A DNA stretch of 64,000 nucleotides from Archangium gephyra (GTDB lineage: Bacteria > Myxococcota > Myxococcia > Myxococcales > Myxococcaceae), in NCBI RefSeq assembly GCF_001027285.1, contig NZ_CP011509.1, forward strand, positions 1 to 64,000, written 5' to 3'. This document shows positions 1 through 64,000 of the stretch, in pieces; the first letter of the stretch is position 1; each line of letters opens with the position of its first letter. Both the position numbers and the translations under genes were made by a program. Under the pieces are notes generated by a model. That model had not been told where the DNA came from. It saw only the letters and a list, made by a program, of their open reading frames with translations, and ran no database searches.

Positions 1-1560
1 GCGTCTCCACCGCCGGAATGCCATACGCCGCCAGCAGCCCGCTTGGACTCGTACTCCGTCAGCAGCGTGCGGCCCGCCTCGCGTGCCTCGCGGATGAGCC
101 GCTCCGCCTCCTCGCGCCCCGGGAGCTCCTCCGCCAGCACCGGCGTCTCGTACAGGCCCGCCAGGTTGTACGTGTAGCGCCACATGTAATTGAAGATGCG
201 CGCCGCCGTGTCCGGATAGCCGAACGTCGGAATCCCCACGTCGTTGAGGATGCGCTCGCCCGCCGCCACGTCCGAGCCTCCCATCCAACTGGCGATGACG
301 GGTTTGCCCAGCTTGGCATACGGCCGCAGCCGCTCCGCCGTCTGCGTGGGCTCGGTCATGTCCTGCGGCGCGAGGATGACGAGCAGGCCGTCACTGTTCT
401 TGTCCGCGCCCGCTATCTCGAGGGCCTTCGCGTAGCGCTCGGGGTCCGCGTCGCCCAGGATGTCCACCGGGTTGCCGTGGCTCCACGCCGGGGCAGGAAG
501 CCATGGAGCTCCGCCACCGTCTTGTCCGAGAGCTTCGCCAGCTCGCCCCCGCCCGACACCAGCGCGTCCGTGGCCAGCACGCCCGGGCCTCCCGCGTTGG
601 TGAGGATGGTGAGCCGCCGGCCCTCGGGACGCGGCTCCGGCCAGCACCTCGGCCATGTAGAAGAGGTCCGCGATGGAGTCCACGCGCAGCACGCCCGTGC
701 GCCGGAAGGCCGCGCTCAGCACCTCGTCGCTGCCCGTCAGCGAGCCCGTGTGCGAGGCCGCCGCCGCCGCCGCCTGCGCCGTCCGCCCCGCCTTGATGAC
801 GATGAATGGGCTTGTGCAGCGCCACCTCGCGCGCCGCCGACAGGAAGGCCCGCGGTCTCCAATCGACTCCATGTACAGCAGGATGCTGCGCGTGCGCGGG
901 TCGTTGCCAAGGTAGTCGATGATGTCGCCCACCCCACGTCCAGCATCGAGCCGATGGACACGAAGGCGCTGAAGCCACCGCCTCGCGCTTGCTCCAGTCG
1001 AGGATGGCCGTGAGCAGCGCGCCACTCTGGCTGACGAAGGCCACGTTGCCCGGCCTCGCCATCTCCCGCGCGATGGTGGCGTTGAGCCCCGTCGTCGGCC
1101 GCATCACCCCCAGGCAGTTGGGGCCGATATGCGGATGCGCGCCTCCCGGGCGATCTGGAGCACTCCTGCTCGCGTCACGCCCTCGGGGCCCACCTCCTTG
1201 AAGCCGCGGAGATGATGATGACGCCCTTCACCCCGCCTTCGCGCACTCGCGCATCACCCGGGCACCGTGTCGGCCGGCGTCACGATGACGGCCAGCTCCA
1301 CCGGCTCGGGCAGCGCCTCCAGCGAGGGCCACGCGCGAATGCCCAGCACGTTTTCCGGTTGGATTGATGGGGTAGACGGTGCCCCCGAAGGGTTGCTGAT
1401 GAGATTCCAGAGGATGGTGCGCCCCACGCTCCCTGCCGCTCGCTCGCGCCAATCACCGCCACGCCTGGGGCTGAAGAGGGCATCGAGCGGATGCCCGGCC
1501 CTGCTGGTGCAGCAGGTCGTACGAGGGATCATTCGGCGGCGCATGCGTCGGCTGGGCCAT
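1..1560 (-). CDS. Acyl-CoA synthetase (NDP-forming) / acetate-CoA ligase, partial and frameshifted as read
   Basis: The family makes an acyl-CoA from acid, CoA and a nucleoside triphosphate through a phospho-His intermediate. Read across frames, the N-terminus shows the CoA-binding Rossmann segment ([11 protein letters not shown], then [22 protein letters not shown]). It is followed by [13 protein letters not shown], the CoA-ligase segment [20 protein letters not shown] with [12 protein letters not shown], and GSLTGSDE further on. The gene runs off the left edge, so the ATP-grasp part is missing from the window. The start ATG lies at 1560-1558 ([17 protein letters not shown]). The reading frame changes many times in 1.5 kb while the protein signal continues in order in every frame, so I read this as an intact gene with base-call errors. 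A true pseudogene cannot be excluded. It is divergent from the next gene. Confidence 0.75.
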
Positions 1561-1676
1561 GGCTCTGTTTCATACGCCCGGGCCGCTCCGGTTCAACCAC
1601 GACCGTGTCACGAGCGCGCGGGGCGTTGCCTGGGCGGCAGTGGAGGGCGCTGGAGATCGGGTAGGCTTGCGCCGCC

Positions 1677-2116
1677 ATGGTCGCCGCAACAGTCCGATGA
1701 GTCCACCGCCCGCGTCCGCAACCTGATCGCCCTCGACGCCGCCACATCATGCGCCGGCTCGAGGCCCGCCGCGGGGAGATGTTTCGTCCTCTTCTCCCGC
1801 CTGCGCAGCCGCGAGCCCATGCTCAGCACCATCTCCACCCGCTACTCCACGGCCACCTTCCACGAGCTCGTCCACCTCCCCGTCCTCGAGCAGTCCGTCG
1901 TGGACCACTTCTACGAGTGTCTCGACGCGCTGCGCTGGTACTTCACCTACACCGAGGACATGCCCAGTACGGCCCAGCAGACTTCAACACGCTGCACCGG
2001 CGGCTCGAGGAGGCCCACCGCAAGCTCGTGGCCACACTCGGCCACCCCGTGTCTCCCGATGGCACCACCGTCGTGGAGGGCGAGGTGATCGCCGGACGGA
2101 CAAGGCGCTCCCCTGA
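1677..2116 (+). CDS. Conserved hypothetical protein, frameshifted as read
   Basis: I do not recognise the family. Restoring single-base indels gives a protein of roughly 145 residues starting MVAATVDESTARVRNLIALD. It continues through a helical stretch (MRRLEARRGEMFVLFSRLR), a mixed segment (FHELVHLPVLEQSVVDHFYE) and a helix near HRRLEEAHRKLVATLGHP. The residues around 1961-1970 switch frame exactly where one C appears to be missing; adding it reads MPQYGPADFNTLHRR. Other shifts fall near 1695, 1748 and 1787. The stop is probably the TGA at 2114-2116 after one more shift. It has no signal peptide or membrane segment. It lies upstream of the SGNH hydrolase and on the same strand. Confidence 0.45.
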
Positions 2117-2213
2117 AGCGAGTGAGCGGGCGAGCGACAGGCTGCTACGTGCCCCCTGCTTCGCGGCCGGTTCCTGTCTCGGTCCGGGTCTTTCGTCTAG
2201 AGTTCCCCGCCGC

Positions 2214-3715
2214 ATGTTCCAAGCTTCTCGTGGCAGGCGGTGGGCGGTCGTCCTCCTCGTTCCCTTCCTCCTCGGTGCCCTCCTGTGGGCGTCGTCCTGG
2301 TCAGCTCCCGCGGACCCACCGGCTCCCCGGCACGCACGTGCTCCGCGCACCCCTCGTCCCGCCGCCTCGCCCGACAAGCCCCTCCGGCTCGCCCAGGCCT
2401 CCGCTCCCGCGCAGGCCGCCCCGGCCCTCTCCCCGGCTCCCTCCGTCAGCCGCGCGCTGCCTGCCCCCTCTCCCCGAGCCCTCAAGCTGTATCAGCTCGG
2501 CAAGAGGCTCGGCGTCCATGAGCCCCGCCTCGAGGATCCCTGTGTCGCGCCCTCCGGTGCCACCTGCTCCCGCACCGCGCTCGCTCCCTTCTTCGAGTCC
2601 CTCGACGCCCTCTCCTCCCGCGAGGCCGCCTCCCCCACCGTCATCTCCGCGTTCGGCAACTCGCTGATCGCCGGAGATCGCATCGTGGACGTCATCCGCG
2701 AGGAGCTCGGCGCCACCTTCGGCGACGGCGGGCGCGGGGTGCTCGCCATGGACCGCCTCGCTCCCTACGGGCCTCGCGTCCGCGCCGGCTTCGCTCGCGG
2801 CGGCTGGGAGCCTCGCACCCTGGGCGAGGTCAAGCTCGCCGAGCTTCCCTTCGGCATCTCCGGCATCTACCACCGCTCCACCACCACGAAGGCCAGCAGC
2901 CGCTTCGCGCTCGACCGTGAGCCGCGGGGTACCCTGTGGTGCTCGACGTGCCCCGCGCCGGCCGGCTCTCGGTCCACGCCGATGGCCAGGAGCTCGCCCG
3001 CGCCGAGCCCCAGGGCTCCGGTCAGGCCCAGGCCCTCCCCTTCGACATCCCCGAGGGAGCCCGCCACCTGGAGGTCGTCGCCGACGGCCGGGGCGCCACG
3101 GTGCTCGGCGTCGTGCTGCAGCACCAGCGTCCCGGCATCGTGCTCGACACGCTCGGGGTGCCCTCCGCCGACGCCAACCTCTTCCTGCGCGCCCGCGAGG
3201 ACATCTTCCGCACCCAGCTCGCCGAGCGCTCTCCGCGCCTGCTGCTCTTCATCCTCGGCGGCAACGAGGCCAAGCGTCTCGAGTGGGGCCGCTCCAAGCT
3301 CGCCGAGGTCGAGGAGGGGCTGCGCACCTTCGTCCGCCGCTCGCGCGCCGCCGCTCCCGGCAGTGCGTGCCTCGTGGTGGGCCCCATCGATGCCGTGCGC
3401 GGGGGCAATGGCCCGAAGAAGCTCGCCCAGCGCCCCTACCTCGACGAGGTCATCTCCATCGAGCGGCAGATCGCCCTCTCCGAGGGCTGCGCCTTCTTCG
3501 ACATCTTCTCCGCCATGGGCGGCTCCGGCTCGCTGGCCCGCTTCGTCGACGCCGGGCTCGTCCACGAGGACCTCGTCCATCCGCGCGGCCATGGGCTCGA
3601 CATCCTCGGCCAGCTCATCACCGATGCGCTGCTGCGCTCCTGGGTGGACGCGGCGGACCCGCGCCGCCAGGCCGCCCTCGCCCCGCCGCTCCAGGCCTCC
3701 GAGGAGACGCGGTGA
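2214..3715 (+). CDS. Exported SGNH/GDSL-type hydrolase, one frameshift
   Basis: Probable cell-envelope esterase or acetyl-transfer protein of the SGNH superfamily. The start ATG at 2214 opens an N-terminal membrane anchor or signal (VVLLVPFLLGALLWASSW) followed by a Pro/Ala-rich linker. The hydrolase fold shows the block I serine in AFGNSLIAGDR, a central ILGGNEAKR block and a C-terminal Asp-His pair in DLVHPRGHG, all typical of the superfamily. The frame breaks at 2932-2934, where CCC probably should be CCCC; restoring it joins REPRGTP to VVLDVPRAG cleanly. The stop overlaps the start of the next gene by four bases (GTGA), so the two are probably translationally coupled. Substrate unknown; peptidoglycan or polysaccharide O-acetyl groups are a guess. 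Confidence 0.7.
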
Positions 3716-5686
3716 GAGCGCTCCTCGCCGCCCTTCTCCTCCTCTGCCTCACCGCGCCGCTCCCGGCCCCGGCCCGCTCCCGCGCCGCCGCCGCGTCCCA
3801 GCGGAAGGACACGCCCTTCCCCGCCGAGGTGCAGCGCGCGCTGGATGCGCTCGTGCGCGCCGAGCTCGCCAAGGGGCCCCATGCCGGGCTCTCGGTGGGC
3901 GTGCTCCACGGCGGCATGCGCTGGGTGCAGGGCTATGGCCTGCGGGACCTCGCCCACAAGCTGCCCGCCACGCCCCGGACGACGTACCGGATGGCCTCCA
4001 TCACCAAGTCCTTCACCGCGGTGGCGGTGATGCAGCTGGTGCAGGAGGGCAAGCTCGAGCTCGACACGGACGTGCGCTCCTGGGTGCCCAGTACCCCGAG
4101 AAGCCCTGGAAGTTCACCGTCCGCCAGCTGCTCGGCCACCTCGGCGGCGTGCCCCATTACGACGGGCCCGAGGCCGCGGAGAACACCCAGCCGCTCGACA
4201 CCGCGGGCGCCCTCGCCCTCTTCGCCGACAAGCCGCTGGCCGCCGAGCCCGGCACGAAGTTCGTCTACACCACCTGGGGCTACAACCTGCTCGGCGCCGC
4301 CGTGGAGAAGGCCTCGGGCCAGGGCTACGGCCGCTACCTGAAGTCCCACGTCTTCGGCCCCGCCGGCATGCGCCACGCCGCGCTGGATGATCAGCGCACC
4401 CGCGACAAGCAGCACGCCGTGGGCTACCGCCCGTACCGGGGACAGCTCGTCCCCTCGCACTTCCTCGATGTCTCCAGCCGCTTCGCCGGTGGAGGCACCC
4501 GCGCCTCCGTGGAGGACCTGCTCGCCTTCGGCCAGGCCATCCTCCAGCACAAGCTGGTGCCCGCGGAGACCGCGCGGATGATGCAGGCCTCCATGAGCAC
4601 CGCGAGGGCCAGCTCACCGACTACGGCCTGGGCTTCGCCACCTACCCGCTGCGCGGCCACTACATGGTGGCCCACGCCGGAGGCCAGCCGGAAACGACTT
4701 CGCTGCTGGTGATGCTGCCCGCCGAGGACGTCGTCATCGCGATCGCCAGCAACCTGGAGGGCGAGGCGAAGCGGCAGCGGCGCATCTCCACCCGCATCAT
4801 CGAGACACTGCTGGAGGACGGGCTCGTCCGCCGCGACGCGCACCTGGTGGATCCGGTGGATGCGGTGGTGCACGAGGGGCTCGCCCGCCTCTTCACCTAC
4901 GGGCTCTCGTACCACCTGTGGGCCACCCGCGGCCCCGGCGTGCTTCCCGAGCCGGGAGACCTGTCCGAGGCCTTCACCCGCATGTCCGGGCTGCTCGACC
5001 GCGCCACCATCGCGCAGGACCCGCAGGCCGCGCTGCAGCGCGTGCGCGACGCCCACCAGCCCCGCGAGGGCTCGCTGCTCATCCGCGTGGGCGCGCACAT
5101 GGCCCTGACGCTGGAGAAGACGCTGGGACCCGAGAAGCTCCGCGAGTACCCCCAGCGCGGCGCGCTCGCCTTCTTCACCGACTACCTCGCCGCCTGCGAG
5201 CAGGTGCCCTGCGCCACCCCGCTGCGCTTCAGCGAGTCGCTCCAGAAGGACGCGCGGCACTTCGACGACGTCTGGCAGCGCGCGCAGGTGTCCGAGCTGC
5301 GGCGTGTCCGGCTGGACGAGGTGAAGGACGCGGAAGCACTCTGGCCCGCGCTGGAGCTGGCCACCGCCAACACCTCCCTGCACCCGGACTACGTGGATGA
5401 GATGGTCCGCGTCGCGGGCCTGCTCGGCAAGCGGGGCAGGAAGGAGGAGCAGCTGCGTTGGCTGGAGCGCGCCGTGGCCCTGCATCCCCAATCGGCGCCG
5501 GCACGCGAGGCGCTCGCCAAGGTACAGGCCCCCGGGACGCAGGAGACGCCGGAAGTGCCCGCCGCCACCGCGCCTCGCCGCGCCACCGACGGCAGCAGCC
5601 CCGTGCCCGATGATGCCGGCCTCCTGCCTGCTTCACACCCCGTGCCTCAGCGGCCCCAGGAGCGCGCCGCCGAGCAGGGAGGCTGA
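3712..5686 (+). CDS. Serine beta-lactamase-family hydrolase with C-terminal helical extension, two frameshifts
   Basis: Penicillin-binding-protein/beta-lactamase fold (class C, esterase EstB-like) exported hydrolase. The GTG start at 3712 gives a signal peptide (LLAALLLLCLTAPLPAPARS). The family motifs are visible in order: S-x-x-K in MASITKSF, Y-x-N in YTTWGYN, and H-x-G in VAHAGG. After the catalytic domain about 250 residues of helical, tetratricopeptide-like sequence follow, ending GRKEEQLRWLERAVALHP and a Pro-rich tail. Two single-base losses break the frame: at 4087-4089 (restoring one C gives VPQYPEKPW) and at 4600-4601 (restoring C gives MSTREGQLTDYG). The start overlaps the SGNH hydrolase stop, which suggests one envelope-modifying operon. 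It could be a D-Ala-D-Ala peptidase or an esterase rather than a beta-lactamase. Confidence 0.75.
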
Positions 5687-5853
5687 GGCCCGCCAGACTC
5701 GCCCGCTCGCCCCCCATGCGAGCGGACAACCGCACCCGAGCACAACATCCGCCTCGGACCGCTGTTGGTTCACTCCGGCACGAATCAACCCGTCCTGGGG
5801 AGGGCCCGCTGGTGGGCCTGGCCACGGCTCGGGTGCGCCTTGAAGGCTTCACC

Positions 5854-8800
5854 ATGCGGACAGTCATTCCGAGAGACCTGCACCCGGGCCATGCCGGGAT
5901 GGAGACCGTCACGTCCCTGTTGCTCGACTTCATCCGTGCCGAGGACGCGGGAGAGCGTTACGCCTTCCGCTTCGGTGTCCAGGAGTATGTGCTTCGCGGT
6001 GCCGGTGGAGGCGCCGAGAACCTCGAGCTCCACTGGAACCAGGCCCTGCTCGCGGACCTCGCCGCCCTCCACCAGCCAGGCTGCGATCCCGCCATCCTCC
6101 AGCGCGTCGGCGGGCTGCTGCGGGGCTTCCTCAAATCGGACGAATGGGCTCGCCAGGAGACCCGGCTGCTCGAGGCTGTCTCTCGCGAGCAGCCCGTGGT
6201 GGTCACCCTCCGCTCCGCCGCCGCCGAGCTGTACGCCCTGCCCTGGGAGCTGCTCACCCTGGGCGCCAGCGGTCAGCACCTGGGCGAGCTGCCCTCGGTC
6301 CTCGTGCGCTACGAGTGGCCCGAGACCCGCACCGCGGCCGAGTCGCCCTCGCCTCGTCCCGAAGGTGGGCGCGTCCTCTTCGCCTGGTCGGCGGCGGGTG
6401 GTGGCGTCCCCGTCACCGAGCACCTGCGCGCCATCCAGGAGGGAGCACGCGCCGGCCATCATCCCTTCCAGCCCCAGGGCGATGTCCTCGAGCGCGCCTC
6501 CTACGGGCGGCTGGATGATGTGCTCCGGGCGGCGATGGCCCCGGGTGGCTCGCCCATCTCCGTGCTCCACCTGCTCTGCCACGGTGGCGCCGCCGGACAG
6601 ACCTGCGGCCTGGTACTCGACGGCGAGGACACGGGCGAGCCCACCATCGTCGACGCCGGACGCCTCCGCCAGCTCCTCGCGCCCTACGCGGGCATGGTGC
6701 GGCTGGTGGTCCTCGCCGCCTGCAACGGCGGCAACACCGGCACACTCGGCAATCAGCTGGGGAGTATCGCCCAGGCGCTCCACCAGATTGGCATTGGCGC
6801 CGTCATCGCCTCGCGCTTCCCCCTGTCCATTCCCGGCGCCAACCGCTTCTCCGAGTCCTTCTACCAGGGGCTCCTCGGCGGCCCCTGCTCCGTGGAGAGC
6901 GCCTTCCTCGCCGCCCGCCGGCAGCTCGCGCGCGACACCTCCCGCCTGGACTGGGCGAGCCTGCAGCTCTACGCGCGCGGCGCCGAGGGCCATGACAGCC
7001 GCCCCCTCGTCCTGCGCCCCTACCGCGGCCTGCTCGCCTTCCAGCCCGAGCACAGCCGCTTCTTCTTCGGCCGCGACGGCGAAATCCAGGAGATCATCGG
7101 CGACCTCGGCGCGCTCACGAAGGCCGGAGCGCCGCGCCTGCTCGTCATCGCCGGCGCGTCGGGCACCGGCAAGTCCTCGGTGGTGCTCGCCGGTGCCGTG
7201 CCGCGCATGCTCCAGCAGCCCGGGGCCACGTGGGTGTTCTCCTCGATGCGCCCCGGTGCCCGGCCGCTGGCCGCGCTCGACGCCGCCCTCGCCACGCGGA
7301 CGGAGCCGGGCAGGCCGCTGCTGCTCGTGGTGGATCAGTTCGAGGAGCTCTTCACCCAGACGGAGTCCGTGGAGGAGCGCGATGCCTTCGCCCACCGGCT
7401 GTGGGCACTGGCGGCGGACGCCGGCTCCGGCGTGTCGGTACTCGTCACCCTGCGCGTGGACTTCATCGGCCGCTGCGGCGAGCTCGTGCTCGATGACAAG
7501 GGATTGCGGCTCGACAAGGTCGCCTACGAGGAGAAGCACCGGGTCTTCGTGGCGCAGATGACCCAGGCGCAGCTGCAGGAGGCCATTGAAAGGCCGGCGC
7601 AGCTGGTGGGGCTCACGCTCGAGGCGGGCCTGGCGCGCCGGATGCTCCAGGACGTCGAGGGCGAGCCGGGTGCCCTCCCCCTGCTCCAGGACACCCTCGA
7701 CCTCCTCTGGCAACAGCGCGAGGGGCGGACGCTCACCCAGGCCGCCTATGACAAGGTGGGCGGTGTCACCGGAGCGCTCCAACGCCGGGCCAATGCGCAA
7801 GTCGAGGCGCTCGACGACGCGGGGAAACAGCTCGCACGCCGCCTCCTGGTCCGGCTGGTGAGCACGCGCGATGACACGGCGAGGGACACGCGGCGGCGGA
7901 TGCCTCTCCTGGAGCTCCGGCCACGAGATGCGGAGAAGGGGGCGCACTTCGAGCGGATCCTCGGCCGGTTCGTCGATGAGCGGCTGCTGGTGCGTACGGA
8001 CGAGGGCCAGATGGCCGCCGTGGAGATTGCCCACGAGGCGCTGATCCGGAAGTGGCAGCTCCTGGTGGACTGGCTGCGGGAAGACCGCGAGCGGCTCGCG
8101 GAGCTGGAGAAGCTCAAGAGGTGGGGGCAGGAGTGGAAGAGCTCCGGGACGCTGCTGGAGTCAGGCCGGCTCGCGATCGCACAAGACATCGAGAGGCGCT
8201 GCCCCGATGAGGCCGGCGATGATGCGAGGGAGTTGCTCGAGCACAGCCGCAAGAAGCTCCAGAAGGAGCGGCTCTCCCGGTGGTTCGGCAGGGCAGGCAT
8301 CATGGTTGTAGCGGGAGGACTGCTGGCGCTCGGATTTTCCGCCCTCGTGTCCAAGCTGGTGATCAGTACCGCGTTTGGGCTGGCGTTCGAAAACTCGACG
8401 AACCTCTTCGATCAGAAGCATGTGAACGCCGCTTTCGAACAGGTGAGGGCGAACAATCCGCAAGCGGCGAGCATCCTCTTGAGGGAGCTCGGCTTCAATC
8501 TACCGTGGCGGATCCGCGGCTGGCTCGAGGCCCTTCCCATCTGCACCGTCAAGTCCGGTGAAGACGGGCCCGAGCCCAGGCAGAAACCCCATGGCGACTG
8601 GCATTGCAATGTCTCCATCCAGGAGAATGGCCATGTGCGCGTGGAGCTCAACGGACTGAAGCCCTGCACCTTCCCCCTCTACGCGAAAGATGACTCCCGT
8701 GACGCCTGCATGGGGCTTATCTACCCGGAGCTCATGAAGAAGCTCTGGACGGAGAATCCCTGCCCCACTCCCGAGGAATCGAAGGGGTACTTCGGAATGG

Positions 8801-9096
8801 CCGAAGGGCAGGATGTCCTTCCGACCCAGGCGGAGTGCAAAGACATGCAGGGGTGCCTGAGCCATTCGGAAACAGCAGACGCTTCCTGGCAGTGCTGGGC
8901 CGATTACCAGAAGGGAAGGCTCAAACGGCATAACAAGTGGCTCGCTGGAAACGCCGGCGTTCACCTGAAGCAAGCGGTGAAAGACCTGTCTCCCCTCTTC
9001 GCGGACGAACCGCCCCAGGAGCGAGCCACTCCCCCTGCTGAGGACGGCCCCCGGCGCGAGGGCATGACAGACGGGGTCTCCATAAGAGGCCCATGA
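5854..9096 (+). CDS. CHAT protease - STAND NTPase (nSTAND1-like) transmembrane protein
   Basis: A 1080-residue three-part conflict or signalling protein. Residues about 1-380 form a CHAT (caspase-like) domain: the catalytic dyad is probably His243 in LHLLCHGG and Cys290 in VLAACNGGN. Residues about 390-780 form a STAND-class P-loop NTPase, with Walker A GASGTGKS at 434-441, Walker B LLVVDQFEE around 490-498, and a winged-helix-like tail (EIAHEALIRKWQLLVDWL). A single membrane span lies near 816-838. The rest, about 230 residues, carries many cysteines (IYPELMKKLWTENPCPTP, CLSHSETADASWQCWA). The start at 5854 (MRTVIPRDLHPGH) follows a weak AAGG; an upstream in-frame ATG at 5716 gives only low-complexity sequence. 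In this family ATP-dependent oligomerisation is thought to switch on proteolysis. The target here is not identifiable. Confidence 0.85.
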   Translation: MRTVIPRDLHPGHAGMETVTSLLLDFIRAEDAGERYAFRFGVQEYVLRGAGGGAENLELHWNQALLADLAALHQPGCDPAILQRVGGLLRGFLKSDEWARQETRLLEAVSREQPVVVTLRSAAAELYALPWELLTLGASGQHLGELPSVLVRYEWPETRTAAESPSPRPEGGRVLFAWSAAGGGVPVTEHLRAIQEGARAGHHPFQPQGDVLERASYGRLDDVLRAAMAPGGSPISVLHLLCHGGAAGQTCGLVLDGEDTGEPTIVDAGRLRQLLAPYAGMVRLVVLAACNGGNTGTLGNQLGSIAQALHQIGIGAVIASRFPLSIPGANRFSESFYQGLLGGPCSVESAFLAARRQLARDTSRLDWASLQLYARGAEGHDSRPLVLRPYRGLLAFQPEHSRFFFGRDGEIQEIIGDLGALTKAGAPRLLVIAGASGTGKSSVVLAGAVPRMLQQPGATWVFSSMRPGARPLAALDAALATRTEPGRPLLLVVDQFEELFTQTESVEERDAFAHRLWALAADAGSGVSVLVTLRVDFIGRCGELVLDDKGLRLDKVAYEEKHRVFVAQMTQAQLQEAIERPAQLVGLTLEAGLARRMLQDVEGEPGALPLLQDTLDLLWQQREGRTLTQAAYDKVGGVTGALQRRANAQVEALDDAGKQLARRLLVRLVSTRDDTARDTRRRMPLLELRPRDAEKGAHFERILGRFVDERLLVRTDEGQMAAVEIAHEALIRKWQLLVDWLREDRERLAELEKLKRWGQEWKSSGTLLESGRLAIAQDIERRCPDEAGDDARELLEHSRKKLQKERLSRWFGRAGIMVVAGGLLALGFSALVSKLVISTAFGLAFENSTNLFDQKHVNAAFEQVRANNPQAASILLRELGFNLPWRIRGWLEALPICTVKSGEDGPEPRQKPHGDWHCNVSIQENGHVRVELNGLKPCTFPLYAKDDSRDACMGLIYPELMKKLWTENPCPTPEESKGYFGMAEGQDVLPTQAECKDMQGCLSHSETADASWQCWADYQKGRLKRHNKWLAGNAGVHLKQAVKDLSPLFADEPPQERATPPAEDGPRREGMTDGVSIRGP

Positions 9097-9115
9097 TCAA
9101 GACACTCCCACTTTC

Positions 9116-9136
9116 CCCTCTCCCTCCGGGAGAGGG
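9116..9136. repeat. Intergenic GC hairpin of the PLPEGEG-type repeat
   Basis: Perfect 9-bp inverted repeat (CCCTCTCCC / GGGAGAGGG) with a three-base loop, 20 bp after the CHAT-STAND stop. The surrounding sequence is the widespread bacterial intergenic repeat that is often mis-translated as HPVPLPEGEG. It may act as a transcript end or mRNA stabiliser; it has no U-tract. Confidence 0.6.
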
Positions 9137-9232
9137 ACGGGGTGAGGGTATCCGCCCCTGTATTCCACCCCGTGCCCCCACTTGGAGCCCCGGAGTACAC
9201 TCCCGGGCACCATCACGCGGAAGGGGGGTCCG

Positions 9233-9745
9233 ATGTTCCCGGTCGAGAACGGACAGGTGAAGCGGCTCGGAGCGGACGACGCACCGGCGCTGCAGTCCCT
9301 GCTCGAGCGCTGCCGCGACTTCCTGGAGCTGACGCACGAGGCGCCGCGGCCCGATGAAGCGGAGCACTTCCTGGCGAACCTGCCCGAGGGAAAGACACTC
9401 GAGGACAAGTTCGTGCTCGGGCTTTACGCGGACGGGACGAGCGAGCTGGCCGGAGTCATCGACATCGTCCGCCACTGGCCCGTGAGGGACGAGTGGATCA
9501 TCGGCACCTTCCTGCTGGACCCCACCCACCGCAACGCGGGGCTCGGGGCGCACGTGCACCGGCAGCTCGAGGGATGGGTGCGGAACCAGGGAGCAACGGG
9601 GCTCCGGCTCGTCGTGCAACAGCAGAACCCGGGGGCGCTCCGCTTCTGGCAGCGGCAGGGCTACACCATCACGGGCCAGACGCACCAGCGGACCCGCACG
9701 CGGGAGAACGTCATCCACCTGTTGCACAAACCGCTCGGCGCCTGA
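9233..9745 (+). CDS. GNAT family N-acetyltransferase
   Basis: A 170-residue GCN5-related acetyltransferase. It starts MFPVENGQVKRLGADDAPAL behind a strong AAGGGGGG ribosome site, so the longer upstream reading is not needed. The acetyl-CoA pyrophosphate-binding loop is RNAGLGA, after the beta-4 strand WIIGTFLLDP. It is followed by the beta-5 strand LRLVVQQQNPGALRFWQRQGY, typical of the small-molecule and antibiotic-acetylating branch. The substrate is not deducible. It stands alone between the CHAT-STAND gene and the nitrate-reductase-type cluster. Confidence 0.85.
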   Translation: MFPVENGQVKRLGADDAPALQSLLERCRDFLELTHEAPRPDEAEHFLANLPEGKTLEDKFVLGLYADGTSELAGVIDIVRHWPVRDEWIIGTFLLDPTHRNAGLGAHVHRQLEGWVRNQGATGLRLVVQQQNPGALRFWQRQGYTITGQTHQRTRTRENVIHLLHKPLGA

Positions 9746-9907
9746 GCGCGCCGGGACGCCAGGCGGCACCGTTCACCGTCTGGCATCCCAGCCGTGAGCC
9801 AGGGCCCGAGCCGTCGATGAGCGGACAGCTTCACGACTTTTGAGCCACTCGCGCGGGCGATGCCATCCGGTCCCGGGTGTGATGCCGGGCCCTTCGGGAG
9901 GGACGGC

Positions 9908-12163
9908 ATGAGCATGACGCGGCGGGAGCTCCTCCACTACTTCGGCGTGACGGCTGCGGGCCTGGCGGGGCCCGGATGTATCGGCTGGACGCGCGAGGAG
10001 GCCATCCCGGTGGACTCCTGGCACAAGAGCGTGTGCCGCTTCTGCGGCTCGGGCTGCGAGACGCGCGTGGGCGTGCGCGGCGGCAAGGTGGTGAAGGTCG
10101 AGGGCCTGCAGGAAGGCTGGAACCGGGGCCGGCTGTGCATCAAGGGCCTGCTCAACCGTGAAATCCTCTACGTCTCGGACCGGGCGCAGTACCCCATGGT
10201 GCGCAAGAACGGGCAGCTGGTGCGCGTGTCCTGGGACGAGGCGCTCGACGCGGCGGCCGCCGGCTTCCGCGAGGCCATCGCGCAGGGCGGGCCGGACGCG
10301 GTGGCGTACTACGGCTCGGGGCAGCTCTTCACGCAGGAGAGCTACACCGCCAACAAGTTGTTCAAGGGTGGCATCGGGACGAACAACGTGGATGGCAACC
10401 CGCGCCTGTGCATGGCGTCGGCGGCCTTTGGCTACAAGTCCGTGTTCGGCGCGGACGAGCCCTCGGGCTGCTACGACGACATCGAGCACGCCACGACCTT
10501 CTTCGTCATCGGCGCCAACATGGCCGAGTGCCACCCGGTCGTCTGGGAGCGCGTGCGGGACCGCCTCCGCACCGCGCCGCAGACGCGCGTCATCGTGGTG
10601 GACCCGAGGCGCACGCCCACCGCGCGAGACGCCACGCTGCATCTACAGCTACGGCCCGGCACGGACGTGGCGCTGCTCAATGCCATGGCCCACGAGCTGC
10701 TGCGCACCGGGCTGGTGGACCGGACGTTCATCGACAACTTCGTCACCTTCCGCAAGGGCGCGGCCGACGCGCCGCCGCTCACGCGGGAGGACTTCCAGAA
10801 GTTCCTCGAGGACTACGCGCCGGAGAAGGTGGCGGACCTGTGTGGCCTGTCCTCGGCGGAGATTCGCGAGGCCGCGCGGCTGTGGGGCATCTCCCAGGCG
10901 GTGACGAGCTTCTGGACGATGGGACTCAACCAGCAGACGCACGGGGTGGCGGCCAACCGGATGATGATGGCGCTGCACCTGCTCACGGGGCAGATAGGAC
11001 GGCCCGGGGCCTCGCCCTTCTCCATGACGGGCCAGCCCAACGCGGGCGGCGGCGTGCGGGACACGGGCTCGCTGGCCCACGCGCTGCCCGCCGGACGGCT
11101 CGTGTCCAAGGAGAAGGACAGACACGAGATGGAGAAGTTGTGGGGACTGCCCGAGGGCCGCATCTCGCCCAACCCGGGCCTGTCCGCCGTGCCGCTCTTC
11201 GAGGCCATGCGCGAGGGCAAGGTGCGCGCGGCGCTGGTGATGGCCACCAACCCGGCGCGCTCGCTGCCCAACGCGGATCGCTACCGCGTGGGCATGGAGA
11301 AGGCCTTCCTCGTCGTCTGTGATTCCATCTTCCCCACCGACACCGCGCAGCTCGCCGACGTCTTCCTTCCGGCGGCCATGTGGGCGGAGAAGGAGGGCGT
11401 CTTCTCGCAGTCCGAGCGCCGCTACCACCTGGTGCAGAAGCTGGTGGAGCCGCCGGGCGAGGCACGCTCGGACCTGGAGATTCTCGTGGCCCTTGGCGAG
11501 CGGCTCGGCCACGGGGAGCTGCTGAAGGCGCGCACGCCCGAGGCCGTCTGGGACGAGTGGCGGAGGATTTCCGCCGGCAGCACCTACGACTTCACCGGCA
11601 TCACCTACGCGCGGTTGAAGGAGCTGCCAGGACTGGTGTGGCCGTGCCCCAGCGAGGACCACCCGGGCACCTGCCACCGCTACGTGCCGGGGAAGGATCC
11701 CCTGGCGAAGAAGGAGGGGCGCATCGACTTCTACGCGCGGCCGGACGGGCGCGCCATCGTCTACCTCTCCGAGCAGGGCCCCTTCCGGGAGGCGCTCACG
11801 GGCGACTACCCGATGATTCTCACCACCGGGCGCCGGCTGGAGCACTGGCACACCGCGACCCTCACGGGGCGGATTCCCCAGTTGCAGGGCGTCGACATGG
11901 ACTACCTGGAGATGCACCCCGGGGACGCGGCGGTGATGGGCGTGAACGAGGGGGACCTGGTGCAGGTGACGAGCGCACGCGGCTCGGTGCGGCTGCAAGC
12001 GAAGCCGAGCATGCGGGTGAGGCCGGGCGTGGTGTTCGCGCTGATGCACTCGATGAAGCACCTGGTGAACGCGGCGACGAGTGACCACGTGGACCCCATC
12101 TCCGCACAACCCGAGTACAAGATGGCCGCGGTGCGGGTGGAGCGCGTGAAGGAGGGCACGTGA
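9908..12163 (+). CDS. napA: Periplasmic molybdopterin oxidoreductase, NapA-type nitrate reductase catalytic subunit
   Basis: A 751-residue Mo-bisMGD enzyme of the DMSO-reductase superfamily, probably reducing nitrate to nitrite outside the cytoplasmic membrane. The N-terminus has a twin-arginine signal (MTRRELLHYFGVTAAGLAG). A [4Fe-4S] site follows: Cys43, Cys46 and Cys50 in CRFCGSGC and Cys77 in GRLCIKG. The Mo ligand is probably Cys168 in NPRLCMASA, which with GCYDDIEHA and NMAECHPVVW matches NapA rather than formate dehydrogenase. The start at 9908 has GGGAGG upstream. The stop overlaps the cytochrome start by one base (TGATG). It is somewhat shorter than the usual NapA of about 830 residues. 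No napB, napD, napG or napH is next to it. An assimilatory-type or other oxyanion substrate cannot be excluded. Confidence 0.8.
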   Translation: MSMTRRELLHYFGVTAAGLAGPGCIGWTREEAIPVDSWHKSVCRFCGSGCETRVGVRGGKVVKVEGLQEGWNRGRLCIKGLLNREILYVSDRAQYPMVRKNGQLVRVSWDEALDAAAAGFREAIAQGGPDAVAYYGSGQLFTQESYTANKLFKGGIGTNNVDGNPRLCMASAAFGYKSVFGADEPSGCYDDIEHATTFFVIGANMAECHPVVWERVRDRLRTAPQTRVIVVDPRRTPTARDATLHLQLRPGTDVALLNAMAHELLRTGLVDRTFIDNFVTFRKGAADAPPLTREDFQKFLEDYAPEKVADLCGLSSAEIREAARLWGISQAVTSFWTMGLNQQTHGVAANRMMMALHLLTGQIGRPGASPFSMTGQPNAGGGVRDTGSLAHALPAGRLVSKEKDRHEMEKLWGLPEGRISPNPGLSAVPLFEAMREGKVRAALVMATNPARSLPNADRYRVGMEKAFLVVCDSIFPTDTAQLADVFLPAAMWAEKEGVFSQSERRYHLVQKLVEPPGEARSDLEILVALGERLGHGELLKARTPEAVWDEWRRISAGSTYDFTGITYARLKELPGLVWPCPSEDHPGTCHRYVPGKDPLAKKEGRIDFYARPDGRAIVYLSEQGPFREALTGDYPMILTTGRRLEHWHTATLTGRIPQLQGVDMDYLEMHPGDAAVMGVNEGDLVQVTSARGSVRLQAKPSMRVRPGVVFALMHSMKHLVNAATSDHVDPISAQPEYKMAAVRVERVKEGT

Positions 12164-12831
12164 TGCGAGCCTGGAGCCTGCTGTCGATGGCCGCGCCCGA
12201 GCCTCCGCATGGCGCCACGCTGGGCGGCACGCTGGAGGGCGTGGCCCTGGTGTGCATCGTCGTGGCGCTGGTGGGGCTGGTGCTGGTGGAGTTCGTCTTC
12301 AAGTCGAGGATGGCGCGCTCGACGTACCGGTGGATGCTGCTGCTGGGGCTCTTCGTGCTGCCGGCCGTGGCGCTGCTGGGCACCACGGGGCACATGTTCG
12401 AGTCGATGAAGGAGGTGGAGGCCTGCCAGTCCTGCCACGTGATGGACCCCTTCGTGGTGGACATGCACAACGCGGAGAGCGCCACGCTGGCGGCCAGGCA
12501 CTACCGGTCGGGAGCCATTCCGGCGAAGCAGTGCTACGCGTGCCACACGGGCTACGGCATCTTCGGCACGGTGGAGTCCAAGCGCGACGGCTTCCGCCAC
12601 TGGCTGCTGTACGTGACGGACACGTGGAAGGAGCCCATCACGTACAAGGGCTCCTATCCCAACTCCAACTGCCTGGCCTGCCACGCCACGGCGCCGGCCT
12701 TCACGCGGGTGGACAGCCACCGGGCGCTGAGCAAGCAGCTCGCGAGCGACGAGATGAACTGCTTCACCTGCCACGGACTGCCGCACCCCTCCCGCCCGAG
12801 CCGCGCGCCCACCCGCGCCGCCGTCCACTGA
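12163..12831 (+). CDS. napC: NapC/NirT family tetraheme c-type cytochrome
   Basis: Membrane-anchored quinol dehydrogenase that would pass electrons to the NapA-type enzyme. The protein has 222 residues. There are two N-terminal hydrophobic segments (VALVCIVVALVGLVLVEFVF and WMLLLGLFVLPAVALLG). Exactly four CxxCH heme sites follow: CQSCH, CYACH, CLACH and CFTCH. The segment SCHVMDPFVVDMHNAESATL, with the partly conserved HYRSGAIPAKQCYACHTGY, is the NapC/NrfH signature. The ATG at 12163 overlaps the napA stop, so expression is coupled. With napB absent, direct transfer from this cytochrome to the catalytic subunit is an inference. Confidence 0.85.
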   Translation: MRAWSLLSMAAPEPPHGATLGGTLEGVALVCIVVALVGLVLVEFVFKSRMARSTYRWMLLLGLFVLPAVALLGTTGHMFESMKEVEACQSCHVMDPFVVDMHNAESATLAARHYRSGAIPAKQCYACHTGYGIFGTVESKRDGFRHWLLYVTDTWKEPITYKGSYPNSNCLACHATAPAFTRVDSHRALSKQLASDEMNCFTCHGLPHPSRPSRAPTRAAVH

Positions 12832-12840
12832 GGCCCCGCC

Positions 12841-13044
12841 ATGAACGCGCCTTCGCCCGATAGGTTGATTCGAGCCGCCGTCCTCCTGACGCTGGTGGGC
12901 CTGCTGATGATGCTGCCCATCCTCTTCGGCGTCCGCGCGAGCTTCGTGGGCTTCTACATGCTGGGGAGCCTGCTGCTCACGGTGTCCCTCACGCTGTATG
13001 TCATTGCCGTGGTGCGAGAGCTGCGCCGCGGCGGCGCGTTGTGA
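12841..13044 (+). CDS. Small two-helix membrane protein of the nap cluster
   Basis: 67 residues with two hydrophobic helices (AAVLLTLVGLLMMLPILFGV and FYMLGSLLLTVSLTLYVIAVV), a short charged N-terminus and an RELRRGG tail. It follows the cytochrome by nine bases, so it is almost surely in the same transcript. Its size and place recall NapE-like or other small accessory proteins, but no diagnostic motif is visible and I give no function. Confidence 0.7.
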   Translation: MNAPSPDRLIRAAVLLTLVGLLMMLPILFGVRASFVGFYMLGSLLLTVSLTLYVIAVVRELRRGGAL

Positions 13045-13057
13045 GCATGAGAAACGC

Positions 13058-13549
13058 TCAGGGGAACGCTTCGGCCCGGGTCTGCCAGTATTCCCTGTAG
13101 GGGAAATGTATGAAGTCGTTGGTGTTATCCGTGATCAACATTGCCCGATGGCGCAATGATGCCGCGAAGACCGCCAGGTCGAAACGAAGCCGGTCCCGGC
13201 AGGCTCGCTCGGTTTCGTGCTGACGCTGCAGAGGAGGCGCGTCGAACTGGAGCTTCCGGTTCAAATCGAAAAAGCACCGGGCGGAGAGTGCATCGAACGG
13301 GACAACCTGAAGCCCTCGTTCGATGAGGTTCGTATCAATGATGTGCAGCCCCTTGGCTCCCTTTTTCCGGGAGATGAGTTCGGCGTACACGAGCGTGGAG
13401 ATCAGCGCGGGCCGACCCTGTTGCCGCACACGCGCCACTTCTGGCTGAAGCGCGCTGTTGGTATCGAAGAACAGGGCCTGTGTTGGCACTTCCCCGATGA
13501 AAACGATTTCCGGCGGAGGAGGCGGAAGATCAGCCAGTGGATTCCGCAT
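13058..13549 (-). CDS. PIN-domain nuclease (VapC-like), partner of the overlapping ATPase
   Basis: Probable metal-dependent ribonuclease of 163 residues. The four PIN acidic positions are visible: Asp29 in LFFDTNSAL, Glu57 in VYAELISRK, Asp124 in RFDLAVFAASLRH and Asp141 in LITDNTNDF. I start it at 13549 (MRNPLADLPPP), which overlaps the end of the ATPase gene by 20 bases; a longer frame to 13642 lies wholly inside that gene and looks spurious. The overlap and shared strand mean co-translation with the ATPase, whose C-terminus looks like an AbrB/MazE antitoxin. Base composition is less GC-rich than the neighbours, consistent with transfer. It could act as a toxin or as the effector nuclease of a defence pair. 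It converges on the nap cluster. Confidence 0.75.
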   Translation of the reverse strand: MRNPLADLPPPPPEIVFIGEVPTQALFFDTNSALQPEVARVRQQGRPALISTLVYAELISRKKGAKGLHIIDTNLIERGLQVVPFDALSARCFFDLNRKLQFDAPPLQRQHETERACRDRLRFDLAVFAASLRHRAMLITDNTNDFIHFPYREYWQTRAEAFP

Positions 13550-14768
13550 CCGAGCCTTCCTCCCGCAGATGATCCGCGTACCCCTGGGGTCCCAGGAGTT
13601 GGTACCCGTGCCGGCTCGGTACGAGGTACACGTGCTTCCCATCTTGGATACCTAGTTGCTTCAGCACTTCAAAGGGAAGGGTGACACCTCCGCCTCTCGT
13701 GACCTGCAAGAGCTCCTCATCAGCTTGCTGCCTGGCTGGGACAGGGTCCGCCCATCGCGCCTGCGTCCCGTCTTGTGGATCTCGCGAAACCACGAGCCGC
13801 TCAGCTTCCTCCTCGAAGACCCGGGAGTGGCTGGTAACGAAGACCTGATCCATAGGCCCTGTCTCACCCGTGAACTCGCGCAACTTCTTCCAAAGGAGAC
13901 GCTGGTTGGGCTCGGAGAGGTTCATCTCCGGCTCCTCGACGGCGAGAATCCTGCCGCGGTGGCAGAGCGTGAGAGCGAGCAGCGTCAGCAATTGCTGGAT
14001 ACCCGTGCCTCGCTCCTCTAGATCCAATTCAACCCCATTCTGCCGGGTACGAACGTTGATCTTCTGATTGGGTTGGACAGAAACATTCACAATGCCGATT
14101 CCGAGCGCAGGGTCGCGAACAGCCGCGCGCAACTGCTCAAATCTCTCCTGTACCTCTAGATCGGGACTATTCTTGTAGAGAAAAAGTAATTGCTTGAGAT
14201 TGGAACCATGCCACCGGACCTGGCTTTCCCAGGGCGTGTTCTTATGGAGATGAAGGGACTCCCCTCCAGGCTCTCGCCTCGTAGTAACGAGTCGGAATGC
14301 AGGAGCTAGGGACCAAGCCATTCCCTCCAGTACCTTGCCTGACCATGGTGACCCAGCTAGAGGTGCGCGCAAGCCCTTCTCGATGCGCTCTCCCTCACGG
14401 GTCCATTTGATGCGGTAGTCGATGATCTCGCCGGGAGGGGGACGCCAACCACGAGCCCCATCGCGCGACTCAAATCTGATGCCAAGAGAGATGCTGAACG
14501 AATCCTTTCCGTGCTGGAAAAGGTTCTGCCAATCCTTCACCCAATCGGGATATTCGGAGGGCTCACCAGGAATGGATTTAACATCATGATCTGCTTCCAC
14601 GCGGAGTAGAGTCGGCAACGTGCTGAATGCGAGGTCCAGCGCGTGCAGGATGTTGCTCTTGCCGACATCGTTTGGGCCTTCGATGACGACATGGGGCTTA
14701 TCGAGTCCCTCAAGCCGAAGCCATTCGATACTCCGGAAGTTTTCGATCTCCAGCCACGCGACCCGCAT
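13530..14768 (-). CDS. AAA (OLD/RecF-like) ATPase with C-terminal AbrB/MazE-like domain
   Basis: 412 residues. The N-terminus MRVAWLEIENFRSIEWL and Walker A GPNDVGKSN (31-39) are those of the AAA_21/AAA_15 ABC-like ATPases. The signature region is EERGTGIQQLLTLLAL, Walker B is ILAVEEPEMNL (Glu residues at 278-281), and the sensor is VFVTSHSRVF. After a linker the last 60 residues read VTLPFEVLKQLGIQDGKHVY and then GYQLLGP, the swapped-hairpin pattern of AbrB/MazE antitoxins (about 356-392). No TOPRIM nuclease follows, unlike OLD proteins. The start at 14768 has GGAAGG six bases upstream; an upstream ATG at 14849 is less likely. It overlaps the PIN gene, so it plausibly senses something through its ATPase and holds or guides the PIN nuclease through the AbrB-like tail. 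That role is inference. Confidence 0.8.
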   Translation of the reverse strand: MRVAWLEIENFRSIEWLRLEGLDKPHVVIEGPNDVGKSNILHALDLAFSTLPTLLRVEADHDVKSIPGEPSEYPDWVKDWQNLFQHGKDSFSISLGIRFESRDGARGWRPPPGEIIDYRIKWTREGERIEKGLRAPLAGSPWSGKVLEGMAWSLAPAFRLVTTRREPGGESLHLHKNTPWESQVRWHGSNLKQLLFLYKNSPDLEVQERFEQLRAAVRDPALGIGIVNVSVQPNQKINVRTRQNGVELDLEERGTGIQQLLTLLALTLCHRGRILAVEEPEMNLSEPNQRLLWKKLREFTGETGPMDQVFVTSHSRVFEEEAERLVVSRDPQDGTQARWADPVPARQQADEELLQVTRGGGVTLPFEVLKQLGIQDGKHVYLVPSRHGYQLLGPQGYADHLREEGSDAESTG

Positions 14769-14855
14769 CGGTACCTTCCTGCCGCCCTTGGCAGCACCGC
14801 CTTTGCTCACGGCCCATATATCAACGATTCCCCAAGAGGGCAGGCTCAAAGACCT

Positions 14856-15462
14856 TCACCGTGCCACGAAGAACTTCGCGCGCTCGGGGCCCACGGTGCC
14901 CAGCGAGCGGGCGATCAACGTAGCGTCGATGAGGTAACGGTCCACGGCGAGGCCCGGGAAGCTCGCTACCCCCTCCACCGTCCATGTGCCCGCGAACTGG
15001 GCGTTGTAGAAGTTGTGACCAAAGACAAGGTGATGGGCCGCTCCGGCGTCGTCTGCACGTGACCGGAGGCATCCACCACCTCAAGCACCGGAGAGAAGGG
15101 CACGCCCACCTTGGTGATGCTCGGAGACACGCGGAACGAGAGCCGGGGCGAGCCCACGTGGACTACGTCGACCGGTTGGCTCTCCGTCGCTGGCAGCCCG
15201 GGCACGTTCGTGGCGATCTTCCCAGCAGCACCTGGACGGTCAACCCCTCGACAGGACCCAGCACGGCCTCGGCCGCCTCGCGCAACGCTCCCGAGCGGGC
15301 AAGCTCGCGCACCTCAGGCACGGACTCGAAGAGGTCGCGTGTGCAACCACGCCGCCGTGGCTCGGTTCCCCTGGGGAGCGTTGCAAGTGCCGAGAGCAAC
15401 GTATCGAGGGCCATGGAGGGAACGGCCTGGGGAGGATGGCGAAGCCCTCCCGCTCGATGCAT
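14856..15462 (-). pseudogene. Gene debris: remnant with Ig-like / surface-protein C-terminus
   Basis: No open gene spans this stretch, but coding-like sequence continues across frames. One frame reads GSPRLSFRVSPSITKVGVPF, then FSPVLEVVDASGHVQTT. After a probable single-base loss near 15017 another frame reads HNFYNAQFAGTWTVEG and VDRYLIDATLIARSLG, ending FFVAR and a stop at 14856. This resembles an Ig-like or choice-of-anchor module. Upstream, a fragment EVRELARSGALREAAEAVLG recalls the N-terminal part of phytanoyl-CoA dioxygenases. It may be one frameshifted gene or two fused remnants. It sits directly upstream of the ATPase/PIN pair, at what may be an insertion edge. Confidence 0.4.
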
Positions 15463-15540
15463 GCAGCCAGCGCTTCGCGAATACCGTGCCTCGCGATTGT
15501 GGCAGGCTACCGCGCCCCCAACGTGGAGCCACCGACGATC

Positions 15541-15951
15541 ATGATCGAGCTACGTGCCTGCATCGATGTCGAGGACCTGGACAAGGCCATCGCGTTCTAC
15601 ACCCAGACCTTCGGGTTGAAGCCCGGGCGCCGGGATGGCTCCGCGTGGGCCGAGCTGCTCGGGGCCACCTCCCCCATCGACCTGCTCGCCCGGCCGGCGG
15701 GGAGCCCGTCCAGCCCCGGAGCCTCCTCCGTACGTGACTACCGCCGGCACTGGACCTCCGTCCATCTGGACTTCACCGTCACCGACCTCGACGCCGTCGT
15801 CCAGCGCGCCCAGGCCGCGGGCGCCACGCTCGATCGCGGCATCCAGGAGCAGAAGTGGGGACGCATGGCCAACCTCGCCGACCCCTTCGGCAATGGCTTC
15901 TGCCTGCTCGAGTTCCGGGGCCGTGGTTACGACGAAATCGCCGGCTCCTGA
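15541..15951 (+). CDS. VOC family (glyoxalase/dioxygenase-like) protein
   Basis: 136 residues with two beta-alpha-beta-beta-beta modules. The first is MIELRACIDVEDLDKAIAFYTQTFG and the second is SVHLDFTVTDLDAVVQRAQAAGA, ending NLADPFGNGFCLLEF. The GN-F-LLEF ending with the paired His and Glu positions is usual for vicinal-oxygen-chelate proteins such as glyoxalase I relatives or fosfomycin/bleomycin-resistance proteins. The substrate is unknown. The start at 15541 is the ATG that gives a canonical VOC N-terminus; sequence before it is not VOC-like. Confidence 0.85.
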   Translation: MIELRACIDVEDLDKAIAFYTQTFGLKPGRRDGSAWAELLGATSPIDLLARPAGSPSSPGASSVRDYRRHWTSVHLDFTVTDLDAVVQRAQAAGATLDRGIQEQKWGRMANLADPFGNGFCLLEFRGRGYDEIAGS

Positions 15952-16052
15952 GCCGAGCCCGCCCGCCCGCTGTGCTCGCGGCCTGACGTGCCGCCGGGTG
16001 CCGTTGAATCCGTTCGGGCCAGCGGGCCCCCACCATGGAAGACTGCGCCGCC

Positions 16053-17159
16053 ATGCGAGCCTCGCTTCGTTCATCTCTCCTTGCCCTGACGCTCGTGCTG
16101 TCCACCGCCGCCAGTGCGGCCCCTCCGGCCGGCAAGCCCACGCCCTTCCACGCCCGCGTCCCCGATGAGGCGCGGGTGGAGCGCGTCCTCCAATCCCTGT
16201 CCCCGCGCGAGAAGGTGGGGCAGCTGCTCCTCGCCTACCCGCAGGTGGGCAAGGAGAACCCCGTGGAGGTGGGCGGGGTGCTCTTCGTGGGCGGGACGCT
16301 CAAGAAGCTCGACGCGGCGAAGGAGCGCATCCGCTCCTCCAGCGCGCGCGCGAAGATTCCTCCCTTCTTCGCGGTGGACATCGAGGGCGGTGGCTTCAAC
16401 CGGCTCAAGGCGCACCCCTCGCTCAAGGAGCTCCCGCTGGCCCGGGACATGGCCACGATGGAGGACGCCGAGGTGGAGGCGTGGGGCCTACGCGTCGGCA
16501 AGGCGATGAACGAGGTGGGGCTCAACATGAACCTCGCGCCCGTGTTCGACGTGTCCCCCAAGGGCCACATGTTCCGCAACGGGCGCGCCTTCTCCGGGGA
16601 CCCCAAGGTGGTGAAGCAGAAGGCCACCGCCTTCGCGCGCGGCCTGGCGAAGGCCGGAGTCGTCTCCATCGGCAAGCACTTCCCGGGCTACGGGGATCTC
16701 GACGCGGACTCGGACCACGAGCAGGCCGTCGCCGATTGGGACGAGGAGCGCGTGCGCCTGGAGGCGGCGGCCTTCCGTGCCGCGGACCGCTACCTGGGCG
16801 GGGTGATGCTGTCGAACGTCGTGTACGCGAAGCTCGGAGCGGGGCCGGCCATCCTCGAGCCCGCGCTCGTCTCCATGGCGCACGAGAACGGGTGGATCTC
16901 CGTCACCGACGACGTGGCCATCCGCGCGCTCGCCGAGCGTATCGGCACCGAGCGCGAGGAGGTGGTGCGCCGGGCCTTCCTCGCGGGCAATGATCTCATC
17001 CTCACCACCGAGCCGCCGGACTGGTCGGGCGGGCTGGACTACTTCGGCATCCTGACGAAGCTGGCCGGGTCGGACCCGAAGGTGGCCGAGCAGCTGGACG
17101 CGGCGGTGCGGCGGGTGCTGCGCATCAAGGACCGGATGGGCCTGCTGGACGGGCTGTAG
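16053..17159 (+). CDS. Exported glycoside hydrolase family 3 (NagZ-like)
   Basis: 368 residues. The start at 16053 opens a signal peptide (MRASLRSSLLALTLVLSTAA, cut near SAA). The GH3 barrel is clear: LSPREKVGQLLLAYPQVG, FFAVDIEGGGFNRLK, LNMNLAPVFDVSP, and the beta-N-acetylglucosaminidase signature SIGKHFPGYGDLDADSDHE. The usual NagZ form is KHFPGHGDTxxDSH; here the first His is Tyr and the DSH loop is DSDH, so the acid/base dyad region is altered. The nucleophile is likely the Asp in WISVTDDVAI. It probably acts on GlcNAc-containing wall or exogenous polymers in the periplasm, unlike the cytoplasmic NagZ of enteric bacteria. Confidence 0.8.
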   Translation: MRASLRSSLLALTLVLSTAASAAPPAGKPTPFHARVPDEARVERVLQSLSPREKVGQLLLAYPQVGKENPVEVGGVLFVGGTLKKLDAAKERIRSSSARAKIPPFFAVDIEGGGFNRLKAHPSLKELPLARDMATMEDAEVEAWGLRVGKAMNEVGLNMNLAPVFDVSPKGHMFRNGRAFSGDPKVVKQKATAFARGLAKAGVVSIGKHFPGYGDLDADSDHEQAVADWDEERVRLEAAAFRAADRYLGGVMLSNVVYAKLGAGPAILEPALVSMAHENGWISVTDDVAIRALAERIGTEREEVVRRAFLAGNDLILTTEPPDWSGGLDYFGILTKLAGSDPKVAEQLDAAVRRVLRIKDRMGLLDGL

Positions 17160-17214
17160 CGAGCATTCCGGATTCTTGAGCCCGGCGGGGGTTCGGACTG
17201 AAGTGCCGGAGTCC

Positions 17215-18039
17215 ATGGCACGGAATCCGAACACCTCCTGGCGGCTCACGCGCCTGCTGCTGACCAGCCTCCTGCTCGGCGCCTGCGCCACCAGACCCGG
17301 GCATCCCGGCACTGCTTCACGTGGAGACTGGCGGCTCGATTCGGAGTCCGTCGCCCGCGCGCGCTACGCGGGCCTCCTGCGTGGCACGGGTACGGCGGTC
17401 TCCTCCACCACCCTGGCCGTGGGCTCCACGCTCGTGCTGGCCACGCCGGTGGTCCTGGCCGTGTACCACCACAACCAGGACAAGGTGGTCGAGTTGCAGG
17501 AGCGCCTCGCGGAGTGCGCCCGGATGGCCGAGCATCAGGTCAACTCCGATCACTTCGGCGACCGGCCACCCACGCGGGAAGAGTGCGGCGAGGAATTGGA
17601 GGTGGACGGCTGCACCGAGCCCATCACCCGAGCCATGCTCCTGGGCAGACAGAAGCACGACCTCGCCCTCGCCTGCGCTCGCGATGTCCTCACCCGGCTC
17701 TGGCCCGCGCCCTTCAGCATCGAGCAGCGCTACCGCTACTACCGGCACAGCCGCATGATCGAGACCATCAGCCGGGAGCAGGAGCAACAGTTCATCAAGG
17801 AGGGTTGTACCCACAAGCTTCGGAGCACCATCAAGCCCGATATCGTCCTCCACTCGGACTACAATCTGCTCCAGGCAGCGCTCATCATCGACCTCAAGTT
17901 TCCTTGCCCTTCATCCAACGATCCGGTGTGGCGCTCGTATGGCAAGACCAGTGCTTATAACGGATTGACCCAAGGGCAGGTCTATCAACAAGCACTGGAC
18001 GGCAAGGTCTTCATGCTCACGCCCAGAGGGTTCTTTTGA
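17215..18039 (+). CDS. Lipoprotein with C-terminal PD-(D/E)xK-like nuclease domain, probable toxin
   Basis: 274 residues. The start at 17215 gives a lipoprotein signal with lipobox LLLGAC (Cys24). A hydrophobic stretch (STTLAVGSTLVLATPVVLAV) follows, then a helical, Cys-containing region. The C-terminal 70 residues read IKPDIVLH, then LIIDLKFPCP (Asp209, Asp226-x-Lys228) and NGLTQGQVYQQAL. That order, a D, a hydrophobic strand D-x-K and a late Q, is the restriction-endonuclease fold seen in polymorphic toxins. The immediate downstream, overlapping gene is a type VI immunity family (DUF3396) protein, which supports a toxin-immunity pair. A lipid-anchored nuclease is odd; the anchor may hold the toxin at the cell surface for contact-dependent transfer. 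Confidence 0.6.
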   Translation: MARNPNTSWRLTRLLLTSLLLGACATRPGHPGTASRGDWRLDSESVARARYAGLLRGTGTAVSSTTLAVGSTLVLATPVVLAVYHHNQDKVVELQERLAECARMAEHQVNSDHFGDRPPTREECGEELEVDGCTEPITRAMLLGRQKHDLALACARDVLTRLWPAPFSIEQRYRYYRHSRMIETISREQEQQFIKEGCTHKLRSTIKPDIVLHSDYNLLQAALIIDLKFPCPSSNDPVWRSYGKTSAYNGLTQGQVYQQALDGKVFMLTPRGFF

Positions 18040-18974
18040 TGAAGGAGCACATTCCCCATCTCCGGGTACGAGCGGACAATGGGTTCCTGGTGGCTCAAGA
18101 TGGCCTCATTCTCTGCTTCTTCATGCGCCGCTCCCACCAAGAGGTTGCTCCTCTTGCGTGGAGGGCCCTGCAAACGTATCTGCGGGCCATCCCGCCTGGG
18201 GCTTTGAGCGGGTACGTCGCTTGCGAGGGAGGTCTCCTGCCTCTCGACGATGAGGGCTGGGAAGACATCCGTCAGGACATGTTCGAACGCCCCTGCCCGG
18301 TCTCGCGCAGCGTCTATCTGCGGGAGCACATCGATCAGGTGGGCAGCTACAACTTCGAGTATTACGGCCGGCGGCTCGATGCGCCCATCTTCGCCCGCGA
18401 CGAGAACTCCACCAGCGCCGTGAGCTTTACCCTTCCCACGGGGTACCTGATGGAGCACGGCCCCGCCCGCATTCGCGCCCTCGCTCTCGAGCTCGCTCGC
18501 GAGCTGCCCTTCAGCTTCGGCTACGCCAGCCCCGTTCTCGTCGCGCCCAACTATTGGTGGTACGCAGCTCGCGGCGCGGTTCGAGCACTACGAGACCGCT
18601 ACCCGGGATTGGATGTCTACGACCTCGAGGAGACCAGCCGGCGCCTCGGAACCCGCGCCCGTGGCGTCTACTGGCTCACCTTCCTCGGCCAGCCTCTGCT
18701 CGGCCAGCTCGGCGGACTCGAGAGCCTGCGGCAGCGGCTTCCCTTCCCGGAAGTGTCCTTCCACTCGCTGGATGATGAGCGAGCACTCCTCACCCTCGAC
18801 GAGTGGCCCGACGCCATCGACACCGAGCAGGAGCCCATTCCACCCCAGTTCCCCGCCCTCGCCCGGCTGCTCGAGCCTTTCATGTACGAGCAGGAGGTCT
18901 CCGGCTGGTTCTTCCACGACGACAAGGAAGGACTGGAGGACATGCGCCGGTGGATCCGCCGCTTCTGTCCCTGA
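18039..18974 (+). CDS. Type VI immunity family protein (DUF3396)
   Basis: 311 residues, soluble. It has the DUF3396 pattern: an N-terminal FLVAQDGLILCFFMRRSHQE, a central PARIRALALELARELPFSFG, then ASPVLVAPNYWW and RYPGLDVYDLEETS, and a C-terminal acidic end (GWFFHDDKEGLEDMRRWIRR). Members of this family neutralise type VI secretion effectors, and arrays of them are frequent in myxobacteria. The ATG overlaps the preceding lipoprotein's stop by one base (TGATG), so the two are made together. It very probably protects the producer against the nuclease-like C-terminus of that protein. Confidence 0.75.
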   Translation: MKEHIPHLRVRADNGFLVAQDGLILCFFMRRSHQEVAPLAWRALQTYLRAIPPGALSGYVACEGGLLPLDDEGWEDIRQDMFERPCPVSRSVYLREHIDQVGSYNFEYYGRRLDAPIFARDENSTSAVSFTLPTGYLMEHGPARIRALALELARELPFSFGYASPVLVAPNYWWYAARGAVRALRDRYPGLDVYDLEETSRRLGTRARGVYWLTFLGQPLLGQLGGLESLRQRLPFPEVSFHSLDDERALLTLDEWPDAIDTEQEPIPPQFPALARLLEPFMYEQEVSGWFFHDDKEGLEDMRRWIRRFCP

Positions 18975-18977
18975 GCC

Positions 18978-20606
<1,629 letters not shown>

Positions 20607-20702
20607 GGGTGACCCTTTCATTTTGGAAGGAGAGTCATTCGTTCCGACCGAGGCGTCCAGCCCCCGTGCGCCCAAGTCCTCGGATTTCGTGGCTCCATGG
20701 CA

Positions 20703-20718
20703 TGGCCCGGGGCTTGCT
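20703..20718 (+). promoter_or_regulatory. Sigma-54 (-24/-12) promoter
   Basis: TGGCCCGGGGCTTGCT matches the sigma-54 consensus TGGCACGNNNNTTGCW with one mismatch and exact GG-GC spacing. Transcription would start near 20728, about 20 bases before the ATG at 20749, whose ribosome site is CGGAGG. The divergent neighbour encodes a sigma-54 activator. Confidence 0.75.
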
Positions 20719-20748
20719 AATTGTCCCGGCACGATCCCGGAGGACCCC

Positions 20749-21195
20749 ATGTCGTTCAAACGAGAGACGCTGGAGGACGGCTCGGTGCGGTTGTCGGGCG
20801 GGAGGTGCAGCTACACCTACCGGCGGCTGCGCCCGGGCGTGGTGTTCATCCGCATCCAGGGGGACGACAAGGGCGAGCTGGGCGAAGCCCCTCGGGATGA
20901 GCTGCGCGAGGACCTCAGCCGCTACGCCCCCATCGAGCTGTTCTTCGAGATGGATGAGAGCACCGGGGCCAACCTGCCCGTGCAGGAAGCGTGGACCGCG
21001 TGGTTCAGCGGCAACCGCCCGGCACTCAAGAACGTGAGCGTCCTCACGCGCAGCAAGTTCATGCACGTGGGCGCCGAGGTAGTGAAGCTCTTCTCCCGCA
21101 CCGGAGAGCTCATCCGCGTCTACCTGGATCCGGAGCCCTTCCTCGAGGCGCTCCAGCGCGCGGCGCCCGATGCGCGGCTCGAGCACAAGAAATGA
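20749..21195 (+). CDS. Conserved protein, SpoIIAA/STAS-like fold candidate, paralogue 1
   Basis: 148 residues, soluble, no signal. It has alternating strands and helices: MSFKRETLEDGSVRLSGGR, then VVFIRIQGDDKGELGEAP, YAPIELFFEMDESTGANLP and VQEAWTAWFSGNRPALKNVS. It ends VVKLFSRTGELIRVYLDPEPF. The pattern of a strand, an EMD-like acidic turn, a helix, then a strand naming lateral motion resembles SpoIIAA-like/STAS-like proteins, but the match is structural guesswork. It lies directly behind a sigma-54 promoter and is followed 29 bases later by a close paralogue. The adjacent activator with a V4R sensor suggests these proteins respond to a small-molecule or stress signal. Confidence 0.75.
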   Translation: MSFKRETLEDGSVRLSGGRCSYTYRRLRPGVVFIRIQGDDKGELGEAPRDELREDLSRYAPIELFFEMDESTGANLPVQEAWTAWFSGNRPALKNVSVLTRSKFMHVGAEVVKLFSRTGELIRVYLDPEPFLEALQRAAPDARLEHKK

Positions 21196-21224
21196 GCACC
21201 CCCACCGGTGGAGCAGGAGGCTGT

Positions 21225-21689
21225 ATGAGCACGATCCAGAGAGAGACGTTGGCGTGCGGCGTGGTGCGGCTTTCGAGCGAGCGGTGCAGTTTCACCTACC
21301 ACCGGCCCCGCCCCGGCGTGGTGTTCATGCGCATCGTGGGCAACGACAAGGGCGAGTTCGGCAACGCCCCCATGGACGAGCTGCGCGAGGACATCAGCCG
21401 CTACTCCCCCATCGAGCTGTTCATCGAGATGGATGAGATCACCGGCGCCAATCTGCCCGTGCAGGAGGCGTGGACGGCGTGGTTCAGCACCTACCGCCCG
21501 GCGCTCAAGAGCGTGAGCATCCTCACCCGCAGCAAGTTCATGCACTTCACCGCCGAGGTGGTGAAGTTCTTCTCCCGCACCGGCGAGCTCATCCGCGTCT
21601 ACCTCGAGCCACAGCCCTTCGAGGAGGCCCTCAAGCGCGCGGCGCCCGACTTCGCCGGGCTCGAGGCCACCCGGAAGCCCGGCCCGTAG
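21225..21689 (+). CDS. Conserved protein, SpoIIAA/STAS-like fold candidate, paralogue 2
   Basis: 154 residues, highly similar to the preceding gene along its whole length (for example VVFMRIVGNDKGEFGNAP and FFSRTGELIRVYLEPQPFEE). This is a tandem duplication. The start at 21225 is behind GCAGGAGG. The core EMDEITGANLPVQEAWTAWF is nearly unchanged between copies, while the N- and C-termini differ, so the core is the functional part. It is probably cotranscribed from the sigma-54 promoter at 20703. The stop abuts the stop of the convergent membrane-protein gene with no intergenic base. Confidence 0.75.
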   Translation: MSTIQRETLACGVVRLSSERCSFTYHRPRPGVVFMRIVGNDKGEFGNAPMDELREDISRYSPIELFIEMDEITGANLPVQEAWTAWFSTYRPALKSVSILTRSKFMHFTAEVVKFFSRTGELIRVYLEPQPFEEALKRAAPDFAGLEATRKPGP

Positions 21690-22814
21690 TCACACCACGC
21701 GGCCCCGCATCACATCCACCAGCCACTGCCAGTAGGGCGTGAGGGGATAGCGGAAGGCCACCAGTGCTCCCACCAGCGCCCAGCCCCAGGCCGCCCACCA
21801 GAAGCGCGGGGCGGGTGGCGCCGAGGCGGGCCGCTCGGCCGCGAGCACCAGGGCGGGCACCACCAACGGCAGCACGTGCCAGTAGCCGTGTGAGCGGTCC
21901 ATGAGGGCCACCAGCGCCCCCGCGACCACGCAGAGCGCGGACCAGACGTACCGGTGGCGCAGCAGGTACCCGGACACACCGAGCGCCAGGAGGATGAAGG
22001 CGGGCGGCGAGGACTTGCCGCGCAGCAGGTGCGAGACGTGCACGGGGTTGTCGGCGGGGATGGTCTCCAGCGTGCCGGAGAGGGCCGCCGCGCTGGCCGC
22101 CGCGGTGAGCACGAGCCCCACCGCCACGGCCCCGGACGCGAGCGCCCTGCCCCGCCCGGCGCGCCACGCCGCGAGCAGTGCCCAGAGTCCCACGGGAGCG
22201 AACACCAGCGCGCGGAAGTGCACGGCCGCGCAGAGGCCCAGCAGCACCACCGCGGTGGCGGGCCTCGCCTCGCGGAGCGCCAGGAGCGCCACCGTGCCCA
22301 CGAGCACGTAGGCCACGTCGAAGAAGCCATTCGCCCCCGAGCCCACGAGCCCGGGCAGCAGCAGCAACGCGCCCCCGGCGAGTGCCCACCGTCCATGCGG
22401 CCGGAGCAGCACGAGGCCCAGGACCCCGGCGGCCAGCGCCACCGCGAGCCACTGGAGCGTCATCAACCGGTGCGCCGTCACGGGCGCGAGCAACCCCGCT
22501 CGCTCCAGCCCGCCCAGCGGCCAGTGCAGGAGCATCCCGAGCGGCGGGTACGGCGCGGTCCGGTCGGGAAACAGCCCCTCGTGCTCGGGACAGGGAAACA
22601 GGCCGCGCGCGGCCTCACCATACGGCTGCCGGTAGATGGCGAAGCCCCGCTCCACGAGTGCCTGCGACTCGGCCATGTGCCGCAGGTGGTCCGTGTAGTG
22701 GTGGGAGAGGTCCCCGCCCGGTGAGGCCAGCAGCGCGTGCCCGCCCAGCAGCCCTAGCACGAGCAGGGCCACGAGGGCGGTACCGCGGGAGGGCCTGGGG
22801 AGCGAGCGCGCCAT
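21690..22814 (-). CDS. Polytopic membrane protein, GT87-like mannosyltransferase candidate
   Basis: 374 residues with about nine to ten hydrophobic helices. After the first helix comes a large loop rich in aromatic and charged residues (ALVERGFAIYRQPYGEAAR, then FPDRTAPYPPLGMLLHWPLG). The last third contains LMDRSHGYWHVLPLVVPALV. The layout of an acidic residue after the first helix, an early Pro-Tyr-Pro-Pro-Leu loop and many helices fits polyprenol-phosphate-dependent (GT-C) glycosyltransferases such as GT87. No biochemical residue confirms it. It is followed 13 bases downstream of a secreted-protein gene on the same strand and may be cotranscribed with it. Confidence 0.6.
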   Translation of the reverse strand: MARSLPRPSRGTALVALLVLGLLGGHALLASPGGDLSHHYTDHLRHMAESQALVERGFAIYRQPYGEAARGLFPCPEHEGLFPDRTAPYPPLGMLLHWPLGGLERAGLLAPVTAHRLMTLQWLAVALAAGVLGLVLLRPHGRWALAGGALLLLPGLVGSGANGFFDVAYVLVGTVALLALREARPATAVVLLGLCAAVHFRALVFAPVGLWALLAAWRAGRGRALASGAVAVGLVLTAAASAAALSGTLETIPADNPVHVSHLLRGKSSPPAFILLALGVSGYLLRHRYVWSALCVVAGALVALMDRSHGYWHVLPLVVPALVLAAERPASAPPAPRFWWAAWGWALVGALVAFRYPLTPYWQWLVDVMRGRVV

Positions 22815-22827
22815 GGCCCCTCCCCTA

Positions 22828-23697
22828 TCAGAAGGCGCAGAAGTACAGGAACTCGTAGTCCTCGTTGATCAGCCTGACCTTGTCGCCGCGCCGTACGGCC
22901 ACCTTGAAGATGTGCCCCTCGTAGCGGCGGATGCCGAGCACCACCACCCCGGGCCCCTCCTTGCCCAGCTGGAAGGCCGCCTCCGGGCGCGGCACGCCCA
23001 CCTCGTCCTTGTCGTAGAGGTTCAGCGGCGACTGCTCACTGCCCGCCATCTCCCCCTTGGACAGGGAGTCCGTCCCGGCCTTCTTGCCCCCGAGCAGCAC
23101 GGTGAGCTGCCCGCGCAGCTTGCCCGTCTTCGTCAGCAGGAAGCCGAGCCCCCCGGCCTCGTAGGCCCGCACGTCCTTGCTCGCCGCCGTCTTCCCCTTG
23201 GGCAGCGGAGCACCCAGCGCGCTCGCGGAAACCTCCTTCACCGGCAGGGAGGTGAGCCCCTCGGCAGCACCGGGCGGGAGCACCCAGACGGGGCCCTCGG
23301 GCAGCGGCTTGTCGGAGGAGAAGCCGGCGAAGGTGGCCTTGTTCCCGTCACACCCGTAGCTCACGTCCGAGGTGCCCACGTAGGTGCCCTCGCCCGGCCC
23401 GGCCGAGGAGACGAGCCGCACCTTCGTGCCCTCGGGGACGGACTTCCACACGTCGGTGACGAGCACCACCTGGGCCTTCGGATGCCTGGGCGTCCAGTAG
23501 GCCCGGGTCTTCTCCACCTCGGGCTTCACCGTGGCGAAGCCCAGCCACCCGGGCAGTCCCTGCCAGCGCGGCTCCGGCAAGGAGGCCGGGGCCTTGGCGT
23601 CCGGGGCCGCCACCGGTGCCTGCGCCCGGGGCTCCGGAGCCTGGCTCCCATCCGCGAGCGCCACCACCACGAGAACGACGAGAGAGAAGGTGTTCAT
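22828..23697 (-). CDS. Secreted protein of unknown function
   Basis: 289 residues. The start at 23697 gives a signal peptide (MNTFSLVVLVVVALADGSQA); an upstream ATG adds only unstructured residues. An Ala/Pro linker follows, then a beta-rich body with the segments VVLVTDVWKSVPEGTKVRLV and GVVVLGIRRYEGHIFKVAVR. It ends LINEDYEFLYFCAF with a single C-terminal Cys. It lies upstream of, and on the same strand as, the polytopic membrane protein. I do not recognise the family. Confidence 0.65.
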   Translation of the reverse strand: MNTFSLVVLVVVALADGSQAPEPRAQAPVAAPDAKAPASLPEPRWQGLPGWLGFATVKPEVEKTRAYWTPRHPKAQVVLVTDVWKSVPEGTKVRLVSSAGPGEGTYVGTSDVSYGCDGNKATFAGFSSDKPLPEGPVWVLPPGAAEGLTSLPVKEVSASALGAPLPKGKTAASKDVRAYEAGGLGFLLTKTGKLRGQLTVLLGGKKAGTDSLSKGEMAGSEQSPLNLYDKDEVGVPRPEAAFQLGKEGPGVVVLGIRRYEGHIFKVAVRRGDKVRLINEDYEFLYFCAF

Positions 23698-23794
23698 AGG
23701 GGCCCGCAGCCTAGCCGCCCCAAGGTCCGATATGCCCACGCTTCCCACGCGTTACCGCTTCAACCAACCCCCAGGCCGGAAGGGGACAGGAGGC

Positions 23795-24283
23795 ATGTCC
23801 ATGTCGGAGCTGACATCCGAGGTGCGTGTGGTGGTCGCGCGGTTGAGGAATCTCTTCGTCGACATGGCCCGCCAGGGGGCTTTCGCCAACCCGCTGGACG
23901 AGCTTCCCCACCCGGAGCTCGAGCCCCGGCAGTTGCAGGCGCTCTGGTGGCTGCGCGCCGAGAGCTTCGTCTCCGTCAACGGCCTGGCCGAGCGCATGGG
24001 CATGGCGATGCCTCCCATGACGCGCCTGCTGGACCGGTTGGAGGAGCTGGAGCTCGTCACGCGGCACCGCGGCCTGCGCGCGGACAAGCGGCAGGTGGCG
24101 GTGCGGCTCACCGCCAAGGGAGGCGCCCTGGCCGACGAGGCCGACGCCGTGGTGCAGGAGCGTCTGGCCCGGCTGCTGCTGCCCATGGAGGGCGAGGATC
24201 GCAGCGCGCTGCTGGACGCGCTGGAGCGCTGGGTGCAGGCCCTGGCGCGGCCGTCGGGAGACGACAGCCGCACCGCGGCGTGA
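23795..24283 (+). CDS. MarR family transcriptional regulator
   Basis: 162 residues with a winged helix-turn-helix. The recognition region is SFVSVNGLAERMGMAMPPMT and the wing is LVTRHRGLRADKRQVAVRLT. N- and C-terminal helices (MSELTSEVRVVVARLRNLFV and LDALERWVQALARP) would form the dimer interface. The start at 23795 has GGACAGGAGG immediately upstream. It is divergent from the secreted-protein gene at 22828-23697, a natural target, and converges on the next gene with its stop one base away. The ligand is unknown. Confidence 0.85.
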   Translation: MSMSELTSEVRVVVARLRNLFVDMARQGAFANPLDELPHPELEPRQLQALWWLRAESFVSVNGLAERMGMAMPPMTRLLDRLEELELVTRHRGLRADKRQVAVRLTAKGGALADEADAVVQERLARLLLPMEGEDRSALLDALERWVQALARPSGDDSRTAA

Positions 24284-24284
24284 C

Positions 24285-24788
24285 TCAGCGCTTCTCCAAC
24301 TCCTCGGGGTGGAAGACGCGCGAGGCCACCCGGTCCAACACCTCGTCACCCCAGACGACACTCGCCTTCGCCAGCCGCTTCATGTCCTTGGCGAAGGCAT
24401 TGCCGTCCGGCACCTGGGTGTAGTCGCGGCTCAGGAAGAGGCCCCGGTTCTCCCGCTCGTAGTCCACGGTGCCACCGCCGGTGTCCGTGCCCTCACGGGC
24501 CTCGGCCTGGAAGCCCTCCAGCACGCCCGGCCTGGGCGGCTCCTTGAAGCGGTACACGAGCGCGCTGCACTCCAGCGTCTTCCTGTCCTCGTGGTACTCG
24601 AAGTACACCTGTGCCGGGCCCACGGTGATGCCGCCGAAGCCCTGCTCATTGAGGCCCGGGCTCAGCACCGCGCCCTGCGAGCGCGCGTACCAGCGCAACA
24701 GCTCCCGCGCCGACTCGCGCGTCATCTCGCCCCCGCTCGCGGGCGGAGGCGGGGCCATTCCCACCGCGGACAGAATCCACTGCAGCAT
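24285..24788 (-). CDS. CesT/type III chaperone-like partner of the lipase-like effector
   Basis: 167 residues, soluble. The layout is a helix (ESARELLRWYARSQGAVLSP), strands around ITVGPAQVYFEYHEDRKTLE and LECSALVYRFKEPP, a short helix, then NRGLFLSRDYTQVPD and a terminal helix (FAKDMKRLAKASVVWGDEVL). That alpha-beta-beta-beta-alpha-beta-beta-alpha order with a W-ending helix is that of class I secretion chaperones (CesT/Tir type). This is recognition by layout, not by a fixed motif. It lies 14 bases downstream of the lipase-like gene on the same strand, as effector chaperones usually do. An immunity-protein role is the alternative. Confidence 0.5.
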   Translation of the reverse strand: MLQWILSAVGMAPPPPASGGEMTRESARELLRWYARSQGAVLSPGLNEQGFGGITVGPAQVYFEYHEDRKTLECSALVYRFKEPPRPGVLEGFQAEAREGTDTGGGTVDYERENRGLFLSRDYTQVPDGNAFAKDMKRLAKASVVWGDEVLDRVASRVFHPEELEKR

Positions 24789-24802
24789 GGCGCGCGGCTC
24801 CG

Positions 24803-25750
24803 TCAGTTGAACTGGCCGGCGCGGGCCTGGTCGAAGGGCACGCGCTGCGGCAGGTACGCATCCCCCAGCCCGTGCGCGCCATTGATGCCCGAGCCGTGCT
24901 CGAAGCGGTGGATGACCGCGCCCCTGCCGCCGCTGCGCGCCCACTCGTCCGCGCCCGAGCCGTTGCCCTGGCCGAACCACGTGGGGACGAGGTCCTTGTT
25001 GTTGACGTAGTGCACGTACTGGGGGCCGTCCGGGAAGTTCGCCGCCGCGCCACCGAAGGTCTCCACCTTCACGTTGCTCATCAGCCGCTCCACGTCCGCC
25101 CTGGACATCCCATCTTCGATGCGCAGCCGGTTGGCCACGTCATTGAGGGCGCGGCTCGTCACCAGGGCGCCCTGGCTGTGGGCGAACAGGTGCACCCCGC
25201 GCCCCGCCTTCAGCTCCGAGTAGACGGTGTCCGCCATGGAGTCCACGGCCGGGTTGTGGCCCTTGTCCAGCTTGTCCTTCACGCACTGGGCGAGGTCCGC
25301 CACCATGCCCTCGGTGGAGTTGTGGATGCCGACGACCTTGGCCCCGGTCCGGTCGGCGATCGCCTGCATGCTGTTGAACTGCTGGTCCTTCGTGTTGGCG
25401 ATGCCGTTGACGTAGATGAACGTCTCGGAGGGGTTGGGGTTGTTGCGCGGGGTGACGCCCGGGACGTCGCTCAGCGCGGTGCCCGGCGGGAACGTCTGGC
25501 CACCCGCGCCCACCAGGTGCCCGTCGAACGCGCGGTCCGGCTTCGAGCCACCGAAGAACTGGTTGTTCAGCTCGCGGGCCTTGTTCGTGGCCTTGTCCTC
25601 GAAGCCGTCGACGAACCGGTCCACGCGCTGAGCGGTGTCGGCCACCTTGTGGGTCACCGTGTTCGCCACCTGCTGCGTCTTCTCGACGGCGTTCTGCGCG
25701 CCAGTGCGCACGGTGTTGAGGAGGTTACGGCCGCGGTCGATGATGCTCAT
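24803..25750 (-). CDS. Alpha/beta-hydrolase (lipase-like) effector candidate
   Basis: 315 residues without a signal peptide. The first 65 residues are a long amphipathic helix with repeated NTV/KVAD patterns (NLLNTVRTGAQNAVEKTQQV). The hydrolase part starts at FIYVNGIANTKDQQFNSM and reaches the nucleophile elbow LFAHSQGALV (Ser192), which resembles the AHSQG elbows of DUF676/lipase-type effectors. Acid and base candidates lie in NNKDLVPTWFG and the His-rich C-terminus (IHRFEHGSGINGAHGLGD). The gene has a small partner immediately downstream with a chaperone-like layout. The N-terminal helix could be a secretion or membrane-insertion segment. Its target, perhaps phospholipid, is inferred. Confidence 0.65.
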   Translation of the reverse strand: MSIIDRGRNLLNTVRTGAQNAVEKTQQVANTVTHKVADTAQRVDRFVDGFEDKATNKARELNNQFFGGSKPDRAFDGHLVGAGGQTFPPGTALSDVPGVTPRNNPNPSETFIYVNGIANTKDQQFNSMQAIADRTGAKVVGIHNSTEGMVADLAQCVKDKLDKGHNPAVDSMADTVYSELKAGRGVHLFAHSQGALVTSRALNDVANRLRIEDGMSRADVERLMSNVKVETFGGAAANFPDGPQYVHYVNNKDLVPTWFGQGNGSGADEWARSGGRGAVIHRFEHGSGINGAHGLGDAYLPQRVPFDQARAGQFN

Positions 25751-25884
25751 GGGGGGCTCCGGCGGAAGGGCTCGGGAAAATCCGTTGAGGGATTATCGCG
25801 ATCAGGAGGGCGGAAGTTGCGTCCCCCACGCCCCGTGCGTGCTCCCATACCCCGGGTACGGCTCCGGGCCCCTGGCGCCCCGCG

Positions 25885-26670
25885 TCAGACGACGGCGTCG
25901 ATGGCGCGGCGGATGCGGGCCCAGTCGAAGTTGTCCGCCGGGTCCGTCTTGCGGCCCGGGGCCACGTCGCGGTGCCCGAGGATGTTCTCCCGGGGCACCA
26001 TGTAGCGCCGGGCCAGGTACGGCACGAGCTGCTCCAGCGCGAGGTACTGCGCCTCGGTGAAGGGCGTCTGGCCGGTGCCGTCGTTGGTGATTTCGATGCC
26101 GATGGAGCGCGCGTTGACGCTGGGCTCCGTGTCGCCGTGCAGCGAGGAGCGGCCCGCGTGCCATGCCGCCTGGCTGTCCGGCACCAGCTGGTAGACGGTG
26201 CCATCGGGCCCCACGAGGTAGTGCGCGCTCACCCGGTTGGTGCCGCGCACCCAGCGCAGCGTGGCCAGGTCCACCCGGGCGCTGTTGGTGGCGGTGTGGT
26301 GCAGGACGATGGCGTCGATGGGCACGCCCCGGCGGGACTCCTGATTCTGGGAAGGCTTGGACACCACGGGCGGCTTCTTCACGGGCACCAGGGCCTTGAG
26401 GAGCGCGGCGCGCGTCCGGGGCCCGTACTCGCCGTCCTGGGTGAGCCGCCAGTCCTTCTGGAAGCGCGTGAGGGCCTGCTTCGTCCTGGGCCCGAAACCC
26501 CCGTCCGCCTTGCCGCTCAGGTAGCCGAGTTGGATCAACACGGACTGGAGCCGCTGCACGTCCGAGCCCTGGCTGCCCTCGGACAGGGGGCCTTCGGGGA
26601 GCGGTGAGGTCCCAGGGGAGGAGGAGGCGCTGCCCGAGGCGCCGAGGGCGGAGGCATTCGAGGTGGCCAT
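25885..26670 (-). CDS. N-acetylmuramoyl-L-alanine amidase (Amidase_2) with peptidoglycan-binding domain
   Basis: 261 residues. A Ser/Gly-rich N-terminus is followed by a peptidoglycan-binding repeat (GSDVQRLQSVLIQLGYLSGK, then GFGPRTKQALTRFQKDWRL) at about 30-100. The Amidase_2/PGRP zinc domain begins IDAIVLHHTATNSARVD. Zn ligands are likely the His in VLHHTA and the late His in ILGHRDVAPGRKTDPADNFDW, with the conserved Lys-Asp-Pro segment. There is no signal peptide, unusual for a wall hydrolase, so it may be released by lysis or secreted by another route. It stands alone, upstream of the lipase-like effector on the same strand. Confidence 0.85.
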   Translation of the reverse strand: MATSNASALGASGSASSSPGTSPLPEGPLSEGSQGSDVQRLQSVLIQLGYLSGKADGGFGPRTKQALTRFQKDWRLTQDGEYGPRTRAALLKALVPVKKPPVVSKPSQNQESRRGVPIDAIVLHHTATNSARVDLATLRWVRGTNRVSAHYLVGPDGTVYQLVPDSQAAWHAGRSSLHGDTEPSVNARSIGIEITNDGTGQTPFTEAQYLALEQLVPYLARRYMVPRENILGHRDVAPGRKTDPADNFDWARIRRAIDAVV

Positions 26671-26817
26671 ACGAAGGATTATCGCCCCCGGCCTGACCCC
26701 GCCGCGCCTCCGGGCCGGGCCGAGCCTCCGGTAGCCAACACCGCTCGCCCCCGAGGGAAGGACTGTCGTCTCCCGGACGTCCGGCGGGGCCCCTGACCGC
26801 CCTCCCGCCTCTTCGGC

Positions 26818-26847
26818 TTGGACGGACCTTTCCGGATTTTGTATACT
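26818..26847 (+). promoter_or_regulatory. Candidate sigma-70-type promoter of the tetR-P450 cluster
   Basis: A good -10 hexamer TATACT at 26842-26847 lies 18 bases after a poor -35 (TTGGAC, 26818-26823), about 50 bases upstream of the tetR start. It is in an unusually AT-rich patch for this genome. The -10 is convincing; the -35 is not. Confidence 0.35.
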
Positions 26848-26899
26848 GGTTCAACTTCATGAACGCGCGCTCAACCCCCCCCGGACGAAGCCCCAGTCC

Positions 26900-27499
26900 A
26901 TGCGGATGCGGATGAAGGAGGAGGCCCGGGCCGCCATCCTCGACGCCGCCGAGCAGGTGCTGGCCGAGCAGGGACAGGCCGCACGCATGGACGACATCGC
27001 CGCGCGCGTGGGCGTCTCGGTGGGGACGCTCTACAACTACTTCGAGGACCGGCAGCAGCTGCTGGCGGCCCTGCGGGACGTGCGCGGGCGCGAGTTGCTG
27101 GCCCTGCTCGACGCGGAGCTGGAGCGCAGCCTCCAGGCGCCCTACCGCGCGCGGCTGCACGGGTTCCTGCGCTGCATCCTGGAGCACTCCCAGACGCACT
27201 TCCGGCTCTTCTCCCTGCTGCTGGAGGACTCCCTGCGGCGCGATGCCTCGCGCGAGGGAGACCTGGATCGCCACCTGGAGATGTGGCGGGAGGCCACCCT
27301 GCGCCTCGAGCACCTCGGGAAGCAGGGCATCCGGGAAGGCGCCTTGCGGCCCGAGGATGCCGCCCATTACCCCGCGCTGTTGCTGGACATGATGCAGGGC
27401 CTCGTCGTGCGCCAGCTCCTCGCGAAGCAGCCCGCGCCCGCCGACGAGCTGCTCGCCCCGCTGCTGCGGTGCTTCCTGGAAGGCGCCGCCCCCCGCTGA
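26900..27499 (+). CDS. TetR family transcriptional regulator
   Basis: 199 residues. The N-terminal helix-turn-helix is typical: AAILDAAEQVLAEQGQAARM, then DDIAARVGVSVGTLYNYFED. The ligand domain is all-helical, with HGFLRCILEHSQTHFRLFSL and a C-terminal ALLLDMMQGLVVRQLLAKQP. It is followed by two cytochrome P450 genes on the same strand, the first only 45 bases away, so it probably represses its own transcript and the P450s until a substrate-like ligand binds. It is divergent from the amidase gene. Confidence 0.85.
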   Translation: MRMRMKEEARAAILDAAEQVLAEQGQAARMDDIAARVGVSVGTLYNYFEDRQQLLAALRDVRGRELLALLDAELERSLQAPYRARLHGFLRCILEHSQTHFRLFSLLLEDSLRRDASREGDLDRHLEMWREATLRLEHLGKQGIREGALRPEDAAHYPALLLDMMQGLVVRQLLAKQPAPADELLAPLLRCFLEGAAPR

Positions 27500-27544
27500 G
27501 CCTCCACCCCTGTCGCCCCTGTCGTTCCCCCAAAGGAGCAGCAC

Positions 27545-28765
27545 ATGAGCCTGCTGGACCACTTCGACTTCTTCCACCCCGAGGTCCACAACAACCCCTA
27601 CCCCTACTTCGCCGAGCTGCGCGAGAAGGCGCCCCTCTTCTGGACGAAGAGCCTGCAGGCCCATGTCCTCAGCCGCTACGAGGACGTGGCGTACGTCCTG
27701 AAGAACCCCGCCCTGTTCTCCTCGGTGGACATCCGCGTCAACGGCATGCGGCCCCAGGATCGCAACGAGCTCGGTGAGCTCAGCTCGGTGACCAACCTCG
27801 TCAACTCGGATCCCCCCATCCACACGCGGCTGCGCGGCCTGGTGAGCCGCGCCTTCCTGCCCAAGCGCATCTCCGAGATGGAGCCCCGCGTGCGCGAGCT
27901 GTCGCGCGGGCTCGTCGCGGAGATGACCGCCCAGGGCGAGTTCGACTTCATGGACGGGCTGGCCTCGCCCCTGCCCGTCACCATCATCGCGGAGATGCTC
28001 GGCATCGAGATCTCCCGGCGCCGCGACTTCAAGCGCTGGAGCGACTCGCTCATGTCCGCCACCGCCGAGTCCCTGCGCACCGGGAAGATGTCGGAGGAGG
28101 CCACCCGCAGTGCCGGCGAGATGTTCGCCTACATGAAGGAGATCGCCGAGAAGCGCCGCCTCGAGCCCAAGGGCGACCTCATCTCCCTGCTCGTCCAGAG
28201 CAGCGAGGGCGTGGAGGCCCTGAGCCCCGCGGAGGTGAACTCCTTCGCCGTGCTGCTGCTCATCGCCGGCAACGAGACGACGACCAACCTGCTCGGCAAT
28301 AGCCTGCTCGCGCTCATCCGCCACCCGGAGCAGTACGAGTGGCTGCGCAACAACCCCTCGCGCGAGGCCTGCGCCGCCGTGGCCGAGGAGACGCTGCGCT
28401 ACGACTCGCCGGTGGTGGGGCTGATGCGCCGGGCCACGCAGGACGTGGAGCTGGGCGGCGGGAAGGTGCCCGCGGAGTCCACGGTGATGGTGCTGGTGGC
28501 GTCCGCCAACCATGACCCGCGCAAGTTCCCCAACCCCGAGCGTTTCGATCCACAGCGAGACACCAACGGCACGCTCTCCTTCGGCCACGGCATCCACTTC
28601 TGCCTGGGCGCCCCGCTGACGCGGCTGGAGGCCCCGGTGGCGCTCCAGGAGCTGATGGAGCGCGCCCCGCGGCTGGGCTTCGCCTCCCGCCAGCCCGAGC
28701 GCATCGACTACGGCAGCTCGTTCTTCCTGCGCGGGCCCCGCTCGCTCTGGCTGCGCAAGAGCTGA
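27545..28765 (+). CDS. Cytochrome P450 (class I, soluble), first of a pair
   Basis: 406 residues, full length for soluble bacterial P450s. The I-helix oxygen-activation motif is LLIAGNETTTNLLGN, with Asn in place of the usual Gly/Ala-His-Glu context. The K-helix ExxR is in EETLRYDSPV, and the heme-binding loop is FGHGIHFCLGAPLTR with the proximal Cys. The start has AAAGGAG at the right spacing. It needs a ferredoxin and reductase from elsewhere in the genome. With the second P450 and TetR it forms a small oxidation cluster without a scaffold-forming enzyme, so its substrate may be a terpene, fatty acid or xenobiotic. Confidence 0.9.
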   Translation: MSLLDHFDFFHPEVHNNPYPYFAELREKAPLFWTKSLQAHVLSRYEDVAYVLKNPALFSSVDIRVNGMRPQDRNELGELSSVTNLVNSDPPIHTRLRGLVSRAFLPKRISEMEPRVRELSRGLVAEMTAQGEFDFMDGLASPLPVTIIAEMLGIEISRRRDFKRWSDSLMSATAESLRTGKMSEEATRSAGEMFAYMKEIAEKRRLEPKGDLISLLVQSSEGVEALSPAEVNSFAVLLLIAGNETTTNLLGNSLLALIRHPEQYEWLRNNPSREACAAVAEETLRYDSPVVGLMRRATQDVELGGGKVPAESTVMVLVASANHDPRKFPNPERFDPQRDTNGTLSFGHGIHFCLGAPLTRLEAPVALQELMERAPRLGFASRQPERIDYGSSFFLRGPRSLWLRKS

Positions 28766-28792
28766 CGAATCCACCCCCCGGAGAACACACCG

Positions 28793-30043
28793 ATGACCCC
28801 TGAAATCAACCTCAAGACCCGGGAGCTCCGGGCCAATCCGTACCCCACCTATGCCCGCTTGCGGAAGGAGTCACCGGTCGTTCTCTACAAACACCCCATC
28901 TTCGGGAAGACCTACTACCTCACGCGCTACAACGACATCGTGAGCTCCTTCACGGATCCACGGCTCGCCAACGACCGCCGCAACGTGTTGGAGGGCAAGA
29001 AGGATCCCATGGACCGCTGGTGGGTGCCCAAGCTGTTCCGGATCCTCCAGAACAACATGCTCGCCAAGGACGTGCCGGATCACCGCCGCCTGCGGGACCT
29101 GGTGCACAAGGGCTTCACCCCCCGGCGGGTCGAGGAGATGAAGCAGGCGGTGGAGAGAATCGTCAGTGAGCTGCTCGACGCGGCCGAGAAGAAGCCGGCC
29201 GTCGACCTGCTCGCCGACTTCGCGCTCCCCCTGCCGCTGACGGTCATCTCGGAGATGATGGGCGTTCCCGAGGAGGATCGGCTGACGTTCCACCGGCAGA
29301 TGGGCGGCCTGCTGGACAACCTCACCACCCCCGCGGGGTTCCTGCTCCAGACGCCCAACGCCTTCAACATGATGCGCTTCTTCCGCAAGCTCATCCGCCT
29401 GCGCCAGACCGAGCCCCGGGATGACCTGCTCACGGCGCTCGTGCAGGCGGAGGAGCAGGGAGACCGTCTCAACGAGGACGAGCTCATCTCCATGATCTTC
29501 CTGCTGCTACTCGCGGGGCACGAGACCACGGTCAATCTGATTGGCAATGGGACGCTGGCGCTGCTGCAACACCCGGAGCAGCTCCAGAAGCTGCGCGAGC
29601 ATCCCGAGCTGATCGGCTCCGCGGTCGAGGAGCTGCTGCGCTACGGCAACCCCGTGGACCAGCCCTCGCCCCGCTACGCGCGGGAGGAGATCCAGCTGGA
29701 GGGGCACGTGATTCCGAAGGGCGCCACGGTGATGTGCCTGCTGGCCTCGGCGAACCGGGATGAATCGGTGTTCGAGAACGCGGACACGCTCGACATCACC
29801 CGCAAGCCCAACCGCCACGTGGCCTTTGGCATGGGCGTGCACTACTGCCTGGGGGCGCCCCTGGCGCGGCTGGAGGGAACCATCGCGCTCCAGCACCTGG
29901 TGCGGCGCTTCCCGGACATGAAGCTCGCCGTGCCCGCGGAGCAGCTGCGCTGGCGCGGCTCCATCGGGCTGCGGGGACTCAAGGCCCTGCCGCTGCTCCT
30001 GTCGCCGTCCGGAGCCCCGGCCGCCATGCGCGAGGCCGCCTAG
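28793..30043 (+). CDS. Cytochrome P450, second of a pair
   Basis: 416 residues. It has the I-helix LLLAGHETTVNLIGNG (canonical AGHETT), the K-helix EELLRYGNPVDQPSPR and the heme loop FGMGVHYCLGAPLARLE. It follows the first P450 by 28 bases with GGAGAAC before its ATG, so the two are an operon. The two proteins share the overall layout but differ in the substrate-recognition regions and in the I-helix residue (His here, Asn in the first), so they probably carry out two different steps. The T-arm-like hairpin just after it could end the transcript. Confidence 0.9.
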   Translation: MTPEINLKTRELRANPYPTYARLRKESPVVLYKHPIFGKTYYLTRYNDIVSSFTDPRLANDRRNVLEGKKDPMDRWWVPKLFRILQNNMLAKDVPDHRRLRDLVHKGFTPRRVEEMKQAVERIVSELLDAAEKKPAVDLLADFALPLPLTVISEMMGVPEEDRLTFHRQMGGLLDNLTTPAGFLLQTPNAFNMMRFFRKLIRLRQTEPRDDLLTALVQAEEQGDRLNEDELISMIFLLLLAGHETTVNLIGNGTLALLQHPEQLQKLREHPELIGSAVEELLRYGNPVDQPSPRYAREEIQLEGHVIPKGATVMCLLASANRDESVFENADTLDITRKPNRHVAFGMGVHYCLGAPLARLEGTIALQHLVRRFPDMKLAVPAEQLRWRGSIGLRGLKALPLLLSPSGAPAAMREAA

Positions 30044-30066
30044 CCGCGTTCCCACCCTGGATGGCG

Positions 30067-30109
30067 GAGCGGCGGGTTCGATTCCCGCCGCTCTGAGCCG
30101 AGCCTGCTC
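30067..30109. repeat. T-arm-like hairpin and shared 26-bp repeat (copy A)
   Basis: A perfect 10-bp stem (GAGCGGCGGG / CCCGCCGCTC) closes a 7-base loop TTCGATT that fits the tRNA T-loop pattern TTCRANY. The 26 bases 30084-30109 recur exactly at 45099-45124. No complete tRNA can be folded here. It also lies 24 bases after the second P450 and may terminate it. Confidence 0.6.
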
Positions 30110-30127
30110 ATGTTATGAGGCCCGGCC

Positions 30128-30838
30128 ATGGGTGACTGGAACACACTTCATGTCTTCGATGACAGGCGCTTCCATGAGGAAACGGTGCCCATGCTGCGGG
30201 GGAAGAAAGCGGGCCTCGAGGAGCACTTCTCGCGGTTCCTGGAGACCTGCGTCGTACCCGGTCACCGCGACTTCGATTTTGAAGAAGTCCTTCTGCTCTT
30301 CCGTCAATTCAACGCTGATTTCACCCGTCACCCTGAGTATGAGGCACTTGTTGCTCAGGAGGGGGAAACGCAATTCGTACGCATCCACCCACGGGAATTC
30401 TACATCCGGAGATTCTTCGAGTTCGTCGTGTTTGCTGAATGCGCGAGCTTCTTTCCCCACTTCCAGATGGGAAAGACCCTCTTCACAGGGGCGGTGGACG
30501 TGAAACAGGGGGACACCGCCGTGACAGGCCTTCTGGATCATCTCGCGTATGGCTATCCAAACAACCCATGGATGTGGGATGGAGATGGCATTCGAGCGTG
30601 GGTGAGTGCCCAGGATGCCAAGGTGATGCACGACTCGGGCAGCATCGTGCCCCAAGAGGAGGAGTACGCGCAGTACGTGGAAGAGTTCCAGCGGTTCCTG
30701 GGCGTTGTCACCCAGAACAATCTGGGACTGCTCTCCGCTGTCAATCTCAGCGCTGACCGATACGAGAAAAGCGCGCCCCCTCTCCAGAATGAGAAACTCT
30801 GGAAGGGGGTAGAGCTGAAGTACTTGATCTGGCCATAG
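30128..30838 (+). CDS. Orphan hypothetical protein
   Basis: 236 residues, no signal peptide, not recognised. It is rich in aromatic and acidic residues (MGDWNTLHVFDDRRFHEETV, FAECASFFPHFQMGKTLF and LAYGYPNNPWMWDGDGIRAW). It ends LLSAVNLSADRYEKSAPPLQ. Its GC content is visibly lower than the flanking P450 and Sel1 genes. It begins 18 bases after the copy-A repeat. Size, composition and isolation recall single immunity-type genes, but no motif supports that. Confidence 0.6.
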   Translation: MGDWNTLHVFDDRRFHEETVPMLRGKKAGLEEHFSRFLETCVVPGHRDFDFEEVLLLFRQFNADFTRHPEYEALVAQEGETQFVRIHPREFYIRRFFEFVVFAECASFFPHFQMGKTLFTGAVDVKQGDTAVTGLLDHLAYGYPNNPWMWDGDGIRAWVSAQDAKVMHDSGSIVPQEEEYAQYVEEFQRFLGVVTQNNLGLLSAVNLSADRYEKSAPPLQNEKLWKGVELKYLIWP

Positions 30839-30901
30839 CTGACACCCTTCCTGGGGGTGCGGCAGCGCGGCCCCAAGCTCCCGCCCGCCACGCTCCCGCG
30901 G

Positions 30902-32364
30902 CTACTGGGGCAGCTCGGCGGCCCGGGCCTTCAGCTCGGCGGCCCGGGCCTTGTCCTGGGACACCCCGAGCCCCTTTTCGTACAAGCCGGCGAGGGCGGC
31001 GCAGCCCTGGGCCATTCCGCCCTCACAGGCCTTCTCGTACAGCGCCGCGGCCCTCCCCTCGTCCCGCGCGACTCCCTTGCCCTTGACGTAGTTCATGCCG
31101 AGGTTGAAACAGCCCTTGGGTGCCCCACCCTCGCACGCCTTCTCGTACAGCGCGTTGGCCCGCCTCTCGTCCTTCACGACTCCACGGCCCTGCGAGTAGG
31201 ACACGCCGCCGTTGACACAACCCCGGGCCAGGCCCCCCCGCACGCCTTCTCGAACAGCGCCGCGGCCCGCCCCTCGTCCCGCGCGACTCCCCGGCCGTGC
31301 TCGTAGTTCATGCCGAGGTTGAAACAACCCTCGGGCGCGCCGCCCTCGCACGCCTTCTCGTACAGCGCGTTGGCCCGCGCCTCGTCCCGCGCGACTCCTC
31401 GGCCCTTCTCGTAGTACACGCCGAGGTTGTAACAACCCTCGGCCATTCCGCCCTCGCACGCCTTCTTGAACAGCGCCGCTTCCCGCCCCTCGTCCCGCGC
31501 GGCTCCAAGACCCTGCGCGGAGGACACGCCGAGGTTGTAACAACCCTGGGCCATTCCGCCCTCGCACGCCTTCTCGTACAGCGCGTTGGCCCGCCCCTCG
31601 TCCCGCGCGACTCCCCGGCCCTCCTCGAACGCCACTCCGAGGTTGAAACAGCCCGGGAGATCTCCGCCCTTGCACGCCGTCGCGAACAGCACCGCGGCCC
31701 GTCCCTCGTCCCGCGCGACTCCACGGCCCTGCGAGTAGAACACGCCGAGGTTGTGACAACCCTGGGCGATGCCGCCCTCGCACGTCTTCGCGTACAGCGC
31801 CGCGGCCCGTCCCTCGTCCCGCGCGACTCCACGGCCCTGCTCGTAGACGATGCCGAGGTTGTGACAACCCTGGGCGATGCCGCCCTCGCACGCCTTCTCG
31901 TACAGCGCCGCGGCCCGGCCCTCGTCCCGCGCGACTCCACTGCCTTGCGCATGGAGCACGCCGACGTTGAAGCAACCCTGGGCGATGCCGCCCTCACAGG
32001 CCTTCTCGAGCAGCGCCGCGGCCCGTCCCTCGTCCCGCGCGACTTCCACGCCCTCGTAGTACCTCATACCGAGGCTGTAGCACCCCAGGGCCGCTCCGCC
32101 CTCGCACCCCTTCTCGTACAGCGCGCTGGCCCGGCCCTCGTCCCGCATGACTCCCACGCCGGCGGCGTAGCGACGGGCGAGCTCCACGCACGGCTCCGCC
32201 GCGCCGCCCTCACACGCCACCATGAGGCGCTCCACCGGCGACAGCTCCGGCGTGTCCTGGGAGGACGGGGCCGCCTGCCGCCCCGTGGCACAGGCCCCCA
32301 GCACCCCGAGCAGAACACACAGCCCCACGCTTCGCCGCGCCATGCTTCCACGCACTTCGGACAT
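30902..32364 (-). CDS. Sel1-repeat (TPR-like) lipoprotein, one frameshift
   Basis: The start at 32364 (GAGGGGGG upstream) opens a lipoprotein signal with lipobox LGVLGAC. About twelve 36-residue Sel1 repeats follow, consensus DEGRAAALYEKACEGG then QGCxNLGVxYxxGRGVAR. They form an alpha-solenoid that usually scaffolds protein contacts in the periplasm or outer membrane. The frame breaks in repeat 10, in the C run at 31233-31239: the minus strand reads TGC then seven G, where CEGGLARGCVNGG needs one A inside the run. The remaining repeats (ACEGGAPKGCFNLGMNYVKG and so on) continue intact to the stop at 30902. An error or a recent mutation are both possible. It is divergent from the beta-barrel gene. 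Confidence 0.8.
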
Positions 32365-32532
32365 GTCATCCCCCCTCTGAATGGACAGGAGACAAACCCT
32401 ATCATCCGGCGGACGGCGGTGGACACTGCTTCTCCCCACGTCAGGCCCGCCCCGTGTCGCCGGGGTGCACCGTCCATTGTTGCGGGCAGACCGGAACAAG
32501 GGATGATGGCCGGACAACGCGGAAAGGAAGAC

Positions 32533-33207
32533 ATGCGCGGCCTGAGACGAGCACTTGTAGGGATAGGCCTGGTGGCGAGCCCTGCCCTGGGAGCACAGCC
32601 CCAGGGAGCCAAGGCCCAGCCTCGCCCGCTGAGCACCGTGCTGTCGGTGGATGCCGTGAGCCTGGTGCGCAGCACCTTGCAGCTCGAGGGAGAGCGGGTC
32701 CTGACGGACAAGCTCAGCGTCCAGCTGGGAGTCAGCCTCTCGCTGTCCGCCAGCCGGGTGGGCCGGGAGGTGCCCATCGCCGGTGCCGGAGGCTTCGTCA
32801 CCCGGCGCGTCGAGCAGGGCAACACCACGGGCACCGTGTCCCTGTCGCCGGGCGCCCGCTACTTCCTGTGGGGCAGCGCTCCCGAGGGGCTGTGGGCTGG
32901 CCTGCAGCTCGGGGCGGGCGTGGGCCGCAGCTTGTTCGACAGCCGGTCGGATGGCGTGGCGGAGCCGTCCCGCATCACGAGCCTGCTCACCCTGGGCGGT
33001 GACGCCCTGGTGGGCTACTCGCTGCTGCTCACCCGGGGCTTCATGCTCCAGGCCGCCGTGGGGCTGGGGGCCGCGTATACGACCTACGAGGAGTCGTCGA
33101 CCCTCTCGATAGGGCCGGACAACCAGCCCACCCAGGGTCCTCCCTCACGCACGCACCGCTGGGACTTCGGCCCCACCACCCGGCTCGCGCTCGGCTGGGC
33201 CTTCTGA
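32533..33207 (+). CDS. Outer-membrane beta-barrel protein (DUF3575/OprF-like)
   Basis: 224 residues. The start at 32533 follows GGAAAGGAAG, with a signal peptide (LRRALVGIGLVASPALGAQP). The mature part is alternating beta strands, such as LSVDAVSLVRSTLQLEGERV, LSVQLGVSLSLSASRVG, GLQLGAGVGRSLFD and MLQAAVGLGAAYTTYEES. It ends in an aromatic residue (TTRLALGWAF), the C-terminal signature for BAM-dependent assembly. It is a small 8-stranded barrel by length. No pore residue or ligand is evident. It is divergent from the Sel1 lipoprotein. Confidence 0.75.
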   Translation: MRGLRRALVGIGLVASPALGAQPQGAKAQPRPLSTVLSVDAVSLVRSTLQLEGERVLTDKLSVQLGVSLSLSASRVGREVPIAGAGGFVTRRVEQGNTTGTVSLSPGARYFLWGSAPEGLWAGLQLGAGVGRSLFDSRSDGVAEPSRITSLLTLGGDALVGYSLLLTRGFMLQAAVGLGAAYTTYEESSTLSIGPDNQPTQGPPSRTHRWDFGPTTRLALGWAF

Positions 33208-33240
33208 AGTCCGAGCGGCGTGCACGGCCTCGAGTCCCGG

Positions 33241-34020
33241 CTACGGCACCGGGCACGCGGGGCTGGCGCTGGGGCAGGTGCCGCAGCCGGTGCCCTCGCA
33301 GTACTGACACGCGTCCCGCACGGCCGGATCGCTGGGTGCCGACTGGTCGTGCACCACCTGCACCTGGCAGGCCGCCGAGGCCCGGTTCCCACTCGGATCC
33401 GTGACCGTGAAGTGCACCGTGTACACACGCCCGTTGCCGCGCCCCTGCCGCTCCGAGCGCAGCCGCGCCGCCGACCCGCCCCCCAGCTCGATGTCCCGGC
33501 ACGTGTGGCCATCGCCCACGGCGTCATCCACCAGCGAGTCATCCTCCACTTCGTCCGACTCGGCCCTGGAGATGACCCCCACCGCGTCCACGTCCAGGGG
33601 ACCGTGACACCTGTCCACCACGCTCTCCACGCAATGGCTGAGCTTGAAGTCCAGCATCTCATGGTTGGGAGCCCACAGGCTCACCGGCTCCGGCTTGACG
33701 GTGATGATGGGGGCGAGGGTGTCCACCACGCACACCTGATGCGCGCAGCTCGCGTCCTGGCCAATGGAGTCGCTCGCCGAGCACGTGCCCGTATTGCACC
33801 CCAGCGGGAAGACGCTGCCCGAGGGCGGCTGGCACGACACGCTGTAGCCTGGCACTCCGCCCGTGACCGAGGGAGAGAAGCTCGCCACCGCGCCTCCGTT
33901 CTCGCACTCCAGCGTCTGCGAAGCCGGGCAGTCGATGTAAAGCGGCGGTGGGGGATCTCCCGCGCAGTCCGGTGGGCTGACGGCGACGGCCAGGACTCCC
34001 AACATCACGAATGCTTTCAT
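33241..34020 (-). CDS. Secreted Cys-rich protein with HYR/Ig-like fold
   Basis: 259 residues. The start at 34020 gives a signal (MKAFVMLGVLAVAVSPPDCA). The body resembles HYR/Ig-like modules of surface proteins: LYIDCPASQTLECENGGAVA, VTGGVPGYSVSCQPPSGSVF, and a C-terminal VYTVHFTVTDPSGNRASAAC. About fourteen cysteines suggest disulfides. It ends CEGTGCGTCPSASPACPVP, a Cys-Pro tail. Likely exported and cell-surface or extracellular; ligand unknown. Confidence 0.7.
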   Translation of the reverse strand: MKAFVMLGVLAVAVSPPDCAGDPPPPLYIDCPASQTLECENGGAVASFSPSVTGGVPGYSVSCQPPSGSVFPLGCNTGTCSASDSIGQDASCAHQVCVVDTLAPIITVKPEPVSLWAPNHEMLDFKLSHCVESVVDRCHGPLDVDAVGVISRAESDEVEDDSLVDDAVGDGHTCRDIELGGGSAARLRSERQGRGNGRVYTVHFTVTDPSGNRASAACQVQVVHDQSAPSDPAVRDACQYCEGTGCGTCPSASPACPVP

Positions 34021-34081
34021 CTGTGAGTGCCTCCCTGTTCCTCGAAGCGTAGACCAGAAGCGGGCTTCGAGGGTGGACAAC

Positions 34082-34657
34082 TCAGGCGCGTCCAGGGCGG
34101 AACATGGGCGTCAGGGGCGGAACGTCCCGCACCTCGATGACGGCGGCCACCTTGAACCCGTGGCGCTCGTAGAAGGGGATCAGCGTCGGATTGGACGCCT
34201 CGAGATAGGCGGGAGCACCCTCCGCGTCGATGCGCGCCAGCGTATGCCGCAGGAGCGCCGAGCCGACGCCGCGTCCCTGAAAGCGGGGGTCGACACCCAG
34301 AGCCAACAGGTACCAGTGCGGCTGCGCGGGATGGTGGCGCTGCATCTCGACCCGAAGCTCGCCCGCGATGGCCTCGTCCTCTTCCGTGCCCGGCATGTCG
34401 AGCGCCGCCATCCGCGCCGGATCCGCATGGACGCCGGGCGGCAGCCACATCGCCACGCCCTCGAAGCGTTCCGTGGCGGACACGCCGCGGTGCTCGAAGC
34501 CGCGCTCGCCCTGGGCGAACACCACCTGCGGCCACCAGCGAAGATAGTCGCTCGCGCCTGGCCACCAGTAGCGGGTGACAGGATCGGTCGCGAACGCCAG
34601 CGTCAGCGTGTCCAGGACGGCGGCCTGGTCCGAGGCCTCGATCGTGCGGATCTCCAC
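34082..34657 (-). CDS. GNAT family N-acetyltransferase
   Basis: 191 residues from a GTG start. The fold opens MEIRTIEASDQAAVLDTLTL. The acetyl-CoA loop is RFQGRGVGSALL after WYLLALGVDP, followed by APAYLEASNPTLIPFYERHG. The body also contains RFEGVAMWLPPGV, found in small-molecule acetyltransferases. The acceptor is unknown. It is convergent with nothing; the neighbours are a secreted protein and a small lipoprotein. Confidence 0.85.
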   Translation of the reverse strand: MEIRTIEASDQAAVLDTLTLAFATDPVTRYWWPGASDYLRWWPQVVFAQGERGFEHRGVSATERFEGVAMWLPPGVHADPARMAALDMPGTEEDEAIAGELRVEMQRHHPAQPHWYLLALGVDPRFQGRGVGSALLRHTLARIDAEGAPAYLEASNPTLIPFYERHGFKVAAVIEVRDVPPLTPMFRPGRA

Positions 34658-34900
34658 GGGAGCTCTCCAGTCCGTTGCGGCGCCAGCCTAGAACAAGCCG
34701 GGCGGCCGCTGGACCGGAAAGCGGTGGCGTATAGGCGGGAGAGAAGCCATGCGGCGCTGGAGATTCGGGGAGACAGGCTCACGGCCCTGTACCCCGAGGG
34801 CCGCGTGCCCCTGCCACCGGTGCAGCGGCGGCACGCGTTTGCAGTAGTGATGGCTCCAGAGTCGTGAGAGCCTTGCGACGCTTCACAACTTGGAGGGCAC

Positions 34901-35179
34901 ATGCGAGGAATCATCAGAGTCGTGTTGTCTGCGTGCTTGCTGGCGGGCTGTGGTGGTGTCGAAGCAGACATGGAGGCCGCGCCGCTCGGTACCGAGCAGC
35001 CGGGTACCCATGAGACAGGCGAGGTCAGTGCCGCGGTGTTGCTCTACTGCCACGAATTGGATGGCAGCGCCTGCCCATCGGCTGGAGCCAGCCCGCGGAC
35101 GTGCAAGGTCGGGGATGTCGGTCACGCCACGTGCTACTGCGACGGGGGCGAGACCTCGTATTGGCGTTGTTACTACTGA
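34901..35179 (+). CDS. Small Cys-rich lipoprotein
   Basis: 92 residues. The start has TTGGAGGG upstream. Signal and lipobox VVLSACLLAGCGG put the lipid on the Cys at about 17. The C-terminal half has six cysteines in a compact region (LLYCHELDGSACPSAG, TCKVGDVGHATCYCDGG, WRCYY), which could form a disulfide knot. It carries no known motif. It stands alone between a GNAT gene and the ABC/M1 operon end. Confidence 0.65.
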   Translation: MRGIIRVVLSACLLAGCGGVEADMEAAPLGTEQPGTHETGEVSAAVLLYCHELDGSACPSAGASPRTCKVGDVGHATCYCDGGETSYWRCYY

Positions 35180-35233
35180 GCACCCCGCCCTGAGCTCAGC
35201 GGAAGCAAGCGAGCCGGCCGCCGGCCCAGCGGC

Positions 35234-38200
35234 TCAGTGTCGGCCAATCAAGACCGTGTCTTCGGTCTTCGTGTCCACGGTGTTGTCCTCGGGGTCCACG
35301 TCGATGAGGAGATGGCGCGGATCGATGCCGGCGCGCGCGGGCCGCTTGGGCACCGTCACGGTGAGGCGCTGCTCTCCCGAGCGCACCCGGGTCATGCGCA
35401 GGTGCAGGGGCTCACCCTGCCCTTCCCCCTCCGCGGCCGCGTAGACGCCGAGCTCGACGGGCTCGTCCATCGGCACCTCGGTGAGGTGGCCCACCTCGTC
35501 CACCACCACCTTGCGCGCCACCACGTCGAGGCTCACCCGCCAGGCGCCCCCCTCCGCGGGCTCCACCGTGGCCCGCTTCGTCTTCAGCTCCCAGTAGGTG
35601 TTGGCGGCGAAGAGGTCGTGCAGCAGGCCCTGCTGCTCCGGCGGGGTGACGGCCTGCAGCTCGCGATACAGGTCGAGCGAGGTGGGCAGGGGCGGCTGCC
35701 CGGCGCCGTACTTCTCCATCATCGTGCGCAGCGCCCCGTTCACCCGGGCCTCCCCCACGTACTCGCGCAGCGCGAACATGGCGAAGGGGCCCTTGCGGTA
35801 CGCCTGGAACCACTCCACGGTCTGCAACAGCGGCACGCCGGCGCGCGAGCGGGGCGTGAGGTACTCGATCCGCATCACGGCCAGCAGCCGCTCCAGGTGC
35901 GCGCGGCCGTAGGTGCGCTCCACCACCCCCAGGGCCGAGTACCAGGACAGGCTCTCGTTGAGCAACGGCGCACCCACCACGGGCGCGGGCTTCAGCTGGT
36001 TGCCCCACCACTTGTGCCCCACCTCGTGTGCCACGACCGCGAAGGGGAAGTCCACCTCGCGCGGGTCGGCCTCGGACTGCAGCTGCGAGAAGCCCTCCCT
36101 GTACGAGACGTTCACCGGCGCGGAGTGCAGCCCGATGCCTTCGCCTGCGTGCTCCACGAAGCGCAGCTGGCGGTGCGGGTAGGGGCCGAACTGCTCGGTG
36201 AGGAAGTCGAGCGAGGCCTGCATGCCGTGCAGGATGCGCTCCACGTTGCCGGGGTGGCCCGGGTGGTGGAACACCTGCAGCGCCACATCCCTCCAGCGCG
36301 CCTCGCGCACCGCGTACGCGGCCGAGTAGAGCGCGTAGTCGTGGGAGATAGGCACGTCGGTCACGTAGTGGAAGTAGCGGCGGCCGCCCTCCGTCCACTC
36401 GCGGCGCAGGGCCCCGGGGGCCACGGCCACCTGGCCCGCGTCGGTGCCCACCACCGCGTCGAAGGCGATGCGCCCGGCCCCCTGCTCCCGCAGGCCTTCG
36501 CTGTCCTCCAGCGTGGGGATGGGGGGCCGCGGCGCGAGGCCGTGGGCGCGGCGCACGCCTGCCTCGTTGAGCTCGCGGCTCTCCTGGTACCCGATGGCGG
36601 GCAACCAGCGGCGCGGCTGGACGTAGGTGCCATTGCGCACGACGGACGCGTCGGCCTGGCCGTGGGTGAAGCCCCGGGGCGCGAAGCGCACCTCGAAGCC
36701 CAGCTGTAGGGCCTCCCCCGGCTGCAGCGGCGGCTGCAGCGTGTAGACCGAGTGGCCGAGCTCCGCGTCCACGTGTGAGGGAGTGGCGGCCCGGTCGAAG
36801 CGCAAGGGGCCCGTCTCCACGCCCTCGGCGAGGCCGATGTGCAGGGTGGCCATGGCCTCACGGCTCCGGTTGACGAGCGTATAGGTGCCGCGCAGCTCCG
36901 CCCTGCGGTGCCGCGGGTGCAGCTCCACGTGCAGCTTCACGGAGGTGATCCGCGGCTGCGGCAGGCGTGCGTACTGGCCGTAGAGCCGCTCGTACTCCGC
37001 GCGCGCCTCTTCGACCTGGGCGCGGGTGCGGAACGGGTGGAGGACGTGCGTGTTGTACACGATGAAGCCGCCCACCCCGAGGACGGCAGCGCCGGCCAGT
37101 GCCCCGGTGAGGGCCACGGGCCGCGTGAGCCGGTGGCGCGCGAGCTGGAGCCGCTCGCGTGGGCCCGACACCCGGCCCCGCACCCACAAGAGCCGCGCGG
37201 CCACCGCGAGCAGCAGCGCCCACGCGGCCCAGTACGCCTTGAACCAGGCCCAGGCCGTCAGGTGCGGGCCGAAGCCGTTCAGGTCGTTGTACTCCCAGCC
37301 CGGGTCGGACCCGTACACCCACAGCGGATCCTCGAGCCCGAGCGAGGGCCCGAAGAAGCGCAGGCCGTAGACGAGCAGCAGCACCGCGTGGCCGGCGTAC
37401 TTCTGGTCCACCAGCACGTGCACGCCCAGGCCGAGCAGCGCGAAGAGCAGGTGGTCGGCGAGCTTCAGGCCGAAGAGGATGGACAGGTACACCCGCGGCT
37501 CGAAGGCGGCATGACCCAGCCCCACCTGGATGAGCAGGGACGTCGCCGTCAGCGCCGCCTGCAGCAGCACGATCATCAGCGCGAGCCCCGCGAGCTTGCC
37601 GAGGAAGGGGACCCAGTCTGGCGTGGGCGCGGCGTCCGCCAGCTCGCTCACCCCCGCCTCCCGCTCGCGCCACACCAGGCCTCCGGCGCAGAAGATGACG
37701 AGCAGCGGCATCACCATGCCCAGCAGGTCCCCGTTGGCGCTGATGAACCCGGTGAGGAGCCGGGTGGAGGGCGCCTTCGGCACCCCCATGTGCTGCATGA
37801 TCTCGGGGGCGACGAGCAGCAGGAACAGCGGCATGAGCACGAGCGCGACGCCGCCCGGGCCGGCAATCAGGGCGCGCAGCGACTGCGCCGCGACCGCCCA
37901 CACCTGGCGCGTCCGGGCCACGGCACCCGGAGCGGGCCGCACCGGGGGCACGGTGATGGGACCGATGCGGGCCGGCGGCGGGACGGCGGCCGCGCGACGG
38001 CCACGGCCCGCATCGACGCCCGGGTGGGCGAAGCGGAAGCGCAGGTGGGTGAAGGCGAGCGCCGCTGCCGCGAGGGCGAGCCACAGCAGGCGGTTGGCGG
38101 CCAGCGCCTCGGCGAGCTCGAGCAGCCCCGTGTTCTTCTCCCCGGGCGTCCAGGACTGCGACAGTTCGTTGAGCACGGTGAAGCCGAGGGGGTCCACGAG

Positions 38201-38821
38201 CTTGCCGGCCCCCCAGTGCCTCAGCGCGCCTGCCACGTAGAGGCGCCCCACGAGGGTGGTGGCGAAGAGCAGCACCGCGCAGAGGTAGGCCGTCATCGCG
38301 CGACGGCTCAGCACCGCGAAGCTGAACATCAGCGCGCAGGCGACGAAGGCGTTGGGCAGGGTGATGCAGAGGTAGACGCCAGCGTACGCCGCGGGCCGCA
38401 AGGGCCCGAGCAGCTCGGGCTCGGGGCCCGGCGCGTAGGCGGCGAGCAGCAGGCCCAGGGGCACCGCGAGCACCACGAGCGCCGTGAGGGTGAACGCCGC
38501 GAGGAAGCGCCCGCCGAGGTAGGCCGTCCTGCCCACCGGCGTGGTGTAGAGGAGCGGATGCATGCGCAGCTGCACGTCGCGCGCGGCCGCGTCGCCGGCG
38601 AGGGGGGCTGGGACCAGCAGGCCCATCAGGCTGCCCAGCACGGAGACGACGCCCAGCGCGAAGGGCGAGTTGAAGAGGTAGCCGCCATCACGCGCTTGCT
38701 CGATCTGGGCCTCGTTGGCCACCTGGTAGACGAACCCGAGCAGCAGCACGAAGGAGAGCCAGGGCGTGACGCGGCGCGCCTGCAGGCCGAGCTCGTAGCG
38801 GAAGATTTCGCGCAGCATCAT
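35234..38821 (-). CDS. ABC-2 permease fused to M1 family aminopeptidase
   Basis: 1195 residues. The N-terminal 600 form an ABC-2 type permease with about twelve hydrophobic segments (VTPWLSFVLLLGFVYQVANE, LVVLAVPLGLLLAAYA and so on). The rest is an M1 metallopeptidase. The zinc motif is HEVGH (His932, Glu933, His936) in VVAHEVGHKWWGNQ, and the third ligand is Glu956 in LLNESLSWYS, one residue further than the usual 18-residue spacing. The usual GAMEN motif is replaced by GEGIGLHS. It ends DPRHLLIDVDPEDNTVDT. The start overlaps the ATPase gene stop (ATGA), so the ATPase drives this permease. The peptidase lies on the outer side and could trim exported or captured peptides. Such fusions are known in bacteria, and their substrates are unknown. 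Confidence 0.85.
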   Translation of the reverse strand: MMLREIFRYELGLQARRVTPWLSFVLLLGFVYQVANEAQIEQARDGGYLFNSPFALGVVSVLGSLMGLLVPAPLAGDAAARDVQLRMHPLLYTTPVGRTAYLGGRFLAAFTLTALVVLAVPLGLLLAAYAPGPEPELLGPLRPAAYAGVYLCITLPNAFVACALMFSFAVLSRRAMTAYLCAVLLFATTLVGRLYVAGALRHWGAGKLVDPLGFTVLNELSQSWTPGEKNTGLLELAEALAANRLLWLALAAAALAFTHLRFRFAHPGVDAGRGRRAAAVPPPARIGPITVPPVRPAPGAVARTRQVWAVAAQSLRALIAGPGGVALVLMPLFLLLVAPEIMQHMGVPKAPSTRLLTGFISANGDLLGMVMPLLVIFCAGGLVWREREAGVSELADAAPTPDWVPFLGKLAGLALMIVLLQAALTATSLLIQVGLGHAAFEPRVYLSILFGLKLADHLLFALLGLGVHVLVDQKYAGHAVLLLVYGLRFFGPSLGLEDPLWVYGSDPGWEYNDLNGFGPHLTAWAWFKAYWAAWALLLAVAARLLWVRGRVSGPRERLQLARHRLTRPVALTGALAGAAVLGVGGFIVYNTHVLHPFRTRAQVEEARAEYERLYGQYARLPQPRITSVKLHVELHPRHRRAELRGTYTLVNRSREAMATLHIGLAEGVETGPLRFDRAATPSHVDAELGHSVYTLQPPLQPGEALQLGFEVRFAPRGFTHGQADASVVRNGTYVQPRRWLPAIGYQESRELNEAGVRRAHGLAPRPPIPTLEDSEGLREQGAGRIAFDAVVGTDAGQVAVAPGALRREWTEGGRRYFHYVTDVPISHDYALYSAAYAVREARWRDVALQVFHHPGHPGNVERILHGMQASLDFLTEQFGPYPHRQLRFVEHAGEGIGLHSAPVNVSYREGFSQLQSEADPREVDFPFAVVAHEVGHKWWGNQLKPAPVVGAPLLNESLSWYSALGVVERTYGRAHLERLLAVMRIEYLTPRSRAGVPLLQTVEWFQAYRKGPFAMFALREYVGEARVNGALRTMMEKYGAGQPPLPTSLDLYRELQAVTPPEQQGLLHDLFAANTYWELKTKRATVEPAEGGAWRVSLDVVARKVVVDEVGHLTEVPMDEPVELGVYAAAEGEGQGEPLHLRMTRVRSGEQRLTVTVPKRPARAGIDPRHLLIDVDPEDNTVDTKTEDTVLIGRH

Positions 38822-39729
38822 GACGCCACCTCGAGCCGGGGCTGCACGGCGCGGGAGACTCCGTGGCCCCCCATCACGCAAAAGTAGACGTCCTCGAGGC
38901 CGGGCTCCGCCGGCTCGAACCCCGCGCCCGGCAGGGCCTCGGCGTACACGCGCACCACGGTGCGCCCGGCCAGCAGCCGGGTGGAGAGGACCGCGTGGGT
39001 GCGCTCGAGCGCCTCGAGCTCGCCGCGGGGCACGACCTTGCGCCAGATGCGCCCGCGCAGCGCCTCCACCGCGCGCAGCGGCTCATCCTCCAGGAGGATG
39101 GTGCCGCGGTCGATGATGGCCATGCGGCTGCACAGCTCCGCCACGTCCTCCACGATGTGCGTGGAGAGGAGGACGACGCTGCGCTCGCCCAGGCCGCTCA
39201 GCAGGTTCAAGAAGCGCACCCGCTCGGCGGGGTCGAGGCCGGCGGTCGGCTCGTCGACGATGATGAGCCGCGGGTCGCCCAGCAGCGCGACGGCGACGCC
39301 GAAGCGCTGCCGCATGCCCCCCGAGAAGCCGCCCAGCTTCTGCTTGCGCACGTCGTGCAGGTTCACCTGGTGCAGCAGCGCGTCCACCGTCTCGCGCCGC
39401 ACCCGCCGGTCGGTGAGGCCCTTGAGCACCGCGAAGTGCTCGAGCAGCCGCTCCGCGCTCTCCCGCGGGTACACGCCGAACTCCTGCGGCAGGTAGCCGA
39501 GCGACTCGCGCGCCCGCTCCTTGTCCTTCAGCACGTCCACGTCCCCGAGGTGGACGCTGCCACGGTCGGGCTCCTGCAGCGTGGCCAGCGTGCGCATCAG
39601 CGTGGACTTGCCCGCGCCGTTGGGGCCCAGGAGCCCGTACATCCCGGCGGGAATCGTCAGCGACACGTCCTTCAGCGCATGCACGCCGTTGGCGTACGTC
39701 TTGGAAAGGTTGCGAATCTGCAGATCCAT
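38818..39729 (-). CDS. ABC transporter ATP-binding protein (partner of the permease-M1 fusion)
   Basis: 303 residues. Walker A is GLLGPNGAGKST, the signature is FSGGMRQRFG (a variant of LSGGQ) and Walker B is RLIIVDEPTAGLDP. The start MDLQIRNLSKTYANGVHALK is canonical. It follows the previous permease by 113 bases and its stop overlaps the next gene's start. It should energise the permease-aminopeptidase. Confidence 0.9.
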   Translation of the reverse strand: MDLQIRNLSKTYANGVHALKDVSLTIPAGMYGLLGPNGAGKSTLMRTLATLQEPDRGSVHLGDVDVLKDKERARESLGYLPQEFGVYPRESAERLLEHFAVLKGLTDRRVRRETVDALLHQVNLHDVRKQKLGGFSGGMRQRFGVAVALLGDPRLIIVDEPTAGLDPAERVRFLNLLSGLGERSVVLLSTHIVEDVAELCSRMAIIDRGTILLEDEPLRAVEALRGRIWRKVVPRGELEALERTHAVLSTRLLAGRTVVRVYAEALPGAGFEPAEPGLEDVYFCVMGGHGVSRAVQPRLEVAS

Positions 39730-39842
39730 GGGAGCACCGGGGTCGAGGGAACAGCGGGCAAGACGGGGGCTGCGTCGTCCCCGCGAGCGGTGCGGGGACG
39801 GAAAGGAACAGGACGGTGCCGCGCTTCAGGGCGCGGCGGTGC

Positions 39843-40784
39843 TCAGCGGGGCCGCTGCTCCCGGTGGCGGGAGGCGGCGGCCCACAGGAGGGCGAGCACC
39901 GCGCCCGTCCACAGCAGCGTGGCGAGGGCCCAGTCCCCGACGTCCGGCAGGCCCCACCAGGCGTTGACGACCTCCCCGCCGGGCAGCCGCACCTCCCCGC
40001 TGAGGGACTCGGTGCGCGCGGAGAGGAGCGCGTCCAGCCCGTAGCGGCCCACGAGGAGCGGCTCGAGGCCGGGTGCGAATTCATCGAAGAACCAATTCAC
40101 CCTCAGCAACTGGGCCAGGGTGAGGGTGAGGACGACGCTGGAGATGAACCCGGCCACCCAGCGCAGCGGGTGGCGCAGGCCCAGCGCCATCGCGCTGCCG
40201 AAGAGATAGAGCGCGCTCGAGGAGGTGAAGGACACGAGCCACAGCACCGGCCGGGGTTTCCACCGCACCGTGCGCAGGGTCTCCGCGACCGCGCCTATTC
40301 CCGGGACGTCGCGGGTGCTGTCCACCATGCGCAGCGTCACCTCGCCCAGCACGTTGCCGCCCGTCAGCAGCGTGAGGCCGAGCATCCAGAGGAGGAAGAG
40401 CGCGACGGCCGCCATCAGCCACAGCCAGCCCGCGAGCACCTTGGTGAGGGCGTGCTGGCGGCGCTCCACCGGCAGCGTCCAGAAGAAGGCGGGGCCGAAG
40501 CGCGGCTCGCCCTTCCAGACGGCCAGGGGCAGGAGCAGCCCCGCGAAGCTCGGCAGGAGGGTGAGCTCGGGGCGGAAGTCGAGCGGCTCGCCCGTGTCCA
40601 GCCGGTGGCGCAGGGTGAGGGCGGTGGCCAGCAGGAGCAGCGCGAGCGCGCCGAGGGCGGGCACCCGCAGCGCCAGGCCCACCACGGACACCTGCTCGCG
40701 CAGCACCGCACCGGCGGCCGGCGTGGCGTGCAGCGCCGGGGCACTCGCCGGAGCACTCGTCGAAGCACTCGTCGGTGCACTCAT
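39843..40784 (-). CDS. ABC-2 type permease
   Basis: 313 residues with about six hydrophobic helices (VPALGALALLLLATALTL, WLWLMAAVALFLLWMLGLTL and the last ALATLLWTGAVLALLWAAAS). The N-terminus is an unusual Ala/Ser/Pro-rich stretch (MSAPTSASTSAPASAP). The ATG overlaps the upstream ATPase stop by four bases (ATGA), so the two form one transporter. It is shorter and simpler than the permease-M1 fusion downstream. Confidence 0.85.
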   Translation of the reverse strand: MSAPTSASTSAPASAPALHATPAAGAVLREQVSVVGLALRVPALGALALLLLATALTLRHRLDTGEPLDFRPELTLLPSFAGLLLPLAVWKGEPRFGPAFFWTLPVERRQHALTKVLAGWLWLMAAVALFLLWMLGLTLLTGGNVLGEVTLRMVDSTRDVPGIGAVAETLRTVRWKPRPVLWLVSFTSSSALYLFGSAMALGLRHPLRWVAGFISSVVLTLTLAQLLRVNWFFDEFAPGLEPLLVGRYGLDALLSARTESLSGEVRLPGGEVVNAWWGLPDVGDWALATLLWTGAVLALLWAAASRHREQRPR

Positions 40785-41707
40785 CGCGACACCTCCTCGG
40801 ACAGGAAGGCGAGGGCCGCGTCCTCGAGGCCCAGGGCCGTCACCTCGCGCACGCGGGCGCCCGTGCCCGACAGCCGCTCCACCACCTCGCGCTCCTCGCC
40901 CACCAGCGTCCACTGCAGCTCGCGCCCGGTGCCCGTGCGCCGCAGCGCGCCCGCCTGCAGCTCGGGCGGCGCGGCCCAGCGCTCGGGCACCTCCACCCGG
41001 TAGCGGCGCACGGTGCGCTGCAGTTCGTGGCGCGGCAGCTGCGCGACGAGCCTCCCGGCGCTCAGCACACCCACGTGGTCGGCGAGGCTCTCCAGCTCGT
41101 GCAGGTGGTGGGTGGAGACGACGATCGTGGTGGGCGAGTCGGCCAGGTGCTCGGCCAGCAGGGCGAGCGTGCGGTTGCGCACCACGGGGTCCAGGCCGTC
41201 CGTCGGCTCGTCGAGCAGCAGCAGCGCGGGCCGGTGGGCCAGTGCGAGCACCAGCTGCAGCCGCCGCGCCTGGCCCTTCGAGAGGGCGGACACCTTCCGG
41301 TGGGGCTCGAGGCCGAGTGCCTGGCCCAGGCGCTCCGCGTACGCGGGCTCCCACGCCGGGTAGTAGGCGGCCGCATGCCGCAGGAGTCGGCCGCACGTCA
41401 TCCAGCCGTACGCGGGCGTGTGCTGCTCGGGCACGTAGCCCACCTGCGCGCGGACCCGAGGGCCGTGGCTCGCGGTGTCCAGGCCCAGCACCTCGGCGCG
41501 CCCCGCATCCGGACGCTCCAGGTTCATCAGCACCTTGAACGTGGTGCTCTTGCCCGCGCCGTTGGCGCCGACCAGGGCGTACACCGCGCCCTCCGGCACG
41601 CGCAGGTCCACACCGGCGAGCGCCGTCTCGCGCCCGTAGCGCTTGGTCAACCCGTGGGTGGCGACCGCGGGCGCGCCACCTTCCGGCTCGGGGATGGTGC
41701 GGCTCAT
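40781..41707 (-). CDS. ABC transporter ATP-binding protein (YtrB-like)
   Basis: 308 residues. Walker A is LVGANGAGKSTTFKVL, the signature is LSKGQARRLQ and Walker B is ALLLLDEPTDGLDPVV. The layout of gntR, ATPase and permease is the Ytr type, in which the transporter is induced by cell-wall-active compounds. The ATG overlaps the gntR stop (41704-41707) and the stop overlaps the permease start, so the three genes are translationally linked. Confidence 0.9.
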   Translation of the reverse strand: MSRTIPEPEGGAPAVATHGLTKRYGRETALAGVDLRVPEGAVYALVGANGAGKSTTFKVLMNLERPDAGRAEVLGLDTASHGPRVRAQVGYVPEQHTPAYGWMTCGRLLRHAAAYYPAWEPAYAERLGQALGLEPHRKVSALSKGQARRLQLVLALAHRPALLLLDEPTDGLDPVVRNRTLALLAEHLADSPTTIVVSTHHLHELESLADHVGVLSAGRLVAQLPRHELQRTVRRYRVEVPERWAAPPELQAGALRRTGTGRELQWTLVGEEREVVERLSGTGARVREVTALGLEDAALAFLSEEVSR

Positions 41708-42117
41708 TCCTTCTCTCCCTGCCCTGCGGCTTCACCGGAGGGCTCACCCTCCTCCTGCGCCACCTCGCGGATGCTCTTCACCAGCTCCTCCATGCCCACC
41801 CCGTTGCGCCACGCCTCGCGCAGCGCCCGCCGGGCCACCTCGCGCGACAGCGCGCGGCGCTCCTTGCGGTCGGGCTGCGCGTCCGGGGACACGAAGGTCC
41901 CCTGCCCCCGCCGCACGTAGACGACGCCCTGGCGCTCCAGCTCCCCATAGGCCTGGGACACCGTGCGCGGGTTCACCACCAGCTGCGCGGCCAGCTCCCG
42001 CACCGACGGCAGCGGGTCCTCCGGCCGCAAGCTCCCCACCACCAGCGCGCGGCGCACCTCGTCCACGATCTGCAGATAGAGCGGCCGCCCGTCCTTCGGG
42101 TCCAGGGTCACCACCAT
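41704..42117 (-). CDS. GntR family regulator, YtrA subfamily
   Basis: 137 residues. The winged helix-turn-helix is GRPLYLQIVDEVRRALVVGS, then LPSVRELAAQLVVNPRTVSQ and ELERQGVVYVRRGQGTFV. After it comes only a short helical tail, the feature of YtrA-type GntR proteins without an effector domain. It is the first gene of an operon with two ABC systems. An inverted repeat sits 18 bases upstream, so autoregulation is likely. Confidence 0.9.
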   Translation of the reverse strand: MVVTLDPKDGRPLYLQIVDEVRRALVVGSLRPEDPLPSVRELAAQLVVNPRTVSQAYGELERQGVVYVRRGQGTFVSPDAQPDRKERRALSREVARRALREAWRNGVGMEELVKSIREVAQEEGEPSGEAAGQGEKE

Positions 42118-42135
42118 GGCGGCGTCCGTGTAGCG

Positions 42136-42157
42136 GTGTTGCGCACGACTACAACAC
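42136..42157. promoter_or_regulatory. Candidate GntR operator
   Basis: GTGTTG and CAACAC form a 6-bp inverted repeat with a 10-base spacer, 18 bases upstream of the gntR ATG. The spacing and GTGT...ACAC character suit a YtrA-type operator. Confidence 0.4.
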
Positions 42158-42209
42158 TGCACCAGCTCGGGCGCCTCCGCAAGGGGGGGGCGACGTTGAA
42201 GGTCGCAAT

Positions 42210-42416
42210 CCCCGCGCGTCCGGGATTGCCACCAGGCCGGTGCTTCGCGCGACCCTCATCCCGGCATAGCCACCGTCCTGCGAGGTGCCGGCGAAGGGGT
42301 GCTGGCGTCCGCGCCGCGGATGCCACACGCCTCGACCCGGAGCAGCACCTCTCCCGCCCCAGCTCCGGCGTCTGCCGCTCGACCCACTCCAGCACTCCCG
42401 GCCGGGTCGCCTGCAT
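42210..42416 (-). pseudogene. Remnant of a zinc-dependent alcohol dehydrogenase
   Basis: Three reading frames in order give the N-terminus of a medium-chain dehydrogenase: MQATRPGVLEWVERQTPELG, then AGEVLLRVEACGIRGADAS, then FAGTSQDGGYAGMRVARSTG and LVAIPDA. The catalytic-zinc segment between GADAS and FAGT (usually about 60 residues with GHE and the Cys cluster) is absent, so an internal deletion has occurred along with frameshifts. The first Cys position reads CGIRGAD instead of CGICGAD. The remainder of the gene is missing. The gap 42118-42750 holds no intact gene. Confidence 0.6.
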
Positions 42417-42750
42417 GGCGCGGGCGTCTTTGGCAGCGTGACGGCTCGAGGCTCGACACCACCCCTGCTGGGGTGGCCCCTGCGCTGCGGCCAGCGCAAG
42501 CAGGCCGCGTGGGCAGTGCCAGGTGCTGCACAATGGCGCGCACTGCACCGTGTGGGCTGTGGAGGGCCGCGGGGATGCTGGCTGGAATTCCCTGACACAG
42601 ACAGCATGCTCCGGTTGCGGTGTTGTGAATGATACGAATTGCTCTCACCCCTGACGGGTTGAAACGCCGTGGCGCCAATCAATGACTGTCAGAGGGCTCC
42701 CGTATACCCAGACACACGGCGGGACGAATCCTGGCCGCGAGGAGCCCACC

Positions 42751-45045
42751 ATGGCGAAAGCGCACACACTCAGTGACAACTTCAACGACAACTCGACGGA
42801 CACGAGCAAGTGGCTCGCTTTCGGAACCACCCACGAGGTCAACCAGCGCGTGGAGCTCTACCCCGACGGGCTCAGCAAGACCGCCTCGGGTTACGTCTCC
42901 ACCGCCCCGTATGATCTGACGGGCTCGAGCTTCGAGCTCGAGGTCACCCAGACGCTGAGGCCCGTCCTGGGGGCACGGACCTTCTTCCGGGCGTTCGTGA
43001 CCGAGGATGTCGACGAGGTGGGCATGCTCGTGGAGAACGGGGTGCTTCATTGCGGCCAGACCGTCGCGGGGACGCGCACGGCACTGGCGAGCGTGCCGTA
43101 TGAGCCCGCGCGTCACCTCTGGTGGCGGCTGCGAGAGGCCGCGGGGACGCTCTGGTGGGAGACCTCGGGGGATGGCCAGGGCTGGCAGGTGCTGCACAGC
43201 AGGGCGAGCCCGATTCCGCTCACCACGGTCAAGCTGTCCTTCGGGGCCGGACGGGATCGGCAATTCCCCTCGTTGGGGCGGGCCATCTTCGACTCGGTCA
43301 ACACCCCGGACGCGGGCCTTCCCCGCCGGGTGGAGGAGCGGCGCCTGTCGGCACGGCGCGTGCGCGAGCAGGCCGCGGAGCTCGCCGCCGCGCGTCCGCA
43401 CGCCTCGCACTTCAACAACAACGACGAGGTCAACTACCCGAGCCGTGCCTTCGTCGGCAACTTCTCCAAGGGCCTGCGCCACGACACCCTGGGTGACCCG
43501 GAGCCCGTCTCCTACGGCTCGCTGCTGCGCGCCCTGGAGAGCCGCGACCCCGGTGATTTCGAGGAGCTCCTCCTGGGGGGCACCCAGAAGCTGACCAATC
43601 CGCAGGCGGGGCTCGCCTTCGACCTGGAGGCCCCGGACGCCCAGGCGTTCACCCTGCTCCCCGCGCCGCGCTTCGACAGCGAGCAGGCGGCCTATGAGAT
43701 GGGGGAGCTGTACTGGATGGCCCTGGCCCGCGACGTGCCCTTCATCGACTACGCCACCGAGGCCGCCACCGCTGGCAGCATCCTCCAGCGCGCCATCGAC
43801 TCACTCAACAACGAGTTCCCCAGCTTCGGTGGGACACGGAGTGCCGATGCGCAGAACCTCTTCCGTGGCATCTACCCCGGCGAGCAGGTGGGCCCCTACG
43901 TCTCGCAGTTCCTGCTCAAGGGCAACGTGGACCCGCGCAAGCCGGAGGGCCAGGGGCGCGACGCCGCCGATGGCTACATCACCTACGGCTCGCAGGTGAT
44001 CGACCAGCGGCAGTGGACGGTGAAGGGCTTCCCGGAGCTGGGCGCCGCCGCCGACTACCTCACCGGCTTCAATGACTGGCTGGCGGTGCAGAATGGCCGG
44101 GATGACCGGGGCGGGGACAAGCTCGACATGACGCGGCGCCGCTTCATCCGCAACCTGCGGGACGGGGCCAACTTCGTTCACTTCGACCAGGTGGTGAACG
44201 CCTTCTACAACGCGGCCTTCTACCTGCTGTCCGAGCCCACGGGAGACCAGCGCCTGGGCAACCCGGCGGGTACGGGCCGGCCCATGGTGGACATGGACTT
44301 CCCCTTCAACCCGGGCAACCCGTACGACCCGCCCGGCACGGCGGGGGACTCGCGCACCCAGGCGGGCTTCACCACCTTCGGCCCGGTCCACCTGCTGCAG
44401 GTGCTCATCGAGGTGGCGGGACGGGCGGGGCGCGCCGTGTGGTGGCAGAAGTGGGGCGTGCACCGCCGCTTGCGTCCCGAGGAGTACGGCGGGCGCGTGG
44501 ACAATGCGCTCAACAACCGGCGCTCCTACCCGTTCAGCGCCGCCATCAGGAACTCGCTCTCGGGTGGAAGGCTCTCCGTGTATTTCCCGTCGCGCTACGG
44601 CTCGTACCTGCTGCCCCAGGCCTACCCGGAGGGAGCGCCCACGCACCCGGCCTACGGCGCGGGCCACGCCACCATCGCCGGTGCGTGCGCCACCATCCTC
44701 AAGGCCTTCTTCGATGAGAAGGCCCCCGTGGAGAACCCCATGGTGGCCAGCGCGGATGGCACCGTGCTCATGCCGTACACGGGTGCGGACGCCACGCAAC
44801 TGACGGTGGGGGGAGAGCTCAACAAGCTGGCGGGCAACCTCGCCCTCTTCCGCAACGCGGCGGGCGTGCACTGGCGCAGCGACTACACCGAGTCTCTGCC
44901 GCTGGGCGAGAAGGTCGCCATCGGGCTATTGCAGGAGATGAGCCGCACCTTCAACGAGGACAACGCCTTCTTCCAGCTCACGAAGTTCGATGGCACCACC
45001 GTCCGCATCTTCGACGGCTGCGTGGAGCCCGTGCCGGCCTCATGA
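42751..45045 (+). CDS. Vanadium-dependent haloperoxidase with N-terminal beta domain
   Basis: 764 residues, no signal peptide. The start at 42751 (MAKAHTLSDNFNDN) has GAGGAG upstream. The first 190 residues look like a lectin/glucanase-type beta sandwich (TSKWLAFGTTHEVNQRVELY, then LWWRLREAAGTLWWETSG). The haloperoxidase domain carries the vanadate pocket: Lys567 and Arg575 in WQKWGVHRRLRPEEY, Gly638-His639 in THPAYGAGHA, and Arg701 and His707 in RNAAGVHWRSD. The Lys-x7-Arg spacing is that of algal-type bromoperoxidases. The serine that precedes Gly-His in chloroperoxidases is Ala637. It would oxidise bromide or chloride with peroxide and halogenate organics. A T-loop hairpin follows 15 bases after the stop. 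Confidence 0.9.
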   Translation: MAKAHTLSDNFNDNSTDTSKWLAFGTTHEVNQRVELYPDGLSKTASGYVSTAPYDLTGSSFELEVTQTLRPVLGARTFFRAFVTEDVDEVGMLVENGVLHCGQTVAGTRTALASVPYEPARHLWWRLREAAGTLWWETSGDGQGWQVLHSRASPIPLTTVKLSFGAGRDRQFPSLGRAIFDSVNTPDAGLPRRVEERRLSARRVREQAAELAAARPHASHFNNNDEVNYPSRAFVGNFSKGLRHDTLGDPEPVSYGSLLRALESRDPGDFEELLLGGTQKLTNPQAGLAFDLEAPDAQAFTLLPAPRFDSEQAAYEMGELYWMALARDVPFIDYATEAATAGSILQRAIDSLNNEFPSFGGTRSADAQNLFRGIYPGEQVGPYVSQFLLKGNVDPRKPEGQGRDAADGYITYGSQVIDQRQWTVKGFPELGAAADYLTGFNDWLAVQNGRDDRGGDKLDMTRRRFIRNLRDGANFVHFDQVVNAFYNAAFYLLSEPTGDQRLGNPAGTGRPMVDMDFPFNPGNPYDPPGTAGDSRTQAGFTTFGPVHLLQVLIEVAGRAGRAVWWQKWGVHRRLRPEEYGGRVDNALNNRRSYPFSAAIRNSLSGGRLSVYFPSRYGSYLLPQAYPEGAPTHPAYGAGHATIAGACATILKAFFDEKAPVENPMVASADGTVLMPYTGADATQLTVGGELNKLAGNLALFRNAAGVHWRSDYTESLPLGEKVAIGLLQEMSRTFNEDNAFFQLTKFDGTTVRIFDGCVEPVPAS

Positions 45046-45059
45046 GGGGAGGCCATGCC

Positions 45060-45124
45060 GGCGGCGGGTTCAAGCCCCGCCGCCTCCACTGGAAGTAACC
45101 CGCCGCTCTGAGCCGAGCCTGCTC
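45060..45124. repeat. T-arm-like hairpin and repeat (copy B)
   Basis: A perfect 9-bp stem (GGCGGCGGG / CCCGCCGCC) closes the T-loop-like TTCAAGC, followed by a tRNA-3'-end-like CCTCCACT and by TGGAAGTAACCCGCCG. The last 16 bases recur with one difference at 50470-50485, next to a similar hairpin. Bases 45099-45124 recur exactly at 30084-30109. It looks like a tRNA 3' fragment or attachment-site remnant. Confidence 0.6.
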
Positions 45125-45658
45125 CCAACGAGGATGCGCGGCTCGCCTTGGGGACCAAGTCGGTTCTTGTCGGACCAGATTTGGACCAAATCCGGAGGCG
45201 TATAAGAAGGATGGGAGGACTGTTGAGGGAGTGGGCTGGTGCAGAGAGGTCGAGGAGTGCCGCGGACGGGGCCGACCCAGTGGTGCGCCAGGCCGGTGAA
45301 GAGGCCGCACAGTCCCCTTGGGGTACACGCCGGCCCAGGCCGCCCTCCCAGCATGGGCGCGGCAGGGACCCTGGGCCTCTGTCTGGTGGATGGGGATGCG
45401 AAAGGACTTCGCTCGCGGCACCCGTTACCAGCGGGGCGCGTGTTCAACAACGAAGGGCTGCTGAAGGAACTCGAGCGGGGGCCCCTGCGGCGCAGGCACG
45501 TGCACGCACTGGAGCTGGCGATTCGCGGCCGAGGGGCGTGCCTGCTCCAGACTCGCGCCTTCACCCCGAGACAGCGTACGGAGCTGCGGAAGGCCCATGC
45601 GCAGCAGGCGCGCCTGTCCGCGGCTCCGTTCGCGCGCATTTTCGGTGGGTGAGCCCGC
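45125..45658. other. Gene-poor stretch with GGACCA repeats
   Basis: No convincing gene. The motif GGACCA occurs three times at about 45152-45185. A plus-strand open frame (45239-45652) has a plausible helix near its end (TPRQRTELRKAHAQQARLSA) but no start signal or recognised family, and could be a remnant. A perfect palindrome GTGAGCCCGCTCAC (45649-45662) overlaps the Imm49 stop. Confidence 0.4.
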
Positions 45659-46438
45659 TCACGGCCAGGCCGGGTAGCCATCCTTCGGCATGCGTACGCG
45701 TGGTTCGAGCAACTCCGGCGGCAGCATCCGGTGCTCCAGCGTGAGCGGCACGCTGCGGCGCCGAGCCACCTGCACCAGTGCCAGGGCCAGGATGTCGATG
45801 TCCTCAGCCCCTGGGTCCATCTCTTCCTGCTCCTCTGGCGAGAGCTGCTCGAACGATTCCAGATACTTGCTCAGGGATTCGTTGAACGCCTCCGCGTCCC
45901 TCTGAGCCAATCCTTCGAGGATGGCAATTTTCTCATCGAATCGGAACTTGCCCGAGCACGTGCGTTGGAACTCCTGGAATGCAGTGGAAATGGCCTGCTC
46001 GGTACCAGCGGCCAGTGCTCGCAGCATGTTCGTATAGGTAAAGAACTCCTGTCCTTCAGGGTCGTCCTGTTGCCTGGGCATGAGTGCATCGATCTCGCGA
46101 GCGAGATCGAAATTGCCTGCTGCCATGGCACACAGCAGTGGGCCTTCCGTTTCGGCATTGACGAGCTCGCTCTCCACGTCGAATCCCTGATGATAGGCCT
46201 TGAGGAGGGTGTGGTACGTCAGCGCCTCCCGGTGGAGATCCTCAAAGAAGCCATCCACATCCGCTTCCAAAAGGAAGCGGATGATGGCGCGGCCGCGGTA
46301 CATGTTCACCAGGCACCAGATGGAGCCACCGAGCTTCTTGCAGGCCGAGTAGGGCCGGGTGATGTCCTCTTTGAGGAAGGTGCGAATGGTAGTGTTGATG
46401 CTCAGCAGCGAGTCGTTGAGCAGCTCTTGATTCGCCAT
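45659..46438 (-). CDS. Imm49 family immunity protein
   Basis: 259 residues, soluble, all-helical. It shows the Imm49 pattern: RGRAIIRFLLEADVDGFFED early, then AETEGPLLCAMAAGNFDLAR, a mid helix with FTYTNMLRALAAGTEQAIST, and RFDEKIAILEGLAQRDAEAF. It ends AEDIDILALALVQVARRRSV and LTLEHRMLPPELLE. It follows the nuclease-like effector by 12 bases on the same strand, the usual order of toxin then immunity. It should bind and block that effector's nuclease domain. Confidence 0.75.
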   Translation of the reverse strand: MANQELLNDSLLSINTTIRTFLKEDITRPYSACKKLGGSIWCLVNMYRGRAIIRFLLEADVDGFFEDLHREALTYHTLLKAYHQGFDVESELVNAETEGPLLCAMAAGNFDLAREIDALMPRQQDDPEGQEFFTYTNMLRALAAGTEQAISTAFQEFQRTCSGKFRFDEKIAILEGLAQRDAEAFNESLSKYLESFEQLSPEEQEEMDPGAEDIDILALALVQVARRRSVPLTLEHRMLPPELLEPRVRMPKDGYPAWP

Positions 46439-46450
46439 GGGATGGAAGCC

Positions 46451-47398
46451 TCAGGGGAAGATGATGGAGGATGGCGCAGGCTCTGAATCATGAGAAGCCT
46501 GGGTGCGCAACCAATTGTCGAAGTCTTCTCCCAGCTCGATGAATTCCTGTGGATCCTGTGGAAATGGCCAATCGATGCTGAGCTCGTTGACAGAAGGGGT
46601 TGCGCCCTCGCCCAGGACAACCAGGTAGATGCCAGGATAGACAGGTACCTGGGTGGCACCGAAGATGTTGACCACCCGCGTGCCGCGCCTGTTCTTGGCG
46701 GCCTGCAGCATTCGGACGCTCTGCTCGACACTGGATGCCTTCTGGTCCGTGGTGAGCCCGTCGAGGCCGACCGGTTTCAGCAAGGCTTTCTTGGCACGAT
46801 CCCGGATCCAGGCCCAGCTCATCTGCCGGCAGCGCCTGCCATCCGCCTGGTAGCGCCCCATGAGCTGCCAGACGCGCCGCCGATCCTGCTTCCAACTCTC
46901 GAACTTGGCCACATTGCCAGTGAATTTGGATTCACAGAAGATACAACTCTGGTCACTGTCGCGCCAGAAGAAACTATCTACACCGCAGTTTTCGATATCA
47001 ATGGAGGCCGCGCCGCGTTGCAGGGTCTGAACGTATTTCGAGGCCAGCTTCGTGAACCCCTCGCCAATGTAGCGCTTTTCAGCCCGCATGACGGAGTAGA
47101 GCTCGACTTCGTTATTGGTCAGCTTGCTGGTGTTGTCCCAGACCGTCCATTTGAGCTCCATCTTGCCCGTTCCACTGTTGACAGGCGTTTCCTCGGTCTG
47201 GAAGGGCTTGGTCCCGCTCTGTTTTCCTTGAGGGATGCTGTTCCAGGTGGTCTCGAGGCGGTTGTTGCTGGCCCAGCCCTGCCATGGGTTCACGTGCCCC
47301 ATCCGCACGATCCGGTGTTCCGTGACCTGGGAGCTGGTCCAGTTTTTATAGGAGACGACGATCACCGCCTGATGCGTCTTTTCGGGATTAATTGCCAT
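46451..47398 (-). CDS. PD-(D/E)xK (Tox-REase-like) effector nuclease
   Basis: 315 residues. The start at 47398 (MAINPEKTHQAVIVVSYKNW) overlaps the preceding gene by 11 bases. The N-terminal 110 residues are an unrecognised beta-rich domain (HRIVRMGHVNPWQGWASNNR). The C-terminal half has Asp141 in GVDSFFWRDSD, the Glu156-x-Lys158 strand in IFCESKFTG and a late QMSWAWIRDR (Gln192), the order of restriction-endonuclease-fold polymorphic toxins. Cys residues around CIFCES are unusual. It lies behind DUF4150 and in front of Imm49, so it is almost surely the killing component. Nucleic-acid cleavage in the recipient is inferred. Confidence 0.75.
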   Translation of the reverse strand: MAINPEKTHQAVIVVSYKNWTSSQVTEHRIVRMGHVNPWQGWASNNRLETTWNSIPQGKQSGTKPFQTEETPVNSGTGKMELKWTVWDNTSKLTNNEVELYSVMRAEKRYIGEGFTKLASKYVQTLQRGAASIDIENCGVDSFFWRDSDQSCIFCESKFTGNVAKFESWKQDRRRVWQLMGRYQADGRRCRQMSWAWIRDRAKKALLKPVGLDGLTTDQKASSVEQSVRMLQAAKNRRGTRVVNIFGATQVPVYPGIYLVVLGEGATPSVNELSIDWPFPQDPQEFIELGEDFDNWLRTQASHDSEPAPSSIIFP

Positions 47399-47864
47399 CC
47401 TTCCACTCCACAGTGAGGTTGATCTCCTCCGGATCCAGGTTCGAGCTCTGGCCCATGGCAACCAGCGGAGGCTGCAGCACGGGGGCGGGTGGAGTGTTCT
47501 TGTCGTTGTGCAGCATCATGTCGAAGGCGCGAGCCACGTTCTTCCCTTCGAATTTGACGTCGAACGAGTAGTTGATGAACTCTGCCTTGCCCTGGATCTT
47601 TCCGGAGGCGACGCCTTTGTTCGTGCCCGCCTCGTCTCCAGTGCTCATCTTGAAGTTCGAGTCCTTGACGCATACTGGGTTGCCATCACAAATCACGCTC
47701 TTGGTGCCCTTGTCCGTGTCGGAGGACTTCGCGATGTTGGGATAGGGTACCGGTACGGGGGAAGGAGGGCCCGGCGTCAGACACACATCGGGGAAGGCGA
47801 TGCTGGTGCCCGAGGAACCCTTGTGAACGACAGTCAGTTTGTTGACACCTGTCTTGGTGCTCAT
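47388..47864 (-). CDS. DUF4150 / PAAR-like protein
   Basis: 158 residues. It has the DUF4150 pattern of a PAAR-like spike tip: FPDVCLTPGPPSPVPVPYPN with IAKSSDTDKGT, then VICDGNPVCVKDSNFKMSTG, a Gly/Asp-rich GDEAGTNKGV and FDVKFEGKNVARAFDMMLHN. Such proteins cap VgrG tips or carry toxins for type VI secretion. The start overlaps the upstream gene by four bases (ATGA) and its end overlaps the toxin, so it probably delivers that toxin. Confidence 0.85.
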   Translation of the reverse strand: MSTKTGVNKLTVVHKGSSGTSIAFPDVCLTPGPPSPVPVPYPNIAKSSDTDKGTKSVICDGNPVCVKDSNFKMSTGDEAGTNKGVASGKIQGKAEFINYSFDVKFEGKNVARAFDMMLHNDKNTPPAPVLQPPLVAMGQSSNLDPEEINLTVEWKDGN

Positions 47865-48958
47865 GGGCGAGCACCCTCCTTTCTAGCACTGCGAAGGTAG
47901 ACCGAGCCCCTGAGTCCCTCATCCGAAGATGCACAGACGAGGACATTGTCTGTGCCTGCGTAGCCTCGGGCAAGGGCTCGTGCACCGACGCATACGGCGA
48001 TGGCAGAGGAGGCCGCGCCCGTGTCCCCGATGCAGTCCGCGGGGTGCCACAGGCGCCAGGGTTGCTGGAGGTGCTGCAGCGCGCGTGGCACCATCTTGGA
48101 GAACTCCTCCGCGCGGTAGAGTTCACCATTCAGGTCACTGAGGATGAGCCCCGTGTGGGCGCCACGGTCCGTCAATCCCGCGAGGGTCGTGGAAATGGCC
48201 CGCCCAAGGCCCAGTCCATTACAGGGCTGCCCCGAGGCTGGAGAGACAGGCTCATGGGCGACGCTGGGCGCCTCCAGCCAGGCGAGCACCTCGGCCTTCC
48301 TTCGCCGGGCTTGAACCGGTGATTCCACCAGGAAGAAGGCCGCCGCCTCCCCGGGAATCAGGCCCACTGCATTTTCGTCCGTCTTGAGCCGCCCCTCGGT
48401 CCAGAGCTGGGTCAGCCTCTCTGGCTCCACCAGGGAGTCGACACCTCCGATCACCGCTTGCGTGAATCTGCCCTGTTGCAGCTGCGTGACCGCGTCCTGG
48501 AGGGCCTTGAGGGCGGACGCATGCCCCTCGGAGTAGATGCGGATGCGGCTCTGCAGGTCGGGCAACTGGAGCCACTGGGCGATACGCGCGGCGAGTTGCT
48601 GGCGGCGCTCCTGTGAAATGCCCCGCCCCCCGGAAGGAAGCCCCAGGTAGATGCCGAGCTGCTCGAATTCCTGACCGCCCAGCCTTGCGTTGACCATCAG
48701 GTCCCGCAACCCATCCACGGTCATCCGGGTCCACCGTCCCAGCCCGAAATATCCATCCGTGAGCCCCTTCAGCGGACTGCCGATGATGGGGGGCTTCCAG
48801 GAGGGACGGCCAGCAATCCTCTGGGACTTGTCGAGTTCGCTCATCCGGACGATGCCGGCTCGGATGGCCGCGCATGCCGGGTAGGCTCCAAAGCCCACCG
48901 AGGTCACCATTCCGATGCCCGTCACGGACACGGCTCCGCCCTGCGGCCCTCCCGTCAT
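47861..48958 (-). CDS. Degenerate beta-ketoacyl-synthase-like protein of an effector cluster
   Basis: 365 residues with the thiolase fold: VTGIGMVTSVGFGAYPACAA at the start, GIYLGLPSGG mid and AVIGGVDSLVEPERLTQLW, a typical ketosynthase beta strand and loop. The catalytic residues look lost: the DTACSSSL position reads YSEGHASAL, with no Cys, and the GHLxGAAG motif reads IGDTGAASS, with no His. It is therefore unlikely to condense acyl chains. It overlaps its neighbours at both ends (ATGA) in a DUF2169-DUF4150 cluster, and ketosynthase-like proteins recur in such type VI cassettes. A structural or adaptor role in loading the effector is inferred. The start at 48958 (MTGGPQGGAVSVTG) is chosen from the overlap. 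Confidence 0.8.
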   Translation of the reverse strand: MTGGPQGGAVSVTGIGMVTSVGFGAYPACAAIRAGIVRMSELDKSQRIAGRPSWKPPIIGSPLKGLTDGYFGLGRWTRMTVDGLRDLMVNARLGGQEFEQLGIYLGLPSGGRGISQERRQQLAARIAQWLQLPDLQSRIRIYSEGHASALKALQDAVTQLQQGRFTQAVIGGVDSLVEPERLTQLWTEGRLKTDENAVGLIPGEAAAFFLVESPVQARRRKAEVLAWLEAPSVAHEPVSPASGQPCNGLGLGRAISTTLAGLTDRGAHTGLILSDLNGELYRAEEFSKMVPRALQHLQQPWRLWHPADCIGDTGAASSAIAVCVGARALARGYAGTDNVLVCASSDEGLRGSVYLRSARKEGARP

Positions 48959-50007
48959 GGGCGCTGACCTCCGCCGGGCGCCTGGACCTTGGTCCAGACC
49001 ACCGCGTGCATCCGTCTGTGGATGGGCAGGGAGCCGCGCCACACCATCACCAAGCGATCCTCGTCCGTGTCAATGACCACCGTGTCCAGCGGCATGGGGA
49101 GTGCGTGTCGGCGACCGGAATGCAGCATGACGACTCCCTCGAAGCGGTGGGTGGGCAACTGGAACCGGAGCGGGCCTCTGGCGGATGCGTTGAGGAGCTC
49201 GACGGGTTCGCCACCTGAGAGGAAGCCCGGTATCTGCTGATCGACAGGGGCGGCGTTGAGGTGGCGGCGATCGAAGTCCTTTGGCACGAGGGGGAAGCGC
49301 TCCTCTTTCCAGGCCTGATCGTAACTGCCAGCCAGCCGGAGCCTGGGCTGCCAGTGGGATGCGATGAAACCGAAGCCCGCTGGAGGCGGCCTGTCGGAAG
49401 GGTAGCGAATCCGGTGCTGCGGGTCCTCCAGGTTGGGCAGCAGCAGGCCGTCGTAGGTTGCCTGGGAGGGGCGAGCAATGAATCCAGTGCCCACGGGGTT
49501 GCGCAACTCCGCCTCAGGCTTCTCTGGATTGCTGCGGTCCCACCCCCCAAAGGCCCGCTCGTACGTCAGGGGGATCCGCTCGAAGGGGAGTGGGGCATTC
49601 ATGGTCGTGGAACCCAGGACTCGGGACCACACCCGGTTCCCCAGGACCAGCACCCGTTTGTGGAGGGGTCCGAGCCGCAGCGAGACCTCGACCTCGGTCG
49701 CTCGACCTTTGGGCGCATGGGCGTGGCCCAGCAGCACGACGTCTGTTGCCTCCTTGGTGAAGACCGCTTCAGTCTCGTATTTCAGGCTGGATGCGCCCGG
49801 CGCGCCATGGAAGACAGGCTCCGCGCTGACGGGAGGCGGAGGCTGGAGCGGCTCTAGGGCTCCTTTGGCCTGGAGAACGAACGTTGCTTTGACGACCAGC
49901 GTCAGCACGTCTGCGCCGTGCTCGTCCTGCAACAGGAACATGTCGGCGGCGAAGGGCGTCAGATTGACGAATCCTTTGCGCACCAGGTCCGCTATTGGCT
50001 GGGGCAT
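48955..50007 (-). CDS. DUF2169 type VI secretion accessory protein
   Basis: 350 residues, beta-rich. DUF2169 signatures: LTLVVKATFVLQ early, a central PLTYERAFGGWDRSNPE with ELRNPVGTGFIA, and PAGFGFIASHWQPRLRLAGS. The C-terminus contains VELLNASARGPLRFQLPTHR. This family accompanies PAAR-like and VgrG genes and is thought to help effector loading. It is the first gene of the five-gene cassette. The intergenic region upstream holds a hairpin at 50107-50125. Confidence 0.85.
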   Translation of the reverse strand: MPQPIADLVRKGFVNLTPFAADMFLLQDEHGADVLTLVVKATFVLQAKGALEPLQPPPPVSAEPVFHGAPGASSLKYETEAVFTKEATDVVLLGHAHAPKGRATEVEVSLRLGPLHKRVLVLGNRVWSRVLGSTTMNAPLPFERIPLTYERAFGGWDRSNPEKPEAELRNPVGTGFIARPSQATYDGLLLPNLEDPQHRIRYPSDRPPPAGFGFIASHWQPRLRLAGSYDQAWKEERFPLVPKDFDRRHLNAAPVDQQIPGFLSGGEPVELLNASARGPLRFQLPTHRFEGVVMLHSGRRHALPMPLDTVVIDTDEDRLVMVWRGSLPIHRRMHAVVWTKVQAPGGGQRP

Positions 50008-50281
50008 GTCATGTCCCTCCCCCCTTCGCTGTGCCCGATCAGCGGGTCATACGTAGCAACTGCTGGCCCCTTGAGCATGTTAACTCATTCGAGCGTGAGA
50101 TGGGCTGCGTGCCGCGGAGGCACGCTCCTGTGTCTGCTGGATTCCAGGGATTGAGTTCGTGGGCTTGGGTGAGGCGTAGCAAGTTCACCGCAAAATTCCT
50201 GGCGTCCTCGCGTGTCGGTTCCGCGGGTTGGACGGGTCTGGTCGAAGAAGCCTCATGGTTACGAGAGCTTAGAGTCCCTAA
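50008..50281. other. Upstream region of the effector cassette
   Basis: No gene. It contains a perfect 7-bp hairpin (GCGTGCC / GGCACGC, loop GCGGA) at 50107-50125, about 100 bases before the DUF2169 start, in a position where it could be an operator or attenuator. The area is less GC-rich than average and probably holds the cassette promoter; no clean -10/-35 pair stands out. Confidence 0.35.
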
Positions 50282-50329
50282 CAAAACCGCCTCGGCCCCT
50301 ACCGCACCGGCCAGAAGCCGAGGCAAAAA
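50282..50329 (-). terminator. Rho-independent terminator of the kelch gene
   Basis: On the minus strand an 8-bp stem (GCCTCGGC / GCCGAGGC, at 50289-50296 and 50317-50324) is followed by GGTTTTGTT. It lies about 150 bases past the kelch stop. Plus-strand reading gives the same stem followed by AAAAAG, so it could only end minus-strand transcripts. Confidence 0.55.
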
Positions 50330-50440
50330 GGACCAAACCGAACGGACGCGCATGGATTCGCCCGAACAGAAGGGTGCCCTGTCTATAGAGGGAAAACGGG
50401 GGATGAGCCGCTGCTCCCTACCGAGGGCGAATCGGAGTTC

Positions 50441-50485
50441 GGCGGGTTCGACTCCCGCCAAGCCCCCTCTGGAAGTTACCCGCCG
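50441..50485. repeat. T-arm-like hairpin and repeat (copy C)
   Basis: GGCGGG / CCCGCC closes the T-loop-like TTCGACT, followed by CTCTGGAAGTTACCCGCCG, which matches copy B (45090-45105) except for one base. It overlaps the kelch stop codon. Copies B and C lie in the same orientation on either side of the five-gene effector cassette. Confidence 0.55.
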
Positions 50486-53400
50486 TTCCGCGCCGGAGAC
50501 CTGGGCCGGCGCCTGCCGAGCGACCAGAGCAGTGCCAGCAAGGCCCAGGTGGCCGGGGCGGTGGGGGTGGTGGTGCAACTCCAGCCATAATGACTCCTCT
50601 GGATGACGAACCGGTGCTGGGAGGGAGCGCTGGCATTACCCGCGGCATCCACGGCGATGGCGGAGACGGAGTGGTAGCCGAACTCCAGCGCGGTGGATGG
50701 GGTGAAGCGCCAGCTTCCCACCTCGCTCACGAAGACCGGCCCGGCATTCGCCGCATCGTCATCCAGCCACACCTTCACCGTCATACCGGGTTCCACGGTG
50801 CCGGCGATGATGGGCGTCTGGGTGTCGGCGCGGTCCCCGGGCGCGGTCACCACGGGCGCTTCCGGCGGTTGGGTGTCCACCGTGAAGCTGTATTCCGCGG
50901 AGACAGGGCTGACATTGCCCGCCGGGTCCGTCGCCTTGGCCCATACCCGGTGGAGTCCCTCACGAAGCGCCGTGCCCGGGGTGAGTGTCCAGGTCCCCGC
51001 CGCGTCCGCCACGGCCGTTTCCACCACGTCTTCACCCCACCCCACCGTCACCGTGCTGCCCGCCTCCGCCGCGCCGCCCATGACGGGCCTGGTCGTGTTG
51101 ATGAAGGGCTTGTCGGGGGCCGTCACCACGGGGGCCGCTGGCGCTTGGGTGTCCACCGTGAAGAAGTGGCTCCCGGAGTCGGGGCTGACGTTGCCTGCCT
51201 TGTCCGTGGCCGTGGCCCGGGCCCGGTGGAGTCCCTCGCGAAGCGCCGTGGAGGGGAGAAGGCTCCAGTCTCCCCTGGCCTCCGCCACGGCTGTCCCGGC
51301 CACCATCTCCGTCCCATCGTGGTCCAGCCATACCGTCACCGTGCTCCCGGGCTCCGCCCTACCCGCGAAGACGGGCATGGGGTCATTGATGAAGTCCTCC
51401 AGGTTGTTCATCACGGGAGCCCCTGGTGGCAGGGTATCCACCTCGAAGTCGCGCTTCGCGGAGTCGGGGCTGACATTGCCCACCTCATCCGTGGCTCGGG
51501 CCCAGGCCTGGTGGAGTCCCTCCGCCAGCACGGTGTCCGGGGTGAAGCTCCATTGTCCCCGTGCGTCGGCGGGCGCTGTCCCCACCGGCGACCCATCCAG
51601 CCACACCCGCACCGTGGCGCCGGGTGTCGCCGTGCCTCCGATGGCTGGCTTCCGGGTATTGACGAACGCTCCTGGCGAGTCGAGCTCAGGCGCGGACAGG
51701 GAACCATCCACGTGCACCAGCCGCCCCCCATGGATGGCGTTGGTCATCACGGAAAGGATGTAATAGCCGCTCGGCACCCTGGGCGTCCGTACCGACACTT
51801 CCGTGTCGGAGAGCCTGTCCATGGGCACCGCACGGCTCGGTGCGCCTCCCTCCACCGGGAACAGGCGGATCAGGGGAAGATTCGTGGCGGAGTTCCGCGA
51901 GTCGCCGCTGCTTGCCTCCGAGCGGCCTCGCAAGTGGCGCCCCTTGATGAGGAAGTCCTCACCCGGATGGAGCCCGGCGGAGGGGTCGATGAGGGGACGC
52001 CCTTCAGGGCGAACGGCCGGGTCTTCGTATACCTCCACACTGGCGAAGATGTAGCCCGATCTCCAGTCCCCGGTGACCAGCACCTGGCCGGAGGGCAACA
52101 GCGTCGCCGTGTGCTCCGGGCGGCTGATGCTCAGGTCGCCCGTGGGGCTCCACGTCCCCGTGAGCGGGTCGTACACCTCCGCGGTGGCGGTGTACAGGTA
52201 GAGTCCGGGGTTGGTGTAGCCGCCGGTGACCAGCACCTTGCCGGAGGTCAACAGCGTCGCCTCATGGCGGCAGCGGGCCGTGGCCAGGGTCCCCGCGGCG
52301 CTCCACGCCCCCGAGCCCGGATCGTACACCTCCGCACTGCCGCGCATCTCCATACGGCCCGTGCTGCTGTTGACGCCCACGCCGCCGGTGACCAGCACCT
52401 TGCCGGAGGGCAACAGCGTCGCCGTGTGGCTGTAGCGGGCCGTGGCCAGGTCGCCCGTGAAGCTCCACGTCCCCGTGGCCGGGTCGTACACCTCCGCGCT
52501 GGCGAGGGGGCCGCCACCATATCCGCTGGCCACCAGCACCTTGCCGGAGGTCAACAGCGTCGCCGTGTGGCTGTAGCGGGCCGTGGTCAGGCCGCCCGTG
52601 AAGCTCCACGTCCCCGTGGCCGGGTCGTACACCTCCGCGCTGGCGAGGGGGCCGCTCGCGTCAAGGCCGCCGGTGACGAGCACCTTGCCGGAGGGCAACA
52701 GCGTCACCGTGTGGCCGGAGCGGGCCGAGGCCATGCCGCTCGTGGGGCTCCACTTCCCCGTGAGCGGGTCATACACCTCCGCGCTGGCGAGGGGGCCGCT
52801 CGCGTCGAGGCCGCCGGTGACGAGCACCTTGCCGGAGGGCAACAGCGTCACCGTGTGGCCGGAGCGGGCCGAGGCCATGTCTCCCGTGGGGTTCCACTTC
52901 TCCGTACCCGGGTCGTAGACCAGCGCACGGGTGAAGGGGCTGCCCGACGAGAAACTCCTGCCTCCGGAGACCAGCACCTGGCCGGAGGGCAACAGCGTCG
53001 CCGCATGGGCAACGAGGGCCGTGTCCATCGTGCCCGTGGTGCTCCACGTCCCCGGGCCCGGGTCGTACACCACCGCCTGGGCAATGGCGGAGAACGAGCC
53101 CAAGCCTCCGGTGACCAGCACCTGACCGGAGGGCAACAGCGTGGCCGTGGGCCACGAGCGGGCCGTGGCCATGCCGCCCGCGGAGCTCCATTCCCCCGTG
53201 TCCGGGTCGTAGACCTCCGCACTGCCGAGGAGGCTCCCCAGGTTGTTACCCGCCGAGACCAGCACCTGGCCCGAGGGCAGCAGCGTCGCCATGTGGCTGA
53301 AGCGGGCCGTGGCCAGGTTGCCCGTGACGCTCCACTTCCCCGTGCCCGGGTCGTACAGCTCCGTGCTGGCGAGGGTGCCGCTCGAATTGCTGCCTCCGGT

Positions 53401-54186
53401 GACCAGCACCTGGCCCGAGGGCAACAGCGTCGCCGTATGGACGGAGCGGGCCGTGGTCATGGCCTCCAGGGGGCTCCACGCCCCCGTGAGCGGCTCGTAC
53501 AGCTCCGCGCTGGCGAGGCTCGCGCTACTGTCTCCGCTCGAGCTACTGCCTCCGGAGACCAGCACCTGGCCGGAGGGCAACAACGTCGCCGTGTGTTTGG
53601 AACGAGCCGTGGCCATGCCGCCCGTGGGGCTCCACTTCCCCGTGAGCGGGTCGTACAGCTCCGCGCTCGAGCCACCGCCTCCGGAGACCAGCACCTGGCC
53701 GGAGGTCAACAACGTCGCCGTGTGGTTGGAGCGGGCCGTGGCCAGGTTGCCCGTGGTGCTCCACTTCCCCGTGAGCGGGTCGTACAGCTCCGCGCTGGCG
53801 AGGGCGCCGCTCGAGCCAGTGCCTCCGGAGACCAGCACCTGGCCGGAGGGCAACAGCGTCGCCGTGTGGTTGGAGCGGGCCGTGGTCATGCCGCCCGTGG
53901 TGCTCCACTTCCCCGTGAGCGGATCGTACAGCTCCGCGCTGGCCGAGCTCGTGCCTCCGGAGACCAGCACCTTGCCGGAGGGCAACAGCGTCGCCGTGTG
54001 GGCGGAGCGGGCCGTGGTCATGCTGCCCGTGGTGCTCCACTGCCCACCGGCGGCCACGGCCTGGAGGGCATGGGGCCTGCTCCACTCCCGCTCCGACGCC
54101 CCCTCCCTGCCCCGCGGCACCTCGTCGCACGCCCACCACAGCAGCACCGAGGCCAGGGTCAGCACCAGCCTCGCTATGGTTTTCAT
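50476..54186 (-). CDS. Kelch-repeat and Ig-like surface lipoprotein with MYXO-CTERM-like tail
   Basis: 1236 residues. The start at 54186 gives a lipoprotein signal (VLTLASVLLWWAC). About fourteen kelch-type repeats follow, each carrying HTATLLPSGQVLVSGG, then SAELYDPLTGKW, and TGNLATARS. Together they would build one or two beta propellers. After residue about 750 come four Ig-like modules (for example PVVTAPDKPFINTTRPVMGG and then AEAGSTVTVGWGEDV). The C-terminus CTTTPTAPATWALLALLWSL then GRRRPRS is a Cys, a hydrophobic helix and an Arg cluster, as in MYXO-CTERM sorting tails. Likely anchored on the outer surface. The repeats at 52651 and 52795 are almost identical at DNA level, a recent 144-bp duplication. 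Confidence 0.85.
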   Translation of the reverse strand: MKTIARLVLTLASVLLWWACDEVPRGREGASEREWSRPHALQAVAAGGQWSTTGSMTTARSAHTATLLPSGKVLVSGGTSSASAELYDPLTGKWSTTGGMTTARSNHTATLLPSGQVLVSGGTGSSGALASAELYDPLTGKWSTTGNLATARSNHTATLLTSGQVLVSGGGGSSAELYDPLTGKWSPTGGMATARSKHTATLLPSGQVLVSGGSSSSGDSSASLASAELYEPLTGAWSPLEAMTTARSVHTATLLPSGQVLVTGGSNSSGTLASTELYDPGTGKWSVTGNLATARFSHMATLLPSGQVLVSAGNNLGSLLGSAEVYDPDTGEWSSAGGMATARSWPTATLLPSGQVLVTGGLGSFSAIAQAVVYDPGPGTWSTTGTMDTALVAHAATLLPSGQVLVSGGRSFSSGSPFTRALVYDPGTEKWNPTGDMASARSGHTVTLLPSGKVLVTGGLDASGPLASAEVYDPLTGKWSPTSGMASARSGHTVTLLPSGKVLVTGGLDASGPLASAEVYDPATGTWSFTGGLTTARYSHTATLLTSGKVLVASGYGGGPLASAEVYDPATGTWSFTGDLATARYSHTATLLPSGKVLVTGGVGVNSSTGRMEMRGSAEVYDPGSGAWSAAGTLATARCRHEATLLTSGKVLVTGGYTNPGLYLYTATAEVYDPLTGTWSPTGDLSISRPEHTATLLPSGQVLVTGDWRSGYIFASVEVYEDPAVRPEGRPLIDPSAGLHPGEDFLIKGRHLRGRSEASSGDSRNSATNLPLIRLFPVEGGAPSRAVPMDRLSDTEVSVRTPRVPSGYYILSVMTNAIHGGRLVHVDGSLSAPELDSPGAFVNTRKPAIGGTATPGATVRVWLDGSPVGTAPADARGQWSFTPDTVLAEGLHQAWARATDEVGNVSPDSAKRDFEVDTLPPGAPVMNNLEDFINDPMPVFAGRAEPGSTVTVWLDHDGTEMVAGTAVAEARGDWSLLPSTALREGLHRARATATDKAGNVSPDSGSHFFTVDTQAPAAPVVTAPDKPFINTTRPVMGGAAEAGSTVTVGWGEDVVETAVADAAGTWTLTPGTALREGLHRVWAKATDPAGNVSPVSAEYSFTVDTQPPEAPVVTAPGDRADTQTPIIAGTVEPGMTVKVWLDDDAANAGPVFVSEVGSWRFTPSTALEFGYHSVSAIAVDAAGNASAPSQHRFVIQRSHYGWSCTTTPTAPATWALLALLWSLGRRRPRSPARNGG

Positions 54187-54587
54187 CCCGATTCCTGGAG
54201 AGGATGGCATGAAGGTTCCCTTTCATGGATATGTGGTGTCACCCCAGCGGTGAGCCCCTCGGTCCCCCTCGACGAGCGAGGGTGAGCGTGAAGGGCCATG
54301 ACTTCGTTCACCTGGTGGTGCCCGCTGGTTTGCCGGGAACGCCCATGTTGCACGACCCACGGGAGGGGCGCGGTGACGGGCTTCACACCTGAAAGGGTGT
54401 CGGAGAATTCGAGTGACGCGACCCGGCACGACACGCGGCGGAAATAGAGCTTCGCGCGGTCCGGTGGGAATCGCGAGGAGAGGGTGTCGCGAAGGACGGG
54501 AGCGGTGGCGCGGTGCACGGCAGCAGAGACCCCGGCGTGGGACGCGGGCTAGAATCGGCTCGTCACTCGGCTCGCGGAGACCTCTTG
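54187..54587. other. Divergent intergenic region
   Basis: About 400 bases between the kelch gene and the GNAT gene. I see no gene, no strong hairpin and no repeat. It must carry promoters for both, but none is clear to the eye. Confidence 0.4.
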
Positions 54588-55040
54588 GTGATCCTGCGCA
54601 ACGTCACGGATGAAGACCTCCTGCTCTTCTTCGAGCACCAACGGGACGAAGTCGCGCTGCGCATGGCCGCCTTCCCGCCACGGGAACGCGATGCCTTCCT
54701 GACCCACTGGCGCACGAAGGTTCTCCGCCCCGAGAACGTGACCCGGACCATCGTCGTTGACGGCCTGGCCGCTGGGTACATCGGCAGTTGGGAGCAGGAC
54801 GGCATGCGCCTCGTCGCCTATTGGATGGGTCGCGAGCACTGGGGCAAGGGCATCGCGACACGGGCGCTCTCGGAGTTCCTCGTGCTCGAGCCGGTTCGTC
54901 CGCTCCATGCGTGGGTCGCGGTCCACAACACCGGGTCGATCCGCGTCCTCGAGAAGTGTGGCTTCCGCACGGTGGCCCAGGAGCACCCGCAGCACGCGGA
55001 CGGAGTGGCCGAGGTCCTCATGACGCTGGGTCAGAAATAA
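54588..55040 (+). CDS. GNAT family N-acetyltransferase (RimJ/RimL-like)
   Basis: 150 residues. I start at the GTG at 54588 (ILRNVTDEDLLLFFEHQRDE), with GCGGAGA about ten bases upstream; a longer frame adds only low-complexity sequence. The motif MGREHWGKGIATRALSEFL binds acetyl-CoA. WVAVHNTGSIRVLEKCGFRT is the RimJ/RimL-type C-terminal strand-helix. The acceptor could be a ribosomal protein, an amino group of an antibiotic or a small amine. It converges on the CPBP gene. Confidence 0.8.
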   Translation: MILRNVTDEDLLLFFEHQRDEVALRMAAFPPRERDAFLTHWRTKVLRPENVTRTIVVDGLAAGYIGSWEQDGMRLVAYWMGREHWGKGIATRALSEFLVLEPVRPLHAWVAVHNTGSIRVLEKCGFRTVAQEHPQHADGVAEVLMTLGQK

Positions 55041-55073
55041 TACAAGACGCTCCTCCTCCGCCCTTCACCCTCA

Positions 55074-55973
55074 TCAGGCTTCCCCTCTGCCCCAGGCGTA
55101 GGCGCGGGCGTCACGCCAGAGGACCCGCGTTCCCTTCACCGCGGCCCGGCGCAGGAGGACGGCCGTCGCGATGAGCAGCACCCCCAGCGTGACCACCGAG
55201 CCTTCCAAGCCGTAGGCGCCGCCGGTCAGCCATTCCGGGCCGCCCAGCTGCCCGGTCAACAGACCTTCCTGGGCCGGGTGGCCCGAGACGGCAATCGACC
55301 AGACGGTGCCCAGCGTGTAGTTCCAGCCGATGTGGATGCCGATGGCGAGCCAGAGGCGGCGCGTCACGAGGTAGGCGGCCGTCAGCATCACGCCCGCCAC
55401 CCCGGTGACGGCAATGGCCAGCACGGTCGCCGAGGAGCCCGGAAGGTGAGAGAGCCCGAACAGCACGGAGGAGATCGCGAGCGCCGGCCAGGTGCCCAGC
55501 GCACGCTCGGTGATGCGGAACAGGAGGCCGCGGAACAGCAGCTCCTCCAGCACGCCGACAAACACCATTTCGCCGATCGGCACGACGAGGGCGAAGCTCC
55601 ATGGGTTCATCCGGGTGAAGTGATAGGCGCCCGTGGCGGCCAGGGCGGCGATGGCGGCCCCCACCATCACGAACCCGAGCCCCAGCCCGGCCACCACTTC
55701 GGGCAAGGCACGAGCGCCGGACGCTTCCGCGGCCTCGCGCTTTTCGGCCCGCCGCACATGAAAGCGGTACGCCAGCAGCGCCACCCCGGCGGACAGCACC
55801 TCTGGCCACACGGGCCGATATGCCTTCGCCACATACGAATGGATGATCGCCTCAGGCGTGAACGCCGCCAGCAGGAGCACGAGGGCGCCGAGGACGATGC
55901 GCGTCAGGGGTAACTGCAAGAAGCGCCGGGTCCACGGAAGGCGGGGCCCCGTCATCTGGGCTGCCGTGCTCAT
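55074..55973 (-). CDS. CPBP family intramembrane metalloprotease
   Basis: 299 residues with about eight hydrophobic helices. The family motifs are EELLFRG (Glu-Glu-x-x-x-Arg), FGLSHLPG (Phe-x-x-x-His) and a third His in IGIHIGWNY, the Abi/Rce1 zinc site. The start at 55973 overlaps the MarR stop by four bases (ATGA). In other bacteria members process prenylated proteins or confer bacteriocin self-immunity. The MarR partner implies inducible use. Confidence 0.85.
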   Translation of the reverse strand: MSTAAQMTGPRLPWTRRFLQLPLTRIVLGALVLLLAAFTPEAIIHSYVAKAYRPVWPEVLSAGVALLAYRFHVRRAEKREAAEASGARALPEVVAGLGLGFVMVGAAIAALAATGAYHFTRMNPWSFALVVPIGEMVFVGVLEELLFRGLLFRITERALGTWPALAISSVLFGLSHLPGSSATVLAIAVTGVAGVMLTAAYLVTRRLWLAIGIHIGWNYTLGTVWSIAVSGHPAQEGLLTGQLGGPEWLTGGAYGLEGSVVTLGVLLIATAVLLRRAAVKGTRVLWRDARAYAWGRGEA

Positions 55974-56476
55974 GTCGTCTTCCTCTTCCTGGTGGTGGGG
56001 GTGCCGGCCGCGTGCGCGGCCTGGGTTGCGCGTGCCTTGCGGATGCGTTCTCCGAAGGGCTCGGCTTCCAGCGCCTGGATCGCGTCGGCCAGGCATTGGG
56101 AGAGAGGGTGGGGCAGTGCGGCGTCGAGACCATCGGCGGCGGCCTTGGTGGCGGCCCAGCACTCCATCAGCCTGGGCAGCATGCGCTGACCCGCCGCGCC
56201 GAGGCGGACCACCCGCTCGCGGCCGTCCGCGCCGGGGCCGACCGTGACCAGGCCTGCCTTCTTCATCAAGGCGAGCGTCTGCGTGGCGGCCGGCTGGCTG
56301 ATGCCCGCCACTTGCGCGATGCGGCCGACCGAGGCCGAGGTCTCCTGCGCGAGCACGCGCATGACCGGCGTGTAGCGGGGCCGGTAGTCGAGGCCCGCAT
56401 CGACGTAGGCTTGCGCGACGTCGCCGTCGAGCAGTTCGAGCAGGTGCCGCAATTGGGTGCCGAGTCCTTGTTTCAC
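55970..56476 (-). CDS. MarR family transcriptional regulator
   Basis: 168 residues from a GTG at 56476. Winged helix-turn-helix: ASVGRIAQVAGISQPAATQT then LVTVGPGADGRERVVRLGAA. A helical N-terminus (VKQGLGTQLRHLLELLDGDV) and C-terminal helices form the dimer part. It ends in a Lys/Arg-rich tail. A perfect 18-bp palindrome lies nine bases upstream of the start, overlapping a TATACT -10 whose expected start point falls at the GTG itself, so the message may be leaderless. It is cotranscribed with the CPBP gene, which it should control. Confidence 0.8.
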   Translation of the reverse strand: MKQGLGTQLRHLLELLDGDVAQAYVDAGLDYRPRYTPVMRVLAQETSASVGRIAQVAGISQPAATQTLALMKKAGLVTVGPGADGRERVVRLGAAGQRMLPRLMECWAATKAAADGLDAALPHPLSQCLADAIQALEAEPFGERIRKARATQAAHAAGTPTTRKRKTT

Positions 56477-56484
56477 CGGCGCAG

Positions 56485-56502
56485 TATATAACGGGTTATA
56501 TA
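56485..56502. promoter_or_regulatory. Perfect palindromic operator at the marR / alkylation-repair divergent promoter
   Basis: TATATAACGGGTTATATA is a perfect inverted repeat with 8-bp arms and a 2-base centre. It overlaps a minus-strand TATACT (56483-56488) and a plus-strand TATAAT (56499-56504), so one bound MarR dimer would block both directions. Confidence 0.7.
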
Positions 56503-56603
56503 ATCCCTTATGTAAAAATCGGGGAGGCGGCTTCTTGTCCGCCGCGAAAGCGAACATGGCCGCCCGGGAGATCGGGTAAGAGACCGCACTCGAGGAGACT
56601 CGC

Positions 56604-57395
56604 ATGCCGAAAACGATGACGCTGTCCCAGGTCATGAAGCAGCTCGAGCAGCAGGGCGACGAGAAGGTGCGCGAGCGCTACGTGCGCGATGGCGCGGGGG
56701 ACAACGTTTTCGGCGTGCTGCTCGGCAAGATCCGTGGCCTCGCGGAGGCGCTCGGGACGAACCACGGGCTCGGCCTGGAGCTGTGGGCGACGGGCAACCA
56801 CGAGGCGCGCATCCTCGCGTGCATGCTGCTCGAGCCCACGGCGCTCACCGAGAAGGAGGCACGTGCGCTCCTCGAGCCGCTCTCGAACCCCACACTGGCC
56901 GACGAGCTCGTCGGACGCGTGCTCGTGCATGCGCCCATCGCCGAGGCGCTGCAGGTGCGGTGGATGGACAGCGGCAAGGAGCTTCTCCGCCGCGCCGGGT
57001 GGAGGCTCCTCGCCGGGCGCATCGCGCGCGGGCTCGCGAAGGACCTCGACGTCCGCGCGACGCTCACGCGCATCGAGCGTGAGTTGCCGCCCGCACCGTA
57101 CCGGGTGAAGGAGGGCATCAACTTCTGCCTCGTCTGGATCGGCCTCCACCTGCCCGCGTACACCGCGGAGGCCATCGCCATCGGCGAGCGCCTCGGCCGG
57201 TGGGACCCGCGACCCATCCCCAAGGGCTGCACGTCGAGCTACGCGCCGGAGTGGATCGCCGCGTCGCTCGCGCTGCGCCGGGGCGAGAAGACCGCGGCAC
57301 GAAAGGCGATGGAGGCCTCCGCCAAGGCGAAGGCCGCTCCGGTCAGGAAGAAGAGCGCCGGGAAGAAACCATCTGCCCCGAAGAGGGCGCGCTGA
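56604..57395 (+). CDS. DNA alkylation repair protein, AlkD/HEAT-repeat type
   Basis: 263 residues. HEAT-like helices, with the AlkD-family segments LGLELWATGNHEARILACML early, VKEGINFCLVWIG and RLGRWDPRPIPKGCTSSYAP late. It ends in a Lys-rich tail (RKKSAGKKPSAPKRAR). AlkD enzymes excise cationic alkylated bases without base flipping. The start at 56604 has GAGGAGACTC upstream. Its promoter shares the palindrome of the divergent marR. Catalytic residues cannot be confirmed by eye, so a DNA-binding homologue without glycosylase activity is possible. Confidence 0.7.
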   Translation: MPKTMTLSQVMKQLEQQGDEKVRERYVRDGAGDNVFGVLLGKIRGLAEALGTNHGLGLELWATGNHEARILACMLLEPTALTEKEARALLEPLSNPTLADELVGRVLVHAPIAEALQVRWMDSGKELLRRAGWRLLAGRIARGLAKDLDVRATLTRIERELPPAPYRVKEGINFCLVWIGLHLPAYTAEAIAIGERLGRWDPRPIPKGCTSSYAPEWIAASLALRRGEKTAARKAMEASAKAKAAPVRKKSAGKKPSAPKRAR

Positions 57396-57553
57396 CCTCG
57401 CGCCAGGCTCGGCAGGAGCCCGGCTGGGGGGACGCAACCCGCCCCCTGGGACTCCGGCCTTGAAACCCGTGGCGAGGCCCGGCAAAAGAGGTGACAGGCC
57501 CGCTCCGGGTGCATCCCCCGCCGCGCCCTTCCCGCTCACCCCTGAGGCCCCTC

Positions 57554-58855
57554 GTGTCGCAGGCCCATGCCCTCTTCCTGCTGTTGCCCTCGCTGCTGCT
57601 CGCGGCGGTGCCCCCCACCCTCGAGCGGCCCGTCACCGACACGCAGGGTCTGCTCTCCCCCGACCAGGTGGAGACGGTGGCGCAGGAGCTGGTGCGCCTG
57701 CGCGAGCAGACGGGCACGCAGATGGCGGTGCTCATCGTGGGCACCACCGAGGGGGAGCCCATCGAGGACTACGCGATGCGGGCCGCCCAGGCCTGGCGAG
57801 GCGGGCAGCAGGGCGCGGACAACGGGCTGCTCTACGTCCTGGCGGTGAACGACCGGCGCATGCGCCTGGAGGTGGGCTATGGGCTGGAGGAGCACCTGCC
57901 CGATGGCGCAGTGCGCCGGCTGCTCGACGCCCAGGGCCCCCTCCTGCGCGAGCGCAACTACACGGGCGCCCTGGTGAACATCATCCAGGGGGTGCGCGAG
58001 CGTCTGCCCGCGCAAGCAAGCGCCGCGAACCAGCCCCAGGCCGCGAGTGCGTCCCCAGATGCCTCGCACGTCAAGCGCCCCAGCAGGAAGGAATCCGGGG
58101 TCGGGTTGGGGGGCCTCACGGCGTACGGCCTGTCCCTGCTGCTCTGCATCGTGCTGCATCCCCGCCCGCGCCAGTGGATGGGCGAGCGGGTGGCGTTCGG
58201 CATCAGTGGGGTCTTGTGCGTCACGGCCCTCGGCTTCCTCGCCTTCTTCGGCTCGAGGACGGACCTGGTCAACCCCTGGACCCTCGGGTGGACCTTCTGC
58301 ATCTACTGCGCGCTGATGTACGGGGCCCGGGCCCTCGTCTGGCGCGACGACGGTTGGGAGAAGGGGTGGGGCATCATCGCGATGGGGTCCATCCTCCTCA
58401 GCATCCCGAACGCCATCATGCGGGTGGGGAAGAGTTGGGTGTTGCTCTTCGACATCCTCATCTCCTGCATCCTGGCCTCCCTGTTGGTGATACCCGCCTT
58501 CGCGCTGCTCGTCGTCCTCAAGGGGTTGTTCGCCGCCGCATGGGCTGGAGCGTCCACCACCTACCGCTCGGGTTCGTCGACACCGGCGCCCACGAACTGG
58601 ACCCCGCGTGGGTCTTCGAGCACCTCGTCGCGGAGAGCCTCTTCGTCCAGCTCGTCGTCGGGGAGCTCGTTGTGGCGCGCGGCCGTGTCGACCCCGTCCT
58701 CCCGTTCCTCCTCGAGCTCGTCCTCCCGTTCCTCCTCGAGCTCGTCCTCCCGTTCCTCCTCGGGCTCGTCCTCCTCGAGTTCGTCCTCCTCGAGCTCCAG
58801 CTGGAAGGGAGGCGGAGGCAGCTTCGGCGGCGGAGGTGCCAGCTCCTCCTGGTAG
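57554..58855 (+). CDS. TPM-domain membrane protein (YgcG-like) with Ser-rich C-terminal segment
   Basis: 433 residues from the GTG at 57554, giving a signal (ALFLLLPSLLLAAVPP). The TPM domain follows: VTDTQGLLSPDQVETVAQEL, then TGTQMAVLIVGTTEGEPIED, GLLYVLAVNDRRMRLEVGYG and YTGALVNIIQGVRERLPAQ. Two clusters of hydrophobic helices (TAYGLSLLLCIVLHP onward) precede a Ser/Arg low-complexity region encoded by a 24-bp microsatellite at about 58700-58800. It ends KGGGGSFGGGGASSSW, the glycine-rich tail usual in this family. The repeat may vary in copy number and stay in frame. TPM proteins act in stress and photosystem or envelope maintenance elsewhere; no role is shown here. Confidence 0.7.
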   Translation: MSQAHALFLLLPSLLLAAVPPTLERPVTDTQGLLSPDQVETVAQELVRLREQTGTQMAVLIVGTTEGEPIEDYAMRAAQAWRGGQQGADNGLLYVLAVNDRRMRLEVGYGLEEHLPDGAVRRLLDAQGPLLRERNYTGALVNIIQGVRERLPAQASAANQPQAASASPDASHVKRPSRKESGVGLGGLTAYGLSLLLCIVLHPRPRQWMGERVAFGISGVLCVTALGFLAFFGSRTDLVNPWTLGWTFCIYCALMYGARALVWRDDGWEKGWGIIAMGSILLSIPNAIMRVGKSWVLLFDILISCILASLLVIPAFALLVVLKGLFAAAWAGASTTYRSGSSTPAPTNWTPRGSSSTSSRRASSSSSSSGSSLWRAAVSTPSSRSSSSSSSRSSSSSSSRSSSGSSSSSSSSSSSSWKGGGGSFGGGGASSSW

Positions 58856-58871
58856 TCCCGGTGTTCCACGA

Positions 58872-58906
58872 GGTGCGCGGCCGTGATTCGAGCCCGGCCA
58901 CGCACC
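58872..58906. terminator. Bidirectional hairpin between convergent genes
   Basis: A 12-bp stem with one mismatch (GGTGCGCGGCCG / CGGCCACGCACC) sits between the TPM and GH16 stops, 64 bases apart. No U-tract, so a terminator role rests on position. Confidence 0.45.
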
Positions 58907-58918
58907 CCGTGAGTCCTG

Positions 58919-60889
58919 TTACCTGAACTGCCAGGCGCGGACGTAGTTGACCTCGAAGGAGTTGCCCTCACCGGTGGGCGTGGTGCCGTCCGGCGTGCCG
59001 CTCGCGCTGCCGAACCACAGGTCCAGCATGAGGTACATCGGGTCGGGCATGGTGACGTTCACCGTCCAGAACGGCTGGCCGTCGAAGTAGAACGTCTGCC
59101 GCCCCGGCTCCCACTTCACCGCGTACGTGTGGAAGCCCGCCGACAGGTCCACCGTCTGCAGCGTCTTGTGCCCGGCGTTGGGATTGTCCGCGCCGTTGGG
59201 CCAGATCGTCGCGGCGAAGGCGACCGGGTGCAGGTTGGCGTCACCCCAGCCGGAGTCGGGGCCGCCACCCGGGTAGGCTTCCATGATGTCGATCTCGGGA
59301 CGGCGATCGCCCGGGTGATTGAACAGCCAGAACGCCGGCCACACGCCACGGCCGATGGGCAGCTTCGCCTCCATCTCGAAGAAGCCATACGTCTGGTAGT
59401 ACTTCCCGTCGGTGTCGATGGTGCGGTTGAAGAAGCTCCCGCTCGCGTCGCGCTGCGGCCAGATCTTCAGCACGCCGTTCTTCACCGCGTAGTTGATGGT
59501 GGGGTTCGGGGTCTCGTACCAGATGTGGTTGTTCCACTTGCTGGTGTCGAAGCCACTGTTGAACTCCTCGGAGAACGTCAGCACGTAATGGCTCGCGTCC
59601 TGGCCCACCGGCCCGCCGCCCGAGGGCGCCGTGCCACCGGTGACGTCCAGCGTGCCGACGATGTAGCGCGTCTCGTTGTCCGCGGTGACGCCCGGCCCCG
59701 CCGCCAGCGTGACGCGGTTGTTGGGGGCGGACAGGGGGTAGAGGCCCACGCGAATCGTGTACGTCCCCGCCGGGAAGTTCGTGGGCACCGTCACCGAGCG
59801 GTTGTAGGAGATGGCCCCGCTCCAGATGGAGGTGTCCACCGGCGGCAGGTGGTCGCCACTGAGGGGCATCTGCGTGCCGCTCGCGTTCACGAAGTGGACG
59901 AAGGCGTAGTAGTTCTGGGACATGGGCACCGCGTTCCACCGCATGCCCAGCGTCACCGTCTGGCCCGCCTGCGCGGACAGCGCCGGGTTGGACAGCTGCA
60001 GGACCTGGGTGGTGGTGGGCTGCGTCTGGCCCACGGTGAGCGTGCCGATGGTGTAGCGCGTCTCGCCGTCCACCGTGACACCGGGCCCGGCCCGCAGGGC
60101 GATGCGGGTGTCCGGCGCGGACATGGAGTAGAGCCCCACGCGGATGGTGTACTGGCCGGCGGGGAAGCTGGACGGCACCGTCACCGTGCGGTTGTAGGAG
60201 ACGGCGCCATTCCACGTCGCCGTGCTCACCGGCGGCAGGTGATCGCCACTGAGGGGCATCTGCGTGCCGCTGGCATTCACGAAGTGGACGAAGACGTAAT
60301 AGTCCTGGCCCTGCGGCACGGCGTTCCACCGCATGCCCAGCGTCACGCTCTGCCCGGGCTGCGCGGAGAGGCTCGGGGTGGCGAGCTGGAGGATTTCGGA
60401 GGTGGCCGCGCCCACGGTGAGCGTGCCGACGGTGTAGCGGAGCTGGTCATCGACGGTGACGCCCGTGCCCAGGCCCAGCGAGACGCGGCCCCAGGGCGAG
60501 TGCTGCTGGTAGAGGCCGACGCGGATGGAGTAGGTGCCGCGCGGCAGCGTGGACGGCAGCGCCACCGTGTGGTTGTAGGCGACGGTGCCGCTCCACCGGG
60601 AGGTGGCGACGGGCGGCGAGTGGTCCGCGCCGGCCGGGGCGTGGTTGGCGCCGCTGGCGTCGACGAAGTGGACGAAGACGCCGTAGTCCTCGGCCATGGG
60701 CACGGCGTTGAAGCGCATGGCCAGCGTCACGGACTGGCCCGGCGCGGCCGTCAGAGCCGGCGTGCCCAGCCGCTGCACCGTGGTGCCCTGGGCCCACGCC
60801 TCCGGGCTCAGCACGAGGAGGAAGCACGCGAGCAGGACGCCGGACGAGAACTCAGACAGTTTCTGGAGCGATTTCAGGATTTCTTTCAC
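58919..60889 (-). CDS. Secreted GH16 beta-glucanase with three N-terminal beta modules
   Basis: 656 residues. The GTG at 60889 opens a signal peptide (GVLLACFLLVLSPEAWAQ). Three related modules of about 110 residues follow, each beginning QxLxxPxLxAxPGQSVTLGM and containing DYYVFVHFVNASG and YTIRVGLY. The GH16 catalytic domain starts FSEEFNSGFDTSKWNNHIWY. Its catalytic E-x-D-x-x-E is EIDIME in RRPEIDIMEAYPGG, and MYLMLDLWFGS is near the end. It should cleave beta-1,3 or beta-1,3-1,4 glucans outside the cell. The three modules may bind carbohydrate or act as spacers. Confidence 0.85.
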   Translation of the reverse strand: MKEILKSLQKLSEFSSGVLLACFLLVLSPEAWAQGTTVQRLGTPALTAAPGQSVTLAMRFNAVPMAEDYGVFVHFVDASGANHAPAGADHSPPVATSRWSGTVAYNHTVALPSTLPRGTYSIRVGLYQQHSPWGRVSLGLGTGVTVDDQLRYTVGTLTVGAATSEILQLATPSLSAQPGQSVTLGMRWNAVPQGQDYYVFVHFVNASGTQMPLSGDHLPPVSTATWNGAVSYNRTVTVPSSFPAGQYTIRVGLYSMSAPDTRIALRAGPGVTVDGETRYTIGTLTVGQTQPTTTQVLQLSNPALSAQAGQTVTLGMRWNAVPMSQNYYAFVHFVNASGTQMPLSGDHLPPVDTSIWSGAISYNRSVTVPTNFPAGTYTIRVGLYPLSAPNNRVTLAAGPGVTADNETRYIVGTLDVTGGTAPSGGGPVGQDASHYVLTFSEEFNSGFDTSKWNNHIWYETPNPTINYAVKNGVLKIWPQRDASGSFFNRTIDTDGKYYQTYGFFEMEAKLPIGRGVWPAFWLFNHPGDRRPEIDIMEAYPGGGPDSGWGDANLHPVAFAATIWPNGADNPNAGHKTLQTVDLSAGFHTYAVKWEPGRQTFYFDGQPFWTVNVTMPDPMYLMLDLWFGSASGTPDGTTPTGEGNSFEVNYVRAWQFR

Positions 60890-61054
60890 GGGCAATCCGT
60901 TGCAGGGGGAAGGGGGGGACTTCGCCCCACGCATTGGCAACCGCCGTGCCAGCGTCCGCCCCATTCCAGGAAAGCCCGAAGGCCTGGAATTCCGCCTGCT
61001 TGCGGGAATGGAGCCTTCCCGGCGGCTGACACGTGACGACACACCTGTGACAGC

Positions 61055-63976
61055 TCACCGGCGCGCCTCGCCCCCCGAGCGGGCCGTGGCGGCCGGGCCC
61101 GGCGCGGCGGTGCGCCGCTCGTGCCGGGCCAGCCACGCGCGCACCTGGGCGAGCGAGTGCTGACCCGCCTCGCCCACGGACTCGAGCTCCACGCGGGCCT
61201 GGTGGGCTCCAGCGAGCGACTCCGCGCGGCGGCCCGTGGCATACCGCCCCCGGGCCAGGGCGAAGCGCGCCTCGGCGATGTCCTGGGCCGTGGCGGGAAT
61301 GGACTCCAGCAGCTTCAGCGCCTCCTCGAAGAGGGCCACGGCCTCGGGGCCATGCCCGCGCGCCAGGTGCACCTCGGCCATGCCTCGCAGGGGCGCGGCC
61401 ATGGTGGAGACCTTCTCCCGCCCCAGCGCCCGGTAGATGCGCAGGGCACGCGCGTAGTCGTCCCACGCCTCCGGGAGCCGGCCCAGCGCGCGGTACACCT
61501 CCCCCCGCTCCGCCAGCGAGTACGCGACGTCGTCGTGCCGCTCGCCAAAGGCCTTCAGGCGCAGGTCCAGCGCACGCTGGTGCCAGGCCAGGGCCTCGGG
61601 GTCGCGGCCGAGGCGGTGCAGCACGATGGCGATGTTGCAGACGGCCAGCGCGACACTCAGGTGCTCCTTGCCCAGCGACTTCTCCTTGATGGCCAGGGAG
61701 CGCTGGAAGTAGCGGAGCGCCTCCTCGTTGTCGTGCTGGAGGAAGGCGAGCACGCCCAGGCCGTTGAGCGCGGTGCCCGTCTCCGGGTGCTCCGGCCCCT
61801 GGACGCGCTCGCGGATGGAGAGGGTGCGCAGGAGCAGCGGGCGGGACTCCTCCAGGCGGCCCAGCTCCGTGAGGATGATGGCGGCGTTGTTGGCGGAAGC
61901 GGCGACCTCCGGGTGGTCCGGCCCCAGGGCCCGCTCGCGCAGGCCGAGGGCCCGCTGGGTGAGGGCGAGCGCCGTGGGCAGCTCGTCCATCTGCCGGACG
62001 GTGGCGCCCAGCACGTGCAGCGAGGCCCCCACGTCCGGGTGCTCCGGGCCGAGCAGCCGCTCGCGCAGCGCCAGGGCTCGCTCGGACGTCTTGCGCGCCT
62101 CGGCCAGCCGCGTCTGTCCGAGCTGGACGACGGCCATCGTGTTCAGCGTGAGGGCCAGGTCCACATGCTCGGGGCCGAGCTCCTTCTCCTGCAGGGCCAG
62201 CGTGCGCTCCAGGTACCGCAGCGCCTCCACGGGCTTACCCGCGCGCCAGGAGAGCTGGCCCAGGAACATGGACAGCGCCATCTCCTGCCGGGCCGGCCTC
62301 CCGAGTGACTCGAGCACCGCGTCCGCGTGGCGCGCGGAGCGCTGTCCGTCCTCGACGCGCCCCTGCTGCACGCCCACCGCGTTGATGAGGTGGATCCACG
62401 CCCACGCCTCGAGCTCCCGCTGCCTCGAGCGCGCGGCCGCGAGCAAGGCCTCGTCGAGGCTCTTCTCCGCCGCCCGGGCATCGCCTCCCGCGCTCCACAA
62501 CACGCCGAGCCACAGCAGGGCCTCCGCCTGGAGCGGGGAGCCCGGCGCGGCCCGCTCCGCGGCGTCCTTCGCCAGGGCGATGCCCTGGGTGTAGCGGCCC
62601 GCGGCGCGCAGCACCCGCGCCCGCGCCACCTGGGCCCACAGCGCGGGGGCGGACTCCCCGGGCTCCCGCACCGCCGCGGGGGCCCCTGCGGCGCCAGGGC
62701 CACACTGCGAGACGGGGCTCAGCGACTGCACGGCCTGCATCACCTTGCCCGCCACCTCGTCGTCCGCCTGGGCGAGCAGCTCCCCCAGCGCGCGCAACTC
62801 GTCACGCCGCCGTTGCAGGCAGGTGTCGCGCAGGTGGTAGTCCTCCTCCGGCTGCGTGGCGCGCACACGCGTGGCCTCGCAGTTGTCCCGGGTCTGCGCG
62901 GCCCAGTCCCGGGCATAGGTGTCCAGCAGGGGCCCGGCGCGCTTCCAGGCCTCCAGCGCGAAGGGGCGCCCGAGGGCCGAGAAGGCCCGGGCCGCCGCCT
63001 CCCTGCGCGCGTCGTCCCACAGGCCCGCGAGGCTCGCGGACTCGGCGCACAGGCGCTCCTCGCGCCAGCGCTGGTAGGGGAAGAGGCCCACGCCGGTGAG
63101 CACCGCCAGCACGAGGGCCCCGAGGCCCAGCCGGCGCGCGTGCGTGGCGCTCGCGTCCCGCGTCAGCTCCTGCAGCAGCGCGTCCAGGGAGGGGTAGCGC
63201 TCGCGCGGCTCCAGGGACAGGCCGCGCCGCAGCACCCGCCGCACGCGGGCGGGGATGCGGAGCGCGCTGGAGGGGGCGGGCGGTGCGTCGAAGCCATCAT
63301 CGAAGGGCCTGCGCCCGTGGAGCGCCTCGTACAGCGCGACGCAGAAGGAGAACTGGTCAGCGCGCGCGTCCGCGGGGCGGCCCGCCAGCACCTCCGGCGC
63401 CTGGTAGCCGCGCGTGCCCACCACGGGTGCGCCGCCCGCGCCTTCGCGCTCCACCTCGGCGTGGAGGAGCGCGAGCCCGAAGTCGGTGACGCGCGCGCGG
63501 CCGTCCCCGCCGAGCAGGACGTTGTCGGGCTTGAAGTCGCGGTGGACGAGCCCCGCGGCGTGCGCGGCCGCCAGCCCCCGCCCCGCCTGGAGGAAGACCT
63601 GCACCGTGTCGCGCCAGGCGCGGGGGCCGTCCTTCAGCCAGTCGCGCAGCGTGCCGCCATCGACGAACTCCATGGCCAGGAACACCTGGTCCCGGAGGTA
63701 GCTGCCGGCATCGTGCACGGAGACGACATTCGGGTGGGAGAGCCGCGCGAGCGCCTGCGCCTCCTGGAGCAGCCGCTGCTGCCGGGCCGCCCCGGGCACG
63801 TCCGCGTCCGTGCGCACGAGCTTGAGGGCCACCTTGCGATCGAGCTTCGGGTCATACGCCGCGTACACCACGCCCATGCCGCCGGAGCCCACCGGCTCCA
63901 GCACGACGTAGCGCCCCACGCTCGTGCCCCGCATCAGCGGACGCGACACGGGCCGGAGTCCCTCCCCCGTGGCCAC
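61055..63976 (-). CDS. Transmembrane Ser/Thr protein kinase with TPR domain
   Basis: About 973 residues from a GTG at 63976. The frame stays open to the window edge, so the true start may lie outside. Kinase domain: glycine loop GSGGMGVVY, catalytic Lys52 in VALKLV, the HRDFKPDN loop (His145-Asp147), DFG at 165-167 and APE in GYQAPEVLA. A single hydrophobic span (RLGLGALVLAVLTGVGLFPY) sits near 285-304. The outer part has repeated 42-residue kinesin-light-chain-like TPRs (AEARKTSERALALRERLLGP, then EHPDVGASLHVLG). This is the common myxobacterial kinase-TPR type, probably sensing a protein partner outside the membrane. Confidence 0.9.
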   Translation of the reverse strand: MATGEGLRPVSRPLMRGTSVGRYVVLEPVGSGGMGVVYAAYDPKLDRKVALKLVRTDADVPGAARQQRLLQEAQALARLSHPNVVSVHDAGSYLRDQVFLAMEFVDGGTLRDWLKDGPRAWRDTVQVFLQAGRGLAAAHAAGLVHRDFKPDNVLLGGDGRARVTDFGLALLHAEVEREGAGGAPVVGTRGYQAPEVLAGRPADARADQFSFCVALYEALHGRRPFDDGFDAPPAPSSALRIPARVRRVLRRGLSLEPRERYPSLDALLQELTRDASATHARRLGLGALVLAVLTGVGLFPYQRWREERLCAESASLAGLWDDARREAAARAFSALGRPFALEAWKRAGPLLDTYARDWAAQTRDNCEATRVRATQPEEDYHLRDTCLQRRRDELRALGELLAQADDEVAGKVMQAVQSLSPVSQCGPGAAGAPAAVREPGESAPALWAQVARARVLRAAGRYTQGIALAKDAAERAAPGSPLQAEALLWLGVLWSAGGDARAAEKSLDEALLAAARSRQRELEAWAWIHLINAVGVQQGRVEDGQRSARHADAVLESLGRPARQEMALSMFLGQLSWRAGKPVEALRYLERTLALQEKELGPEHVDLALTLNTMAVVQLGQTRLAEARKTSERALALRERLLGPEHPDVGASLHVLGATVRQMDELPTALALTQRALGLRERALGPDHPEVAASANNAAIILTELGRLEESRPLLLRTLSIRERVQGPEHPETGTALNGLGVLAFLQHDNEEALRYFQRSLAIKEKSLGKEHLSVALAVCNIAIVLHRLGRDPEALAWHQRALDLRLKAFGERHDDVAYSLAERGEVYRALGRLPEAWDDYARALRIYRALGREKVSTMAAPLRGMAEVHLARGHGPEAVALFEEALKLLESIPATAQDIAEARFALARGRYATGRRAESLAGAHQARVELESVGEAGQHSLAQVRAWLARHERRTAAPGPAATARSGGEARR

Positions 63977-64000
63977 CGAGACGTCATCCGCCGTCGCGGC

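Follow-up and report, generated by a model that had tools for sequence, protein, structure and literature searches.

MarR-type autorepressors have been described in general terms as winged-helix proteins that act at a palindrome of 16–20 bp lying over the -10 element and the spacer or -35 region, with the regulator gene placed beside its likely target (PMC5401885), and the same three features are found at one locus of the window, that is, the whole stretch of 64,000 nucleotides of DNA analysed here. A MarR-type regulator with a leaderless transcript is also on record: CrtR of Corynebacterium glutamicum, which is reported to affect its own gene (PMC5401885). The regulator of the window is likewise of the MarR type and predicted to be leaderless and autoregulated, a likeness drawn at the level of the MarR fold; it differs in that CrtR controls a divergent carotenoid operon, and the TTAA-containing motif of CrtR is distinct from the operator of the window (PMC5401885). 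Unlike in the general MarR model, the likely targets of the regulator family represented in the window are genes for CPBP or S41 proteases, and its operator stands at two preferred distances from the start codon with a conserved leaderless geometry. Among HEAT-like repeat proteins of the AlkF/AlkG kind, the product of the alkD-like gene of the locus comes nearest to AlkF (3zbo), and we place this gene outside the regulatory system. Among the matches listed in a search of the open-access literature, judged by titles and the openings of abstracts and with most subscription papers outside it, there was no study of this regulator or operator, none of a MarR-CPBP or MarR-S41 pair, and none that maps leaderless transcripts in Massilia or in myxobacteria.

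We consider it very probable that the MarR-type protein of the window represses its own leaderless marR-CPBP operon through a palindrome in the promoter. Binding, repression, the signal and the true 5' end are what we infer from features legible in the DNA, namely the conservation and positions of the operator, the spacing of the -10 box, the linkage of the genes and their horizontal origin. The palindrome would be the binding site of the adjoining regulator, a dimer of which would lie across the marR-CPBP promoter, over its -10 and its spacer/-35 region; bound MarR would shut the operon off, and a signal releasing it would allow the intramembrane protease to be made on demand. Transcription would begin at the marR start codon, or one to two bases off it, and the message would carry neither leader nor Shine-Dalgarno sequence. 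Two registers 12 bp apart would be available through a common half-site, one over the -10 box and one just upstream, and any effect on alkD would follow incidentally from where that gene lies. The features of the locus are listed in Table 1.

Table 1. Features of the marR-CPBP locus and the adjoining alkD-like gene (positions in the window)
Feature	Position	Strand	Description
CPBP (Rce1-like/CAAX) intramembrane protease gene	55074..55973	-	299 aa; ATGA overlap with the marR stop
marR	55970..56476	-	MarR-type regulator, 168 aa, GTG start
marR transcription start, predicted	56476	-	G of the GTG; inferred from the -10 spacing
marR -10 box TATACT	56483..56488	-	followed by 6 nt, then the GTG at 56476
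Operator slot I	56484..56503	no strand	covers the marR -10 box; 1 mismatch to TTATATAA-N4-TTATATAA
Palindrome first noted, TATATAACGGGTTATATA	56485-56502		8+2+8 symmetry, 16/18 bases pair
Operator slot II	56496..56515	no strand	one half-site common with slot I; ends 19 nt before the GTG
Second palindrome, TTATATAATCCCTTATGTAA	56496-56515		overlaps the palindrome first noted
TATAAT	56499..56504	+	-10-like sequence on the alkD strand, within the operator
alkD-associated block	56526..57427	+	blastn 93% to L037; excludes the operator
alkD-like gene	56604..57395	+	AlkD/AlkF-like HEAT-repeat protein, 263 aa

The regulator matches PF12802 (MarR_2; E 6.7e-07, 29.8 bits against a cut-off of 27), and all 17 of the 17 sequences aligned have a MarR_2 match at E ≤0.001. 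A longer marR reading frame, from an ATG at 56635 (221 aa), was also considered; its extra part crosses the promoter and is, by eye, unmatched in the relatives inspected. The neighbouring protease matches PF02517 (E 1.5e-20, 73.7 bits against a cut-off of 22.4), and EExxxR, FxxxH and HxxxN, which we take to be the CPBP motifs, are visible in its sequence. Elsewhere in the window, a repeat protein of 1244 aa is encoded at 50476-54210, in DNA that recurs as many partial copies in the rest of the genome. Judging by its size, gene content and base composition, this genome is probably that of a myxobacterium.

The initial annotation had reported a perfect 18-bp palindrome overlapping a TATACT and a TATAAT that face opposite ways. 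Both hexamers are where it placed them and the palindrome is present, with perfect arms of 8 bp, but the central GG is unpaired. No match to it, with up to 3 mismatches allowed, arose in 100 dinucleotide shuffles of the window. In the 12.49-Mb genome TATATAACNNGTTATATA occurs a single time, at this very site, which is also the sole genome site of the looser pattern TATAA-N4-TTATA; that last count alone proves little, given that the reversed control pattern also matches once per strand. Read on the minus strand, the first palindrome and the second, overlapping one resolve into three half-sites with a 12-bp period (TTACATAAGGGA TTATATAACCCG TTATATACTGCG), and the -10 box TATACT lies within the last 12-bp unit, followed by GCGCCG and the marR GTG. 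The pattern TTATATAA-N4-TTATATAA (≤3 mismatches) has only two sites in the genome, both of them the palindromes of the window with 1 mismatch each, and its reversed control has none. The possibility of a transcribed hairpin or terminator was rejected because the palindrome is upstream of the predicted marR start; the single terminator-like site found is at 55570-55588.

Reading the DNA upstream of marR starts locus by locus, we found that the operator TTATATAAGCGCTTATATAA recurs just before the start codon, and by its sequence the window palindrome is a diverged member of it. The comparison comprised 107 loci, made up of 28 from the family to which the window belongs (the window included) and 80 GTDB loci, which are the best 80 of 386 and hence biased to close relatives, less L069, which was left out because no start codon was found in it; in 16 loci the start was moved to an in-frame ATG. 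An operator scoring at least 13/20 precedes marR in 97 of these 107 loci, the window among them, or in 97/108 if L069, where no operator was seen, is counted. At the stricter threshold of at least 14/20, the operator was found upstream in 91/107 loci and just downstream in 0/107, while shuffled upstream regions gave a mean of 0.6 and a largest value of 2 out of 107 (20 shuffles); 228,249 bases of control DNA contain 6 sites that reach 13/20. The consensus was derived from the same loci that were scored, and we therefore place the weight on the controls, that is, the downstream regions, the shuffles, the whole-genome searches and the loci in which the protease gene comes first.

These CPBP-first loci account for 7 of the 10 that have no operator before marR. 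In all seven of them the operator precedes the CPBP gene instead, 904-951 nt before marR and at 15-19/20, and thus, in sequence terms, it is the promoter of the protease-marR unit that the operator marks, whichever gene leads. In L137 and L149, CPBP is preceded, about 0.9 kb ahead of marR, by a pair of full operators with a distance of 26 and 23 bp, respectively, between them. No operator was seen within 2.5 kb upstream of marR in L075 and L130, and in L154 it lies 135 nt upstream; no CPBP gene was found nearby in any of these three. The operator looks like a real and widely conserved site for the MarR-type regulator, and the placing of a regulator site over the marR promoter in the initial annotation is supported by the comparison of the 107 loci.

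The distance between the end of the operator and the start codon clusters at two positions about 12 bp apart, with peaks at 7 and 19 nt. In slot I (36 loci, 5-10 nt before the start, 31 of them at 7-8 nt) the operator covers the -10 box. In slot II (60 loci, 15-20 nt) it stands just upstream of a -10 box that is often extended, e.g. TGCTAATAT; the commonest spacing there is 19 nt (36 loci), with 17 nt (12 loci) and other values within the same range also occurring, and a single outlying locus has its operator at 35 nt. The window contains both slots, overlapping, as its three half-sites. Its slot I takes the position of the 31 prevailing slot-I loci, and its slot II matches the family consensus at 17/20, has 1 mismatch to TTATATAA-N4-TTATATAA and aligns with the operator of Massilia arenosa. 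Where the window reads TTATATAC, M. arenosa has TGATATTC at the aligned position, so that one and the same change creates the additional half-site and abolishes the TG of the extended -10. L104, L106, L110, L111, L115 and L131 also have double sites, but weaker ones (5-6/8), in which the match is partly supplied by the -10 box itself.

Slot II fits both the consensus and the M. arenosa position, and the third half-site in the window is supplied by the -10 box itself, so it is possible, if somewhat doubtful, that only slot II is bound there and that the palindrome first noted merely reflects an AT-rich -10 box. However, this third half-site matches at 7/8, the best value among the 60 slot-II loci, and 36 loci have their operator in slot I. 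We retain autorepression with two registers as the preferred reading for the window.

The promoter itself was compared across the same 97 operator loci, with open reading frames of the same loci as controls, their starts being set at the longest ATG, which is a crude start call. Exactly 6 nt separate a TANNNT from the start codon in 67/97 operator loci vs 8/452 control ORFs, and the extended form TGnTANNNT is found at this offset in 50/97 vs 0/452. When the range of offsets is widened to 5-8 nt, the count is 73/97, against a mean of 13.8 and a maximum of 23 in shuffled sequences. Shine-Dalgarno-like motifs precede only 4/97 marR genes vs 71/265 control ORFs, and no AGGA, GGAG or GAGG lies within 20 nt of the marR GTG in the window. 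In bacteria, RNA polymerase usually begins transcription some 7 nt past the -10, and with a 6-nt spacing the transcription start would fall on the start codon itself. The marR message thus probably starts at or within 1-2 nt of its start codon and is leaderless, as the initial annotation had proposed, and the comparison between loci supports this well. In slot-I loci, the best hexamer pair, taken from nine spacings per locus, has a spacer of 16-17 nt and 6-11/12 matches to TTGACA/TATAAT; the -35-like hexamer is often TTGACA or near it, and the -10-like hexamer ends 6-8 nt before the start.

Exceptions to this geometry are L005, which has a leader and a Shine-Dalgarno-like motif, and the CPBP-first loci, in six out of seven of which a leader of ordinary form, carrying a purine-rich motif, is visible by eye, the CPBP ATG of L006 being 7 nt after the operator. 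The leaderless form, therefore, mostly goes with marR as the first gene. The window promoter is among the least typical of the set: its start codon is GTG, as in 2/97 operator loci (ATG in 95/97), it is without the TG of the extended -10 present in M. arenosa, and no convincing -35 was found at 16-18 bp from either TATACT or TATAAT, a sigma-70 consensus scan likewise finding no promoter in this region of the window. Slot II would span about -39 to -20, from where some regulators activate, and the window promoter has no good -35, yet activation of the marR-CPBP operon rather than its repression is unlikely, as in the 36 slot-I loci a regulator bound over the -10 would keep polymerase out, and many loci have a TTGACA-like -35 or an extended -10 that should need no activator.

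Under the initial annotation, one operator would also govern the divergent alkD-like gene and so link membrane proteolysis to DNA repair. The geometry of the window is compatible with this: 88 bp lie between the end of the operator and the alkD ATG, a consensus TATAAT inside the operator faces alkD, and in L005 a divergent S41 gene and marR have one intergenic region in common, so that the family may include cases of divergent control. We nevertheless judge such a link improbable. The alkD-facing TATAAT is without a -35, and alkD is near marR in 1/107 loci, the window alone; it was found near marR in 0/16 larger neighbourhoods and in 0/80 GTDB loci (best 80 of 386). Genes of the alkD-like type occur in 31/144 related genomes, the window's included, and in the 8 other genomes of the same family that have both genes, the two lie on separate contigs or are divided by about 200 kb or more. 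The block shared with L037 begins at the earliest about 10 bp beyond the operator, and the operator is absent from the upstream regions of 29 other alkD genes, each located by tblastn, which score 8-11/20 vs 17 in the window. On these grounds, namely the linkage in 1/107 loci, the separation of the two genes in the 8 other genomes, a block outside the operator and the 29 upstream regions, the repair link was rejected as a selected feature.

The alkD-like gene has a Shine-Dalgarno-like motif of its own, GAGGAG at 56592-56597. Its block (≤0.9 kb) sits elsewhere, between different flanks, in several related genomes and may be mobile. The description of the product as an AlkD-like repair protein holds as regards the domain (PF08713, DNA_alkylation; E 1.3e-15, 58.1 bits against a cut-off of 21), but the closest solved chain is AlkF 3zbo (E 1.9e-19), the one other solved chain found, the unnamed 1t06, being near-identical to it, and AlkF has no known glycosylase activity. 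The sources on AlkF describe binding to branched DNA and no detected glycosylase activity (PMC4433238, PMC8282808). From its sequence context, the gene looks like a neighbour of marR by accident of position, and the TATAAT on its strand is probably a by-product of the operator sequence, although a side effect of the operator on alkD transcription is conceivable.

Returning to autorepression of the marR-CPBP operon, the gene neighbourhoods point to proteases as the targets. Within 2.5 kb of the regulator, and counted only as far as the flanks reach (1.5 kb in L065-L074), tblastn found a CPBP gene in 68/97 and an S41 peptidase gene in 22/97 operator loci, that is, one or the other in 90/97 and neither in 7/97. 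A Pfam check of ten proteins identified S41 domains in seven, the remaining three having a beta-lactamase domain (L099), a protoglobin (L125) and CPBP (L158). The operator also stands before protease genes away from the regulator: a lone CPBP gene in G164 (L158) and a lone S41 gene in G036 (L169). In the latter, the S41 gene with its operator occupies about 1501-2938 of a 3-kb stretch in which no marR was seen, and G036 also carries a marR-CPBP pair elsewhere in its genome. In L177, from Dyella, a gene for a MarR-acetyltransferase fusion (1537-2517) has a copy of the operator with 3 mismatches 16 nt before its start, which may be due to chance, as the control pattern hits that genome once per strand.

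A scan of 13 genomes with TTATATAAGNNCTTATATAA (≤3 mismatches) matched 10, of which 8 have a single site; with the control, 4 genomes gave 1 match per strand. The only match in G036 and in G164 is the site of the lone protease gene, the marR operators of these two genomes being more diverged, and the fixed pattern, which misses such operators, therefore undercounts. Within the limit set by this pattern, the regulon looks small and protease-centred. That the switch also governs a membrane protease is supported by gene linkage and by the operators before lone protease genes; of the regulator proposed to join membrane proteolysis to DNA repair, the proteolytic half is thus supported and the repair half, with alkD beside marR in 1/107 loci, is not.

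The regulator was found in 17/144 related genomes, the window's included (protein search, E ≤1e-20), and in 26/195 genomes of a sample of the phylum (1e-18). Its GTDB kin, among the best 80 of 386, are mostly Oxalobacteraceae (Massilia, Duganella, Janthinobacterium and Rugamonas), together with Nitrospirillum, Dyella, a Caulobacter and one Luteitalea bin. Identity between the window MarR and that of M. arenosa is 83% over 149 residues (best 80 of 386) and 77% over the 159 columns of the tree, compared with at most 62% to MarRs of its own family. In a tree of 104 proteins, which left out L069, L075, L134 and L153 and carried a long-branch warning and a bootstrap not fully settled, the window MarR pairs with M. 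arenosa (100/93) inside a clade of 36 rows (98/98) in which the other rows are all Pseudomonadota, the rows of its own family lying elsewhere. The window CPBP protein, in turn, is 62% identical to that of M. arenosa and 33-41% identical to six copies in its own family. Since both proteins are nearer to M. arenosa than to their own family, the marR-CPBP pair was probably acquired horizontally, presumably from a Massilia-like bacterium. The GC profile has no sharp border around the pair, a plasmid search gave no match, and the one PADLOC hit, a match of the regulator to Csa3, is weak (E 2.7e-04). Residue C106 of the regulator is nearly invariant in 32 mostly Pseudomonadota sequences, but the S41-linked clade within the window's family lacks it; it is a possible redox sensor, and its conservation makes thiol sensing by the regulator possible.

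A plausible, if tentative, extension is that these loci form an undescribed regulon, in which a MarR subfamily would be dedicated to envelope proteolysis (CPBP and S41), its own message being leaderless and autoregulated and its operator standing at either of two preferred positions some 12 bp apart, and would have spread in part horizontally via Pseudomonadota, the window's family and at least one Acidobacteriota bin. The three fused half-sites of the window would then provide two exclusive or cooperative registers and act as a graded switch.

To our knowledge, most bacterial CPBP proteases are without a known trigger. What began as one palindrome is now a defined unit in about a hundred genomes, consisting of a regulator, its likely operator, a probable leaderless promoter and protease targets. 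With the -10 box at a fixed spacing from the start codon, leaderless initiation becomes open to direct test in these bacteria, and a dedicated regulator with a clear operator would offer a direct route to the CPBP signal and regulon.
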